Positions 1 through 48,605 of a DNA stretch of 48,605 nt are shown in pieces. The translations under genes were made by a program, and so were the position numbers. The first letter of the stretch is position 1, and each line of letters begins with the position of its first letter. The notes under the pieces are model-generated. The model was not told the origin of the DNA, searched no databases, and worked only from the letters and a program-made list of their open reading frames with translations. Source of the DNA: Promineifilum sp. (GTDB taxonomy: Bacteria > Chloroflexota > Anaerolineae > Promineifilales > Promineifilaceae); the NCBI GenBank assembly GCA_018058545.1, contig JAGOZU010000015.1, positions 1 to 48,605 of the forward strand. Direction: 5' to 3'.

Positions 1-2409
1 TATCGCGTTTACTGGATTCAGCAGAACAAGGGAACGGAGTTGGGGGAACGCGCCGAAAACAATCAATTCGCCTTGGTGACGACTGACGCGCCCCGTGGCG
101 TCATCTTCGATCGCCGAGGCTTCCCGCTGGCCATCAACACACCGAGTTTCAACGTCACCATCACCCCCGCCTTCCTTCCACCCGATGGCAGCGACGAGCG
201 CGAAGGTGTATTCGAGCGGCTCTCCCTGCTGACCGGCGTGCCCCTGACCAACACCGTCCAGCAGGAAATGCTCATCGCCTCGGCTGATCCGGCGCTGGTC
301 AGCACCTATACGCGCTTGGCCGAAATCTACGGCGCGTCAGCCCAGGAAACGCTCGATGAGGCCGGCGTCGTCCCGCAACTGCCGAACAGCATCGAGGCCA
401 TCGTCCAGGAACACAGCTTCGCGCCCTACATCCCGGCCGTCATCACCACCGGCGTGCCCATCTCCGTCGCCTATCGCATCGAACAGGAGAGCATCTTCCT
501 CCCCGGCGTTCATGTCATTCCGCAATCGCTGCGCGAATATCCGACAGGCGAATATACCGCCCATATCATCGGCTACATGGGGCCGGTTCCCAACCAGACA
601 TGGATCGATGTTCTGAAATATGAACGTGACGACCGCGTCGGTTGGGCGGGACTGGAATCGTCCATGGAGATAGAGCTGGCCGGTGACAGGGGCCGTCGTC
701 GCATCGAGCAGGACTGGACCGGCCGCGAAGTGCGCCAGGTAGGCGAAGCCGAGGAACCCGAAGCCGGGCTGAACCTCCATCTGACCCTCGACGTGAAGCT
801 GCAGATGATCACCTATGACATCCTGCGCCAATTCATGCTGGTGAACAGCCAGACGGCACGAACCGATGAGATCACCGGCGAGCGCACCTTCCCCGAAATC
901 CAGCAGGCGTCCGTCGTGGCCCTCAATCCCAAGACCGGCGAAGTGCTGGCCATGGTCAACCTGCCGACGTTCGACAACAACCGCTTTCAGACCGAGGTGC
1001 CGGTCGATTACTATCTGGGCCTGGCCCGCAACGAATACACGCCGCTGGTGAACCACGCCATCAGCGGCACCTACCCACCCGGCTCTACCTTCAAACTGGT
1101 TCCGGCGGCCGCCGCGCTGCAGGAAGGCGTCATCTCCGCCGACCGTTACTTGTTCGATCCCGGCACCATCGAGATCCCCAATCGCTTCGCCCCCAACGAT
1201 CCCGGTCGCGTCCAGCCGTTCGTGTGCTGGGATCTGAAAGGCCACGGCCTGGTGAACATGCGTCTGGCGATCAAACACTCCTGTGACGTGTATTTCTACA
1301 AGGTCGCCGGCGGCTTCGACCAGGACGGTGAATTTGTCGAGGGGTTGACGGTCGACCGCATCAACCTCTACGGGCACCAGTTTGGCTACGGCCGCATCAT
1401 GGGCATCGAGCTGCCGCTGGAAGCCAAGGGCAATCTGCCCACCCGCGCCTGGAAACGCCAGACGCAGGGCGAGCCGTGGTCGACCGGCGACGATTACAAC
1501 CTGGGCATCGGCCAGGGGTTCATGACCGCGACCCCGTTGCAACAGGCCCAGATGACAGCTGTCGTCGCCAACGATGGCTTCCTGTATCGGCCGCGGATCG
1601 TCCATCATATGACCGACGCAGACGGCAACATCGCGATCACCAACGATGAAGGCCAAATCGTCGCTCGCGCCCATCCCGGCCGCAACGGCGAGACCATCCT
1701 GACCGACAAGGACGGCAACCCGCTGGTTGACCCGACGATCAACGTGAAATTCGATGCCGAAGGCAACTACATCTTTCAGCCGGAAGTTATCGACACGCTG
1801 GCCGTCGATCCCGAGTACATTCGCGTCGTCCAGGAAGGCATGCTGATGGTGAATCAGCATCTCTCTGATGATGACTTCGGCACCGGCGCAACCTACGTGG
1901 ATTGGAACGGGCTGGAGGCGGCCGGGATCACGACGGCAGGCAAGACAGGTTCGGCCGAATATTGCGACAACATCGCCATCACCCATGGCTGGTGCCGCTT
2001 CGAGGACATCGCCCAACGTCGAATCCTGCCGACCCATGCCTGGTATGTGGCCTATGCCCCCTATGACGACCCGGAGATCGTAGTGGCCGTGTTCGTTTTC
2101 AACGGCGGCGAAGGGTCGGCCTGGGCCACACCCATCGCCTGCAACGTCATCGCTGCCTACTTCGGTATCGCTCAATATGGCGCCCTCATGGGCAACCTGA
2201 CCCCTGACGAGGCGCTCCAGCAAGACCCTGTCTGCAAATCCCTCATCTATCGTCCGACGGTGCCGGAACTCGACCCCGCGTATACCAACTTCTCCCCCAT
2301 TTCCGAGCCTGATGGCGGCCAATTACCCACGTTTGAGGGTGGTGTAGCCCCGGTCGATCCGAATTCAGGCCTGGAGAGCGTGCCCACCACCGTACCGTCA
2401 CAACCGTAG
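1..2409 (+). CDS. mrdA: Penicillin-binding protein 2-like transpeptidase (5' partial)
   Basis: Membrane-anchored class B penicillin-binding protein, cross-linking peptidoglycan peptides on the outer face of the membrane, probably in the elongation machinery. The reading frame is open to base 1 and already in the pedestal region (APRGVIFDRRG), so the start codon and transmembrane anchor lie upstream; the TTG at 40 is internal. About 802 residues are visible. The transpeptidase core has the three expected motifs: STFK in YPPGSTFKL (active Ser and Lys), SCD in KHSCDVYFY in place of SxN, and KTG in TAGKTGSAEY. A Pro/Gly-rich acidic tail follows and there are no PASTA repeats, arguing against a PBP2x/FtsI type with PASTA domains. 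The mrdA assignment over ftsI rests on overall architecture and would need the missing 5' neighbours (mreCD/rodA) to confirm. Confidence 0.88.
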   Translation, partial: YRVYWIQQNKGTELGERAENNQFALVTTDAPRGVIFDRRGFPLAINTPSFNVTITPAFLPPDGSDEREGVFERLSLLTGVPLTNTVQQEMLIASADPALVSTYTRLAEIYGASAQETLDEAGVVPQLPNSIEAIVQEHSFAPYIPAVITTGVPISVAYRIEQESIFLPGVHVIPQSLREYPTGEYTAHIIGYMGPVPNQTWIDVLKYERDDRVGWAGLESSMEIELAGDRGRRRIEQDWTGREVRQVGEAEEPEAGLNLHLTLDVKLQMITYDILRQFMLVNSQTARTDEITGERTFPEIQQASVVALNPKTGEVLAMVNLPTFDNNRFQTEVPVDYYLGLARNEYTPLVNHAISGTYPPGSTFKLVPAAAALQEGVISADRYLFDPGTIEIPNRFAPNDPGRVQPFVCWDLKGHGLVNMRLAIKHSCDVYFYKVAGGFDQDGEFVEGLTVDRINLYGHQFGYGRIMGIELPLEAKGNLPTRAWKRQTQGEPWSTGDDYNLGIGQGFMTATPLQQAQMTAVVANDGFLYRPRIVHHMTDADGNIAITNDEGQIVARAHPGRNGETILTDKDGNPLVDPTINVKFDAEGNYIFQPEVIDTLAVDPEYIRVVQEGMLMVNQHLSDDDFGTGATYVDWNGLEAAGITTAGKTGSAEYCDNIAITHGWCRFEDIAQRRILPTHAWYVAYAPYDDPEIVVAVFVFNGGEGSAWATPIACNVIAAYFGIAQYGALMGNLTPDEALQQDPVCKSLIYRPTVPELDPAYTNFSPISEPDGGQLPTFEGGVAPVDPNSGLESVPTTVPSQP

Positions 2410-2494
2410 CGCCGGATTCCTATCCACCCGCTAAGTCCATCGGTTATAAGGCAGGCGCCACGTGCGGCCGTCAATCGCAGTCGTGCGGGAATTG

Positions 2495-2503
2495 TGTTAT
2501 CAT
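2495..2503 (+). promoter_or_regulatory. Extended -10 promoter, near-leaderless
   Basis: TGTTATCAT is an extended -10 (TGn + TATCAT). Only six bases separate the hexamer from the ATG at 2510, so transcription would start at or next to the start codon. No Shine-Dalgarno is visible. The arrangement recurs at several other genes in the window. Confidence 0.55.
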
Positions 2504-2509
2504 CCGCAC

Positions 2510-3286
2510 ATGGGAACCATCATCCTCGTACGACACGGCGAAAATGACTGGTCCAAAGAGAACAAGCTGGCGGGGCGGATTCCTGGCATCCATTTGAACG
2601 ATGTCGGCCACCAGCAAGCTCACGCCGTCGCCCAACGATTGGCCGCGCTGCCCATCAAGGCGGTCTATAGTAGCCCCCTCACCCGTTGTGTCGAAACGGC
2701 CGACTACATCGCCGATACCCACGGCCTGGCCGTCCACCATGTGAGTGAATTGGTCGAGGTGGATTACGGCGAATGGGAAGGCAAGAAGATCAAGAAGCTG
2801 GCCAAATTGCCGCTATGGCGCGCGGTTCAGTTCTTTCCCAGCCGCGCCCGCTTTCCTCAGGGCGAAGCATTGCGCGACGTCCAGCATCGCGTGGTAAAGG
2901 CTATCGAGGAGATCGCCGGTCGTCACGCAGAGGAGACCGTCGTCATCGTCTCCCACGCGGATCTGATCCGACTGGCGTTGGCCCATTATCTGGGGATGCA
3001 TATTGACTCCTTCCAGCGGCTGATCATATCGCCCGCCTCAGCCAGCATCATTGCGCTCCATCCTGAGGGGCTTGTGCGTGTTTTGCGCATGAATGATGAC
3101 GGCCCACTATACCCGACCCCGGAACGCGAACAGAAGAGCAAAACGAAAACGAAAAAATCGAAGCACGAGAAGGCGAGTGAGCCAGAGGCGACCATTGAAG
3201 ACGTCACCAATGACGAAGAAGTCGGCGGCATTGACAGTCTGCCCCCCGAACCAATGGCCCCTCAAGCGCCCGACGAAGTAGAGTGA
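2510..3286 (+). CDS. Histidine phosphatase family protein, MSMEG_4193-like
   Basis: A 258-residue phosphoglycerate-mutase-fold protein. Visible motifs are the catalytic LVRHGEN at the N-terminus, SSPLTRCVET, the acid-bearing VEVDYGEWEG, and the second histidine in VSHADLIR. This order fits the MSMEG_4193 family of probable phosphomutases/phosphatases; the substrate is unknown. The last ~45 residues are an extra Lys-rich then Glu/Asp-rich low-complexity tail. I chose the ATG at 2510 because MGTIILVRHGE is the usual N-terminus of the fold and an extended -10 lies just upstream; an in-frame GTG at 2462 would add 16 unsupported residues. It is followed after 6 bp by a DUF3090 gene and then an SCO1664-family gene, the same order known in Actinobacteria, so the three probably act together. 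Confidence 0.85.
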   Translation: MGTIILVRHGENDWSKENKLAGRIPGIHLNDVGHQQAHAVAQRLAALPIKAVYSSPLTRCVETADYIADTHGLAVHHVSELVEVDYGEWEGKKIKKLAKLPLWRAVQFFPSRARFPQGEALRDVQHRVVKAIEEIAGRHAEETVVIVSHADLIRLALAHYLGMHIDSFQRLIISPASASIIALHPEGLVRVLRMNDDGPLYPTPEREQKSKTKTKKSKHEKASEPEATIEDVTNDEEVGGIDSLPPEPMAPQAPDEVE

Positions 3287-3292
3287 ATATTC

Positions 3293-3808
3293 ATGGCCCA
3301 TCAAATTGACTTGAATCCGGCTTCTCATTTCACCATAGGCACGGTCGGCCTGCCCGGGCAACGTACCTTCTACCTCCAGGGCAGTCGGGGAGCACAGATC
3401 ATCTCTCTGGTGGTCGAAAAAGAGCAGGCGATTTTACTGGGCAACAGCCTGGAATCCTTTCTGGAGGAACTGGATCGCCGCCACCCGCAATCAACTCGCG
3501 AGGCGGCCGAACCGGTCTGGACAGATATGCGGCTGCGTGAGCCGGTGGAAGAACTGTTTCGCGTGGGCAACATGGGCCTGGGCTTCAGTGAGGATGACGG
3601 CCTGATCGTGCTCATCGCCTATGAGTTGGTGGAAGAAAACGAAGAGCCGAATATCGTCAGCTTTTGGGTGACGCGCAATCAGGTTCAATCGCTGATCGCG
3701 CATATATCCGAGGTGATCAAGCAAGGACGGCCGATCTGCGGAAATTGCGGGCGACCGATCGACCCTGAGGGTCACTTCTGTCCCCAGCGCAATGGCCATC
3801 GCCACTAG
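3293..3808 (+). CDS. DUF3090 family protein with C-terminal zinc-ribbon-like motif
   Basis: A 171-residue protein resembling the DUF3090 family, known mainly from Actinobacteria and of unknown biochemical function. It opens with a beta-rich stretch (ASHFTIGTVGLPGQRTFYL) followed by an amphipathic LLGNSLESFLEELD segment. The C-terminus has CGNCGRPIDPEG then HFCPQRNGH, giving three Cys and two His that could bind one zinc. It lies 6 bp after the phosphatase stop codon and 48 bp before the kinase-like gene. Family and synteny are recognised; a role as adaptor or scaffold for its neighbours is my inference. Confidence 0.82.
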   Translation: MAHQIDLNPASHFTIGTVGLPGQRTFYLQGSRGAQIISLVVEKEQAILLGNSLESFLEELDRRHPQSTREAAEPVWTDMRLREPVEELFRVGNMGLGFSEDDGLIVLIAYELVEENEEPNIVSFWVTRNQVQSLIAHISEVIKQGRPICGNCGRPIDPEGHFCPQRNGHRH

Positions 3809-3856
3809 CGTGGGAGCTTCCCCTGTTCGACGCGACCGAGAGGTGACGGGCTGCCC

Positions 3857-4633
3857 ATGACCGACAAGGCGAGCGACGCAATCATGCGGGTTCTTCAAAA
3901 CGGCTGGATAGAGATCGAGGGGTTGCTGCCGTGGAGTTCCAACTACGCCTTCCTCGTTCGGGTCTGCGATGATGCTGAAGTTGTCGAGGCAGTCAAAGCA
4001 GTCGAGACTGTCGAAGCAGTCTATAAGCCCCAGCGCGGCGAGCGGCCGCTGTGGGATTTTCCGCAAGGCGCGCTGTGCTATCGGGAACAGGCGGCTTTCA
4101 TCGTCAGCGAGGCGCTCGGCTGGTGCATCATCCCGCCCACCGTCCTGCGCGACGCCCAACACGGCCCGGGCACCATTCAACAATTTATCGACCACGATCC
4201 GGAACGACACTACTTTACGATCGAAGGCAACAGCGACTATCGGCCACAACTCCAGCGGATCGCCTTGCTGGATATCGTGATCAATAATGCCGACCGCAAG
4301 GCCGGACACGTGTTGATCGAAGAGCCGGAAGAGCCGGGGGCGGTCGGGCAGCTATGGGGGATCGATCACGGCATCTGCTTCCACACTGACCCCAAGCTTC
4401 GAACGGTTATTTGGGAGTTCGCCGGCACGCCCATCCCGCCGGAGATGAAGGCGGACCTGGCGGTTCTGCGCGACCAACTGCAGAACGGAAATGACGACCT
4501 GGTTCTTTCGCTGGGCTGTTATTTGACGACCCCGGAGATCGAGGCCATGATCAAGCGACTGGATCGACTCATCAAGCAGGAGAGTTTTCCGGCGCCGGGG
4601 CCGGGTCGCCACTATCCGTGGCCTCCGGTCTGA
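3857..4633 (+). CDS. SCO1664-family kinase-like protein (PI3/4-kinase-like fold)
   Basis: A 258-residue protein resembling the SCO1664 family, which has a phosphatidylinositol-3/4-kinase-like fold. Visible motifs: AVYKPQRGERPLWDFP (candidate ATP-binding Lys, as in the family), LLDIVINNADRKAGHVL (catalytic Asp/Asn loop) and WGIDHGICFH (metal-binding Asp, DHG in place of DFG). It ends in a Pro-rich tail. The substrate is unknown. GAGGTGA about 10 bases before the ATG is a plausible ribosome-binding site. Residues 43-55 (VEAVKAVETVEAV) are encoded by a nine-base tandem repeat inserted just before the ATP-binding Lys and look like an expansion particular to this lineage. It is the third member of the conserved trio. 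Confidence 0.82.
   Translation: MTDKASDAIMRVLQNGWIEIEGLLPWSSNYAFLVRVCDDAEVVEAVKAVETVEAVYKPQRGERPLWDFPQGALCYREQAAFIVSEALGWCIIPPTVLRDAQHGPGTIQQFIDHDPERHYFTIEGNSDYRPQLQRIALLDIVINNADRKAGHVLIEEPEEPGAVGQLWGIDHGICFHTDPKLRTVIWEFAGTPIPPEMKADLAVLRDQLQNGNDDLVLSLGCYLTTPEIEAMIKRLDRLIKQESFPAPGPGRHYPWPPV
3983..4021 (+). repeat. In-frame 9-bp tandem repeat inside the kinase-like gene
   Basis: Four imperfect copies of GTCGARGCA (gtcgaggca, gtcaaagca, gtcgagact, gtcgaagca) plus a final gtc. Each copy encodes Val-Glu/Lys-Ala/Thr. Repeat length keeps the frame, so copy-number change would lengthen or shorten a loop next to the ATP-binding Lys without breaking the gene. Confidence 0.8.
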
Positions 4634-4660
4634 TAATCAGTGGCGGCGACACGCACAACC

Positions 4661-5515
4661 ATGAACCAGGACTTGCAGATCGAGCGCGCCATCGAACTAC
4701 TAAGTAAGGCGCATCACGTGGTGGCCCTGACGGGGGCGGGCATCAGCACGCCATCGGGTATCCCTGATTATCGCAGCCCAAAGTCCGGTCTCTGGGAGCG
4801 AGCCGAGGATATGATGGAAGTAGCCAGCAGTTACGGCTTTCGCCATAACCCGCAGGCATTCTACAACTGGATCCGGCCGCTGATGCGAGTGGTTCTCGAT
4901 GCCATGCCAAACCCGGCCCACTTTGCCCTGGCCCAACTGGAAGCCGCCGGTCTGCTAAAAGCGGTCATCACCCAGAATATCGATCTGCTTCACGGCCGCG
5001 CCGGATCGCGCAACGTGCTCGAGGTACACGGCCAGATACGCGAGGCCATATGCCCGGCCTGCCATCACATCATTCCGGCCGCTCCACTGATGGAGCAGTT
5101 CATGAACGACGGCAAAATTCCTCGCTGTGAGCGCTGCCATCACATCATGAAACCCAATGTCGTCCTGTTCGGCGAGCTGTTACCGATGGCGATCATGAAA
5201 GCCGCCCAAACACAGGCACGCACGGCCGACCTGATGCTGGTGGCCGGTTCATCGCTGGAAGTCGCCCCAGCAGGGGATCTGCCGGAGTTGGCTCGACGCA
5301 ACGGCGCGAAGCTCATCATCATCAATTTCATGGAGACCCATCTCGACCACCTGGCCGATGTCATCATCCGCGCCGACGTGGCCGACGTGCTGCCGCGGCT
5401 GGTCGCGCCGTTTATTCCCCCACCCGTAATCGAGATTGACCCGGTAGCGAGGCCTCTCGATCCGGGGCTGTTAAGTAAGAACCCCCCGCTTGGCGACGTC
5501 AGTAGGGGAGGATAG
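4661..5515 (+). CDS. Sir2-family NAD-dependent protein deacylase
   Basis: A 284-residue sirtuin that removes acyl groups from protein lysines using NAD+, in the cytoplasm. Motifs: TGAGISTPSGIPDYRS (NAD-binding), TQNIDLLHGRAG with the catalytic loop, LEVHG with the catalytic His, two CxxC pairs for structural zinc (CPACHH, CERCHH), and AGSSLEVAPAG for the second nucleotide-binding part. Residues after about 250 are an extra Pro-rich tail. I chose ATG 4661 (MNQDLQIERA); a GTG at 4640 would add seven residues. There is no clear ribosome-binding site for either. It follows the SCO1664-like gene by 27 bp and is probably co-transcribed. Deacetylase versus desuccinylase activity cannot be decided by eye. 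Confidence 0.9.
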   Translation: MNQDLQIERAIELLSKAHHVVALTGAGISTPSGIPDYRSPKSGLWERAEDMMEVASSYGFRHNPQAFYNWIRPLMRVVLDAMPNPAHFALAQLEAAGLLKAVITQNIDLLHGRAGSRNVLEVHGQIREAICPACHHIIPAAPLMEQFMNDGKIPRCERCHHIMKPNVVLFGELLPMAIMKAAQTQARTADLMLVAGSSLEVAPAGDLPELARRNGAKLIIINFMETHLDHLADVIIRADVADVLPRLVAPFIPPPVIEIDPVARPLDPGLLSKNPPLGDVSRGG

Positions 5516-5613
5516 CGGCCAATAATGCCGCCAAATAATTGAACATCAATTCGGGGAGTGCGTCGCCGCCGGCACTGGACAACGAAACCGCCCCACCGGA
5601 AAAGAGAAAGGAA

Positions 5614-6546
5614 ATGCAAAAGGAACGTGTTGTCATCATCGGGTCCGGCCCGGCTGGGCTGTCCGCGGCCATCTATACCGGGCGAGCGCTATTGAATCCG
5701 CTCGTGCTGACCGGCACACAACTCGGCGGCCAGATCTCCCTCACCAGCGAGGTGGAGAACTATCCGGGGCTATACAATCCCGAAGCCACGCCGACAGGGC
5801 CGGAGATGGTCGAGATCATGAAGAACCAGGCCGAGCATTTCGGCGCGCGCCTGGTCTATGATGAGGTGGTCGAGGTCGATTTTCGCAACGGCCCGCCTTT
5901 CATCATCAAGACCCACGGCGAGACCTATGCGGCCGATGCCGTCATCGTGACCGCCGGCGCCTCACCCAAACATCTCGAAGTGCCCGGCGAGGCCGAGTAC
6001 GTCGGCCGCGGCGTCAGCTATTGCGGCACCTGCGACGGCTTCTTCTTTCGCGGCAAGAATATCGCCGTGGTTGGCGGCGGCGACAGCGCCCTGGAGGAGA
6101 GCATCTTCCTGACCAAATTCGCCGACAAGGTGACCATCGTCCACCGGCGCGACGAATTACGCGCCGGGCCGACACTGCAGAAGCGAGCCTTCGCCAATGA
6201 GAAGATCGATTTCGTCTGGAATACGACGATCGATGAGATCATCGGCAATGGCGTCGTCCGGAATATCAGGACAACCAACGTGAATACCGGCGAAGCCGGC
6301 GAGATGGCCGTCGACGGCGTGTTCGTCTTCATCGGCCATTACCCAAACAGCAAGTTCCTGGTCGGTCAGTTGGCCATGGATGAGCATGGCTACGTGATCA
6401 CCGATGAGTTCATGCGCACCAGCGTGGTCGGCGTCTACGCCGCGGGTGAGATTCAGGACCCGCACTTCCGGCAGATCGCCACATCGGTGGGCCAGGGCGT
6501 GGCCGCGGCCATCCAACTGGAGCGCTGGTTAGGCGCGCTGGAATAA
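5614..6546 (+). CDS. trxB: Thioredoxin reductase
   Basis: A 310-residue FAD- and NADPH-dependent disulfide reductase that reduces thioredoxin. N-terminal GSGPAGLSAAIYTGRA binds FAD. The redox-active pair is C137-GT-C140 in YCGTCDGFFF, CGTC rather than the commoner CATC. VVGGGDSALEE and HRRDELRAG form the NADPH site, with arginines for the 2'-phosphate, and the C-terminal GVYAAGEIQDPHFRQ closes the FAD site. The ATG at 5614 follows AGAAAGGA directly upstream and gives the standard length; an in-frame TTG at 5539 would add 25 unconserved residues. A strong intrinsic terminator follows 6 bp after the stop. Confidence 0.95.
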   Translation: MQKERVVIIGSGPAGLSAAIYTGRALLNPLVLTGTQLGGQISLTSEVENYPGLYNPEATPTGPEMVEIMKNQAEHFGARLVYDEVVEVDFRNGPPFIIKTHGETYAADAVIVTAGASPKHLEVPGEAEYVGRGVSYCGTCDGFFFRGKNIAVVGGGDSALEESIFLTKFADKVTIVHRRDELRAGPTLQKRAFANEKIDFVWNTTIDEIIGNGVVRNIRTTNVNTGEAGEMAVDGVFVFIGHYPNSKFLVGQLAMDEHGYVITDEFMRTSVVGVYAAGEIQDPHFRQIATSVGQGVAAAIQLERWLGALE

Positions 6547-6552
6547 AATCAC

Positions 6553-6582
6553 AAAACCCGGTTCTCGAAACCGGGTTTTTTA
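6553..6582 (+). terminator. Intrinsic terminator after trxB
   Basis: Ten-base perfect inverted repeat AAACCCGGTT / AACCGGGTTT (6554-6563 with 6569-6578), five-base loop, then a T-run. The A-run on the 5' side means it can also act on the opposite strand, for the convergent protease-like gene ending at 6580. Confidence 0.9.
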
Positions 6583-7860
6583 TTGCAAGGCAGGCTCCGC
6601 GCCGATCCTAAGCCGATAGAGCGCCACCAGATCGTCGAACGAAGTGACGCGGCCCACGTCCTGCAGGAAGGCCTTCAGCGACGGGCTGGCCTCGCGCAGT
6701 TCGCGCAGCATCGGCCCGATGGGATCTCCTCCCGCCGCGCCCGGCTCGGCCGCATAGCCGCCATAGAAGGCAAAATAAGCCTGGTTCAGCTTGCGGATGC
6801 CGTAACCGTTATCGACAAAGAAGCGCCGCCGCTCTTCCATGTAGGTCTCGGCCCCCTGGATATCGCCGTCGGCCAACAGACTGTCAACCGTGCGGCGCGT
6901 CTCGGCCATCTCCGCGCTGAAGTCGAAAACGGGAGCCGCCGGTGTACGGGACTTGAGCGGCGTGACGGCCGTCTCGCTGGGCATAAACTCAGGATAGAAA
7001 CGCTCGATCACCAGCGGGCCGATCTCCAGATCGATCATGGAAGCGACCGTCTCATTGATGGTGCGCATCGCCGAATCATCCAGATAGCGCACCCCTAGCG
7101 GCTGGAGCGACAGCCAGTGGTGCGTCCACTCATGCGCCGTCACCTCGGCCAGACGATTGATGCTACCCGTCTCGCGAATCATCGCCGGGTAGGTTCCCAT
7201 TCCCCCGATGGGCACGACGATCGCCGAATTATCCAGCCGGTTGAGAATGCTATCCTCCAGCGCTTCCTTGTCTTCCGTGGAAAGGCCGGGGATGAGGGAG
7301 GCGGAGTCGATCTGCGCGATGCGGTCCCGCGGCGACAAGACGAGCAGATAGGGGACGGGTGACATGGTCATCATCACCGGGGGCCAGGTGACACCACCGA
7401 GGGCCAGCCCATGTTCGGTCAATATCGTCGCCACCTGCGCCTGAACGATGGCCTCGGCCATCGGCCGCCGCCATTCGATCTCGCGGCGGATCGCGTCGCG
7501 CTCGTCGCGCAGGGCGGCCGTGTGCGCCTCAGGATCGGTCACGGACGGGTCGGCATAGGCGCGCTCGATATCCGCCTCCAGTCGTTGGGCGGCGGCGATG
7601 CGCTCCAAAAAGGACAGGACGAAATCTTCGCCCACCTCATCCGGCAAGTAGCGGTAGGTGCCGGCGAAGATGGCCTGAGCTTTCCGGGCCACCGCATCGG
7701 CCGTCCAGGAGATAAAATCAAACCGGCGTTCGCGGCCGATGAGCGCCTGGAACTGAAACCGGGCGTCGCCAAACGCCGGCCATTCCGGCACCAGCAGCAG
7801 GATCGCCAGCGCGAAAACAATCGCTATTTGCAGGGTTGTCCGAGCACGGCTCCTGGTCAT
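6580..7860 (-). CDS. Membrane-anchored putative zinc metalloprotease (HExxH)
   Basis: A 426-residue protein with one N-terminal transmembrane segment (IAIVFALAILLLVP) after a short basic stretch, and the rest probably extracytoplasmic. It carries VTAHEWTHHWLSL, an HExxH zinc-protease motif, and about 20 residues later INETVASMIDLE, where the Glu of NETV could be the third ligand as in gluzincins. The region before it is helical and charged, with no repeats. I do not recognise a named family. Protease activity is inferred from the motif only. The ATG at 7860 sits six bases after a -10 hexamer on this strand. Its 3' end overlaps the trxB terminator in convergent orientation. Confidence 0.75.
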   Translation of the reverse strand: MTRSRARTTLQIAIVFALAILLLVPEWPAFGDARFQFQALIGRERRFDFISWTADAVARKAQAIFAGTYRYLPDEVGEDFVLSFLERIAAAQRLEADIERAYADPSVTDPEAHTAALRDERDAIRREIEWRRPMAEAIVQAQVATILTEHGLALGGVTWPPVMMTMSPVPYLLVLSPRDRIAQIDSASLIPGLSTEDKEALEDSILNRLDNSAIVVPIGGMGTYPAMIRETGSINRLAEVTAHEWTHHWLSLQPLGVRYLDDSAMRTINETVASMIDLEIGPLVIERFYPEFMPSETAVTPLKSRTPAAPVFDFSAEMAETRRTVDSLLADGDIQGAETYMEERRRFFVDNGYGIRKLNQAYFAFYGGYAAEPGAAGGDPIGPMLRELREASPSLKAFLQDVGRVTSFDDLVALYRLRIGAEPALQ

Positions 7861-7866
7861 GCAGCG

Positions 7867-7872
7867 ATCATA
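7867..7872 (-). promoter_or_regulatory. -10 element, near-leaderless
   Basis: Read on the minus strand, TATGAT lies six bases before the ATG of the protease-like gene. No convincing -35 is seen. It sits within a GATCATATGATC palindrome. Confidence 0.4.
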
Positions 7873-7987
7873 TGATCACCGACATCAGGGGGCCACTTCC
7901 ACGCCTTGCGCCTCACCAACACTTAACCCCCTGGCGGGGAGAAGGGACTGGTTCGAACCATGCCAAAACAGGTATAACCGTAGTATC

Positions 7988-8059
7988 ATGAACAAAGTGG
8001 TTAATCCATCCCTTCGGTGGGTGAGAAACTGCTTCATATCTACTACATCCTGTCTGTAA
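7988..8059 (+). CDS. Possible 23-residue upstream peptide
   Basis: ATG to TAA in the leader of the ABC transporter, encoding MNKVVNPSLRWVRN followed by nine residues. A TATAAC hexamer lies nine bases before its ATG. The stop codon falls four bases before the -10 of the transporter. There is no homology I can recognise. It may be a chance frame; listed because it is the only open frame of the right strand in the 214-bp gap. Confidence 0.2.
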   Translation: MNKVVNPSLRWVRNCFISTTSCL

Positions 8060-8063
8060 CGGG

Positions 8064-8069
8064 TACAAT
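8064..8069 (+). promoter_or_regulatory. -10 element, leaderless type
   Basis: TACAAT five bases before the ATG at 8075. Transcription would begin at about the start codon. The -35 is weak. Confidence 0.45.
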
Positions 8070-8074
8070 TCCCT

Positions 8075-9877
8075 ATGCGTCTTCGCCGGAATAAAAGCCG
8101 CCAACCTGAGGAAGACCCCTCGCTCGTCACCCCCAGTGGCCTGTCTACATTCAAACGATTGTTGGGATATGTTCGCCCCTACTGGCGGTGGATGACCCTG
8201 GCCGTCCTCGCTCTCATCATTAGTTCGCTTCTGGGCCTGGTCATGCCGCTGGTCATTCGAAACCTGGTCGACTACGTATTCATCAACAAGGATTTCAACG
8301 ACCTGAATCGGGTGACGCTCATCCTGCTCCTCGCATCCGTCCTCCAGGCCATCTTCACCTTCGCCCAGCAGATCACCCTGGCACGCGTCGGCGAGCGGGC
8401 CGTGGCCGATATTCGTATCGATGTCTTCACCCATCTGCAGGAACTGCCCCTCAGCTTCTACGCCGAACGGCGAACCGGCGAGCTGGTCTCGCGAATGACC
8501 AACGACGTGACCTTGCTGCAACAGTCAATGACCTGGAACCTGGTCGTCCTGCTGCAACAGATCATCACCATCATCGGCGCGGCCGTGCTGCTCTTCTGGC
8601 TCGACTGGCGATTGACCCTGTTCATTCTGTTCGTCGTGCCCATCATCACGCTGACGATGGTCCGCCTGGGGCAGCGGATACGGCGGGCGTCGGTAGTGGT
8701 GCAGGATTCGCTGGCCGAGGTGGCCAACACGGCCGAGGAGACGACGCGGGGCGTGCGGATCGTGAAATCGTTCGCCCGCGAGCCGTACGAGATCGGCCGT
8801 TTCACCGAGCGGGTGATGACGCTCTATCGCGCGGCCATGCGCCGGGCGCGCACCAACGCCTTGCTCTCGCCGACCATCGGTTTCATCGCCGCCATCACCA
8901 TCACCGGCATTCTCTACTACGGCGGGTCGCAGGTCATCCTGGGAAACCTGTCGCCCGGAGACCTCATCGCCTACCTCATCTACACCGTCATGATCGCCGC
9001 CCCCATCGCCATCATGGCCGACCTCTACGGCCAGTTTCAGGCGGCCATCGGCGCATCACAGCGGCTATTCGAGCTGCTCGACCGGCCGTCGGAGATCGTC
9101 GATCGCCCCGATGCCCAAACAATGCCGCCCATCGGCGGCGATGTCGTCTTTGACAACGTCTCCTTCCGCTACACCACAGCCATCGATGTCATCAGCAACG
9201 TCACATTCCAGGCTCAGCCGGGACAGGTGATCGCCCTGGTTGGTCCGAGTGGGGCGGGCAAAAGCACACTGGTCAATCTCATCCCGCGCTTTTACGATGT
9301 GGTCGAAGGCCGCATCACGATCGACGGCCATGACGTTCGCGATGTGACCATGAGGAGCCTGCGCGAGCAGATCGGCATCGTGCCGCAGGAGACGCTCCTG
9401 TTCTCCGGCAGCGTCTTCGACAATATCCGCTACGGCCGCCTGGACGCCACGCGCGAGGAGGTGGTGGACGCCGCCAAGGCCGCCAATGCCCACCGATTCA
9501 TCGAAAACGATCTGGAAAATGGTTACGAGACGGCCGCGGGAGAGCACGGCGTCAAGCTGAGCGGCGGCCAACGCCAGCGCATCGCCATCGCCCGCGCCAT
9601 CCTGAAGAATCCTCGCATCCTTATTCTGGATGAGGCCACCTCATCGCTCGACACCGAGAGCGAAAGCCTGGTACAGGAAGCGCTGGAGCGTTTGATGCGC
9701 GGCCGGACATCGTTCGTCATCGCCCACCGGTTGAGCACCGTGCTGAACGCCGATTGGATCCTGGTGATGGACAAGGGCGAGATCGTCGAGGAAGGCACGC
9801 ACCACTCGCTGCTGCTCAATGGCGATGGATTGTACGCGCGCCTATACAATATGCAGTTCGCCGTCGGCATGGAATAG
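8075..9877 (+). CDS. ABC transporter half-molecule, permease fused to ATPase (exporter type)
   Basis: A 600-residue exporter subunit of the MsbA/BmrA type, expected to work as a homodimer. An N-terminal six-helix transmembrane domain (about residues 20-310) contains an EAA-like coupling region (VADIRIDVFTHLQELPLSFY). The nucleotide-binding domain has Walker A GPSGAGKST, Q-loop IVPQETLLFSG, signature LSGGQRQRIA, Walker B ILILDEATSSLD and the switch His in AHRLST. The substrate is unknown: lipid, peptide or drug. It has no partner gene, and the ATG follows a -10 by five bases. Confidence 0.93.
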   Translation: MRLRRNKSRQPEEDPSLVTPSGLSTFKRLLGYVRPYWRWMTLAVLALIISSLLGLVMPLVIRNLVDYVFINKDFNDLNRVTLILLLASVLQAIFTFAQQITLARVGERAVADIRIDVFTHLQELPLSFYAERRTGELVSRMTNDVTLLQQSMTWNLVVLLQQIITIIGAAVLLFWLDWRLTLFILFVVPIITLTMVRLGQRIRRASVVVQDSLAEVANTAEETTRGVRIVKSFAREPYEIGRFTERVMTLYRAAMRRARTNALLSPTIGFIAAITITGILYYGGSQVILGNLSPGDLIAYLIYTVMIAAPIAIMADLYGQFQAAIGASQRLFELLDRPSEIVDRPDAQTMPPIGGDVVFDNVSFRYTTAIDVISNVTFQAQPGQVIALVGPSGAGKSTLVNLIPRFYDVVEGRITIDGHDVRDVTMRSLREQIGIVPQETLLFSGSVFDNIRYGRLDATREEVVDAAKAANAHRFIENDLENGYETAAGEHGVKLSGGQRQRIAIARAILKNPRILILDEATSSLDTESESLVQEALERLMRGRTSFVIAHRLSTVLNADWILVMDKGEIVEEGTHHSLLLNGDGLYARLYNMQFAVGME

Positions 9878-9936
9878 CTTCGCGCCTGGTGGATCGCCGA
9901 CTTGAATTACTACAGATAGCAGTGCCGACCCATCCC

Positions 9937-9970
9937 AAAAATAAAAACAGCCGACCATAACGGTCGGCTG
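9937..9970 (-). terminator. Intrinsic terminator for the small membrane protein gene
   Basis: On the minus strand a nine-base perfect stem (CAGCCGACC with GGTCGGCTG, five-base loop) is followed by TTTTTATTTTT. It lies 49 bp after the stop codon of the 59-residue gene at 10019-10198. The other strand has no T-run, so it does not serve the ABC transporter. Confidence 0.88.
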
Positions 9971-10018
9971 CGGTATGTGTTCAGCCCAACTGATTAAGCG
10001 ACTCGTTCGATTTCCGTT

Positions 10019-10198
10019 CTATTCAACAGGCTGGATATCAGCCTGGCCCGGCAACTCATCAAGATCGGCGTATGCGTCCGTGTAGAACGTTTCGACATAA
10101 TCTTCCTGCCGGTTCACACGCGATGAGAGCATCCCCGCCGCCAAAACAAATATCGAACTGAATATTGAGGCTCCCAAAAAGAACCAAAACCAGGTCAT
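10019..10198 (-). CDS. Small single-pass membrane protein, 59 residues
   Basis: Encodes MTWFWFFLGASIFSSIFVL followed by AAGML, then a basic/polar turn (SSRVNRQEDY) and an acidic tail (FYTDAYADLDELPG). One N-terminal membrane helix is predicted, with a short acidic domain of about 30 residues. I recognise no family. Support for a real gene comes from a complete expression unit: a TAGACA-17 bp-TATACT promoter at 10299-10327, an AAAGGAAAG ribosome-binding site about eight bases before the ATG, and a strong terminator after the stop. The ~95-base leader can fold into a hairpin. It is surrounded by non-coding DNA, alone on its transcript. A regulatory or accessory membrane peptide is possible, but function is unknown. 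Confidence 0.72.
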   Translation of the reverse strand: MTWFWFFLGASIFSSIFVLAAGMLSSRVNRQEDYVETFYTDAYADLDELPGQADIQPVE

Positions 10199-10218
10199 AA
10201 GCCTATCTTTCCTTTTGA

Positions 10219-10250
10219 CGATGATTCCGGATAATCCCGGACCATCGTAA
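10219..10250 (-). promoter_or_regulatory. Leader hairpin upstream of the small membrane protein
   Basis: In the 5' leader, ACGATGGTCCGG can pair with CCGGAATCATCGT around a GATTAT loop (interrupted by small bulges). It lies just before the ribosome-binding site and could affect translation or stability. Confidence 0.4.
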
Positions 10251-10298
10251 GAAAGTTCGTAAGGTAGGTTTGATAGTATTGCTCGCTACGATGGGAGA

Positions 10299-10327
10299 AG
10301 TATAGCGGCTTTTGCGCCGGCTGTCTA
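10299..10327 (-). promoter_or_regulatory. Sigma-70 type promoter for the small membrane protein
   Basis: Minus-strand -35 TAGACA (10322-10327), 17-base spacer, -10 TATACT (10299-10304). Predicted start near 10292 gives a leader of about 94 bases. The 130 bp further upstream, to the crotonase stop, shows no gene. Confidence 0.75.
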
Positions 10328-10459
10328 CCTTTTTTCGTGAATGTCGGGTGACTATTCAGTGATAGCCCGGTTAAGGCCCACGTTTTCAGGCCAATTCAGT
10401 ACTAATTTCCTATCCTGCTCAAACCTCAATCGCATTCTGACGGAGTAAATATTCCGGTC

Positions 10460-11233
10460 CTAGCTGCCGGTCCACTCGGCCTTGCGCTTGTTGACGAAGG
10501 CGTCCATCCCCTCTTTCTGGTCGGCCGTCCCGAAAAGCAGGTAAAACAGCCGTCGCTCGTGCTCAAGCCCGGCCCGCAACGGCATCTCGAACGCGACGTT
10601 GACGGCTTCCTTGCCCAGCCGCACGGCGATTGGTGCGCGCGCGGCGATCTCGTTGGCCAGGCGGATCGCCTCCTCCAGGTAGACCTCCACCGGATAGACG
10701 CGATTGACCAAGCCAAACCTAAGGGCTTCCTCGGCCGACAGATAGCGACCATTCAGCACCATCTCCATCGCCACCGCCTTGCCGACGGCCTGCGTCATCC
10801 GTTGCGTGCCGCCCGCGCCGGGAATGACACCCAGGTTGATCTCCGGCTGGCCGAACTGGGCCGACTCGGAGGCAACGATCATGTCACAAGCCATCGCCAG
10901 CTCGCAACCCCCGCCAAGGGCAAACCCCGACACGGCAGCGATAATGGGCTTGCCGATCTGGCGCAGGCGGTCCCATAGGTCGATGAATGAATTGGTCATC
11001 ATGGTCGCCGGGGTCGCGTTGGCCATTTCCTTGATATCGGCTCCGGCGGCGAAGGCGCGATCGTGACCGCACACCACCATGCAGCCGACGGCCGGGTCAC
11101 GGTCATAGGCTATCAGCGCGTCAAGTAACTCGGTCATCAACTCGCGGTTTAGTGCGTTCAGGGCTTTCGGCCGATTCAGTTGAACGACGCCGGCGCGCCC
11201 TTCAACTCGGCTCAGGATATTCTCGTAAGTCAT
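10460..11233 (-). CDS. Enoyl-CoA hydratase/isomerase family protein (crotonase)
   Basis: A 257-residue crotonase-fold enzyme, probably hydrating trans-2-enoyl-CoA in fatty-acid or branched-chain acyl-CoA breakdown. The oxyanion-hole segments are FAAGADIKEM and ALGGGCELAMACD; the two catalytic glutamates typical of true hydratases are both present (Glu in GGCELA and Glu in GQPEINLGVIPGAGG). The C-terminal helix for trimerisation is complete. The ATG is preceded by GGAGGGAA at a good distance, so unlike many neighbours this gene uses a normal leader. It is monocistronic with no other beta-oxidation gene here, so substrate length is not determined. Confidence 0.92.
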   Translation of the reverse strand: MTYENILSRVEGRAGVVQLNRPKALNALNRELMTELLDALIAYDRDPAVGCMVVCGHDRAFAAGADIKEMANATPATMMTNSFIDLWDRLRQIGKPIIAAVSGFALGGGCELAMACDMIVASESAQFGQPEINLGVIPGAGGTQRMTQAVGKAVAMEMVLNGRYLSAEEALRFGLVNRVYPVEVYLEEAIRLANEIAARAPIAVRLGKEAVNVAFEMPLRAGLEHERRLFYLLFGTADQKEGMDAFVNKRKAEWTGS

Positions 11234-11305
11234 CGTTCCCTCCGTTCAGGATAAAAAGCGAATGGTTTCAAATTACACGGCAAAGCCAGGTCGAGCGTCC
11301 CCCGG

Positions 11306-12154
11306 TCATATGCGATAATCGTCCTCACGTCTGGGCCATAACCGCCATATGATGACCGCGAACAGAATGCCGGTTGCAATGTAGACAGTGTCGATCCCCG
11401 TCCCGGCCATATCCTCCGGCGGTTGCAGGACGAACCAGGCGGTGAAACTCTGGAGGGCCTGAATCAGGACGATACCCAGGATGCTGCCCGTGCGCAGACG
11501 AATCATTCCATAGACGACGCCCCACGACAGGAAATAGAACAGGGCCGGCAGCCCCGGCACAAACGACTCGCCAAAGAGCAAATAGCCGGTGGCGCCAAAC
11601 AGGATGCCGGAGACCACAGCGGCCGTCAACCCGGCGCGCCAAACCGCCAGCGCCCGAAATACGAGGCCAAAGGCCCAAAGTTGCGTAGCAAACGCCTCGA
11701 AGAAGAGAAGGTAGAAAAACGCCCGTCCCGCGCCGGCCGACTGGTAAGCCATGACCTGGACGTTGAGAATCACGTTGATAACGGCCTGGCCGCTCTCGTT
11801 AATGCCCGCTTGGGGCAGCATGGGCAGGAAGCGGCCGATGAGCGCGGCCACCCACACCAGAACGGCGAACCCGATCCCGGCAAAGAGCGGCCGGCCGCCA
11901 CGCAAGGCCATTTTGCGCGGACCATAGAGACGCAGGCCGATGAACCAGCTGGTGACGCCCAGAGCGGCGAAGAGAGGGGCGGCGTTGTATTCGCCACTCG
12001 TTGTCGTCCCGGTAACGAGGAGCGCCCCTCCCGCGACGCCGACAAGCAGCGCGACCGCCGGCGGCAGAAAAATGGCGGCAAGTGCTTGATTGCGAGCCGT
12101 CGCGGGAGACATCAACTTGTCGGATTTGGCTTCCCCGGGATTGTTTTTGGACAT
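11306..12154 (-). CDS. Multi-pass membrane protein, degenerate CPBP/CAAX-protease-like
   Basis: A 282-residue protein with about eight hydrophobic helices. The C-terminal half follows the layout of CPBP (ABI) intramembrane proteases: a helix ending in FGLVFRAL where active members have EExxFRG, then ILFGATGYLLFG where they have FxxxH, then LRTGSILGIVLIQALQSF where they have HxxxN. All the catalytic Glu and His positions appear replaced (EE to FG, His to Gly/Tyr, His to Gln, Asn to Ser). It is therefore either a dead CPBP paralogue or an unrelated protein with a chance resemblance. An extended -10 lies six bases before the ATG. It is divergent from the MFS gene and ends 72 bp upstream of the crotonase start. 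Confidence 0.6.
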   Translation of the reverse strand: MSKNNPGEAKSDKLMSPATARNQALAAIFLPPAVALLVGVAGGALLVTGTTTSGEYNAAPLFAALGVTSWFIGLRLYGPRKMALRGGRPLFAGIGFAVLVWVAALIGRFLPMLPQAGINESGQAVINVILNVQVMAYQSAGAGRAFFYLLFFEAFATQLWAFGLVFRALAVWRAGLTAAVVSGILFGATGYLLFGESFVPGLPALFYFLSWGVVYGMIRLRTGSILGIVLIQALQSFTAWFVLQPPEDMAGTGIDTVYIATGILFAVIIWRLWPRREDDYRI

Positions 12155-12160
12155 GGCAGA

Positions 12161-12188
12161 ATTGTAGCACCGCGTATCAGGTTGTCAT
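12161..12188 (-). promoter_or_regulatory. Extended -10 promoter, near-leaderless
   Basis: Minus-strand -35 ATGACA (12183-12188), 16-base spacer ending in TGC, -10 TACAAT (12161-12166), then six bases to the ATG at 12154. No Shine-Dalgarno fits in the predicted transcript. Confidence 0.6.
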
Positions 12189-12244
12189 GCCCCTGATCCG
12201 TTTCCGACACAACAGGAGGTCGCGATTCTCATCAATGCGCTTAT

Positions 12245-12273
12245 TTGTGACTCGTCAATCCATCGGCTACACT
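12245..12273 (+). promoter_or_regulatory. Sigma-70 type promoter, near-leaderless
   Basis: -35 TTGTGA (12245-12250), exact 17-base spacer, -10 TACACT (12268-12273), eight bases to the ATG at 12282. Drives the MFS-hutI pair. Confidence 0.62.
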
Positions 12274-12281
12274 CCCCTCAT

Positions 12282-13496
12282 ATGATCCAAACCGAAGATA
12301 TCGCCCCGACCCAGCCCGACTGGGCCTGGGACGCCCGGCGAATCGGCCTGTTGGGCGTCTTGACCTTTGCCCGATTCCTGCAGAACACCCTCTTGCGCAT
12401 CGTCTACCCGTTTGCTCCCGCCTTCGCTCGCGGCTTGGGCGTACCCGTCGCGACGATCTATCTCATCGTCTCGCTGCGCAATCTGATGAGTCTGTTCAGC
12501 CCGCTGTTCGCCTCGCTGCCCGAGCGCTTCGGCCATCGCCGGGTCATGTCAGCCACGTTGCTGGTCATCAGCGCTGTCTGTTTGCTGGTGGCGGGATTGC
12601 CCGTCATCTGGACGCTGGCCATCGCCCTCATCCTTTCCGGCGTGATGAAGGTCATATTCGATCCGGCCATGCAATCGTATCTGGGTGATATCGTACCCTA
12701 CTCCCAGCGTGGCAAAGCGATATCCATCACGGAGTTCGCCTGGAGCGGCGCCTTCCTGGTGGGCGCGCCTCTCTCCGGCTGGCTCATCGCGCAGCAAGGG
12801 TGGCCCGCGCCGTTTCTGTGGTTCGGGCTGGCGGCCATCCCGGCGGCCGTGCTGTTGCGGCGCGTTCTGCCTCCGAATCGTCAGGCCCATCATCAATCAG
12901 CCGGGCTGAGCTTCGTCTGGCACAAGCTGCGGCAGCACCCGATCATCTGGGCTGCGGCGCTCTACATGATGCTGACCCTGGTGGCCCAGGAAACGCTATT
13001 CATCGTCTATGGCGACTGGATGGAAAGCACGTTCAATCTGAGCCTGACCAATCTGGGCTTTGCCACTACGATCATCGGGCTGGCCGAGACAGGCGGTGAA
13101 GCCACCGCCGGCTGGTCGGTCGACCGCTTCGGCAAGCGGCCGGTCGTCATCCTGTGCGGCCTGCTCAACGCCGTCACGTTTCTGATCATTCCCTTCAGCA
13201 CCGGCTCGCTGGTCACGGCCATGGCAGTCATGGTGGCGCTGTTTTTCACCTTCGAGATCGCCGTCGTGGGCGCCATCCCCTTGCTGACCGAACTGGTGCC
13301 GAGCGCGCGCGGGGCGGTGATGTCGATGTCGCTGGGGGCGATGGCCGCCGGCCGCACCATCGGTTCGCTGATCGGCCCTGTCGCCTGGAGCAAATCAGGC
13401 GTCATGGGCAACAGCCTCATCTCGGCCGTGATGATGTTTCTGGCGGTGCTGGTGCTGGCGCGCTGGCTCCACGAAGCCAAGGAGAACCCTCAATGA
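12282..13496 (+). CDS. MFS transporter
   Basis: A 404-residue major facilitator protein with about 12 transmembrane segments. The loop between helices 2 and 3 is SLPERFGHRRVM, and the equivalent in the second half is WSVDRFGKRPVVI, both typical MFS signature loops. The substrate is unknown. The stop codon overlaps the start of the imidazolonepropionase gene (ATGA, 13493-13496), so the two are translationally coupled. That suggests import of histidine/urocanate-type compounds or export of a related product, but this is inference from context. Confidence 0.88.
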   Translation: MIQTEDIAPTQPDWAWDARRIGLLGVLTFARFLQNTLLRIVYPFAPAFARGLGVPVATIYLIVSLRNLMSLFSPLFASLPERFGHRRVMSATLLVISAVCLLVAGLPVIWTLAIALILSGVMKVIFDPAMQSYLGDIVPYSQRGKAISITEFAWSGAFLVGAPLSGWLIAQQGWPAPFLWFGLAAIPAAVLLRRVLPPNRQAHHQSAGLSFVWHKLRQHPIIWAAALYMMLTLVAQETLFIVYGDWMESTFNLSLTNLGFATTIIGLAETGGEATAGWSVDRFGKRPVVILCGLLNAVTFLIIPFSTGSLVTAMAVMVALFFTFEIAVVGAIPLLTELVPSARGAVMSMSLGAMAAGRTIGSLIGPVAWSKSGVMGNSLISAVMMFLAVLVLARWLHEAKENPQ

Positions 13497-14794
13497 GTGA
13501 ATCCGTCGATCTGTTGATCCACTCCGCTAGTCAATTGTGCGTCGTTCCACCCGCTAACAATTCAACCGGTGGCGGCGGGCCACAGCGCGGCGCTTCACTG
13601 GGCGACCTGGGCATCATCGCCGGCGGCGCGGTGGCCATGCGGGACGGCCGCGTGGTGGCCGTGGGCGATTCAGCCGAGTTGCGCCGTCGCTACCACGCCG
13701 CCGAGACCATCGACGCGGGCGGCCGCTGCGTGCTGCCGGGCTTCGTCGACCCCCACACCCACCTGCCCTGGATGGGCAACCGCGCGGGCGAATTCGAGCA
13801 ACGGCTCGCCGGGGCGTCATACATGGAGATCATGAACGCCGGCGGCGGCATCATGTCCACCGTGCGCCAGACGCGCCAGGCTAATTTGGACGAATTGGTG
13901 GCCGACAACCGGCCGCGGCTGGCCCGGATGTTGCGCTACGGCACGACCAGCGCCGAGGCCAAGACCGGCTACGGCCTGGATACAGCCACGGAGCTGAAGC
14001 AACTGGACGCGATCATGGCCCTGGCCGCCTCGCAGCCCATCGAGCTGACGCCGACCTTCCTGCCGGCCCACGCCATCCCGGAGGAATACAAGGGCGACAC
14101 CGAAGCGTATATCCGCTACATGATCGAGGACACCTTGCCCGCCGGGGCCGCCTGGATGCGGGAGCGAGGTGTCACATTGTTCTGCGACGTCTTCTGTGAG
14201 GAAGGTGTATTCGACGTGGAGCAGACGCGGCGAATCCTTGAGGCGGCTGCGGCGCTCGGCTACCGGCTGAAGGTCCACGCCGACGAGTTCGTAGGGCTGG
14301 GCGGCACCAAACTGGCGGTGGAACTGGGCGCGGCATCGGCCGATCATCTGGTCAGCACGCCCGAGGCCGACATCGCCGCACTCGGTCGGGGCGACACGGT
14401 GGCCGTGGGCTTGCCGGGCACGCCGTTTGGGCTGGCCCACCGCGACTACACCCCGGCCAAGGCCATTCTGGCGGCGGGCGGCGCGTTGGCCCTGGCCACG
14501 GACTTCAACCCGGGCACGTGCTGGTGCGAATCGATGCAGATGGTCATCGCCCTGGCCTGCCGCTACATGGGGCTGACCCAGAGCCAGGCAGTCGTGGCGG
14601 CGACCCTGAATGCAGCCTGCGCCATCGGCCGCGGCCACGAGGTCGGCAGCCTCTCCCCCGGTTACCAGGCCGACGCCATCATCCTGAACGTGAGCGATTA
14701 TCGCCAACTCGGCTATCGTTTCGGGACCAATCTGGTCGATGTGGTCGTCAAACGCGGGCGGGTGGTCGTGGACACCGGCCGGGACGACGCTTAA
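13493..14794 (+). CDS. hutI: Imidazolonepropionase
   Basis: A 433-residue metal-dependent amidohydrolase that opens 4-imidazolone-5-propanoate to N-formimino-L-glutamate, the third step of histidine degradation. FVDPHTHLPW carries the metal-binding HxH pair, GYGLD and VHADEFVGLGG the next conserved histidine and substrate contacts, and ALATDFNPGTCWCESM the metal/catalytic Asp with the DFNPG signature of HutI. The small N- and C-terminal beta-sandwich is complete, with a Gly-rich insertion near residues 24-34. The start is set by the ATGA overlap with the upstream MFS gene. No hutH, hutU or hutG gene lies in the window, so the pathway must be dispersed. Confidence 0.92.
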   Translation: MSESVDLLIHSASQLCVVPPANNSTGGGGPQRGASLGDLGIIAGGAVAMRDGRVVAVGDSAELRRRYHAAETIDAGGRCVLPGFVDPHTHLPWMGNRAGEFEQRLAGASYMEIMNAGGGIMSTVRQTRQANLDELVADNRPRLARMLRYGTTSAEAKTGYGLDTATELKQLDAIMALAASQPIELTPTFLPAHAIPEEYKGDTEAYIRYMIEDTLPAGAAWMRERGVTLFCDVFCEEGVFDVEQTRRILEAAAALGYRLKVHADEFVGLGGTKLAVELGAASADHLVSTPEADIAALGRGDTVAVGLPGTPFGLAHRDYTPAKAILAAGGALALATDFNPGTCWCESMQMVIALACRYMGLTQSQAVVAATLNAACAIGRGHEVGSLSPGYQADAIILNVSDYRQLGYRFGTNLVDVVVKRGRVVVDTGRDDA

Positions 14795-14832
14795 CCAACA
14801 CAAAGAAACGGGTATGGAAAAGCGTTCTACAC

Positions 14833-14838
14833 TATAAT
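14833..14838 (+). promoter_or_regulatory. Consensus -10 element, near-leaderless
   Basis: TATAAT, eight bases before the ATG at 14847. The -35 is not convincing. It lies in the 52-bp gap after hutI, giving the foldase its own transcript. Confidence 0.5.
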
Positions 14839-14846
14839 CAGGCTCC

Positions 14847-15812
14847 ATGAATCATAGAAAATCGGCGCTACTAACGCTTATTCTGTTGTTATTACTCTCT
14901 GCCGCCTGTGGAAACATGGGCGCGACGACGACACTATTGCCCACGGCAACATCCCCGGGAGAGACGCAGCCCCCGCCTCCACCGGCCATCGCCACCAACA
15001 CGGCCGTTCCGCCCACGCCGACGCCCACCGAGCCGCTGGCGGCCATGGTGAACGGCGTGCCCATTTACCTGGCCGACTACGATGCCGAGGTGGCCCGCTA
15101 TCAGGCCGCGCAATCGGCCGCCGGAACAACCACAGATGGCCAGACCAACTATCGTGAGCAGGTGCTGAACACGCTCATCGAGCGGCAGCTGATCCTGCAA
15201 GCGGCGGCCGCGGCCGGCGTGGTTGTGACTCCGGAGACCATCGAGCAACGACTGGCCGACTTGCGTGCCGCCGGCGGCGAGACCGCGTTCGCGACCTTCC
15301 TGCAGACCAACCAGTGGACGGAAGAAGAGTTTCGCAAGGTGCTGGAAACTGAGCTGATTACCGGCGAAATGGTGGCGCGGGTGACGGCCGATGTGCCTCT
15401 CGCGGTGGAACAGGTGCGCGCCAGCTATATCCAGATGGACGACGGCGCGCTGGCCCAACAGGTGTGGGAACGGGCCAATGCCGGGGATGATTTCGGTTTC
15501 CTGGCCGAACAGAACTCCGTCGACCGGGTGACGGGGCCAAACGGCGGGGACCTGGGCTTCTTCTCTCCCGGTTCGCTGCTGGTGCCCGAGGTGGAGGCGG
15601 CCGCCTTCGCCCTGCAACCGGGCGAGATCAGCCCGCTGCTCGCCGTGCCCAATGCGGACGGCTCGACCCGCTATTACATCATCAAGGTGACTGAGCGTGA
15701 TCCCAACCGCGAACTGACGGCCGACGCCCGCTACGACCTGCTGCAAGCCGCCTTTGAAGCCTGGCTGGAAGGGTTATGGAGCAGCGCCACGATCGAGCGT
15801 TTCGTGCAATAA
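14847..15812 (+). CDS. Parvulin-type peptidyl-prolyl isomerase lipoprotein (PrsA/SurA-like foldase)
   Basis: A 321-residue lipoprotein anchored outside the membrane, helping secreted proteins fold. The signal peptide ends in a lipobox, LLSAAC, with the Cys to be lipidated by Lgt. A Thr/Pro-rich stalk (about residues 28-60) follows, then a SurA_N-like helical domain (YREQVLNTLIERQLILQAAA) and a parvulin domain with FGFLAEQNSVDR, NGGDLGFFSPG and ALQPGEISPLL. The fold fits SurA/PrsA chaperones. The lgt gene lies 4 kb away on the other strand, so client and modifying enzyme are close neighbours. Confidence 0.88.
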   Translation: MNHRKSALLTLILLLLLSAACGNMGATTTLLPTATSPGETQPPPPPAIATNTAVPPTPTPTEPLAAMVNGVPIYLADYDAEVARYQAAQSAAGTTTDGQTNYREQVLNTLIERQLILQAAAAAGVVVTPETIEQRLADLRAAGGETAFATFLQTNQWTEEEFRKVLETELITGEMVARVTADVPLAVEQVRASYIQMDDGALAQQVWERANAGDDFGFLAEQNSVDRVTGPNGGDLGFFSPGSLLVPEVEAAAFALQPGEISPLLAVPNADGSTRYYIIKVTERDPNRELTADARYDLLQAAFEAWLEGLWSSATIERFVQ

Positions 15813-15876
15813 CAGAGGTCACAGGATTCGGCAGATTATGCGAAGCACAATCTCCGTACAATCCCGTGGCCAGCCA

Positions 15877-16803
15877 TTATTTGGAGTCGCGGCCGTCCTG
15901 TGACCAGGTATGAGCGATACGCTCATAGACGGCCTTCATCTGCGGGTCATTGGTCTGGTGGGCGCGCTTGATCATCCGCGACCTCACCAGCCAACTGGCT
16001 ATCTTGCGCTTCAGCCGACCGTGATGCTTGTGATAGAGCTGGGCGCGGCTCTCCCATAGATTGAGCGTTGACTCGGCCGGTATCTGCCGCGTGCTCTCGC
16101 CACCGAAATGGGTCACCTCGGCCGAGGGCACCGCGTAAATCTCCCAACCCGACTCGCGCACGCGCCAACTCCAGTCGATCTCCTCGCAATACATGTGGAA
16201 CGACTCGTCAAACCCGTGGGTCGATTCGGCCACATCGGCTCGCACCATCATCGTCGCTCCCAGCGGGTAGTCGACGGCGAAGGGTGCCCGGGTATTGCGG
16301 AAGTAATGCCGGGGATAGCGGCCGTTCAGGCGGCTTTCATAGAGACGAGGCGGCATCTCGTAGAGGTCGAACACCAGCTGCCCCAGGCCCGGGAAGGAGA
16401 AGGCGCTGTGCTGGAAACGACCATCGCCATAGATCAGGCGCGCGCCGGCCATGCCGCCTTTCGGCCGTTCATCGAGGCACTTGACCAGATTACCGATGGC
16501 CCCCGGCCGCACCAGCGTGTCAGGATTCAGGAAGAAATAGTATCGCGGCTGGCGGGCTGAGGCGGCGCGCATACCCTGGTTGTTGGCCGCGCCGAAGCCG
16601 ACGTTTTCCTGATTGACGATGACGTGCACCTGAGGGAAGAGATCGGCCAGCAGCGCCACCGTCCCGTCGGTCGATGCGTTATCGACGACCCAAACCTCGC
16701 CGTTCAGGCGCGAGACGCGCAAATCAGCGGCCACGGAGCGCAGGCAATCGGCCAAATAATTGCGCACATTCCAGCTGACGATAATTACGGCGACGTCGAT
16801 CAT
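15877..16803 (-). CDS. Glycosyltransferase family 2 (rhamnosyltransferase-like)
   Basis: A 308-residue cytoplasmic GT-A enzyme adding sugars to cell-surface glycans, similar in layout to WbbL-type rhamnosyltransferases. Motifs: VAVIIVSWNVRNYL at the N-terminus, VVDNASTDGT, NVGFGAANNQG, FFLNPDTLV (the DxD-equivalent NPD), and FDESFHMYCEEIDWSWR with the catalytic acidic residues. There are no membrane segments. The ATG at 16803 is chosen because MIDVAVIIVSW is the standard start; the frame is open for 53 further codons upstream, but those overlap the preceding gene. It begins 1 bp after the PhnD-like stop codon (TGA-G-ATG), so the pair is translationally coupled. Confidence 0.9.
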   Translation of the reverse strand: MIDVAVIIVSWNVRNYLADCLRSVAADLRVSRLNGEVWVVDNASTDGTVALLADLFPQVHVIVNQENVGFGAANNQGMRAASARQPRYYFFLNPDTLVRPGAIGNLVKCLDERPKGGMAGARLIYGDGRFQHSAFSFPGLGQLVFDLYEMPPRLYESRLNGRYPRHYFRNTRAPFAVDYPLGATMMVRADVAESTHGFDESFHMYCEEIDWSWRVRESGWEIYAVPSAEVTHFGGESTRQIPAESTLNLWESRAQLYHKHHGRLKRKIASWLVRSRMIKRAHQTNDPQMKAVYERIAHTWSQDGRDSK

Positions 16804-16804
16804 C

Positions 16805-18022
16805 TCAGTCCAGTTCTGCCCATAAGTCGGCAGCTTCCAGCTCCAACGTATCCTTGATTTTGCGAATTGGGTCGTAAGCGTCGTCATCAACAGGTTCCAG
16901 TCTGGTCCAGCCGAAAAGGTCGGCCGAACAAAGCGATGTTCCACAAGCATCCGAGGCGGCAAATTCGGTCATCGCCGTCGCCACCTGCCGGGCGATGGCC
17001 TGCGGCAGTTCCGCGCCAAAGACGACCGTATCGTTGGGAATAGGTTCGCTCACCGCCAGGATGCGAGTGACATTAAAAATATCAGGTGTCGTATCGAACA
17101 AACGCGAGCGCGCGTCACGGATCCGGTAGCCGCCATAGATCGGCTCGCCGGCGACGATCACATAACCGATGGGGCTGCGGCTGGGGGCGATGCCCAGCAG
17201 ACGCCATACCTCAGGCTCGGTCTCGCCGATGATCCATTCGCCGTCGCGGGGCATGATCGGCGGAATATAACTCGCCGTGGTGAAGTCCACTTCTCCGTTT
17301 CGCAGGGCCAGCAAGGCGCTGGTTTCCTCGGGCGCCTCGATGATCTCGCCCGGTTCAATGCCTTCCTCGGCCATCCGGGCGCGAAAGTAGAGATAGTCGG
17401 GCAGGCTATGCACATCGGCTACCGACCAGCTGCGGCCGTTCAGGTCGGCCAATCCCTCGGCCGAATTGGGCGGAACGACGATCATGCCCATCTGCCAGGT
17501 CAGCCCATCCTCCCGAACGGCCACCAACGCCGGGGCGGCCCCACAACGCTCATGAGCGATCACGTAGGCCGCGGCGGTGAGAAACCCGATGGTGTCGGTC
17601 GGGGCGGCACACAGCAATTCGACCAGCGCTTCCTCGCTATCGGCGATACCGACCGCGAACTCGGCGCCGGTTGCCTGACGCAAGGCTTCGGCCAGCGGCT
17701 CGGCGCGAGCCATGATCACCACGCTACTGCCGATCGGCGGAAAGAGCAGCTGGATGGGGCGCGCGGCATCGCCCAGTGGCGGCAGGGTGGCCGTAGGCAC
17801 GGGCGTGGGGGTGGCCGTTGGCGTGGGCGTCATTGTGGGTGTGGCCGTGGCGCTGGGTTCGGGCGTAGCCGTCTGTTCAGGCGTGGCCGAAACGAGGCCG
17901 GTAGCCTGAATCGCCGCGGATTCGGCCGCCGATCCAGCGCTATTTCCCGATCGGCAAGCGACCGCGAGCCACAAAAGTTGCATCGAACAAACGGCCAAAA
18001 TCACAATATGATTCCATTTCAT
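16805..18022 (-). CDS. PhnD-like substrate-binding lipoprotein
   Basis: A 405-residue lipoprotein resembling the phosphate/phosphonate-binding PhnD family. The signal peptide ends in WLAVAC, a slightly atypical lipobox (Ala at -3). Residues about 45-85 are an almost pure Thr/Pro/Ala stalk. The binding domain starts at RPIQLLFPPIGSS and has PhnD-like elements: LAEALRQATGAEF, IGFLTAAAYVIAHERCG, LADLNGRSWSVAD, ALRNGEVDFTT. No permease or ATPase gene is nearby, so import by an ABC system is not supported. It may be an orphan receptor. It is coupled to a glycosyltransferase. Its start codon directly follows the T-run of an intrinsic-terminator hairpin, with a promoter about 110 bp upstream. Confidence 0.78.
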   Translation of the reverse strand: MKWNHIVILAVCSMQLLWLAVACRSGNSAGSAAESAAIQATGLVSATPEQTATPEPSATATPTMTPTPTATPTPVPTATLPPLGDAARPIQLLFPPIGSSVVIMARAEPLAEALRQATGAEFAVGIADSEEALVELLCAAPTDTIGFLTAAAYVIAHERCGAAPALVAVREDGLTWQMGMIVVPPNSAEGLADLNGRSWSVADVHSLPDYLYFRARMAEEGIEPGEIIEAPEETSALLALRNGEVDFTTASYIPPIMPRDGEWIIGETEPEVWRLLGIAPSRSPIGYVIVAGEPIYGGYRIRDARSRLFDTTPDIFNVTRILAVSEPIPNDTVVFGAELPQAIARQVATAMTEFAASDACGTSLCSADLFGWTRLEPVDDDAYDPIRKIKDTLELEAADLWAELD

Positions 18023-18027
18023 GAGAG

Positions 18028-18054
18028 AAAAAAGACCGGCGGAGTTGCCGGCCG
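18028..18054 (-). terminator. Intrinsic terminator/attenuator before the PhnD-like gene
   Basis: Minus-strand hairpin CGGCCGGC-AACTCC-GCCGGTC followed by TTTTTT, ending five bases before the ATG at 18022. It can end transcripts of the Ig-like gene (18224-19594). It also lies inside the leader of the promoter at 18130-18158, so it could act as an attenuator. Confidence 0.68.
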
Positions 18055-18129
18055 CGCGTCCACAAAATCAGGAACTATCGACAGATCGCGTCCGCCTGAC
18101 GCAACCGGCTCCTGCCAATCATCTATGGG

Positions 18130-18158
18130 AGTGTAACCGGTTCGAGGGTGCGTTCCAA
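18130..18158 (-). promoter_or_regulatory. Sigma-70 type promoter for the PhnD-like gene
   Basis: Minus-strand -35 TTGGAA (18153-18158), exact 17-base spacer, -10 TACACT (18130-18135). The predicted start near 18123 leaves a leader of about 100 bases that includes a GCGTC/GACGC hairpin and the terminator-like hairpin. Confidence 0.6.
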
Positions 18159-18223
18159 CGAAGCTAAGGGTAAATTAATACAGGTGGCCTTTCGTGGGCG
18201 TTGCCAGGGACGATACGGTCGGG

Positions 18224-19594
18224 CTACTTCTTTTGGGCGTCAACCGGTCTGACCGGTATCTCTCGCGGCTCGCATTCGGGCCGGTTGGCTGCGTCGGGGA
18301 TATCCACCAGGATCGACTGGGGATCGACCCGGTTGTTGAACTGGGCGATGGCGACATCCTCATGGATCAACCCTGCCCACAGCGGCTGAGGGTTGCGGTC
18401 GCCGAACACATCGACGACGCGGATGCCTCCGGTTACGACGGCACGGCCGCCCGGCATCAGGTAATACTGGCCATCGATCAGTTCCAGATCGTCGGGGTTG
18501 CCGACCGCCCAGCGGAAGGGGTAGTTCGACAGCTCATTCTCGAAGCCGATGGCCACCCGCCAGGCGCCGGACTCGGTATGCCAGCCCAGCGTGTTATAGT
18601 TCCAGGTGGAGTCGTAAACCGTGCCCGGCTGGGGGCCGGTGGTGCGGATGGGCGTCTGACCATAGTTATTGACTGTCATGGTAAAGGTGATGGTATCGCA
18701 CAAGGCCACGGCCGTGGCGCTCCATTGCACGGTATTGCCCGTAGGGGGTGACATAATGTCGGCGCGAGGCACGCCACCGTACAGGATCGACAATTCGCTG
18801 GTGACGCGCATGCGCTGGCCCTCATGATCCTGAGCCTCGGCTACGATGGTATAGGTGCCGTCCGGCGGGGGAGACTCGCCATTATCCACGCCACCCTCGT
18901 AGTCGTAGTAATGGCGACCGGGCATATTGGGTTGGACCTCGCGCGGCATCTCGGCGATGGGCACTTCCCGGCCGTCGGGCAACTGCACAAACACCCGCAC
19001 ATCGGCCACTTCCTTGGGCAGGTAGAGCTGCATCAGAACCCGGTCGTCGATGCCGTCCCGGTTGGGCGTGAAGAGGCTCCGGTCGAGGGTGAAGTTGCGC
19101 ATTTCGGGCAACTGCGGATCGCCGTCGACGATGGCGAGCGTGCCCTGCCGGGTCTCCGTCACGCCGTCGAAGTCGGTCGCTTCGATGGTCCAGGTATACT
19201 CGCCGTCGCGCAGGAGCCGGGACAATATCTCGCCCTCGATGTCGTCGGTCGCCAGCCGATAGCCGTCGACGACGCCGCTGAACAGCACCTCATACTCGCC
19301 CGCCCCGCGCGGCTTTTCCTGACGAAAGAAAAAGCGATCCCCGGCCGCATTCTCGAAATAGATGGAGACGGTGGCGTTGCGGGACAACTCGTAGCGGATG
19401 GGAGTGGCGTCGGTGATACCGTCGGCGTTGGGGGTGATCTGCGAATCGCGGACTTCGACGTTGCGCAGCAGGCTATCGTCGCCATTGAGCAGGCGACCGC
19501 CCAGCAACACGGCCAACAGGACGACGGCCGCGGCGATCAGCAGGACGATCAGGATCGAGGAGGTTGACTTGCCCAAAACAGTTCTTCGTGACAC
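18224..19594 (-). CDS. Membrane-anchored extracytoplasmic protein with FlgD-type Ig-like repeats
   Basis: A 456-residue protein with an N-terminal transmembrane anchor (SILIVLLIAAAVVLLAVLL) and an extracytoplasmic beta-rich body. Two modules begin with the TPNxDG signature of FlgD/CHU_C-like Ig domains: SQITPNADGITDATPIRYEL (about residue 52) and SLFTPNRDGIDDRVLMQLYL (about residue 175). A further beta-sandwich-like region follows GNTVQWSATAVAL. No enzymatic motif is seen. A structural or binding role at the cell surface is likely but not provable. The GTG start lies six bases after an extended -10. It is separated from lgt by 52 bp, and a terminator ends its transcript. Confidence 0.72.
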   Translation of the reverse strand: MSRRTVLGKSTSSILIVLLIAAAVVLLAVLLGGRLLNGDDSLLRNVEVRDSQITPNADGITDATPIRYELSRNATVSIYFENAAGDRFFFRQEKPRGAGEYEVLFSGVVDGYRLATDDIEGEILSRLLRDGEYTWTIEATDFDGVTETRQGTLAIVDGDPQLPEMRNFTLDRSLFTPNRDGIDDRVLMQLYLPKEVADVRVFVQLPDGREVPIAEMPREVQPNMPGRHYYDYEGGVDNGESPPPDGTYTIVAEAQDHEGQRMRVTSELSILYGGVPRADIMSPPTGNTVQWSATAVALCDTITFTMTVNNYGQTPIRTTGPQPGTVYDSTWNYNTLGWHTESGAWRVAIGFENELSNYPFRWAVGNPDDLELIDGQYYLMPGGRAVVTGGIRVVDVFGDRNPQPLWAGLIHEDVAIAQFNNRVDPQSILVDIPDAANRPECEPREIPVRPVDAQKK

Positions 19595-19600
19595 AGAGCT

Positions 19601-19609
19601 AGTTTAGCA
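19601..19609 (-). promoter_or_regulatory. Extended -10, near-leaderless
   Basis: Minus-strand TGCTAAACT, six bases before the GTG at 19594. Confidence 0.45.
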
Positions 19610-19646
19610 AAGGTTGAACAGGTCGCCAGAGACGATTAGCCGCCGC

Positions 19647-20828
19647 TCACCCGACGGCCGTCCGGCGACGCGCAAGACGGCGGTATACCACGGCCACAAT
19701 CACGATGGCGGCCACCAGCAGCGAGATCAGGGTGGCGACGGCCAGCCCTGACTCCAGCCCAAAGAAAGCCACGGCCCGGCTATCGAGGCGCACCAGCTCC
19801 AGCAGGCTGCGGCCGATAGCGTAGGCCACGAGATAGAGAGCCGTCAACTCACCGGGCAGCAGCCGCGCGGCATGCTTGCGAGCCAGTCTGTAGAGGACCA
19901 AGAAGGCCATCAGGCTCCACAGTGACTCATAGAGAAAGGCCGGATGGAAGCGCTCGAAGGCGGCGAAATCAGGCAGCCGGTAGATGGGATCGATGTGGAC
20001 CGCCCAGGGCAGATCGGTGGGCGAGCCGTATAGTTCCTGGTTGAAAAAGTTGCCCCAGCGGCCGACCGCCTGCCCCAGCGCCAGACCGACGGCGGCCAGA
20101 TCGGCCCAGCCCAACGTGGTGATCCGGTTGCGCCGGGTGTAGATGATCAGGCCCAGCAACCCGCCGGCGATCCCGCCATAGATGCCCAGACCACCGCCAC
20201 GAAAATTGAGCAACTGGACCGGATCGCGGAAATAATCGAGCGGCGAAAAGATGCCGATGGCGGCCATGCTGGGCGATGGCGTCAGGACGTGATAGAGGCG
20301 CGCGCCAATGAGACCCAAAATGAGCGCCCACAGCAAGGCGTTCCAGGTGTGGTCGGGGTTCCATTGCCGCCAGGGAGCATCCTTAAGCCAACCGGAGTCG
20401 ATGTCGGGAGCGGCCGCCAGCGCGTCGAGAACGGCCCTCTGTTGCTCATTGCTCAGCGGCAACCGGCGAGGGTCCAGACCGACCTCACAGAGGACCGGGC
20501 CGAGCGTCGTAACTCCATGATCGGCCAGCGAGGCCACAACATCCTCGGGCATGCCGGATTCGGCGAGCGGCCGTTCCTGCAAGGCGACGGGGACGGCCGC
20601 CTGGAACACCTGCCGCGCCCGCTCATCGGCCAGCCGCGAGACGACCCACGCTCCCAGAGCCACGCCGGTGATGATCCAGATGCCGTACCAGTAGACGGCA
20701 AAGCCGGCGATGGTGATGGCTGCGCGCGGCGGCGTGACGCCGGTGGCCAGGTGGTAGCCGTAGAGAGCAGCGGCCACGGCGAAAATGGCGGCAATCACAT
20801 ACCAATAGGGTTCAATGCGTCGGGCCAT
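19647..20828 (-). CDS. lgt: Prolipoprotein diacylglyceryl transferase with extra soluble insert
   Basis: A 393-residue integral membrane enzyme that transfers diacylglycerol from phosphatidylglycerol to the lipobox Cys of prolipoproteins. The Lgt signature is GRWGNFFNQELYG (Arg, Asn and Glu conserved), and GGGLGIYGGIAGG is the substrate loop, with Tyr where E. coli has His103. AIGRSLLELVRLDS carries the second essential Arg region. It is about 100 residues longer than E. coli Lgt: a charged, probably cytoplasmic domain sits between the first two helices and the core (about residues 65-160, with RARQVFQAAVPVALQERP and LSNEQQRAVLDALAAAP). It starts 36 bp after the phospholipid synthase gene, which probably supplies its lipid donor. 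Confidence 0.9.
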   Translation of the reverse strand: MARRIEPYWYVIAAIFAVAAALYGYHLATGVTPPRAAITIAGFAVYWYGIWIITGVALGAWVVSRLADERARQVFQAAVPVALQERPLAESGMPEDVVASLADHGVTTLGPVLCEVGLDPRRLPLSNEQQRAVLDALAAAPDIDSGWLKDAPWRQWNPDHTWNALLWALILGLIGARLYHVLTPSPSMAAIGIFSPLDYFRDPVQLLNFRGGGLGIYGGIAGGLLGLIIYTRRNRITTLGWADLAAVGLALGQAVGRWGNFFNQELYGSPTDLPWAVHIDPIYRLPDFAAFERFHPAFLYESLWSLMAFLVLYRLARKHAARLLPGELTALYLVAYAIGRSLLELVRLDSRAVAFFGLESGLAVATLISLLVAAIVIVAVVYRRLARRRTAVG

Positions 20829-20864
20829 GGGTCACCGTGCCGCGTATCGTCGAGTCGCGCCGGA

Positions 20865-21488
20865 CTATTCGTGCGGCTCGCGCGACTGCTGCCAGACAGT
20901 CCACATGCGCTGGAAGAAGGTGAAGTAGGTTAAGGCCGCCAGGATCCCCAGGGCGATATGGGGCCAGCCCAACGCCAGGAAGACGATCATGACGACATAG
21001 CGCTCCACGCGGCTCAGCACGCCGACCTTGGCCTCAAAGCCCAACGCCTCGGCGCGGGAACGGGCGTAGCTAACCATCAGGGAACCGGTCACCGCCAGAT
21101 AAGCCACAGCCAGCATGAGCGGGTCGACCTGGGTGTAATAGTAGTAGATGAAGCCGCCGAAGAGGACAATCTCGGCCAGACGGTCGAGGCTGGAGTCGAG
21201 GAACGCGCCAAACCCGCCCTGCTTGCGGCCAAGCTTGCGCGCCAGCGCCCCGTCGAAGGCATCGAGCGGCGACAGCAAGGCGATGGCCAGCGCTGCCCAG
21301 CGAAACTCGCCGATAGCGATGAGCCAGGCGAACAGGATATGGGTCAGAAATCCCAGGATCGTCAGGAAGTCCGGCCCCAGCTTGTAGCGCGCCAGCGTGT
21401 CGACCACGGGGTCGATTATAAATTTGGTGCGAACGCGCAACCAGTCGGTCAGGGTCATTCGCTTCTTGATGGGTTCTTCATGCGCCAT
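20865..21488 (-). CDS. CDP-alcohol phosphatidyltransferase (PgsA-like)
   Basis: A 207-residue membrane enzyme of phospholipid synthesis, joining CDP-diacylglycerol to an alcohol phosphate. LDAFDGALARKLGRKQGGFG followed by AFLDSSLDR contains the full CDP-OH-P signature (DxxDG..AR....G...D...D). Five to six hydrophobic helices surround it. Coupling with lgt, which uses phosphatidylglycerol, favours a phosphatidylglycerophosphate synthase. A phosphatidylinositol-phosphate synthase, as in Actinobacteria, remains possible because substrate choice cannot be read from the motif. Confidence 0.85.
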   Translation of the reverse strand: MAHEEPIKKRMTLTDWLRVRTKFIIDPVVDTLARYKLGPDFLTILGFLTHILFAWLIAIGEFRWAALAIALLSPLDAFDGALARKLGRKQGGFGAFLDSSLDRLAEIVLFGGFIYYYYTQVDPLMLAVAYLAVTGSLMVSYARSRAEALGFEAKVGVLSRVERYVVMIVFLALGWPHIALGILAALTYFTFFQRMWTVWQQSREPHE

Positions 21489-21558
21489 GCGGCATCTGTC
21501 TCTTTAATCACGGGCGCCGGACTCATTGCCGGATGTCGATACACTATGCTCGTGTCCC

Positions 21559-21580
21559 GGGGCGGGTCTGCAACCCGCCT
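21559..21580. repeat. GC-rich hairpin, GGCGGGT...ACCCGCC
   Basis: Seven-base perfect inverted repeat around CTGCA in the gap between the phospholipid synthase and atp operons. A related but decayed copy, GGGCGGGTTTGCAA, is at about 34220 upstream of nuoA, so this may be a dispersed element. Confidence 0.45.
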
Positions 21581-21585
21581 TTACA

Positions 21586-21620
21586 GTAAAAAAGGCCAGG
21601 GCAAAACGAATCCCTGGCCT
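21586..21620 (-). terminator. Intrinsic terminator of the atp operon
   Basis: On the minus strand AGGCCAGGG pairs with CCCTGGCCT (nine perfect base pairs, ten-base loop) and is followed by six Ts. It lies about 90 bp after the atpF/H fusion stop, showing that the operon truly ends there without atpA, G, D or C. Confidence 0.92.
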
Positions 21621-21708
21621 GTCTATATCATTAAGATCGATGGCAACCGATTCGACGCGGCCGCCGTCTTCTCCCCTCTTAACGAGGGTTGGCCAAACCA
21701 GTCACAGC

Positions 21709-22416
21709 CTAACGGCGCAACGATTCTTGCAGAGCGCTCATCCGGTTGGCGACGCTGTCATCCACGACGCGGTCGCCCACGCGAATGACCAGCCCGCCCA
21801 GGATACCCGGATCCACCTTGTACTGGACGTCGCTGATTCCGAGCGTCTTGGCCGCGGCTTTCCGCTCAGCCTCGGTCAGCGGCAGCGCGCTGGTGATCTC
21901 GGCCGATTCGCCCTTCAGTTCCGACACACCGGCCGGGACCTGGCTGAAGAAGTTGTCGATGAGCTGGTGTTGCCGTTTCTCGTCCAGCGATTCGCCGACG
22001 AGCTTGTTGGCCGCGGCGATGGAGATGGCCGCAACCTGGCCACGCAGGTCGGCCAAAATGCGATTGCGCTCCTCGGTCGCTTCCGTCTGGGCAGTGGCCA
22101 TGATGGCGCGAGCATCTTCGCGAGCCTTGGCTTCCACATCCTTGGCTGCGCCCTCGGCAGCCACGACCGCCTCGCGGCGAAGGTTGGCGGCTTCGGCGCG
22201 CGCATCGTCAAGAATGCGCTTGGCGTCGGCGTCGGCGTTGGCGCGGGCGATCTCCGCCTGACGGGCGTCTTCCAGTCCCTTGGCGATACGCGCCTTCCGC
22301 TCGTCCAGCACGCGCAACATCGGCTTGTAGATGAACGCGGTCAGAATCAACATCAAGGCGCTGATACCCAGAATCTGCGCGATCAGGTAACCTAAATTAA
22401 TGCCTAATGCTTCCAT
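21709..22416 (-). CDS. atpF: ATP synthase b subunit fused to the C-terminal domain of delta
   Basis: A 235-residue peripheral-stalk protein. Residues 1-28 are the membrane anchor; about 30-165 form the long charged, Ala-rich coiled coil of subunit b (RAEAANLRREAVVAAEGAAK), ending in LDEKRQHQLIDNFF. Residues about 175-235 match the C-terminal domain of delta/OSCP: AEITSALPLTEAERKAA, then VDPGILGGLVIRVGDRVVDD and a closing LQESLRR. The six-helix N-terminal domain of delta, which binds the alpha subunits, is absent. Mycobacteria have a b-delta fusion, but with a full delta. A GAGGATAA site precedes the ATG. The next gene on this strand is not atpA but, past a terminator, a phospholipid synthase. 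Confidence 0.88.
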   Translation of the reverse strand: MEALGINLGYLIAQILGISALMLILTAFIYKPMLRVLDERKARIAKGLEDARQAEIARANADADAKRILDDARAEAANLRREAVVAAEGAAKDVEAKAREDARAIMATAQTEATEERNRILADLRGQVAAISIAAANKLVGESLDEKRQHQLIDNFFSQVPAGVSELKGESAEITSALPLTEAERKAAAKTLGISDVQYKVDPGILGGLVIRVGDRVVDDSVANRMSALQESLRR

Positions 22417-22469
22417 AAGTTATCCTCAACTCGATCGGTGGTTTACCCTACCAATCTCCGGGTACCCTC

Positions 22470-22718
22470 TTAGAACACGAACAGAATAATCAGCGCCACA
22501 ACCAGGGCGTAAATAGCGACGGCTTCGGTGAAGGCGACACCCAGAATCATGTTCGTCTGGATATTACCGCTGGCGTCCGGGTTGCGGGCGATACCTTGAA
22601 CAGCGCCACCCACCAGAATACCGATGCCGGCGCCGGCGCCGATGGCGCCCAACATAGCCAGGCCAGCGCCAATGGCTTTCAGGCCTTCCGCGAGTGCTGC
22701 TGCAGATAGTTCATCCAT
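22470..22718 (-). CDS. atpE: ATP synthase c subunit
   Basis: An 82-residue hairpin of two membrane helices that oligomerises into the rotor ring. Helix 1 has the glycine-rich [16 protein letters not shown] packing motif, the loop is ARNPDAS, and helix 2 has the ion-carrying Glu in [15 protein letters not shown]. The residues around that Glu lack the Ser/Thr pair and the helix-1 Gln of sodium-binding rings, so proton coupling is expected. GGAGGA lies eight bases before the ATG. Confidence 0.95.
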
Positions 22719-22814
22719 TATTCAGTCCTCCGATAGACTTTTAATATTGATTTCTACTTTAATCTGATTTGATCGACGAGCCGGCTTCAGAAGCCGGATC
22801 CCGCCGTGGGATAC

Positions 22815-23954
22815 TTAGTGATGCTCTTCCCCGCCGCCGTGGCTCTCGGTGGCGCTGTTCATGAAGATGAGCATCAGCAGGGCAAAGACGAGCGCCTGGA
22901 TGAGGCCCACGAACAGTTCCAGCCCGAAGAAGGCCAGGTTAGCCACCGACAGGATGTAGCCCATGACAAACAGGAGCACCATGCCGGCAAACAGGTTTCC
23001 CAGAAGACGGAAGGCGAACGAGATGATTTTCGAAATCTCGCTGACCAGCTCCAGGAGGCCGACGGCCGGGTCGATGGCCTTGATCGGGTCGCCCTTCACC
23101 TTGTCCACCCAGCCCTTTTCCAGGAAGGGGAAGAACTTTTGAAGGTAGCTGAAACCCAGATACTTAAAGCCGAAATACTGCACCATGACCATGGCGATGA
23201 GGGCAAAGGCGAGGGTGAAGTTCAGGTCAGTAGATGCGGGACGCAGGAAGGGAACGATGGTCCAGTCGGCCGCCTCGATGTTGCGTCCGATGGCCACGCC
23301 ATGGGAATCTGTCTTGATGGGCGCATCGGCGATAGCGTTATCGGAACGGATCAACCACAGTCCGTCACGCAAACCCCAGGCGTTGGCCTCGTCTTCAGTC
23401 GCCTCGGCCGCATGGACGGCTTCTTCCACTTCCGCGGCGGACGGTTCGCGACCCTCGGCTCTGGCGGCCGCCAGGACCTGTCGCTCGGCCGCCATCCCGG
23501 CGAAGTGCGGCTTGTGCTCCCACAGGCCAACGCTGTCATAGCCGGGGATGAGGCCCATCCAGTTGGAGATCAGGATGATGAGGACGAAGCTCATGAAATA
23601 GGGAAAGAATTCCCGCGCCTTGGGCCCGGCGATGTTGGCGGTGAAGTTATAGGCGCCTTCCAGGATCATCTCGAAGACGTTGTAGAAGCCGGTGGGCACT
23701 TCGTCGGCCGTGCGCGAGCGGGCGCGCAGGCCAAATGCCAGGAGCAGAACCACGATCCAGGCCACGATAGCGGCCACGAACGTGTTCAGCAATCCGGCAT
23801 TGTTAAACAAAAATTGCGGCATGATCCCTTCCGTCCCCGGGTACGGTTCGCCGGGCAACTGGATGAAGGGCAGCACGGGCTTGGTGTAGGCGATGACTGA
23901 TCCGAAGACGATCATCAGCACCACGAGGAGAAGGATTATATAGCGCTTCTTCAT
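22815..23954 (-). CDS. atpB: ATP synthase a subunit with a large inserted loop
   Basis: A 379-residue membrane stator subunit that forms the proton half-channels, about 110-130 residues longer than typical. The essential Arg is in ISFAFRLLGNLFAGM, and LISNWMGLIPGYDS is the conserved earlier helix. Between that helix and LNFTLAFALIAMVMV lies an insert of about 95 residues (roughly 150-245), mostly charged and Ala/Glu-rich (EGREPSAAEVEEAVHAAEAT), probably on the outer side. The C-terminus ends in a short His/Glu tail. The ATG overlaps the atpI stop (ATGA). The insert interrupts no known functional helix. Confidence 0.92.
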   Translation of the reverse strand: MKKRYIILLLVVLMIVFGSVIAYTKPVLPFIQLPGEPYPGTEGIMPQFLFNNAGLLNTFVAAIVAWIVVLLLAFGLRARSRTADEVPTGFYNVFEMILEGAYNFTANIAGPKAREFFPYFMSFVLIILISNWMGLIPGYDSVGLWEHKPHFAGMAAERQVLAAARAEGREPSAAEVEEAVHAAEATEDEANAWGLRDGLWLIRSDNAIADAPIKTDSHGVAIGRNIEAADWTIVPFLRPASTDLNFTLAFALIAMVMVQYFGFKYLGFSYLQKFFPFLEKGWVDKVKGDPIKAIDPAVGLLELVSEISKIISFAFRLLGNLFAGMVLLFVMGYILSVANLAFFGLELFVGLIQALVFALLMLIFMNSATESHGGGEEHH

Positions 23955-24256
23955 ATGGCGTTCTTGTCCTTATCTTCCTGACTTTGTTCCTTTTGAATAC
24001 TCTCGACAGTCTTGTTAGCCTTTCCAATCATCCACAGGCTGATGCGAACCATGGCCCACAGGGTGACCGGAAAACTGCCGAGCATAAAAATGACGGTGAA
24101 GATCTTGCGCTCATTACCAAGAAAGCCGTCCAGAAGCCATCCGGCGCCAAAGGCGGCACCGATGATGACGAGGGCGACTAATCCTGTGACGCAGCCGATC
24201 TGGCCGACCGTATTGGTCAGCGCGGCCGCTTGTCTGAGATTCGGATCTTGAGACAC
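23951..24256 (-). CDS. atpI: AtpI/AtpZ family ATP synthase accessory protein
   Basis: A 101-residue protein with two membrane helices (CVTGLVALVIIGAAFGAGWLL and IFTVIFMLGSFPVTLWAMV) and a charged C-terminal tail. Proteins of this family sit first in atp operons and help c-ring assembly or magnesium supply. The GTG start is supported by a good promoter 27-54 bp upstream. The stop overlaps the atpB start by four bases. Confidence 0.85.
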   Translation of the reverse strand: MSQDPNLRQAAALTNTVGQIGCVTGLVALVIIGAAFGAGWLLDGFLGNERKIFTVIFMLGSFPVTLWAMVRISLWMIGKANKTVESIQKEQSQEDKDKNAI

Positions 24257-24282
24257 GTCAGATTGTTCAGGTCAACTTGCGC

Positions 24283-24310
24283 ATTGTATCACAATCAATT
24301 TCCCGGTCAA
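24283..24310 (-). promoter_or_regulatory. Promoter of the atp operon
   Basis: Minus-strand -35 TTGACC (24305-24310), 16-base spacer, -10 TACAAT (24283-24288). It begins 2 bp after the nuoN stop codon, so the two energy operons abut but can be transcribed separately. Leader of about 20 bases. Confidence 0.75.
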
Positions 24311-24311
24311 T

Positions 24312-25805
24312 TTAACCGGAGAAAAAGGCTGCGGCTGCTTGTCGGGTCAGCTCAAAGGCCGAATTGGCGCTGACGCCGAGATAGATAATGATGATCGACG
24401 AGATAGCCAGGCCGAGCTTGGCGGCGCGCGAGACGGGAATGGCTACGTCATCCTCTTCCGAATTGTACAGATACATGTACTTGATGACCGACAGGTAGTA
24501 GTAGAGGCCCACGAAAGCGTTGAGAATGGCGATGAGAGCCAGCCACCACAGCCCCACGTCGATTGCCGCCTTGAAGATGAAGAACTTGCCGAAAAAGCCG
24601 GCCGTGGGCGGGATGCCGCTGAGGGACAGGAGGGCCACCAGCATGATCAGCGCCAGGAACGGCGAGCGGCGATTGAGGCCGTAGAAGTCCTTCATATCGT
24701 CGGATTTGGTCGCGTTGCTGACGATGACGATGACGCCGAAGGCGGCGATGTTGGTGAAGATGTACATCAGCAAGTAGAACATCGTCGCGCCGGAACCATC
24801 CTGCGACAGGGAGACGAGGCCGACCAGAGCGTAACCGGCCTGGGCGATGCTGGAATAGGCCAGCATGCGCTTGAGGTTGTTCTGGAAGATGGCGACGAAG
24901 TTGCCAAAGGTCATGGTGATGATGCTCATCGCCACCAGCATGGCCCACCACTCGGCCGTCGACTGGGCCGGGCCAAGCACCCCGGCCATGAAGACGCGCA
25001 GGAAGACGGCGAATCCCGCCGCTTTGGAGGCGGTGGACAGGAAGCCGGTGAAAGGCGTCGGCGAGCCTTCGTACACGTCGGGCGTCCAGAAGTGATAGGG
25101 GACGAGCGACGTCTTGAACGCGAAGCCCACGGTGACCATCACCGCCGCCAGCAGCAACAGGGGTTGAACAGCGGCGATTTGCTGCCCGCTGAACAGGTTG
25201 CCGATGACATAGATATTGGTCTGGCCGGTGATGCCATAGATCAGGCTCATGCCGTAGAGCATGACGGCCGTGGTGAACGCGCCATAGATGAAATACTTCA
25301 TGCCCGCTTCGGACGAGCGCGTCTCGCCGCTGTAGAACCCGGCCAACAGATAGGACGAGATGCTGGCCGTCTCCAGGGCGACGTAGATCATGATCAGGTC
25401 GGCCGAGGCAGCCATGAGGCTGAAGCCGATCGTGGCCGTGATGAGCAGCGCGTAGTATTCGAGTTTTTGCAGCCGCGGCACGTCCATCGACAGCAATGCC
25501 GTCAGAGCCAGGGCGGAGAAGAACATGAGGCGGAAGACAAGCGTCACCAGGTCGTGACGCATCATGCCGCCCCAGATGACGCTCTCGCCCAGCCCCAGGG
25601 CAGCGTTGGGCTGGTCGAACAGCCAATAGAGGACGACGGTCAGCAGCAGCACCGCCACCGCACCCCAGGCCGTGAACATGCCGAGTTGGCGCCGGTTCGC
25701 CGGCTTGAACAGGCGCTCGTAGATCAGCACCGTGAACAGGATGACCAACAGGCCGATCTCCGGCGCGAGGGCCAATACCCACGAAAGGGTAATATTGGGA
25801 CTCAC
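24312..25805 (-). CDS. nuoN: NADH-quinone oxidoreductase subunit N
   Basis: A 497-residue antiporter-like subunit of the complex I membrane arm, with about 14 helices. The TMH5 Glu is in IMIYVALETASISSYL, the TMH7 Lys in FAFKTSLVPYHFWTPDVYEG and the TMH8 Lys in LSTASKAAGF, all present, so a working proton channel is expected. GTG start, preceded by GGGAGGTG; it begins directly after the TAA of the upstream nuoM paralogue. It is the last gene of the complex I operon, followed at once by the atp promoter. Confidence 0.93.
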   Translation of the reverse strand: MSPNITLSWVLALAPEIGLLVILFTVLIYERLFKPANRRQLGMFTAWGAVAVLLLTVVLYWLFDQPNAALGLGESVIWGGMMRHDLVTLVFRLMFFSALALTALLSMDVPRLQKLEYYALLITATIGFSLMAASADLIMIYVALETASISSYLLAGFYSGETRSSEAGMKYFIYGAFTTAVMLYGMSLIYGITGQTNIYVIGNLFSGQQIAAVQPLLLLAAVMVTVGFAFKTSLVPYHFWTPDVYEGSPTPFTGFLSTASKAAGFAVFLRVFMAGVLGPAQSTAEWWAMLVAMSIITMTFGNFVAIFQNNLKRMLAYSSIAQAGYALVGLVSLSQDGSGATMFYLLMYIFTNIAAFGVIVIVSNATKSDDMKDFYGLNRRSPFLALIMLVALLSLSGIPPTAGFFGKFFIFKAAIDVGLWWLALIAILNAFVGLYYYLSVIKYMYLYNSEEDDVAIPVSRAAKLGLAISSIIIIYLGVSANSAFELTRQAAAAFFSG

Positions 25806-27479
25806 TTATGCACCTCCCAGCCTGCTGAGGCCGGCCACCAGCCGGCCGACGTTGGCTGCGACGATTTCGATTACATGTTGCACGGCCGTGGCGGAGCCAC
25901 CGTGGAATTGAGCCGCTTGCTGGGCTTCCTGCAGGCGGCCGACCACCGGTTCAACCCCCGATTCAACGATGGGGGCGATGACCGCCGGAACCAGGCCGAT
26001 GACGACCAGGATGACACAGAAAGAGACCAGAACCACCTTGTCGATGGCCAGCAGCGGCCGCATATCGTGCCACTTGTCGCCATCGTATTCGCCAAAGAAC
26101 ACGGCATGGATGGCGCGCAGGATGTAGGCCGCGGTGATGATGATGCCCAGGGCCGACAGAATGGCCGCCCAGGCGTAGAAGTTCGACGGATTCAGGCCGA
26201 ACGCGGCCGTCAGGTCGAGGGCGCGCCCTTCCCAGACTCCCAGAAAGATGGGAAACTCGGCCAAAAAGCCCGACAGACCCGGCATGCCCATGCCCACGAG
26301 ACCGGCAATGATGAACGCCACGACCGTCCAGGGCAGAGCCTGGCGCATGCCGCTGAGTTCATCCATGTTGCGGGTGTGGGCGCGGTCGTAGACCATGCCG
26401 ACGACGGCGAAGAAGAGAGCCGTCATGATGCCGTGGCTGACCATCTGGATGCCCGCGCCGGTGTAGCCGAGAAGCATCATGGAGGCGAAGCCCATCGAGA
26501 CAAGCCCCATATGGCTGACGCTGGAGTAGCCGATCATGTACTTGAGGTCTTTCTGCCTCATGGCGACGAACGCGCCGTAGATGACATTGACCAAGGTCAG
26601 TAGTAGAACGAAGGGCAGCCAGTAGACCGCGCCTTCGGGCAAAATCTGAATGCCGACGCGCATCGAGGCGTAGGCGCCCAGCTTCATCAGAACCCCGGCG
26701 TGGATCATGGAAACGGCCGTGGGCGCTGCCACGTGGCCGTCGGGCGACCAGTTGTGGAAGGGCCACAGGCCGGCCAACACGCCAAACCCGATGAAGAGCG
26801 GCATGAACCAGATGCGCTGAATCTCCCAGGGGAAGGTGGCCTCGGACCAGACGCGCAGGTCGAACGTCCGCAGCGCCTCACCGCCCTCGACCGGCGTGAA
26901 GTAAAGCACCAGGAAGGCGATCAGCGAGATGAAGCTGCCGATGAGCAGATAGAGGGTCAGCTTCATGGCGGCGTATTCGCGGCGTTCCTTCCAGCCCCAG
27001 ACGACGATCATGACGTACATGGGCAGCACGGCCAGCTCGTAGAAAAAGAAGAGCAGGAAGCCGTCGACGGCGACAAAGACGCCGTGGACGCCGGCCACCA
27101 GCAGCATGAAGAAGGCGTAGAACTCGCGCGGCCGATCTTCGATGCTCCAGGATATCAGGACGCCACCCAGGCCGACGATGGACGTCAGCAGCACCAGCGT
27201 GGCGCTGAGGCCGTCGACGCCGACGATATAGTTCAGCCCGATGCTGGGCACCCAGGGATGCTCCTCAACGAACCGAAGCGTATCGCGCCAGGCTGTGCCG
27301 GCGGGTGGCAAGCTTTGATACGTTGCCACATAGACATAGATCGACAGCACCAGGCCCAGGACCATGGCCGCCAGCCCCAACATTCGCGCATTTTCTCCGC
27401 GTTCTTTGGGCAACATCAGGATGATGAGCGCGAAGGCGATGGGCGACAGGGCGATGATTGACAGATACGGGAATTCCAT
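25806..27479 (-). CDS. nuoM: NuoM paralogue 2, lacking the conserved TMH7 lysine
   Basis: A 557-residue antiporter-like subunit, about 40 residues longer than its neighbour. It keeps the TMH5 Glu (E148 in FFFYELAVLPMY), the TMH8 Lys (K266 in GVLMKLGAY) and the TMH12 Glu (SGFLAEFPIF). At the position of the essential TMH7 Lys it reads GFGVLAGLWPFHNWSPDGH, with Leu235 where the other NuoM has Lys236 in FAIKIPIWPFHTWLPDAH. No other lysine lies in that helix. The last ~60 residues are an extra amphipathic tail. It may be a pump with altered coupling or a structural spacer; both NuoM copies are intact and in the same operon, so neither looks like a pseudogene. Confidence 0.88.
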   Translation of the reverse strand: MEFPYLSIIALSPIAFALIILMLPKERGENARMLGLAAMVLGLVLSIYVYVATYQSLPPAGTAWRDTLRFVEEHPWVPSIGLNYIVGVDGLSATLVLLTSIVGLGGVLISWSIEDRPREFYAFFMLLVAGVHGVFVAVDGFLLFFFYELAVLPMYVMIVVWGWKERREYAAMKLTLYLLIGSFISLIAFLVLYFTPVEGGEALRTFDLRVWSEATFPWEIQRIWFMPLFIGFGVLAGLWPFHNWSPDGHVAAPTAVSMIHAGVLMKLGAYASMRVGIQILPEGAVYWLPFVLLLTLVNVIYGAFVAMRQKDLKYMIGYSSVSHMGLVSMGFASMMLLGYTGAGIQMVSHGIMTALFFAVVGMVYDRAHTRNMDELSGMRQALPWTVVAFIIAGLVGMGMPGLSGFLAEFPIFLGVWEGRALDLTAAFGLNPSNFYAWAAILSALGIIITAAYILRAIHAVFFGEYDGDKWHDMRPLLAIDKVVLVSFCVILVVIGLVPAVIAPIVESGVEPVVGRLQEAQQAAQFHGGSATAVQHVIEIVAANVGRLVAGLSRLGGA

Positions 27480-27518
27480 AGCTTTATTCCGGTTCCAGTA
27501 GTGGGCGTACTCGTCCCG

Positions 27519-29063
27519 CTAACTGAAAAGTTTGGTTATCGTGTCATTGATCACAGCCAGAATCAGCTGTGGCCACACGCCCAAAGCGAGCATGAGGGCC
27601 ATCAGCGGCCAGATAACGAGATGTTCGCGGAACGTCATCTCCGTCAGTCCGGCCCATTGGGGCTTCATCGGCCCATGCAGAACCTCGCCGATAGCCTTGA
27701 GGATATAGGCGCCGGTCATGAGCAGGCCGATCATCGAGAGAGCCAGTTGGACTGTGAAGACGTTCCATGCGCCACGCACCACCAGATATTCGCTCACAAA
27801 GCCGTTGAGGCCGGGCAATCCCAGCGACGCGAAACTGGTGAAGATTAAAATCGCTCCGTAGATGGGCATCACCGTCCAGATGCCGCCATATTGCTTCAGG
27901 TCACGGGTATGGGTGCGGCCGTAGATGACACCGACCAGGAAGAACATGCCCGCCGAAGAAAGGCCGTGGTTGAACATCTGCAGGACTGCGCCGTTGGTAG
28001 CGATGATGGCGTCGTAGTTCAGTCCGGCGGAGTTACCCTGGCGGCCGTAGGCATAAGCCATGACAGCCAGCCCCAGCACGACGAAACCCATATGGTTGAC
28101 GGATGAGTAGGCCACCAGCCGCTTGAAGTCCCACTGGCCGAAGGCGGCATACGCGCCCAGGACGATGCTGAGCATGCCGAGGGTGGCCAGGATTCCGGCC
28201 GTGGCCATGGCCTGAGCCGGGAACAGCGGGATGACGAGACGGATGAAGCCGTAAGCGCCCAGCTTGAGCAGCACGCCCGCCAGGAGCATCGAGCCACCCG
28301 TGGGGGCCTGGGTGTGGGCGTCGGGCAACCAGGTGTGGAAGGGCCAAATGGGAATCTTGATGGCGAAGGCGATGAGGAAGGCCCAGAAGGCGATCCCCTT
28401 GGCCAAATCGACGGATATGCCGAGCCGCGGCAGCATCCCGCCCGCGGGCAGATTGACCCAGGTGGTCATCAGCTCCACGATGTCGAACGTGCCCGTCGAA
28501 ATGCCGATCACCTGAATGGACAGGAGAAGGCCCAGGCTGCCGGCCATGGTGTAAATGATGAACTTGAACGAGGCATATTCGCGGTCCTTGCCGCCCCACA
28601 ACTTGATCAGGAAGTACATGGGCACCAGGCCGAACTCCCAGAAGATGAAGAAGATGATCAGGTCAAGCGAGGCGAACAGACCGAGCATGGACGCTTCCAT
28701 CAGCAGGAAGAGAAACATGAGGGTGCGCACGTTGTCTTCGATCTCGAAGGAGACCAGAATGGCCGCCGGGGTCAGGATGACCGTCAGCAGCAGCATCGAC
28801 AGACTGATGCCGTCCACGCCGATGTGGAAGCTGGAGCCGATCGCCGGAAACCAGGGGATGATGGTCTCGTACTGGATCCCGGGGTGCACGCGGTCATAGT
28901 TGAACCACATGATGAGCACCAGCGCCAGCGGAATGAGGCTGAAGATGAAGGCCAGCCGGCGAATGGTTAGCTTCGCGTCATCAGGCATGACGAACAGGAT
29001 GAGCGACGCGACCAACGGGAAAAGGATGGTCAGTATCAGAAGGTTATTGAGAATTGCGTCCAT
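27519..29063 (-). CDS. nuoM: NADH-quinone oxidoreductase subunit M (canonical copy)
   Basis: A 514-residue antiporter-like subunit with the full set of channel residues: E143 in FIFWEFGLVPMY, K236 in FAIKIPIWPFHTWLPDAH, Lys in GVLLKLGAYG and Glu in GFVSEYLVVRG. Length is normal for NuoM. It lies between nuoL and the second nuoM, with 39 and 33 bp spacers. It is the copy expected to pump protons in the usual way. Confidence 0.94.
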   Translation of the reverse strand: MDAILNNLLILTILFPLVASLILFVMPDDAKLTIRRLAFIFSLIPLALVLIMWFNYDRVHPGIQYETIIPWFPAIGSSFHIGVDGISLSMLLLTVILTPAAILVSFEIEDNVRTLMFLFLLMEASMLGLFASLDLIIFFIFWEFGLVPMYFLIKLWGGKDREYASFKFIIYTMAGSLGLLLSIQVIGISTGTFDIVELMTTWVNLPAGGMLPRLGISVDLAKGIAFWAFLIAFAIKIPIWPFHTWLPDAHTQAPTGGSMLLAGVLLKLGAYGFIRLVIPLFPAQAMATAGILATLGMLSIVLGAYAAFGQWDFKRLVAYSSVNHMGFVVLGLAVMAYAYGRQGNSAGLNYDAIIATNGAVLQMFNHGLSSAGMFFLVGVIYGRTHTRDLKQYGGIWTVMPIYGAILIFTSFASLGLPGLNGFVSEYLVVRGAWNVFTVQLALSMIGLLMTGAYILKAIGEVLHGPMKPQWAGLTEMTFREHLVIWPLMALMLALGVWPQLILAVINDTITKLFS

Positions 29064-29096
29064 AATCTAGTCGCCGATTCGGAATGGGGCGGGCCA

Positions 29097-31358
29097 TTAG
29101 AATATACTGGCCAACCATCCGCTGTTGATCAACAGGATAACAACCGCCAGCGCAGTGGCGATGAAAACCGATATCAGGGCGTATTCCTGCACCTTGCCGG
29201 TCTGCAGGAACCGGAACTCCTTGGCGAGGGAGAGGGTTTGATCCTTCACCCAGTCCACGCCGCCGCTGATGACCGTCTCCTCGAAGCGTTTCAGGTAGCC
29301 GCCGATCTTGTAGAAGGTGCGGGCCACCAGATGCAGGGTGCCATCGATGATGCCCTTGTCGATGAATTCATAGGCCACGCGCTCCGAGAACCAGACGGTC
29401 GGCTTGATGAAGACGCGATCATAGAGTTCATCCCATCCCCATTTGTTGCGCAGAAAGCCATGGATGGGGCCGAGGGTCTTGACCATCGGGTCTTCCTGCC
29501 CGGTTTGCAGCGGCCGTTTGACGTAGACCAGCCAGCCGAGCACCAGACCACCCAGCGCCACGACGAGCGACGTGATGAGCGGAACCCATGACCAGGGCAG
29601 CGATTCCAGTGTGTGCCCCACCAGGCCCAGCGCGTACAACTCTTCGATGAGATGATGATATTGCGCTGCGGCATAGTGATGGAAGAAGTTATAGAAGATA
29701 TTGTTCGTGCCCAGAAAGCGATCGGAGATGCCAGACCAGCCCGCGCCGACGGCAAAGATGGCCAGGATGACGAGCGGGAAGGTCATGAAGGGCGAGCTTT
29801 CTTCGGCATGTTCGGCCAGCGCGGTGCGCGGCTTGCCCAGGAAGGTCAGGCCTATCTGGCGCATGGTGTAGAATGCCGTCAGAAATGCGGCCAGAGCCAG
29901 CGTGACGAACACCACCAGGGCCAGCATCTTCTGGTCATGCGACCACTGGAACCAGGCGTCGGCGAAGATCTCGTCTTTCGACCAGAACCCGGCGGTGAGG
30001 AACGGGAACCCGGCCAGCGACAGGCCGCCGATCAGGAAGGTCCAGAAGGTGATGGGCATTTTGGAGCGCAACCCGCCCATATTGCGCATGTCTTGCGGGT
30101 CGAGATGATGGTCGTGGGCGTGGATCGCCCCGTGCTCCATGCCGTGGATGACCGATCCGGACGCCAGGAAGAGCAGCGCCTTGAAGAAGGCGTGGGTAAT
30201 CAGATGAAAGGCCGCGGCGACGTAAGCCCCCAGGCCGATGGCCGCGACCATGAAGCCCAACTGGGAGATGGTCGAATAGGCCAGGACAGCCTTGACATCA
30301 TATTGAGCCACAGCGATGGTGGCGGCCATGATGGCGGTGAACGCGCCGATCCCGGCGATGACCAGGCCGGTCCACGCCGTCCCCTCGATACTGACGGCGA
30401 TCATGGGGAAGATACGCAGGAGCATAAAGATGCCGGCGGAAACCATGGCGGCGGCATGGATGACGGCGCTGACGGGCGTCGGACCTTCCATCGCGTCGGG
30501 CAACCAGACATGCAGCGGCCATTGGGCCGATTTGCCGACGGTTCCGGTGAAGAGCATCAGGGTCATGATACCCAAGCCGCTGAAGCCGATCAGATGGATG
30601 ACGCGCTCGAAGTTCTCGGGCGTGAAGGCGTCGTTGAAGTTGAGCGTGCCGAAGGCCCACCACATAAAGACGATGCCCAGCAGCATGACGACGTCGGCCA
30701 CGCGCGTGGCCATGAAGGCTTTAATGGCCGCCTTGCGCGGCGGTATGCGCGGGATGGGCATGTCGGCCGGATCGGGATACTGGCGAGCATACCAGAAACC
30801 GATGAGCGAGTATGAGCAGAAGCCCATCAACTCCCAGCCGATGAATAACAGCAGCAGGTTGTCGGCCACGACGAGCAGTAGCATGGAACCGCCGAAGAGG
30901 CACATATAGGCGAAGAAACGGGCCAACAGCGGGTCTTCGGTCATGTCATGCTGTGGCTCGCCCTTGTGCATGCCCAGGCCATGCCCCCAGTTATGGTAGC
31001 CGACGCTGTAGATGAAGATCATCGTGACCGCCAGCGAAACCATCAACAGCATGATGGCGTCCAGCGGATCGATCGCGACACCTATCCGGAACCATTGGCC
31101 CTGGAAGAAGTCGCCCAGCGGCAACCAGTCAACGCCGCTGGAAATCTGGACGGGATGAGTATCCAGCTCATGGACGCCGCGCGTCAGGACATTGATGGCC
31201 ACGGTCCAGCTCATGATCAGCGAACTGATTATGGCCACCCAGGCCAGCATCCAGCTCAGCGTCCGGTTACGGTGGACGAAGAGGGCGATGAGAAAGAAGG
31301 CCAGAATCGGCATCGCCGGAATCAGCCAGGTCATTGTTTGGAGTGTCTGCTCGTTCAT
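29097..31358 (-). CDS. nuoL: NADH-quinone oxidoreductase subunit L with lengthened lateral-helix region
   Basis: A 753-residue distal antiporter-like subunit (E. coli NuoL is 613). Channel residues are present: Glu in LLLFIGWELMGFCSYSL and Lys in GTVGKSAQWPLHVWLPDAM. After the core, KWGWDELYDRVF leads into the lateral helix that braces the membrane arm. Here that region has an extra stretch of about 25-30 residues (roughly 680-712, YLKRFEETVISGGVDW and KDQTLSLAKEF) before the usual FLQTGKVQEYA and final anchor helix. A longer lateral helix would help span an additional NuoM subunit, and a second nuoM does lie in the operon. Confidence 0.93.
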   Translation of the reverse strand: MNEQTLQTMTWLIPAMPILAFFLIALFVHRNRTLSWMLAWVAIISSLIMSWTVAINVLTRGVHELDTHPVQISSGVDWLPLGDFFQGQWFRIGVAIDPLDAIMLLMVSLAVTMIFIYSVGYHNWGHGLGMHKGEPQHDMTEDPLLARFFAYMCLFGGSMLLLVVADNLLLLFIGWELMGFCSYSLIGFWYARQYPDPADMPIPRIPPRKAAIKAFMATRVADVVMLLGIVFMWWAFGTLNFNDAFTPENFERVIHLIGFSGLGIMTLMLFTGTVGKSAQWPLHVWLPDAMEGPTPVSAVIHAAAMVSAGIFMLLRIFPMIAVSIEGTAWTGLVIAGIGAFTAIMAATIAVAQYDVKAVLAYSTISQLGFMVAAIGLGAYVAAAFHLITHAFFKALLFLASGSVIHGMEHGAIHAHDHHLDPQDMRNMGGLRSKMPITFWTFLIGGLSLAGFPFLTAGFWSKDEIFADAWFQWSHDQKMLALVVFVTLALAAFLTAFYTMRQIGLTFLGKPRTALAEHAEESSPFMTFPLVILAIFAVGAGWSGISDRFLGTNNIFYNFFHHYAAAQYHHLIEELYALGLVGHTLESLPWSWVPLITSLVVALGGLVLGWLVYVKRPLQTGQEDPMVKTLGPIHGFLRNKWGWDELYDRVFIKPTVWFSERVAYEFIDKGIIDGTLHLVARTFYKIGGYLKRFEETVISGGVDWVKDQTLSLAKEFRFLQTGKVQEYALISVFIATALAVVILLINSGWLASIF

Positions 31359-31430
31359 AGGCAGGTCGCCATTGATAATCAGGAATCAGGAGAAATGGAT
31401 GTACTTAATTCCTGGTTCGTAATTTTCGAC

Positions 31431-31739
31431 TCAGTTCTTCAACAAATCCAGTTCGTCAGCGTTAATCGATTCACGATTGCGATAGACAGAGATAATCAGG
31501 GCCAGACCGGCGGCCGCCTCGGCCGCGGCCACGGTCAGGACGAAGATGGCCCAGACCAGACCCACCGAGCGATCCGGCGTCAGATAGCGCCAGAAGGCGA
31601 TCAGGTTTATGTTGACGGCATTGAGCATCAGTTCAATGCCCATCAGGATGACGATGGCGTTGCGACGAGCCAGCACACCGAACAAGCCGATGGAGAACAG
31701 CGCCGCGCTCAACAGCAGATACCAGGATAAGGGAATCAC
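31431..31739 (-). CDS. nuoK: NADH-quinone oxidoreductase subunit K
   Basis: A 102-residue subunit with three helices. The two conserved membrane glutamates of the E-channel/first pump are present: Glu in [18 protein letters not shown] and Glu in [14 protein letters not shown]. The GTG start overlaps the nuoJ stop by four bases (GTGA), giving translational coupling. Confidence 0.95.
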
Positions 31740-32287
31740 AGGTTGTCCTCCTCGCCGCTGCGCGGCCAGGCGATAATGATGGAACCGACGAGCGCCGCCA
31801 ACAGCAGCACCGAAGCGACCTCAAATGGCAACACGTAGGCGTCGGCGCTGACAAAAGCGCGACCGAGACGGGCGACGCTGCTTTCCATGACGGCCGGATC
31901 AACCTGCTGCGTGGAGCTAAGCAGCGAGTCGGCGCCGGGAACCAGCGGGTAGAGCCGCGAGATGACGACAAACAGGATAGCCATGGTGATGAGCGTGGCG
32001 ACGAGAGCGGCGATCGCCTGCGCATTATAGGGTGATTCCTGCGTCTGCATCATGCGGCGAGTCATCATGACGGCAAAGATGATCAGGATGGAGATAGCCC
32101 CGATATAGACCAGAAGCTGGGCCATTCCCAAAAAGCCCGCCTCCAACAGGATGTATATTCCGGCCACACCCAGAAAAGAAGCCATCAGGGCCAGCGCCGC
32201 GTGAAACAGGTTGCGCAGCGTGACCACGGCGATGGCCGAGGTCAGGATGATGGCGGTCAGGATAAAAAAGATGATCTGCTGGCTCAT
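31736..32287 (-). CDS. nuoJ: NADH-quinone oxidoreductase subunit J
   Basis: A 183-residue membrane subunit with five helices. It has the conserved third helix with Tyr in [20 protein letters not shown], the pi-bulge region that helps couple quinone chemistry to pumping. The C-terminal helix ([16 protein letters not shown]) is complete. It lies 22 bp after nuoH. Confidence 0.93.
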
Positions 32288-32309
32288 ACGTGCGCCTCAG
32301 TAATAGATA

Positions 32310-33665
32310 TCAGTGAATCGGCACCGTGATTGGCTCGCGGCCGCCAAGGGGCATATCCCCATGATCGGTCTGGACCGGCTCGCCGTGGCCCGAAGGAACG
32401 TGGCCTGCCGGACCATGGCCGGCGGGCGCATGATCGCCATGACCGGCCGAGGGCGGCGATGCGGCTCCGCTATTGGCAGTCGTCTTGTTCCGTTGGCCGT
32501 AGCGCCGCAGCGCCTCCAGCGTGGCAAAGCCCAGGCCCAGGTTGACGGCCAGATGAATGGCCATACGCATGAATTGGCCCGTGCCCTCGGGGATGAGTTT
32601 GTCCACGATGGCCACCAGGAAGATGAGCACCAGCGACAGCGGCACCAGGAATTTCCAGTTGTAGTCGAGGAGCTGGTCGACACGAATGCGGGGCAATGTG
32701 CCACGCACCCAGACGAAGACAAAATAGAGGATGAAAGTCTTGGTGAAGAAAGCTGTCAGCCCGATGAGGCGGCCGAAGGGATAGCCGCCCGCGCTGACCC
32801 AATTCTCCAGCCCAAAGAACCGATAGCCGCCCAGATAGAGCGTGACAAACAGGGCGGACATGAACAGCGTGCCCAGGAATTCGGCCAGGAAGAACATGCC
32901 GAACTTCATGCCGCTATATTCAATATGAAAGCCGGCGACGATCTCGGATTCAGCCTCAAGCAGGTCAAACGGCGTGCGTCCCGTCTCCGCCAGGGCCGAG
33001 ATGTAGAAGATCAGAGCCGATAGGGGCGCGTAGAGCAGGAACGGAATCGCCTGGGCATCGATGATACCCTTGGTCGACATCGTGCGAGCCAGGATGACCG
33101 GCACCAGCAGGGCCAGGAGCATGGGCACTTCGTAGCTGACCATCTGGGCGACGGCGCGAAAGGCGCCCAGCAGAGCGTATTTGTTGTTGGACCCCCAGCC
33201 GGCCAGCAAGAGCACCACGACCGAGAGCGAGCTGATGGCCATGATATAGAAGACACCGATGTTCAGGTCAACGCCGATGACGCCGGGGGCGAAGGGGATG
33301 ACGGCCCACACCAGCAAGGCGGCGATGACGGTCAGAAGTGGCGCAAGGTTGAAGGGAACCCAGTCGACGCCCGCGGGGTTGATCACTTCCTTGGAGAGCA
33401 GCTTGAGGACGTCGGCCACCGTCTGCAACAAGCCGTAGCGGCCGCCCACCCGATTGGGGCCGATGCGGTCCTGCATGCGGGCGATGAGCTTGCGCTCCAG
33501 CCAGATAAGGAAGATGACGATGAGCAAGCAGAAGGTGGAGAGCGCCACCACCGAGAGGATATCGATAAAAAGCTCCATCCCCGGGCCGGAGCCGAACGTC
33601 CGGCGCAAGTAATCGCCGAAACTCAGGGACAGAAGACTCCATAACAGGTCGAGAATGTTATTCAT
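32310..33665 (-). CDS. nuoH: NADH-quinone oxidoreductase subunit H with His/Gly-rich C-terminal tail
   Basis: A 451-residue subunit that forms the quinone-chamber end of the membrane arm; family members are usually 320-430 residues. The conserved charged loops are ERKLIARMQDRIGPNRVGG, AETGRTPFDLLEAESEIVAG and EYSGMKFGMFFLAEF. Residues about 393-451 are an added low-complexity tail with seven histidines (motif units AGHG and DHG), which the family does not need. It could bind metal or be a flexible spacer. The gene follows nuoA after a 93-bp gap that contains a large hairpin and none of the B, C, D or I genes that usually lie between A and H. Confidence 0.93.
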   Translation of the reverse strand: MNNILDLLWSLLSLSFGDYLRRTFGSGPGMELFIDILSVVALSTFCLLIVIFLIWLERKLIARMQDRIGPNRVGGRYGLLQTVADVLKLLSKEVINPAGVDWVPFNLAPLLTVIAALLVWAVIPFAPGVIGVDLNIGVFYIMAISSLSVVVLLLAGWGSNNKYALLGAFRAVAQMVSYEVPMLLALLVPVILARTMSTKGIIDAQAIPFLLYAPLSALIFYISALAETGRTPFDLLEAESEIVAGFHIEYSGMKFGMFFLAEFLGTLFMSALFVTLYLGGYRFFGLENWVSAGGYPFGRLIGLTAFFTKTFILYFVFVWVRGTLPRIRVDQLLDYNWKFLVPLSLVLIFLVAIVDKLIPEGTGQFMRMAIHLAVNLGLGFATLEALRRYGQRNKTTANSGAASPPSAGHGDHAPAGHGPAGHVPSGHGEPVQTDHGDMPLGGREPITVPIH

Positions 33666-33692
33666 AACGGTCGCGCCTTTATTCAGGTCGGG

Positions 33693-33731
33693 GGACAGTG
33701 AAGAACGGCCGACGGCCGTTCCCTGTGTTCC
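33693..33731. repeat. Large hairpin between nuoA and nuoH
   Basis: GAACGGCC-GAC-GGCCGTTC is a perfect eight-base stem (33703-33721), extended by imperfect pairing of ACAG with CTGT and G-runs with C-runs outside it. No T-run follows on the minus strand, so it is not an obvious terminator; an mRNA-processing or stability element is possible. Confidence 0.6.
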
Positions 33732-33758
33732 CTCCCTTTAATATCGTTTGGTGGGACG

Positions 33759-34115
33759 CTATACCCACTCCAGAACCCCGCGGCTCCAGGCATAAATCAG
33801 GCCGTCAGCCAACAGGAAGATGAACAACACCGCCGCGCCGATGGCGAACAAGTCCAGCTGACCATAGGCTACGGCGATCGGAAAGAGAAATACGGCTTCG
33901 ATATCGAAGATTACGAAGACAAGGGCGTAGATATAGTACTGGACCTTGAACTGAATCCAGGTATCGCCCACGGTCTCGATTCCGCATTCGTAGGTCTGTT
34001 GCTTCACGGGATTCGGCCGATGCGGGCCGAGCAACCGGTTCAGCACCACAGGGGCCAAAGGAAAGATGGGCGAGAGCGCCACAAAGATACCGATGTATTG
34101 CCAGTCAGACAGCAC
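33759..34115 (-). CDS. nuoA: NADH-quinone oxidoreductase subunit A
   Basis: A 118-residue subunit with three helices. The loop YECGIETVGDTWIQFKVQYY carries the conserved Cys used in active/deactive studies, and FVIFDIEAVFLFP carries the conserved acidic pair. The GTG start is preceded by GAGGAA at seven bases. It is the first gene of the operon, with a promoter 50-77 bp upstream. Confidence 0.94.
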   Translation of the reverse strand: MLSDWQYIGIFVALSPIFPLAPVVLNRLLGPHRPNPVKQQTYECGIETVGDTWIQFKVQYYIYALVFVIFDIEAVFLFPIAVAYGQLDLFAIGAAVLFIFLLADGLIYAWSRGVLEWV

Positions 34116-34164
34116 AGTAATTCCTCATGTCCGATTTGCCAAGAGTTTTGTGAAATTCCTCTCA

Positions 34165-34192
34165 TTTATAGCACATGAAGCTATTGGTGCAA
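34165..34192 (-). promoter_or_regulatory. Promoter of the complex I membrane-arm operon
   Basis: Minus-strand -35 TTGCAC (34187-34192), 16-base spacer ending in TGC, -10 TATAAA (34165-34170): an extended -10 promoter. Predicted start about 34158, so the leader is about 43 bases and carries a GAGGAA ribosome-binding site (34121-34126). Confidence 0.72.
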
Positions 34193-34400
34193 CAAATCGC
34201 CAGGCGATCGATCTTTGTCGGGCGGGTTTGCAATCTACCTGTCAAACGCCGAAAGATCGACCCAAAACCCATCGGCAGCAACCGGTGATGCCCCTTGGCA
34301 ATGATGTGGAGTTGGATTACCATTCCCTCAAGTCCGTCGGCCGCGTCGTGTGCAGTCTGCCCGTCGCGGTCTGCCCCCAGTGGGCACTGAGAAACAACCA

Positions 34401-35111
34401 ATGCTGGAATCACCACCTGAAACGCAACGCATTCTGGTCGTTGATGACAACGCCTATACCCTGCGCATCGTGCAGCACACGCTCGACCAGGCGGGATATG
34501 CCGTATCGACGGCCATCTCGGGCGCGGAGGGATTGACCCTCATCAATCGCTACGGCCTGCCTCACCTGGCCATCGTCGATCTCCACATGCCGGAAATGAG
34601 CGGCTTTGAGTTTTGCCGCCTTGTCCACGAGTTTAGCGACGTGCCGATCATCATGCTGACGGCCGCCAGCGCCGAGGAAACGGTCATCGAAGGGCTGGAA
34701 GAGTACGCCGAAGATTACATGATCAAGCCTTTCAATCCGCCGGAGCTGATCGCGCGCGTGCGGCGTGTGTTGGCCCGCATGGAAGATTACACCTACACGC
34801 TGGACGCGACGACGCGCATCGATGATCGGCTCACGCTCAACTTCCCCATGCGCGAGGCGACGGTTGACGGCCAGACCGTTTCGCTGACGCCGATAGAGGC
34901 GAAACTCCTCTACATCCTGGTGCGAAACGGGGGGCGAATTGTGACGACCGAATTCTTGCTGAAACGCATCTGGCCGATGGAAGATGCGCGAGAGGACAGG
35001 CTGCACGTCCACATCCACCGCTTACGCGGCAAGATCGAGCGCGACCCCAACGAACCCTTTTATATCCTCGCCGAGCGAGGTCTGGGCTATACCTTCCAAA
35101 GCCTGACGTGA
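34401..35111 (+). CDS. OmpR/PhoB-type response regulator (orphan)
   Basis: A 236-residue two-component regulator. The receiver domain (about 8-122) has the acidic pair in ILVVDDNAYT, the phosphorylation Asp in LAIVDLHMPEMSGFEF, Thr in IIMLTAAS and Lys in YMIKPFNPPEL. The C-terminal winged helix (about 140-235) has LTPIEAKLLYILVRNGG, the recognition-helix segment DRLHVHIHRLRGKIE and the wing ERGLGYTF. No histidine kinase is adjacent. The ATG at 34401 is chosen because MLESPPETQRILVVDD is a normal short lead-in; the frame is open for 17 more codons. It is divergent from nuoA, with 285 bp between them holding the nuo promoter. Confidence 0.92.
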   Translation: MLESPPETQRILVVDDNAYTLRIVQHTLDQAGYAVSTAISGAEGLTLINRYGLPHLAIVDLHMPEMSGFEFCRLVHEFSDVPIIMLTAASAEETVIEGLEEYAEDYMIKPFNPPELIARVRRVLARMEDYTYTLDATTRIDDRLTLNFPMREATVDGQTVSLTPIEAKLLYILVRNGGRIVTTEFLLKRIWPMEDAREDRLHVHIHRLRGKIERDPNEPFYILAERGLGYTFQSLT

Positions 35112-35126
35112 ATATGAAAGCTCCCT

Positions 35127-35804
35127 TTAGGCAATCGGATCGCCTGCTGGAGCCGTCAGGGGCGTGAAACCAAATGATTCGACAATAATCTCAACATTCT
35201 GCCCGTCGGAAGGAGGCGCGCCTTTGTTTAACCACAGATTGATTCGCGCATTGCCGTTCCCTTCCTTCGGTACATCTGAGGCTGTGAAGGCGTGCGCGTG
35301 GATGATACTGCCGGCGTCAGTCCTTCGGCCGCGATAGCTGGTGAACAACACGCGATCAGGCGACCATAAGAAACGATGCGTCGATAATACCTCCGGGAGC
35401 ATGGTGAAGCAATGTGGATTCCCCGGGAACTTCCGCCTCGTCTGAACCACATATTGGGCATTGTCGTTTGATGCATTGCTCCATTTGGAAAACTCTATGT
35501 CAATCTCCCGGTAGCTTTCATTCGGCGCATCCGGGTCCCACGTAAATAACCCCAGCACGACATTTGGGTCCAGTTGGTCGACCAGGCTGCCCAGTGTAAA
35601 GGTATAAGCGCCATATCCAAGAGCCGTCTCAGTAACGATCTCGCTAGCATACCAGCGACCGTTTCGAAACCGGATCATCAGGTGCAGACGACCGAAAATG
35701 TCTACCCACACATCATCGATCTGGTCCGAGAAGTAGTTCGGCCCCGGCCCAACAGGTTCGTCGCTTTTTTTCACATGCCACGAATAACCGGAGAAAGCGA
35801 TCAT
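35127..35804 (-). CDS. Glycoside hydrolase family 16-like protein without signal peptide
   Basis: A 225-residue protein with a concanavalin-like beta-sandwich pattern. It contains YREIDIEFSKW, which matches the ExDxE(F) active-site motif of GH16 beta-glucanases, and opens with FSGYSWHVKKS, typical of the first strand of that fold. No signal peptide or membrane segment is visible, which is odd for an enzyme of extracellular polysaccharides; it may use non-classical export or act inside. Base composition is lower in GC than the neighbours, suggesting more recent acquisition. The ATG lies 1 bp from the TGA of the upstream flavoprotein gene, so the two are coupled. Confidence 0.72.
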   Translation of the reverse strand: MIAFSGYSWHVKKSDEPVGPGPNYFSDQIDDVWVDIFGRLHLMIRFRNGRWYASEIVTETALGYGAYTFTLGSLVDQLDPNVVLGLFTWDPDAPNESYREIDIEFSKWSNASNDNAQYVVQTRRKFPGNPHCFTMLPEVLSTHRFLWSPDRVLFTSYRGRRTDAGSIIHAHAFTASDVPKEGNGNARINLWLNKGAPPSDGQNVEIIVESFGFTPLTAPAGDPIA

Positions 35805-35805
35805 G

Positions 35806-37008
35806 TCACGAGTGGGATACGATATCCGTCAGCCGGAACTCCGGCTCGCGGATGGGCACGTGATTCGGGTCGCTCCACGACGTGAAGCGCATCACCAGCC
35901 GCATAACCCGCCAACCCAGGCCGGCCAGCCACGGCCGATTAAGCCAATAGGCATAACGCGCCAGTCGCACCCGCCGGTCGAGTTGCCGAAACAGCGGGTG
36001 CGCCGACAACCGCTCGCGGTAGGAGTCAAGGCTGAAATCGTCGCGCGCAAAGGCGTCGATGATGGTCGCCGACGCCGGATCGCCGTAGCCCAGCGCGAAA
36101 GAGATGCCTTCGCCCATCAGCGGATCGGCTCCGGCGGCGTCGCCCACCAGCAGCACGCGCGGTCGGGCGAACTTGCCCCGCGCGTTCCACCAATGAATGG
36201 GGTGCCCCTTCAATTCGTAGTCGTCGAGCTGACGGCCGCGCTCGGCCAACTCCCCGGCCAGAATCTCTTTCAGATCGGCCTTGGGCTTTTCCGGTCGGGC
36301 GCGACTATCGAAGACGCCCCGGTTCATATAGGCCTTGCCTTTGACAAAGCTGGGGAAGTCCCAATAATACCCTTGCAGGCCGTCGTCCATCGGCGTGAAG
36401 TCGAACACGGCCACGCCGTCGCGGAACTCCGGTGTTGTGTTCGGGTCTTCCGGCGTCAGCACCTCGATTAGCCGGGCCACGTGGGGATCATTGACGCCGG
36501 GGTCTTCATCAGCCCACTTCAGCTTGCGACGCACGTAGCTGCGCGAGCCGTCGGCGGCAACAACCACTTTGGCATGGAAGGTCGCCAACTCCGTCACGAC
36601 CTCGACGTGATCGTCGTGGGGCGTGATCTCCTTGACCGCCTCCCCCTGCCGCACGCGAACGCCCAGCTTCTCGGCCGTCTTCACCAGCCAATGATCGAAC
36701 TCGTCGCGCCGCACGATGGTAAACACCGGGTCACTGAAGAAGGAATAGCTCTGGTCATGATAGACGAGACGGGCTTCGGTCACATCGAAATGGCGTGGTT
36801 CCAGCGTCAGCCCCAGGTCGGACAGCACATTCCGCCCCAAATGGGTGATGCCGCCGCCACACAACTTCTCGCGCGGGTGGACGGCCTTATCGACGATGAC
36901 GATGCGTTCCGCCCAGGACGGATCATGCTTAATCAGGTGTAGCGCCGTCGACGTGCCCGATGGGCCTGAGCCGACGATCAACACATCAATAGTTTCAACT
37001 TCAGACAT
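35806..37008 (-). CDS. Geranylgeranyl-reductase-family FAD-dependent oxidoreductase
   Basis: A 400-residue flavoprotein. The N-terminal DVLIVGSGPSGTSTALHL is the FAD-binding Rossmann motif, REKLCGGGITHLG is the PCGG-like substrate/FAD loop of the family, and VLLVGDAAGADPLMGEGISF is the second FAD motif with the GEGI hallmark of geranylgeranyl reductases. Such enzymes saturate isoprenoid chains of quinones, chlorophylls or lipids; a menaquinone side chain is one possible target here. The last ~60 residues are basic and amphipathic, perhaps a membrane-contact tail. The promoter region has two palindromes. Confidence 0.85.
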   Translation of the reverse strand: MSEVETIDVLIVGSGPSGTSTALHLIKHDPSWAERIVIVDKAVHPREKLCGGGITHLGRNVLSDLGLTLEPRHFDVTEARLVYHDQSYSFFSDPVFTIVRRDEFDHWLVKTAEKLGVRVRQGEAVKEITPHDDHVEVVTELATFHAKVVVAADGSRSYVRRKLKWADEDPGVNDPHVARLIEVLTPEDPNTTPEFRDGVAVFDFTPMDDGLQGYYWDFPSFVKGKAYMNRGVFDSRARPEKPKADLKEILAGELAERGRQLDDYELKGHPIHWWNARGKFARPRVLLVGDAAGADPLMGEGISFALGYGDPASATIIDAFARDDFSLDSYRERLSAHPLFRQLDRRVRLARYAYWLNRPWLAGLGWRVMRLVMRFTSWSDPNHVPIREPEFRLTDIVSHS

Positions 37009-37070
37009 AATCGAAATACGGGTTACAAAAATATGCGTTCGCCGAACGACGAACTCCGATTTAAATGACC

Positions 37071-37095
37071 GTTATAGATTATAACCCGAATTCGG
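37071..37095 (-). promoter_or_regulatory. -10 element overlapped by palindromes, upstream of the flavoprotein gene
   Basis: Minus-strand TATAAT (37078-37083) lies inside GTTATA-GAT-TATAAC, a 15-base inverted repeat (37071-37085). The adjoining CCGAATTCGG (37086-37095) is a perfect ten-base palindrome in the -10/-35 spacer. This looks like a repressor site covering the promoter. The remaining gap to 37261 has no visible gene. Confidence 0.5.
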
Positions 37096-37261
37096 AATTG
37101 GATGGAAAGAACACCCTCGCGGAGGAGGTTAACCACATCCCATTCACGGTTGCTCAATCGGGGTAGCTGTTCCATAGCGTTATGTAAATACGATGAAGAA
37201 CAGGTGAACTGACTGTTGAGAAACGGGTTGCCGGATCGTCTGCTTGTCAGCCTGAGTATGC

Positions 37262-39529
37262 CTACCGACTCACGATCGGATAGGAAATGCTCCAGTTCAG
37301 TTGGACAGCCCCAACGGTGGTGGCCTCGGCCGCGTTGGTCTCCGGCTCGCTATTCCCCGCCCGGTCGATAGCCTGGGCGCGGAATTCATAGGTCTGATTG
37401 GCGACCGGTGGTATGAAATTGGCCACCCGATTGGGCGTATTGGTCAGCCAGCGCGTCCAGCCCCCACCGGCGGGACGGAAATCGATATTAAAACGATCGA
37501 TGCCCGACAGGTCATCGTTGCCGTTCCAGGAGACCATATAGAAGCCGCTCTTCGGCAAATAAAACAGCGGTGAGCCGACGGCCGATTGCGGCGGGGTGGC
37601 ATCGATGGCGAAACGGGTCGGCACGCTGGAGACGAGTGGCGCGTTCGTCCGGGCCAGCAGCACCCGCCAGTACAGATTGGCGTAGTCGCGGTCGAAGGTG
37701 CGCTTGTCGGTTGTGGGCGCGCCATACCAGCTCTGATTCACCAGGACTTGGGCGAAGCCGGGGTCGGTGGCCACTTGCAGCGTGGTCACTTCCACCGAGC
37801 CGGGATTGGTGATCTGCCAGGCAAAGCTGACGTTGCGGTTGGCTCGCCAGGCGTCGGCCGGGGGGTCGGTGTTGGTGGGCAGGGCCGGCGGGGGCGGCGG
37901 CGGGCTGTCCATCGGCAGCAGGCGAATGGCATCGAACCAGACGCCCAATTCCTTGTCATTGGTCAGGTCGGTCAGCCGGATGACGTTGCCGTTGCCCTCG
38001 TTGAGGGTGAATTCGCCAAGTGTGATCCACAGGCCTACCTTGGCCTGCTGGCTGACGGTGCGGGTGTCGGTGCCGTTGGCGCGCTGGATGGTATAGGTGG
38101 CGCTGCCGGTTTCGGGACGGCCGGTTTGACAATAGGGCACGTAGGCATCGATGCGATAGAGGCCGGTGGCGGGAACTCTGGGCCGCCATTCGCCCCAGTT
38201 CGTGCTGGACGCCTGGTTGTTGGTAGACCACGTATACCAGGCATGATTATTGAAGCCACAGAGATAGGGCGGCACAAGCCAGTTGCCGGTCGTGCTGCGC
38301 GTGAAGGCGGTGCTTTCCTCGTCAGCATAGATGAACGGATCGACCAGACCGATGCGATCCGCGATCTGCTCCCGCATCCAGGGGATGAGCAGGTGCGCCT
38401 GGTCGCCGGGGCACTCCGTCGTGCCGTAGACATCGCGGTGGCCCATCAGGTGCGGCAAGCCCCAACTGATGTTGGGCAGCGTGTTGCTGGCGTCAAAGAC
38501 ATTGATGTCGCGTTGGTCGGCCTTCCATGACAGGATATCGACGGCCGCGTTGAGCATGGCCTGCGGGGGGCGGATGCCCGGCGAGTAAGCGGTGAACGTG
38601 CCGAGCAAGGCCACGGCCATGCTGCCCTTGTTGGCGCCGGAGGCGTGGGTGCCGACGACATCATCGCCTCCCTTGTGCCCCTCATAGATCACCCCGTTGG
38701 GATCGACCAGATAATTGTAGCCGATGTCGCCCCACTTGCGGCTGTAGGTGTGGAAATTCCAGATGGCCCGGACAACGGCCGCCCAGTTGGTGCTGGCGTT
38801 ATTGGAGACTGTGTGGTGGACGATGAGATGGCTGACGGGATAATGCTCCAAACCATCGTTGTAGTTGCAACCGGCGCTCTGACACCAAACCTCCCGGCTG
38901 ACAACGAACGGCTTGGGGTAACCTTCGGTCATTTCGGGCAAAATCTGCTCGCCCTTGTCGATATTCGCTTGCAACTCGACAAGTTCGTCCGCCGTGGGGC
39001 CGTCGCTGGTGTCGATGAAGGTCAGGCGAAGGCGGTTGAGGGTCGGCCGTGTAGCCGGGGAGCCTTCCTTACCAAAGAGAACCTGCACCTGAACGAAGCG
39101 ATGGGTGCTCCCGGCGTCGGGCACCAGGACCATCTCGCCAACGACCTCGGCCGCGCCCGGCTCCATCCAGTCATGATTGGCATGAACGCCGATCCAGTCG
39201 TCCCAGTTCTCGCCGTCGGGGCTGGTGCGCACCTGAAGTGTGATCGCCTCGGCATTGCTGCCCGTCCATTGGGGCACGACGGCGTTGAACGGGATGGGGG
39301 CGTCGATCGTCTGCGAGGTGAACGATCCGCCGGTATTGGATTCGGGCGCCAGGTCATCACCGATGATGGTGGTGCCCTTTTCGATATCGGCCGTCAGGTC
39401 CCCAGCGGTAAGGATCAGATCCTCCATGGGGGCGCGGCCGTCCTCCGGTTGGGCTACCGCGGCGGCGAAGACGATCCCGGTCAGGAGGGCGATTAAAAAG
39501 GCAAAGGCAATTCGTTGTAATGTTCTCAT
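37262..39529 (-). CDS. Secreted multidomain N-acetylmuramoyl-L-alanine amidase (PGRP type)
   Basis: A 755-residue exported wall hydrolase. Order: signal peptide (IAFAFLIALLTGIVFAAAVAQ); an N-terminal beta-rich domain (about 25-200); an amidase-2/PGRP domain (about 220-390) with the zinc histidine in HLIVHHTVSNN, Tyr in GDIGYNYLVDPNG, and His and Cys in GHRDVYGTTECPGD; a golvesin/carbohydrate-binding-like domain (GLYRIDAYVPYC, GLWITLGEFTLNEGN, GVWFDAIRLLPM); a Pro linker; and Fn3-like modules (NVSFAWQITNPG, YEFRAQAIDRAGNSEPETNA). It cleaves the bond between muramic acid and the peptide. No C-terminal anchor is seen, so it is probably released. The ATG at 39529 is chosen because the promoter -10 covers the earlier in-frame ATG at 39574. 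Confidence 0.88.
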   Translation of the reverse strand: MRTLQRIAFAFLIALLTGIVFAAAVAQPEDGRAPMEDLILTAGDLTADIEKGTTIIGDDLAPESNTGGSFTSQTIDAPIPFNAVVPQWTGSNAEAITLQVRTSPDGENWDDWIGVHANHDWMEPGAAEVVGEMVLVPDAGSTHRFVQVQVLFGKEGSPATRPTLNRLRLTFIDTSDGPTADELVELQANIDKGEQILPEMTEGYPKPFVVSREVWCQSAGCNYNDGLEHYPVSHLIVHHTVSNNASTNWAAVVRAIWNFHTYSRKWGDIGYNYLVDPNGVIYEGHKGGDDVVGTHASGANKGSMAVALLGTFTAYSPGIRPPQAMLNAAVDILSWKADQRDINVFDASNTLPNISWGLPHLMGHRDVYGTTECPGDQAHLLIPWMREQIADRIGLVDPFIYADEESTAFTRSTTGNWLVPPYLCGFNNHAWYTWSTNNQASSTNWGEWRPRVPATGLYRIDAYVPYCQTGRPETGSATYTIQRANGTDTRTVSQQAKVGLWITLGEFTLNEGNGNVIRLTDLTNDKELGVWFDAIRLLPMDSPPPPPPALPTNTDPPADAWRANRNVSFAWQITNPGSVEVTTLQVATDPGFAQVLVNQSWYGAPTTDKRTFDRDYANLYWRVLLARTNAPLVSSVPTRFAIDATPPQSAVGSPLFYLPKSGFYMVSWNGNDDLSGIDRFNIDFRPAGGGWTRWLTNTPNRVANFIPPVANQTYEFRAQAIDRAGNSEPETNAAEATTVGAVQLNWSISYPIVSR

Positions 39530-39572
39530 TGGCGTATGAGCGAAGCGGTTACTGCTCGCTACCTCAACCGCC

Positions 39573-39603
39573 ATTCTAGCAGATGGGCCGCATTTTGGGC
39601 AAT
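39573..39603 (-). promoter_or_regulatory. Extended -10 promoter of the amidase gene
   Basis: Minus-strand -35 TTGCCC (39598-39603), 18-base spacer ending in TGC, -10 TAGAAT (39573-39578). Predicted start about 39566 lies downstream of the ATG at 39574, ruling that codon out. Confidence 0.55.
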
Positions 39604-39619
39604 GGGCGGCCGCCGGACA

Positions 39620-39648
39620 TTGTCGAAGCAGGACAGATCGGGTAGAAT
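39620..39648 (+). promoter_or_regulatory. Promoter of the metal ATPase gene
   Basis: -35 TTGTCG (39620-39625), exact 17-base spacer, -10 TAGAAT (39643-39648). The predicted start near 39655 falls inside the palindrome that follows. Confidence 0.65.
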
Positions 39649-39685
39649 TTAACCGTGGTTAATTTTCAATCTAACATAAATTAAC
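39649..39685 (+). promoter_or_regulatory. Overlapping palindromes, candidate metal-regulator operator
   Basis: TTAACC-GT-GGTTAA (39649-39662) has perfect six-base arms over the predicted transcription start. Its right half is reused in GTTAATTT...AAATTAAC (39658-39665 with 39678-39685), eight-base perfect arms 12 bases apart. AT-rich dyads placed like this are typical of repressor sites for metal efflux genes. No regulator gene is adjacent. Confidence 0.6.
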
Positions 39686-39711
39686 ACTGAAATTTGGACT
39701 GCTTTAGGCTT

Positions 39712-42192
39712 ATGATCGACATAAAAACGTTAAACCTGACGGAGCAAGAGGAAGGCCCATCCTGCCTCGAGCTTCTGGATGAGAAAGTCGCCGGACATGA
39801 CGGCATCATCGACGTCGCCGTGGACACCAGCGGCGAGACGGTGACCGTCGCCTATGACCCGCGCAAGGTGAGCGAGGGCGATGTGGCCCGGTTGGCCCAT
39901 GATGTCGGCCCCATCCTGCAGGAGCGCCGGCAAACGTGCACCCTGCGGCTGGGGAAGCGCGGCGGCCGCGGCTGCGAGTCCTGCGCGTTGGCGCTGGAGC
40001 GACAAATGGGGCAATTGCCGGGCGTGCACAGGGCCACGGCCAGCTTCGTCGGCGGGGTGATGTCCGTCCATTTCGACCACACCCTCATCTCGCCCGACGA
40101 CATTACCCGCCACGTCGAGCGATTTGGCGTCGGCGTTCTCCCTTCGGCCGCGACCCTCTCGGTCGTCGATGGCGGACGTGCCGGAGCGGAGCCGGAATCC
40201 GCTCCATCCAACCTCGACCGCGCGCGGGAATGGCTGACGCCGCAAAAGCTGCAAGCCATTCTGACCGTCATCACGCTGGTGACGATGATCGCCGGCTGGC
40301 TGGCGGAACGCGCCGCCGGCGGCAGCACAGCTCTGTCGACGGCATTGTTCGTCGCTGCCTACGTGGCCGGCGGGGCGTTCGGCCTTAAGGGCGGCATCGA
40401 GTCGCTGATGGCCCGCACCCTCGACATCGACCTGCTCATGATCCTGGCCGCGCTGGGCGCAGCCTTCGTGGGCCAGCCGTTCGAAGGGGCCATGTTGCTG
40501 TTCCTGTTCAGCCTGTCCAATACCCTGCAGGACTTCGCCATGGATCGCACCCGCAATGCCATCCGCGCCCTGATGAAGCTGCGCCCGGCCGAGGCCGAGA
40601 TCTATCGCGGCGACGAGCTGGTGAAGTTGCCTATCGAGCAGGTGCGCGTGGGCGATCGGATGCTGGTGCGGCCGGGCGACCGCATCGCTCTCGACGGCAC
40701 CGTGCTGGCCGGGTCGGGCAGCGTGGATCAATCCTCGCTGACCGGGGAATCGGTGCCCGTCTACAAGCAAGTGGGCGATCCCTGTTTCACGGGGACGATC
40801 AATCAGGACGGCAGCCTGGAGATCGGCGTGACCCGCCTGGCGCAGGATTCGACCATCGCCCGGCTGATCAAACTGGTGGAAGAGGCGCAGAGCGAGAAGG
40901 CCGAGACCCAGCGCTTCATCGATCAATTCGAACAGTATTACGCGGCCGGAGTCATCGTACTGACGGCGCTGGTGGCCGCCGTGCCGCCGCTGCTGCTGGG
41001 CCACGACTTCAACGCCGCCTTCTACACGGCCATGACCGTCATGGTGGCTGCCTCGCCCTGCGCCATTGTCATCAGTACCCCGGCCACCGTCCTGTCGGCC
41101 ATCGGCAACGGCGCGCGGCGCGGGGTGCTATTCAAGGGCGGCATCCACGTCGAGAACGCGGCCACGGTCAAAGTGGTGGCCTTCGACAAGACGGGCACGC
41201 TGACCGTGGGCAAGCCCGAAGTGACGTCCATTGTCCCAATGATGGCTGACGGGTTGGAATCGGAGCTGCAAGAGATCGAACTGCTGCGGCTGGCGGCGGC
41301 GGTGGAGGCGCGCAGCGAGCACCCGCTGGCCAAGGCGGTGGTGGCACGGGCCGGGAAAGACGGCATCGCGATCCCGGAGGTGATGGACTTCCAGTCAATC
41401 GCCGGTCAGGGTGTGCGCGGCACAGTGGACTATCCGGCGCTGGGCCGGGTGGCGGTCCATATCGGCAGCCCGCGCTATTTCGCCCGCTTCGGGGACAACG
41501 GCCGCCTTCCGGAAGCGACAGCCATCGTCAACCGGCTTGAGGAAGAGGGGCAGACGAGCGTCATCGTGGCCCTGATAAAGGAAGAGGAACGGCAGCGCGA
41601 CGACAGTAATGCCGGGGCGCTCCGCTACCTGGGCGTCATCGGCATGGCCGACGCGCTGCGACCCGACGCGGCCAAAGTCGTGAGCGACCTGAAGCGAACC
41701 GGCATCGAGCGGGTGATCATGCTGACGGGCGACAATCAGCGAGTGGCCGACCGAATCGCCGCCGCCACGGGCGTGGACGAAGCCCGGGCCGGCCTGCTGC
41801 CGGAGGACAAGGTGGCGGCCGTGCGCGACATCCGCAATAACTATGGCCCGGTAGCCATGGTCGGCGACGGCGTCAACGACGCCCCGGCGCTGGCCGCGGC
41901 CACGATCGGCATCGCCATGGGCGCAGCCGGGACGGACGTGGCCCTGGAGACGGCCGACGTGGTGCTGATGGCCGACGATCTCAACAACATCCCCTACGTG
42001 CTCCGTCTGAGCCGGGCCACGCGCCGGACGATCTTCGTCAACCTGGGTTTCGCCCTGTTCATGATCGGGCTGATGCTGACGGCCATCTTCTGGCGCGACC
42101 TGCCTCTGCCACTGGCGGTCATCGGCCACGAGGGGGGGACGGTGCTGGTGTCGCTCAATGGGCTACGGCTGCTGGGATATCGCGACCGATGA
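39712..42192 (+). CDS. Heavy-metal P1B-4-like P-type ATPase
   Basis: An 826-residue metal-exporting ATPase. The N-terminus has a degenerate heavy-metal domain without a CxxC, then a second one with GRGCESCALALE. Actuator loop SLTGESVPV. The membrane metal motif is VAASPCAIVIS (SPC, not CPC), and the final helix region has HEGGTVLVSLNGLRLL; SPC plus HEGGT is the hallmark of the P1B-4 group linked to cobalt, zinc or iron export. Phosphorylation site FDKTGTLTVG, nucleotide-domain SEHPLAKAVV, hinge MVGDGVNDAPALA. ATG 39712 is preferred to a TTG at 39694. The promoter carries overlapping palindromes. Confidence 0.93.
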   Translation: MIDIKTLNLTEQEEGPSCLELLDEKVAGHDGIIDVAVDTSGETVTVAYDPRKVSEGDVARLAHDVGPILQERRQTCTLRLGKRGGRGCESCALALERQMGQLPGVHRATASFVGGVMSVHFDHTLISPDDITRHVERFGVGVLPSAATLSVVDGGRAGAEPESAPSNLDRAREWLTPQKLQAILTVITLVTMIAGWLAERAAGGSTALSTALFVAAYVAGGAFGLKGGIESLMARTLDIDLLMILAALGAAFVGQPFEGAMLLFLFSLSNTLQDFAMDRTRNAIRALMKLRPAEAEIYRGDELVKLPIEQVRVGDRMLVRPGDRIALDGTVLAGSGSVDQSSLTGESVPVYKQVGDPCFTGTINQDGSLEIGVTRLAQDSTIARLIKLVEEAQSEKAETQRFIDQFEQYYAAGVIVLTALVAAVPPLLLGHDFNAAFYTAMTVMVAASPCAIVISTPATVLSAIGNGARRGVLFKGGIHVENAATVKVVAFDKTGTLTVGKPEVTSIVPMMADGLESELQEIELLRLAAAVEARSEHPLAKAVVARAGKDGIAIPEVMDFQSIAGQGVRGTVDYPALGRVAVHIGSPRYFARFGDNGRLPEATAIVNRLEEEGQTSVIVALIKEEERQRDDSNAGALRYLGVIGMADALRPDAAKVVSDLKRTGIERVIMLTGDNQRVADRIAAATGVDEARAGLLPEDKVAAVRDIRNNYGPVAMVGDGVNDAPALAAATIGIAMGAAGTDVALETADVVLMADDLNNIPYVLRLSRATRRTIFVNLGFALFMIGLMLTAIFWRDLPLPLAVIGHEGGTVLVSLNGLRLLGYRDR

Positions 42193-42230
42193 AGAGAGCG
42201 ACACAATTTCTTAGCTTTCGGGCGCGCTGT

Positions 42231-42259
42231 TTGTAGCAGATTCACCCTTGTCATATACT
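42231..42259 (+). promoter_or_regulatory. Promoter of the unknown-RDD-WS/DGAT operon
   Basis: -35 TTGTAG (42231-42236), exact 17-base spacer, -10 TATACT (42254-42259). Predicted start about 42266, two bases before the ATG of a 21-codon frame and about 57 bases before the first large gene. Confidence 0.7.
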
Positions 42260-42267
42260 TCTGCTTG

Positions 42268-42333
42268 ATGCACAAGAGCGATGATTTCAAGCGCCTGTTT
42301 GCCAACCGATATGGGGTGAGCCATGGATCATGA
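42268..42333 (+). CDS. Possible 21-residue leader peptide overlapping the next start
   Basis: Starts MHKSDDFKRLFANRYG, followed by VSHGS. Its ATG lies eight bases after a strong -10, the same spacing as the leaderless genes here. Its TGA overlaps the beginning of the 273-residue gene (ATG at 42323) in another frame. This would allow translational coupling from a leaderless mini-gene to the operon. No homology is recognised. Confidence 0.4.
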   Translation: MHKSDDFKRLFANRYGVSHGS

Positions 42334-43144
42334 CTCATTCAACGATGGGATAGGTTCCATTCCAGTCGAAGACCTCGATCCGGGAGATGAGCTGACCGAA
42401 TTGGCTCCCTTCCCCGCGCCGCCGCCGGCCACGGTGGAGCGCGCGGCCGAGACATCAGTCGCCCCAGACTCACCCGATCCCGAATTCGACGCCTATATGG
42501 CCGTCGTCAAGCTGCTCATCGGCGGCACGGTGGAGGGCACGGCCGAACTGGTGCATCGCCTCGAAGTGTGGGAGGCTCAGCTTCGCGCGGCCGAGGGCGA
42601 TCCGGAACCTGGCGAGATCAATCATGCCAACGACATGGCCCGCTATATGCTGGTGGGCATGGCCCTCGACGCGAGCGACGGCCTGCGACGGCGGGTGGTC
42701 GGGTTTGCACAAGCATCCGATGTCTTCTTCCGCTTCTCCGGCAGCATGGCCCGGCCGCTGGTGAACAACCGTCTGACCGGCATCGTCGGCCGCCCGATCG
42801 ATCGCGCCTTCAACCGGCTGGTCGAACGCGGCCAACAAAACGTCGACAAATGGATCGAGATGGGTCGCCATCAGGAACCGGGCGCGCGTCGCCTGGCCCG
42901 CAAGACCTTTACCGAGATTCAGGACGAATTCATTGGCCATCTGGCCGAAAATCAGGAACTGGCCGACCTGGTACAGAAGAAAAGCATGGGGCTGGCTACC
43001 GAGGCGGTGGATGAGTTCCGCTCGCGGACGGTGTCGGCCGATGAACTGGCCGAAAAGCTCGTCCGTCGTATTCTGCGACGGCCGGCACGCCCCGAGCTGC
43101 CCGCGTCGATCGAGGAAAACCGACTGACGGACGGCACCGACTGA
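42323..43144 (+). CDS. Hypothetical protein, soluble, helical
   Basis: A 273-residue protein I cannot assign to a named family. The first ~55 residues are acidic and Pro-rich (ELAPFPAPPPATVE), probably disordered. The remainder is helical: DAYMAVVKLLIGGTVEGTAE, a central segment RPIDRAFNRLVERGQQNVD, and a C-terminal stretch IGHLAENQELADLVQKKSMG leading to RTVSADELAEKLVRRILRR. There is no signal peptide or clear membrane helix. It precedes an RDD protein by 52 bp on the same transcript. The association with a membrane RDD protein and a lipid acyltransferase suggests a membrane- or lipid-body-associated role; that is only inference. Confidence 0.65.
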   Translation: MDHDSFNDGIGSIPVEDLDPGDELTELAPFPAPPPATVERAAETSVAPDSPDPEFDAYMAVVKLLIGGTVEGTAELVHRLEVWEAQLRAAEGDPEPGEINHANDMARYMLVGMALDASDGLRRRVVGFAQASDVFFRFSGSMARPLVNNRLTGIVGRPIDRAFNRLVERGQQNVDKWIEMGRHQEPGARRLARKTFTEIQDEFIGHLAENQELADLVQKKSMGLATEAVDEFRSRTVSADELAEKLVRRILRRPARPELPASIEENRLTDGTD

Positions 43145-43196
43145 CGGCGACCGGCTGTTCAGGCATGAGACCGATTAAGGCTATCGACGATAACCC

Positions 43197-43802
43197 GTGA
43201 CCCAACTCACCAGCCCACACCCATCGCTTCGTGGTAATTACGCCGGATTCGTCACGCGATCCATCGCTTTCTCCATCGACCTGCTTCTGGTCGCAACTGT
43301 CCAAATCACCATCCTGCTCCTCGTGCGCTTGCTGCTGGATTTCTTCGGCCTCGATCAATTGGCCAAGGCGATCTTTGAGCCGAGCGAAACAACCAATTTG
43401 CCGATGTTCGTCGTGATCATCCGCTGGATGTTCGCCATCCTCGGCAGCGGCCTCCTGTTCGCCGCCTACGTCATTTCGTCCTGGTTGCTGGTCGACAAGA
43501 CGGTGGGCCACGCCTTGCTGGGTTTGCGCGTGCTGCGCACAAATGGGCAGCCGCTCACGATAGGCCCGGCCGTGCGGCGCGTTCTGGGCTACTATGTATC
43601 TTTTCTGGCGCTCTTCCTCGGTTTCCTGTGGATACTGGTCGACGACCGGCGCCAGGGCTGGCATGACAAGATGGCCGACACCATCGTCATCTATGATTGG
43701 GACGCGCGACTGGGCAAGCGATTGCGCGAGTTGCTGGCCCGTCAGCAAGCGGAGCGGCAAGACGCATTGAACGAGCCGCCGAATATCATTTCTCAAGGAT
43801 AA
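43197..43802 (+). CDS. RDD family membrane protein
   Basis: A 201-residue membrane protein of the RDD family. The first helix follows GFVTRSIAFSIDLLLVATV with the conserved Arg and Asp, a long loop follows (KAIFEPSETTNLP), then further helices, and DDRRQGWHDKMADTIVI provides the last conserved Asp region. GTG start. Some family members are sodium/proton exchangers, but most are uncharacterised. The stop is six bases before the acyltransferase start, so co-translation is likely. Confidence 0.85.
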   Translation: MTQLTSPHPSLRGNYAGFVTRSIAFSIDLLLVATVQITILLLVRLLLDFFGLDQLAKAIFEPSETTNLPMFVVIIRWMFAILGSGLLFAAYVISSWLLVDKTVGHALLGLRVLRTNGQPLTIGPAVRRVLGYYVSFLALFLGFLWILVDDRRQGWHDKMADTIVIYDWDARLGKRLRELLARQQAERQDALNEPPNIISQG

Positions 43803-43808
43803 ACAGCC

Positions 43809-45206
43809 ATGTCCAATGCTATTGTCCCCCTTTCCAATGTGGATGCCGCCTGGCTCAAGATGGAGGACCCGACGAACCTGATGATGGTGACGGGCGTCCT
43901 GACCTTTGCCAAGCCGGTGGATATGGCCTATCTGCGAACCCTGATCGAGAGCCGCCTGCTTCAGTTTGATCGCTTCCGCCAGCGAGTCGTCCGTCCGTCC
44001 TTGCCGATGGCCCCGCATTATTGGGAATTCGACCCGACCTTCAATGTCAACGCCCACCTTCATCACATCGGACTTCCAAGCCCCCACGACAAGTCGGCGC
44101 TCCAGCAGCTTGTCAGCGATCTGATGAGTACGTCCCTCGATTTCAGCAAGCCGCTGTGGCAGATGCACGTCATCGACGGCTATGGCGACGGCGGGGCCAT
44201 CGTGGTGCGACTCCACCATGCCATGGCTGACGGCATGGCGCTAATCGGCGTGTTGCTGGCCCTGACGGAGATGAGTCCCGGCGCTCCCCAACCCGAGCCG
44301 GACGGCCTGTCGGAAGCGGCCAACCCGCCGGGCAGTTTGCTCGGATCATGGGAGGCGCTCCAGCTCCGGACGGCCGAGTTGCTGGGCAAGGGGGTGAAGG
44401 TCGGCCGCCGCGCCCTCCTCGAGAGCCTGGAGAGCTACCTGAACAACGACCGCCCGCGCGAGCTGGCCGAGATCGCCAACGACTATGCCCATGCCGCCGG
44501 CAAGCTGGCGTTGCGCGCCCCGGACCCGCCCAATATCTTTAGGGGGCGACTCTCCGTCGCCAAGCGGGCCGCCTGGTCGCGGCCGCTGCCTCTCAGCGAG
44601 GTTAAGGCGATGCGCAAGGCCACCGGGGCGACGATCAACGACCTGATGATCGCGGCCATCACGGGCGGCTTGCGTCGCTATTTGGAAACGCATGACGAGG
44701 AGATCGTCGATTTCCGCGCCGCCGTGCCCGTCAATCTGCGCGGCCCGAACGAGATGGGCGGATTGGGCAACAAGTTCGGGCTGGTCTTTCTCGACCTGCC
44801 CGTCGGCATGGTCGATATGCCCAAGCGGCTGGCCGCCGTTCGCTACCGGATGGAGTCGCTAAAAGACAGCCAGGAAGCGCCGGTGTCGCTCGATGTATTG
44901 GGCGCGATCGGTTTCTCGGCCCAGGCGATCCAGGACGCGGCGGTGCGCATCATCGGGGGGAAGGCGACGGCCGTGCTGACTAATATGCCCGGCCCGCCCA
45001 TCCCGCTCTATCTGGCCGGACAACCCATCGAAAGCTTTATGTTTTGGGTGCCCCAGAGCGGCCGTCTGGGATTGGGTATCAGCATCCTCAGCTACGCGGG
45101 CAATATCTATGTCGGCGTCGCCACCGACGCGGGCCTCGTGCCCGACCCGGATGAGATCATCGACGGGTTTTATGCGGAGTATGATGAGTTGTTGGGGATG
45201 GTTTAG
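43809..45206 (+). CDS. WS/DGAT wax ester synthase / diacylglycerol acyltransferase
   Basis: A 465-residue acyltransferase that makes wax esters or triacylglycerol from acyl-CoA. The catalytic HHxxxDG motif is RLHHAMADGMAL. Other family features: the N-terminal WLKMEDPTNLMMVTGVLTF, PLWQMHVIDGY just before the active site, NDLMIAAITGGLRRYL, AAVPVNLRGPNEMGGLGNKF and TNMPGPPIPLYLAGQ. This implies neutral lipid storage or an unusual envelope ester lipid. It is the third gene of the operon and ends 4 bp from the convergent toxin gene. Confidence 0.92.
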   Translation: MSNAIVPLSNVDAAWLKMEDPTNLMMVTGVLTFAKPVDMAYLRTLIESRLLQFDRFRQRVVRPSLPMAPHYWEFDPTFNVNAHLHHIGLPSPHDKSALQQLVSDLMSTSLDFSKPLWQMHVIDGYGDGGAIVVRLHHAMADGMALIGVLLALTEMSPGAPQPEPDGLSEAANPPGSLLGSWEALQLRTAELLGKGVKVGRRALLESLESYLNNDRPRELAEIANDYAHAAGKLALRAPDPPNIFRGRLSVAKRAAWSRPLPLSEVKAMRKATGATINDLMIAAITGGLRRYLETHDEEIVDFRAAVPVNLRGPNEMGGLGNKFGLVFLDLPVGMVDMPKRLAAVRYRMESLKDSQEAPVSLDVLGAIGFSAQAIQDAAVRIIGGKATAVLTNMPGPPIPLYLAGQPIESFMFWVPQSGRLGLGISILSYAGNIYVGVATDAGLVPDPDEIIDGFYAEYDELLGMV

Positions 45207-45209
45207 ATG

Positions 45210-45641
45210 CTAATCCAGCCAGTTTTCGCGCTTTAGTTCGGTAATTGGCTCAAAATCTCTGTCAGTGGAAAGCAAAATTAGATCATATCGTAGGGCTACA
45301 GCAGCGATCAGGGCATCAACTGTTCCCAATTGGCGACCTCTCCCTCGCAGGGCTGTTTGGAGTTCGGCCGCTAATTGGGCATCATCTTCGTCTGGTATAA
45401 AACAGGAAATATATTGTCTGAGTCGATACCACTCCTCCAAATTTTGAGCAGCACGTGGCAACGTTGATAATCCGAATAACGTTTCGGTGAGAATAGGAAT
45501 AGCAATTGCAAATGTATGTGCTTGTGATACTTCGGCCTGGACAAGCCGTCTCAGAGGATGCGACAGAGTAACTAAGGGGGAGGCGTGGTTAGAATCGAGT
45601 AAATAGCTCGCCAACTTAACCACCCCATTCTTTTGCGTCAA
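45210..45641 (-). CDS. PIN-domain ribonuclease toxin (VapC-like)
   Basis: A 143-residue PIN-domain protein, a metal-dependent RNase of a type II toxin-antitoxin pair. Acidic active-site residues: Asp in SYLLDSNHAS, Glu in PILTETLFGL, Asp in GTVDALIAAVAL and Asp in LLSTDRDFEPI. It overlaps the antitoxin gene by 26 bp. A GTG at 45623, overlapping the antitoxin stop codon, is an alternative start just before the conserved LLDSN. Lower GC content than neighbouring genes fits mobility. Confidence 0.85.
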   Translation of the reverse strand: MTQKNGVVKLASYLLDSNHASPLVTLSHPLRRLVQAEVSQAHTFAIAIPILTETLFGLSTLPRAAQNLEEWYRLRQYISCFIPDEDDAQLAAELQTALRGRGRQLGTVDALIAAVALRYDLILLSTDRDFEPITELKRENWLD

Positions 45642-45960
45642 AATCGACCCGATCCATCGCCTTCATTTCCTCTTCGACAGCGGCCCATTGTCGCTGCCAC
45701 TTCTCCAGATTGAAATTTGGATCCTCAGGAGCAGCCTCCAAGGCTTCCTTCAAAGACCCAACAGCCGGCCGTATGGCGTGTGGATTAGGTGGCAAGGCCT
45801 TGATTTTCGCTATCACTTCTTCCAGGTTGGGAGAAGTCTCGACAAATAGCGCCTCTTCAAGAATCTGCGCGGCCAATTTCTCAGGCGAGAGGCGTCGTTG
45901 GCGCGCTGCGCGGCGTAGGTTTTTCTCTAATGTCTCAGACAGTTGAATAGAAATCGTCAT
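45616..45960 (-). CDS. Antitoxin of the PIN toxin
   Basis: A 114-residue protein. The N-terminal part (MTISIQLSETLEKNLRRAAR, then RLSPEKLAAQILEEAL) has the ribbon-helix-helix pattern of CopG-type antitoxins for DNA binding and autoregulation. The rest is an acidic/aromatic tail (EKWQRQWAAVEEEM) that probably wraps the toxin. The ATG is preceded by GAGG. It is the first gene of the pair. Confidence 0.82.
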   Translation of the reverse strand: MTISIQLSETLEKNLRRAARQRRLSPEKLAAQILEEALFVETSPNLEEVIAKIKALPPNPHAIRPAVGSLKEALEAAPEDPNFNLEKWQRQWAAVEEEMKAMDRVDFDAKEWGG

Positions 45961-46160
45961 GAGAATTGCCTCTTATCCAACGTTACGATCCTCAACAGCA
46001 GTACCGAAAAACACAGGGCCTTGCACCACACTTATTTTAAGTCGATGACAAGGGTTTTTCAAGCCAATAAAGGACTCGCAGTGACCTGCCCCCATAACCG
46101 GGGGATAGATCAATCCGGTCAGATGTATTAGCAGAATTATACATCGTTTCTCTTGTACCT

Positions 46161-46177
46161 GACGTCGCTAACGTCAC
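46161..46177 (-). repeat. Two-unit copy of the GACGTTAGY nonamer
   Basis: The reverse complement of this site reads GTGACGTTAGCGACGTC, i.e. GACGTTAGC followed by GACGTC. It matches the unit of the tandem array at 46455-46490, on the opposite strand, 280 bp away. Confidence 0.55.
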
Positions 46178-46258
46178 AAACATCAGGGCAACCCAACCTT
46201 CGGGGAAGGGCGGGATATTGCAGGTGAACAAATTAATGCGGTATAGGGCTTCGCAGAA

Positions 46259-46323
46259 GGGTCAGGCAACCGGGAAGGGACGTCACATGTTTCCATGGAG
46301 ATGGTTGCCCGGTTGCCTGACCC
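46259..46323. repeat. 16-bp perfect inverted repeat with 33-bp centre
   Basis: GGGTCAGGCAACCGGG (46259-46274) and CCCGGTTGCCTGACCC (46308-46323) are exact reverse complements around a 33-base spacer. Neither strand has a following T-run, so it is not an ordinary terminator. It could be a REP/MITE-like element or a recombination site. Confidence 0.8.
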
Positions 46324-46454
46324 CTACCGTACCCTTGATTAATTTGAAAAAAAATGCAGGAATCCGCCGGAGTATGGCGGCGTGTGGAAACCGGGGTTTC
46401 GGCGAGGGGAACTGCTCAGCGCCGACACCAGTAGCGTCGGGACGTTGGACGCTC

Positions 46455-46490
46455 GACGTTAGTGACGTTGATGGCGTTAGTGACGTTTAT
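46455..46490 (+). repeat. 9-bp tandem repeat, consensus GACGTTAGT
   Basis: Four contiguous units: GACGTTAGT, GACGTTGAT, GGCGTTAGT, GACGTTTAT. A looser copy, GACGTTGGA, lies just upstream at 46441. Confidence 0.75.
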
Positions 46491-46715
46491 ACAATGAATG
46501 ACTGTATTATTTTTGACGACCATGATCACGGCCGCTTGTCAGGCATTTATCCCTTCCTGCCTTGAATCTCGCTTTCAGGCCGGTGACTCGATTGAAGCTG
46601 CCAAAGCGGCGTATGGCAGAGCGAACCTGGACCTTCTCCGCCAATGCGTCTTGTATCATGCATGCAACCACAGAGATTGGAGAAGAGCTTGACTTTGAGG
46701 GTCACTTTACCGCTC

Positions 46716-48356
46716 TCATTTCCTGGTCGTATTCGGGACTGACACCCTGAGAATAGCTCCCTCATTGCTTCCCAGTATGAGGGACGCATCGGGGATATTA
46801 CCGGTGCGATACGGTTCAGTTGAGAGGACACCCTCAACTCGATCCGATAAGGCGACTTGCTTCAAGTCAACTGTTTGCATTTCATCACTTAAGTTAAGTA
46901 CCACTAAAAATCCGTCGCTCCCCGGCCACGTTCGCCGATAAGCCAATACGTCCTCCATGCCTAAATCCACCTCTCCATAAGCCCCCCGATTCAGCGCCGG
47001 CTCGGCTCGTCTTAGCTCAGCCAGGCGGCGGAAGAAGTTCAGCATGGAATCCGGATCGCCCTCCTGCGCGGCCACGTTTCGCTCGCGGTAGTCGGCCGCC
47101 AGCGGCAGCCACGGCGTCGTTTTCGGCGCGGTAAAACCGGCGTTGGGCGAATCGTCCCACTGCATCGGCGTGCGCTCCGGGTCGCGGCCAAATACTTCGA
47201 AATGCTCCGGTTGTTGGCGGGCGGCCGGGTCAACCGTCAATTCATAGGGGATGGGTACGTCCTCCATGCCGATTTCGTCGCCGTAGTAACAGGTCGGCGT
47301 GCCGCGCAGCGTCAGCAGCAACATCTGGGCCACGCGAGCCTGCGCCCGGCCGACACGGCTGGCGACGCGATGCTGGTCGTGGTTGCCCAGCACCCAGTTA
47401 GGCCACCCGCCCGGCGGCAGCGCTCCCTCATATTCGCGGATGTAATCGCCGACGACCCGCGCTTCCCACGGCAGATTGATCAGCCGGAAGTTGAACGGCA
47501 TGTGGCACTCGTCGCCGTCGCCGTAGTAGGTCATCAGTTCCGCCGTGTCCAGATAGATCTCGCCGACCATCATGCGCTCGTCGTACTCGTCCAAAACGGC
47601 GCGCATTTGCTTGATGATGTCGTGGATACCCTCGACGCCGGCGGTGTAGATGTGCCGGATTTGGTCGAACGGCCGCGCGTCCGGCCCGGCGTCGGGGTTG
47701 GGCGGCTCGTCGCGGAACTGCTCGTCCTTCAGCATCAGCCAGATAACATCCACCCGGAAGCCGTCCACGCCCCGGTCGAGCCAGAAGCGCATGTTGTCGA
47801 GCATGGCCGGCAAGACCTCGGGGTGGCGATAGTTCAGTTCCGGCTGGCTGCGGTGGAACTGATGCATGTAGAACTGGCCGGTGTGAGCATCCCAGGTCCA
47901 GGCGTCCCCGCCGAAATGGGATTGCCAGTTGTTGGGCGGGCGCGACTCGGGTGGGCCGTCGCCGGGGGCCGGGTCGCGCCACAGGTAGTAGTCGCGCTTG
48001 GGGTTGTCACGACTGCTGCGGCTCTCCACAAACCAGGCGTGCTCGTCCGACGTGTGATTGGGCACGAGATCGAGGATGACCTTCAAGTCGCGGGCGTGAG
48101 CCTCGGCCAGCAGCCGGTCGAAGTCGGCCAAGGTGCCGAACATCGGGTGGATATCGCAATAGTCGGCCACGTCATAGCCGAAATCGTGCATCGGCGACGG
48201 GAAGATAGGCGAGATCCAGATGGCATCGATATGGAGCGACTTGAGGTAATCAAGCCGCCGGATGATGCCGTTCAGGTCACCAACGCCATCGGCGTTGCTA
48301 TCCTGAAAGGAGCGAGGATAAATCTGGTAAATGATCCCGGTTTGCCACCAGTGCAT
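46716..48356 (-). CDS. GH13 alpha-glucosidase (oligo-1,6-glucosidase / trehalulose-hydrolase type)
   Basis: A 546-residue cytoplasmic glycoside hydrolase family 13 enzyme. Conserved regions in order: VILDLVPNHTSDEH, the nucleophile Asp in VDGFRVDVIWLM, the acid/base Glu in MMVGEIYLD, and the transition-state Asp in LGNHDQHRVAS. Length, the opening WWQTGIIYQIYPRSFQDSN, and a C-terminal beta-domain (LNLSDEMQTVDL) fit the oligo-1,6-glucosidase/alpha-glucosidase subfamilies acting on short alpha-glucosides. There is no signal peptide. GGAGGTTG lies eight bases before the ATG. It stands alone, with no sugar transporter nearby. Confidence 0.93.
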   Translation of the reverse strand: MHWWQTGIIYQIYPRSFQDSNADGVGDLNGIIRRLDYLKSLHIDAIWISPIFPSPMHDFGYDVADYCDIHPMFGTLADFDRLLAEAHARDLKVILDLVPNHTSDEHAWFVESRSSRDNPKRDYYLWRDPAPGDGPPESRPPNNWQSHFGGDAWTWDAHTGQFYMHQFHRSQPELNYRHPEVLPAMLDNMRFWLDRGVDGFRVDVIWLMLKDEQFRDEPPNPDAGPDARPFDQIRHIYTAGVEGIHDIIKQMRAVLDEYDERMMVGEIYLDTAELMTYYGDGDECHMPFNFRLINLPWEARVVGDYIREYEGALPPGGWPNWVLGNHDQHRVASRVGRAQARVAQMLLLTLRGTPTCYYGDEIGMEDVPIPYELTVDPAARQQPEHFEVFGRDPERTPMQWDDSPNAGFTAPKTTPWLPLAADYRERNVAAQEGDPDSMLNFFRRLAELRRAEPALNRGAYGEVDLGMEDVLAYRRTWPGSDGFLVVLNLSDEMQTVDLKQVALSDRVEGVLSTEPYRTGNIPDASLILGSNEGAILRVSVPNTTRK

Positions 48357-48420
48357 GGTTCAACCTCCAGTTTCACGGTGCCGGCGGCCGTGCTGCTCCA
48401 GGCAGCTGCGAGTATCGCCT

Positions 48421-48605
48421 TTAGACAAATACAGCCGGCGATACCCCAAACCGTGCCGCCAACTCCTTAATCTGCCGTACGTTGAGTTCTCGCTTGCCGC
48501 TGAGTACCTCCGAGACCACTCCCTGCGAGCCGACTTCAGGCAAATCGGACTGTCGTAGGCCGTGTTCTTCCATCAGATAGGCCAGCACGGCGTCGCCGTC
48601 AGTTC
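48421..48605 (-). CDS. higA: HigA-like helix-turn-helix antitoxin (5' partial)
   Basis: The last 61 codons of a gene that begins beyond the right edge. The visible protein includes VLAYLMEEHGLRQSDLP, GSQGVVSEVLSGKRELN and IKELAARFGVSPAVFV, then TAA. This is an XRE-type helix-turn-helix with the SGKRELN wing typical of HigA (COG5499-type) antitoxins, which bind their own promoter and neutralise the HigB RNase. In such loci higB precedes higA, so the toxin gene would be expected just outside the window. The glucosidase start follows 64 bp downstream. Confidence 0.8.
   Translation of the reverse strand, partial: TDGDAVLAYLMEEHGLRQSDLPEVGSQGVVSEVLSGKRELNVRQIKELAARFGVSPAVFV

Follow-up and report, generated by a model that had tools for sequence, protein, structure and literature searches.

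A two-NuoM complex I operon of Promineifilum with a lengthened NuoL lateral helix and a second NuoM lacking the TM7 lysine

The window carries a membrane-arm nuo operon with two NuoM genes

The window analysed here is a stretch of 48,605 nucleotides from Promineifilum sp. (contig JAGOZU010000015.1, labelled C51 in our inventory of the 3.6 Mb assembly). Its minus strand carries a complex I membrane-arm operon, nuoA-H-J-K-L-M1-M2-N, in which the open reading frames of nuoL, nuoM1, nuoM2 and nuoN are intact:

33759..34115, minus strand: nuoA (NCBIfam)
32310..33665, minus strand: nuoH (NCBIfam)
31736..32287, minus strand: nuoJ (NCBIfam)
31431..31739, minus strand: nuoK (NCBIfam)
29097..31358, minus strand: nuoL, 753 aa, distal antiporter-like subunit (open reading frame; NCBIfam NDH_I_L, PRK06590)
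27519..29063, minus strand: nuoM1, 514 aa, canonical NuoM with TM7 Lys236 (open reading frame; NCBIfam NDH_I_M)
25806..27479, minus strand: nuoM2, 557 aa, NuoM of a lineage without the TM7 lysine (NCBIfam NDH_I_M; AlphaFold2 model; tree)
24312..25805, minus strand: nuoN, 497 aa, GTG start immediately after the M2 stop (open reading frame; NCBIfam NDH_I_N)

The initial annotation had described two different, intact NuoM genes following a NuoL of 753 residues, and this description holds: the names NuoL, NuoM, NuoM and NuoN were all assigned above the NCBIfam cut-off, and M1 and M2 share only 32.6% identity over 481 aligned positions, which makes them distinct genes. NuoL itself keeps TM5 Glu176, TM7 Lys276 and TM12 Lys461, and its nearest relatives (80-85% identical) come from Promineifilum, Ardenticatenia and Anaerolineae MAGs. 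None of nuoBCDEFGI was found among the genes neighbouring the operon. Downstream of it lie ATP synthase a, c and b/delta-like genes.

Complex I genes are also present elsewhere in the assembly. One contig (C121) encodes NuoB, a 607-aa NuoCD fusion and an Fe-S protein consistent with NuoI. Another (C144) encodes a further complex, for which subunits A, B, C, D, F, G, H, J, K, L and M are present; the complex-I-type NuoF and NuoG lie in this set. The inventory is completed by a lone nuoN (C162) and by a shorter set of NuoB-, NuoD-, NuoH-, NuoL- and NuoN-like genes (C170). The peripheral arm that goes with the window operon probably comes from the nuoB-nuoCD-nuoI cluster of C121, which has no NADH module of its own.

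With two complete, different nuoM genes beside nuoL and nuoN in one operon, and with the length of the NuoL helix described below, the locus is, judged by its sequence, clearly of the two-NuoM (2M) type of complex I, as had been suggested from the window. Both the class and its occurrence in Chloroflexota are already known: nuoL-M1-M2-N with a separate nuoBCDI and a fused nuoCD has been described for Chloroflexi (PMC7117926), an arrangement with which the layout of the window and C121 agrees in both respects, and a 2M operon has been described in Chloroflexus aggregans (PMC8004040). We therefore reject the further suggestion that the locus might add a phylum to those in which the class occurs.

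The NuoL lateral helix is longer by one module

The lateral helix of NuoL straps the antiporter-like subunits together (PMC9802314). We measured it as the spacing from the D of the DELY motif to the Q of QTG (residues 643 to 719 in the window), which amounts to 76 residues in the window NuoL and 45 in E. coli K-12 NuoL. The helix is thus longer by 31 residues than that of E. coli and by 27-28 than that of one-NuoM (one-M) Chloroflexota, in keeping with the insertion of ~26-30 residues relative to one-M NuoL that marks the 2M class. The initial annotation had estimated roughly 25-30 extra residues, which the alignment bears out; it had placed them at about residues 680-712, whereas in the alignment they fall at about 664-691.

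29286..29369, minus strand: NuoL lateral-helix insertion, residues 664-691 (28 residues; alignment to one-M NuoL; placement plus or minus one 27-residue repeat unit)
29214..29435, minus strand: NuoL predicted lateral helix, residues 642-715 (AlphaFold2 model mf1f4d4bf3b64)

AlphaFold2 models residues 642-715 as one helix, with a pLDDT of ~60-74 that falls below 60 after residue 700, so that confidence in a single continuous lateral helix is moderate to low. A tandem duplication of 27 residues appears to have produced the extension: when 79 NuoL sequences are each compared with themselves, similarity is highest at a shift of 27 residues (mean score 18.1; 6.5-10.6 at other shifts). Such an origin would leave the position of the insert ambiguous by one unit. 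In the window NuoL the trace of duplication is worn: the self-duplication signal of this helix alone is not significant (p ~0.10), while it is significant in two relatives (L048 and L042).

Across the phylum, the lateral-helix spacing tracks the number of M genes. In a phylum-wide survey it was 48-49 in 23 of 23 one-M Chloroflexota operons and 73-77 in all 15 measurable 2M operons, and in the remaining 2M relatives, retrieved via NuoL, it was 74-79; the proposal that the helix was lengthened to match a second NuoM is in accord with these values. There are two kinds of exception. In one clade, five operons (L031, L041, L046, L049 and L084) have only L-M1-N and retain the long helix; no additional M2 was seen in these assemblies, which are partial, and the operons look like cases of M2 loss without helix shortening. 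In addition, the one-M NuoL encoded on C144 of the same genome and that of genome G007 (L126) carry a different block of ~30 residues in the same place, for a total spacing of ~78 as counted by hand. Because one-M NuoLs with a long helix or an insert exist, helix length alone is no proof of four antiporter-like subunits, and we rejected the idea that it suffices to identify a second NuoM. The refutation test by alignment to one-NuoM relatives that was proposed with the initial annotation has to be read with caution for the same reason. In a NuoL tree from which the helix region was left out, all 2M NuoL form one clade (96%), which indicates that the helix extension and the second NuoM arose as one evolutionary event in Chloroflexota.

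The second NuoM lacks the TM7 lysine

Key residues were read by alignment to E. coli NuoM. M1 has the full set (Glu143, Lys236, Lys267, His324 and Glu425). M2 has Glu148, Leu235, Lys266, His323 and Glu408; that is, it keeps the TM5 glutamate (Glu148), the TM8 lysine (Lys266) and the TM12 glutamate (Glu408) of a canonical antiporter-like subunit, but has a leucine in place of the TM7 lysine that pairs with the TM5 glutamate. The AlphaFold2 model of M2 matches solved NuoM/NdhD structures.

26775..26777, minus strand: M2 Leu235 codon TTG, at the TM7 lysine position (E. coli NuoM K234; alignment)
26700..26702, minus strand: M2 His260 codon, TM8, typical of the Lys-less lineage (alignment)

The substitution is shared by the relatives, with leucine at the TM7 position in 61 of 61 M2 and lysine in 75 of 75 M1. 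In a wider sample of 400 genomes M2 has leucine, or threonine in one family, and M1 always lysine. The TM5 glutamate, TM8 lysine, TM12 glutamate and both central histidines are retained in nearly all M2. A TM8 histidine (His260 in the window) is found in 59 of the 65 members of the Lys-less lineage; the exceptions belong to two families, f5 and f10, and have either leucine (L160, L161 and L205) or threonine (L162, L163 and L199) at the TM7 position.

The pair of TM5 glutamate and TM7 lysine has been described in every antiporter-like subunit and is essential for catalysis in ND4/NuoM (PMC9802314, PMC10212512). A residue called essential by mutagenesis is thus absent from the second NuoM of every sampled Chloroflexota 2M operon. 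Our literature search, the scope of which did not extend to Chadwick et al. 2018, found no paper on a NuoM without the TM7 lysine.

M2 belongs to an old NuoM lineage

The Lys-less NuoM is not confined to 2M operons. In about a dozen other Chloroflexota families, 17 one-M operons (L175-L191) have it as their only NuoM, in all 17 cases with the TM8 histidine, and it also occurs in Bacteroides finegoldii and Prevotella nigrescens (L206 and L207), each time in a one-M operon; the NuoL spacing of B. finegoldii, counted by hand, is 49. In the NuoM tree (like the other trees, a quick search whose support values are SH-aLRT only), M2 and the sole Lys-less NuoM of Chloroflexota and Bacteroidota form one clade (100%), on which loss of the TM7 lysine maps to a single change, while M1 forms a separate clade (97-98%). 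The Chloroflexota 2M genes form single clades in both the M1 and the M2 trees, and NuoL agrees. Given that the Lys-less NuoM stands alone in other families and falls in one supported clade, M2 is, on the evidence of these trees, an old, separate NuoM lineage and not a fresh copy of M1; the separate clades, together with the low identity of the two proteins, rule out a recent duplication.

We also considered whether the K-type NuoM that stands alone in further families is an M1 orthologue, and rejected this (AU p 0.016 against its joining M1). The NuoL tree, on the other hand, unites the two one-M types (96-97%) and contradicts the NuoM tree (AU p 0.036), so that the two trees disagree on the order in which M1 and M2 were gained.

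Proposed architecture and proton number

Taken together, these findings make it very probable that the operon specifies the membrane arm of a 2M complex I of the Chloroflexota type, with a long NuoL helix and a Lys-less M2 of old lineage in a modified relay. Following gene order, the arm would run from A/H/J/K through N, M2 and M1 to L, and we infer that both NuoM assemble in the same complex, giving four antiporter-like subunits instead of three. The amphipathic NuoL lateral helix, with one more module of 27-28 residues (~42 Å if helical), would span past the extra subunit and strap the arm, while the nuoB-nuoCD-nuoI cluster elsewhere in the genome would supply the peripheral arm. M1 would act as a canonical pump subunit. 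M2, with its TM5 glutamate, TM8 lysine and TM12 glutamate but a leucine on TM7, would join the lateral charge relay in a modified way, usually with a new histidine on TM8.

According to the published proposal (cited in PMC7117926 and PMC8004040, among others), 2M complexes pump an extra proton, five per two electrons. The idea rests on subunit counting and has entered descriptions of the metabolism of nitrifiers and of bacteria from the subsurface. An M2 without the TM7 lysine weakens the extra-proton inference, and the set of genes alone does not reveal whether five protons are pumped: the Lys-less NuoM may either pump by a modified route or relay charge while M1 gives the canonical site.

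That the published model applies in full, with M2 pumping normally, five H+ per two electrons and the TM7 lysine replaced (for example by the TM8 histidine), we regard as possible but doubtful. Besides the 2M proposal itself, the otherwise conserved residues of M2 and the histidine present in all sole Lys-less NuoM speak for it, as does the switch of NuoL, where a TM8 histidine (H254) plays this part (PMC13358369); yet the model has to reckon with a Glu-Lys pair that is universal and essential in ND4/NuoM, and with two M2 families that have neither the TM7 lysine nor the TM8 histidine.

It is likewise conceivable rather than probable that M2 is a relay or spacer that adds no proton, with M1 restoring three lysine-type sites (L, M1 and N) and a total of four. 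The TM7 lysine is missing from every M2 sampled, and its absence is evidently tolerated, since a Lys-less NuoM serves alone in 17 Chloroflexota and two Bacteroidota operons; the position of the sole K-type M outside the M1 clade would fit M1 as the newcomer, although the conflict between the NuoL and M trees on the order of gain tells against this. A further point against a relay is that we know of no stoichiometry for any Lys-less complex. Moreover, in Paracoccus ND4, mutagenesis of the pair stops catalysis instead of lowering the stoichiometry (PMC9802314).

We consider it unlikely that the NuoL insertion is lineage noise independent of subunit number. The Chloroflexota association does come down to a single origin and one case in which M2 was lost while the helix kept its length; a different insert occupies the same place in some one-M NuoL, and the same kind of insert is found in one-M NuoL of Manganitrophaceae (PMC9040806). 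However, PMC9040806 also reports a similar insert of 26 residues in two systems with an extra NuoM, those of Nitrospira and Complex_I_3 of Manganitrophaceae; in our survey, the insert is consistently absent in one-M sister groups. That M1 and M2 replace each other, giving two isoforms with three antiporter-like subunits each, is very unlikely, for although each type occurs alone (M1 in the L031 clade, Lys-less M in L175-L191), nearly all 2M relatives keep both genes, in order, and the lateral helix is longer in the 2M lineage.

Returning to the modified relay, we tentatively suggest, as a reading that is tenable if still somewhat short of probable, that Chloroflexota 2M complexes pair a canonical NuoM with a long-separated Lys-less one, that the fourth antiporter-like subunit does not pump by the Lys-Glu switch, and that subunit count does not equal proton number. 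If true, the sole Lys-less NuoM of Bacteroidota and other Chloroflexota would mark natural complexes with a non-canonical middle pump. Lys-less NuoMs are in any case natural variants in which to ask whether every antiporter-like subunit pumps via the switch between TM7 lysine and TM5 glutamate.

Comparison with known systems

The closest counterparts are the 2M complexes of cultured Chloroflexota (Anaerolinea and Chloroflexus; Chadwick et al. 2018 as cited in PMC7117926 and PMC8004040), which have the same nuoL-M1-M2-N order with two NuoM and, in the Anaerolinea type, a separate nuoBCDI with fused nuoCD as in the genome studied here. As far as they are described in the citing papers, we found no feature that separates the window from them, and the Lys-less M2 is common to all sampled relatives. 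Nitrospira 2M complexes (PMC12342949, PMC9040806) likewise combine two NuoM with a NuoL lateral-helix insert of similar length, but separate NuoC and NuoD are reported for them, in contrast to the nuoCD fusion of this genome. Complex_I_3 of Ca. Manganitrophaceae (PMC9040806) resembles the window in its two NuoM and 26-residue lateral-helix insert and differs in having two MrpD-like subunits at the NuoL position, for five antiporter-like subunits in total. The one-M Lys-less complexes of Chloroflexota (L175-L191) and Bacteroidota (L206 and L207) share the M2 lineage, with TM7 leucine and TM8 histidine, as their only NuoM; unlike the window, they have a single NuoM and, with a spacing of 49, a short lateral helix. 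The canonical complexes of E. coli, Paracoccus and Thermus have their fold and subunit families in common with the window, but comprise three antiporter-like subunits, all with the TM7 lysine, and in E. coli a lateral-helix spacing of 45.

Variation in M2 and in related NuoM proteins

Among relatives of the window's 2M-type complex I, the key charged lysine of TM8 is itself variable in M2, the NuoM of the lineage without the TM7 lysine: it is replaced by alanine in family f3 (loci L200 and L201), besides the absence of the TM7 lysine, and by asparagine in L165, L173 and L203, so that some M2 proteins have lost two key charged residues. The M2 proteins of family f5 (L160, L161 and L205) have leucine in TM7, lack the TM8 histidine and carry a glutamate two residues ahead of the TM8 lysine. 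NuoM proteins without the TM7 lysine and with the TM8 histidine also occur in Bacteroidota, on two plasmid-labelled records:

L206:3372-4856, NuoM, Bacteroides finegoldii
L207:3324-4835, NuoM, Prevotella nigrescens

Long NuoL helix or lateral-helix insert in one-M operons

A single clade of Anaerolineales MAGs (L031, L041, L046, L049 and L084) has nuoL-M1-N without M2 and retains the long NuoL helix; no additional M2-type gene was seen in these partial assemblies. Two further one-M NuoL proteins carry a different lateral-helix insert:

L090:7409-9622, NuoL, own genome (contig C144)
L126:1048-3201, NuoL

In both, the insert comprises ~30 residues with an FWHD-type motif, lies at the same site as in 2M NuoL and accompanies a total lateral-helix spacing (DELY to QTG) of ~78.

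Other genes in the window

21709-22416, 235-aa protein adjoining ATP synthase subunits c and a
34410-35018, 202-aa ORF
35127-35804, 225-aa ORF
35806-37008, geranylgeranyl-reductase-family flavoprotein, upstream of nuoA

The first protein matches ATP synthase b (residues 11-140) and delta/OSCP (99-233), and is possibly a short b-delta fusion. The two ORFs, situated between nuoA and the flavoprotein gene, had no Pfam match; the flavoprotein weakly resembles the menaquinone reductase MenJ.
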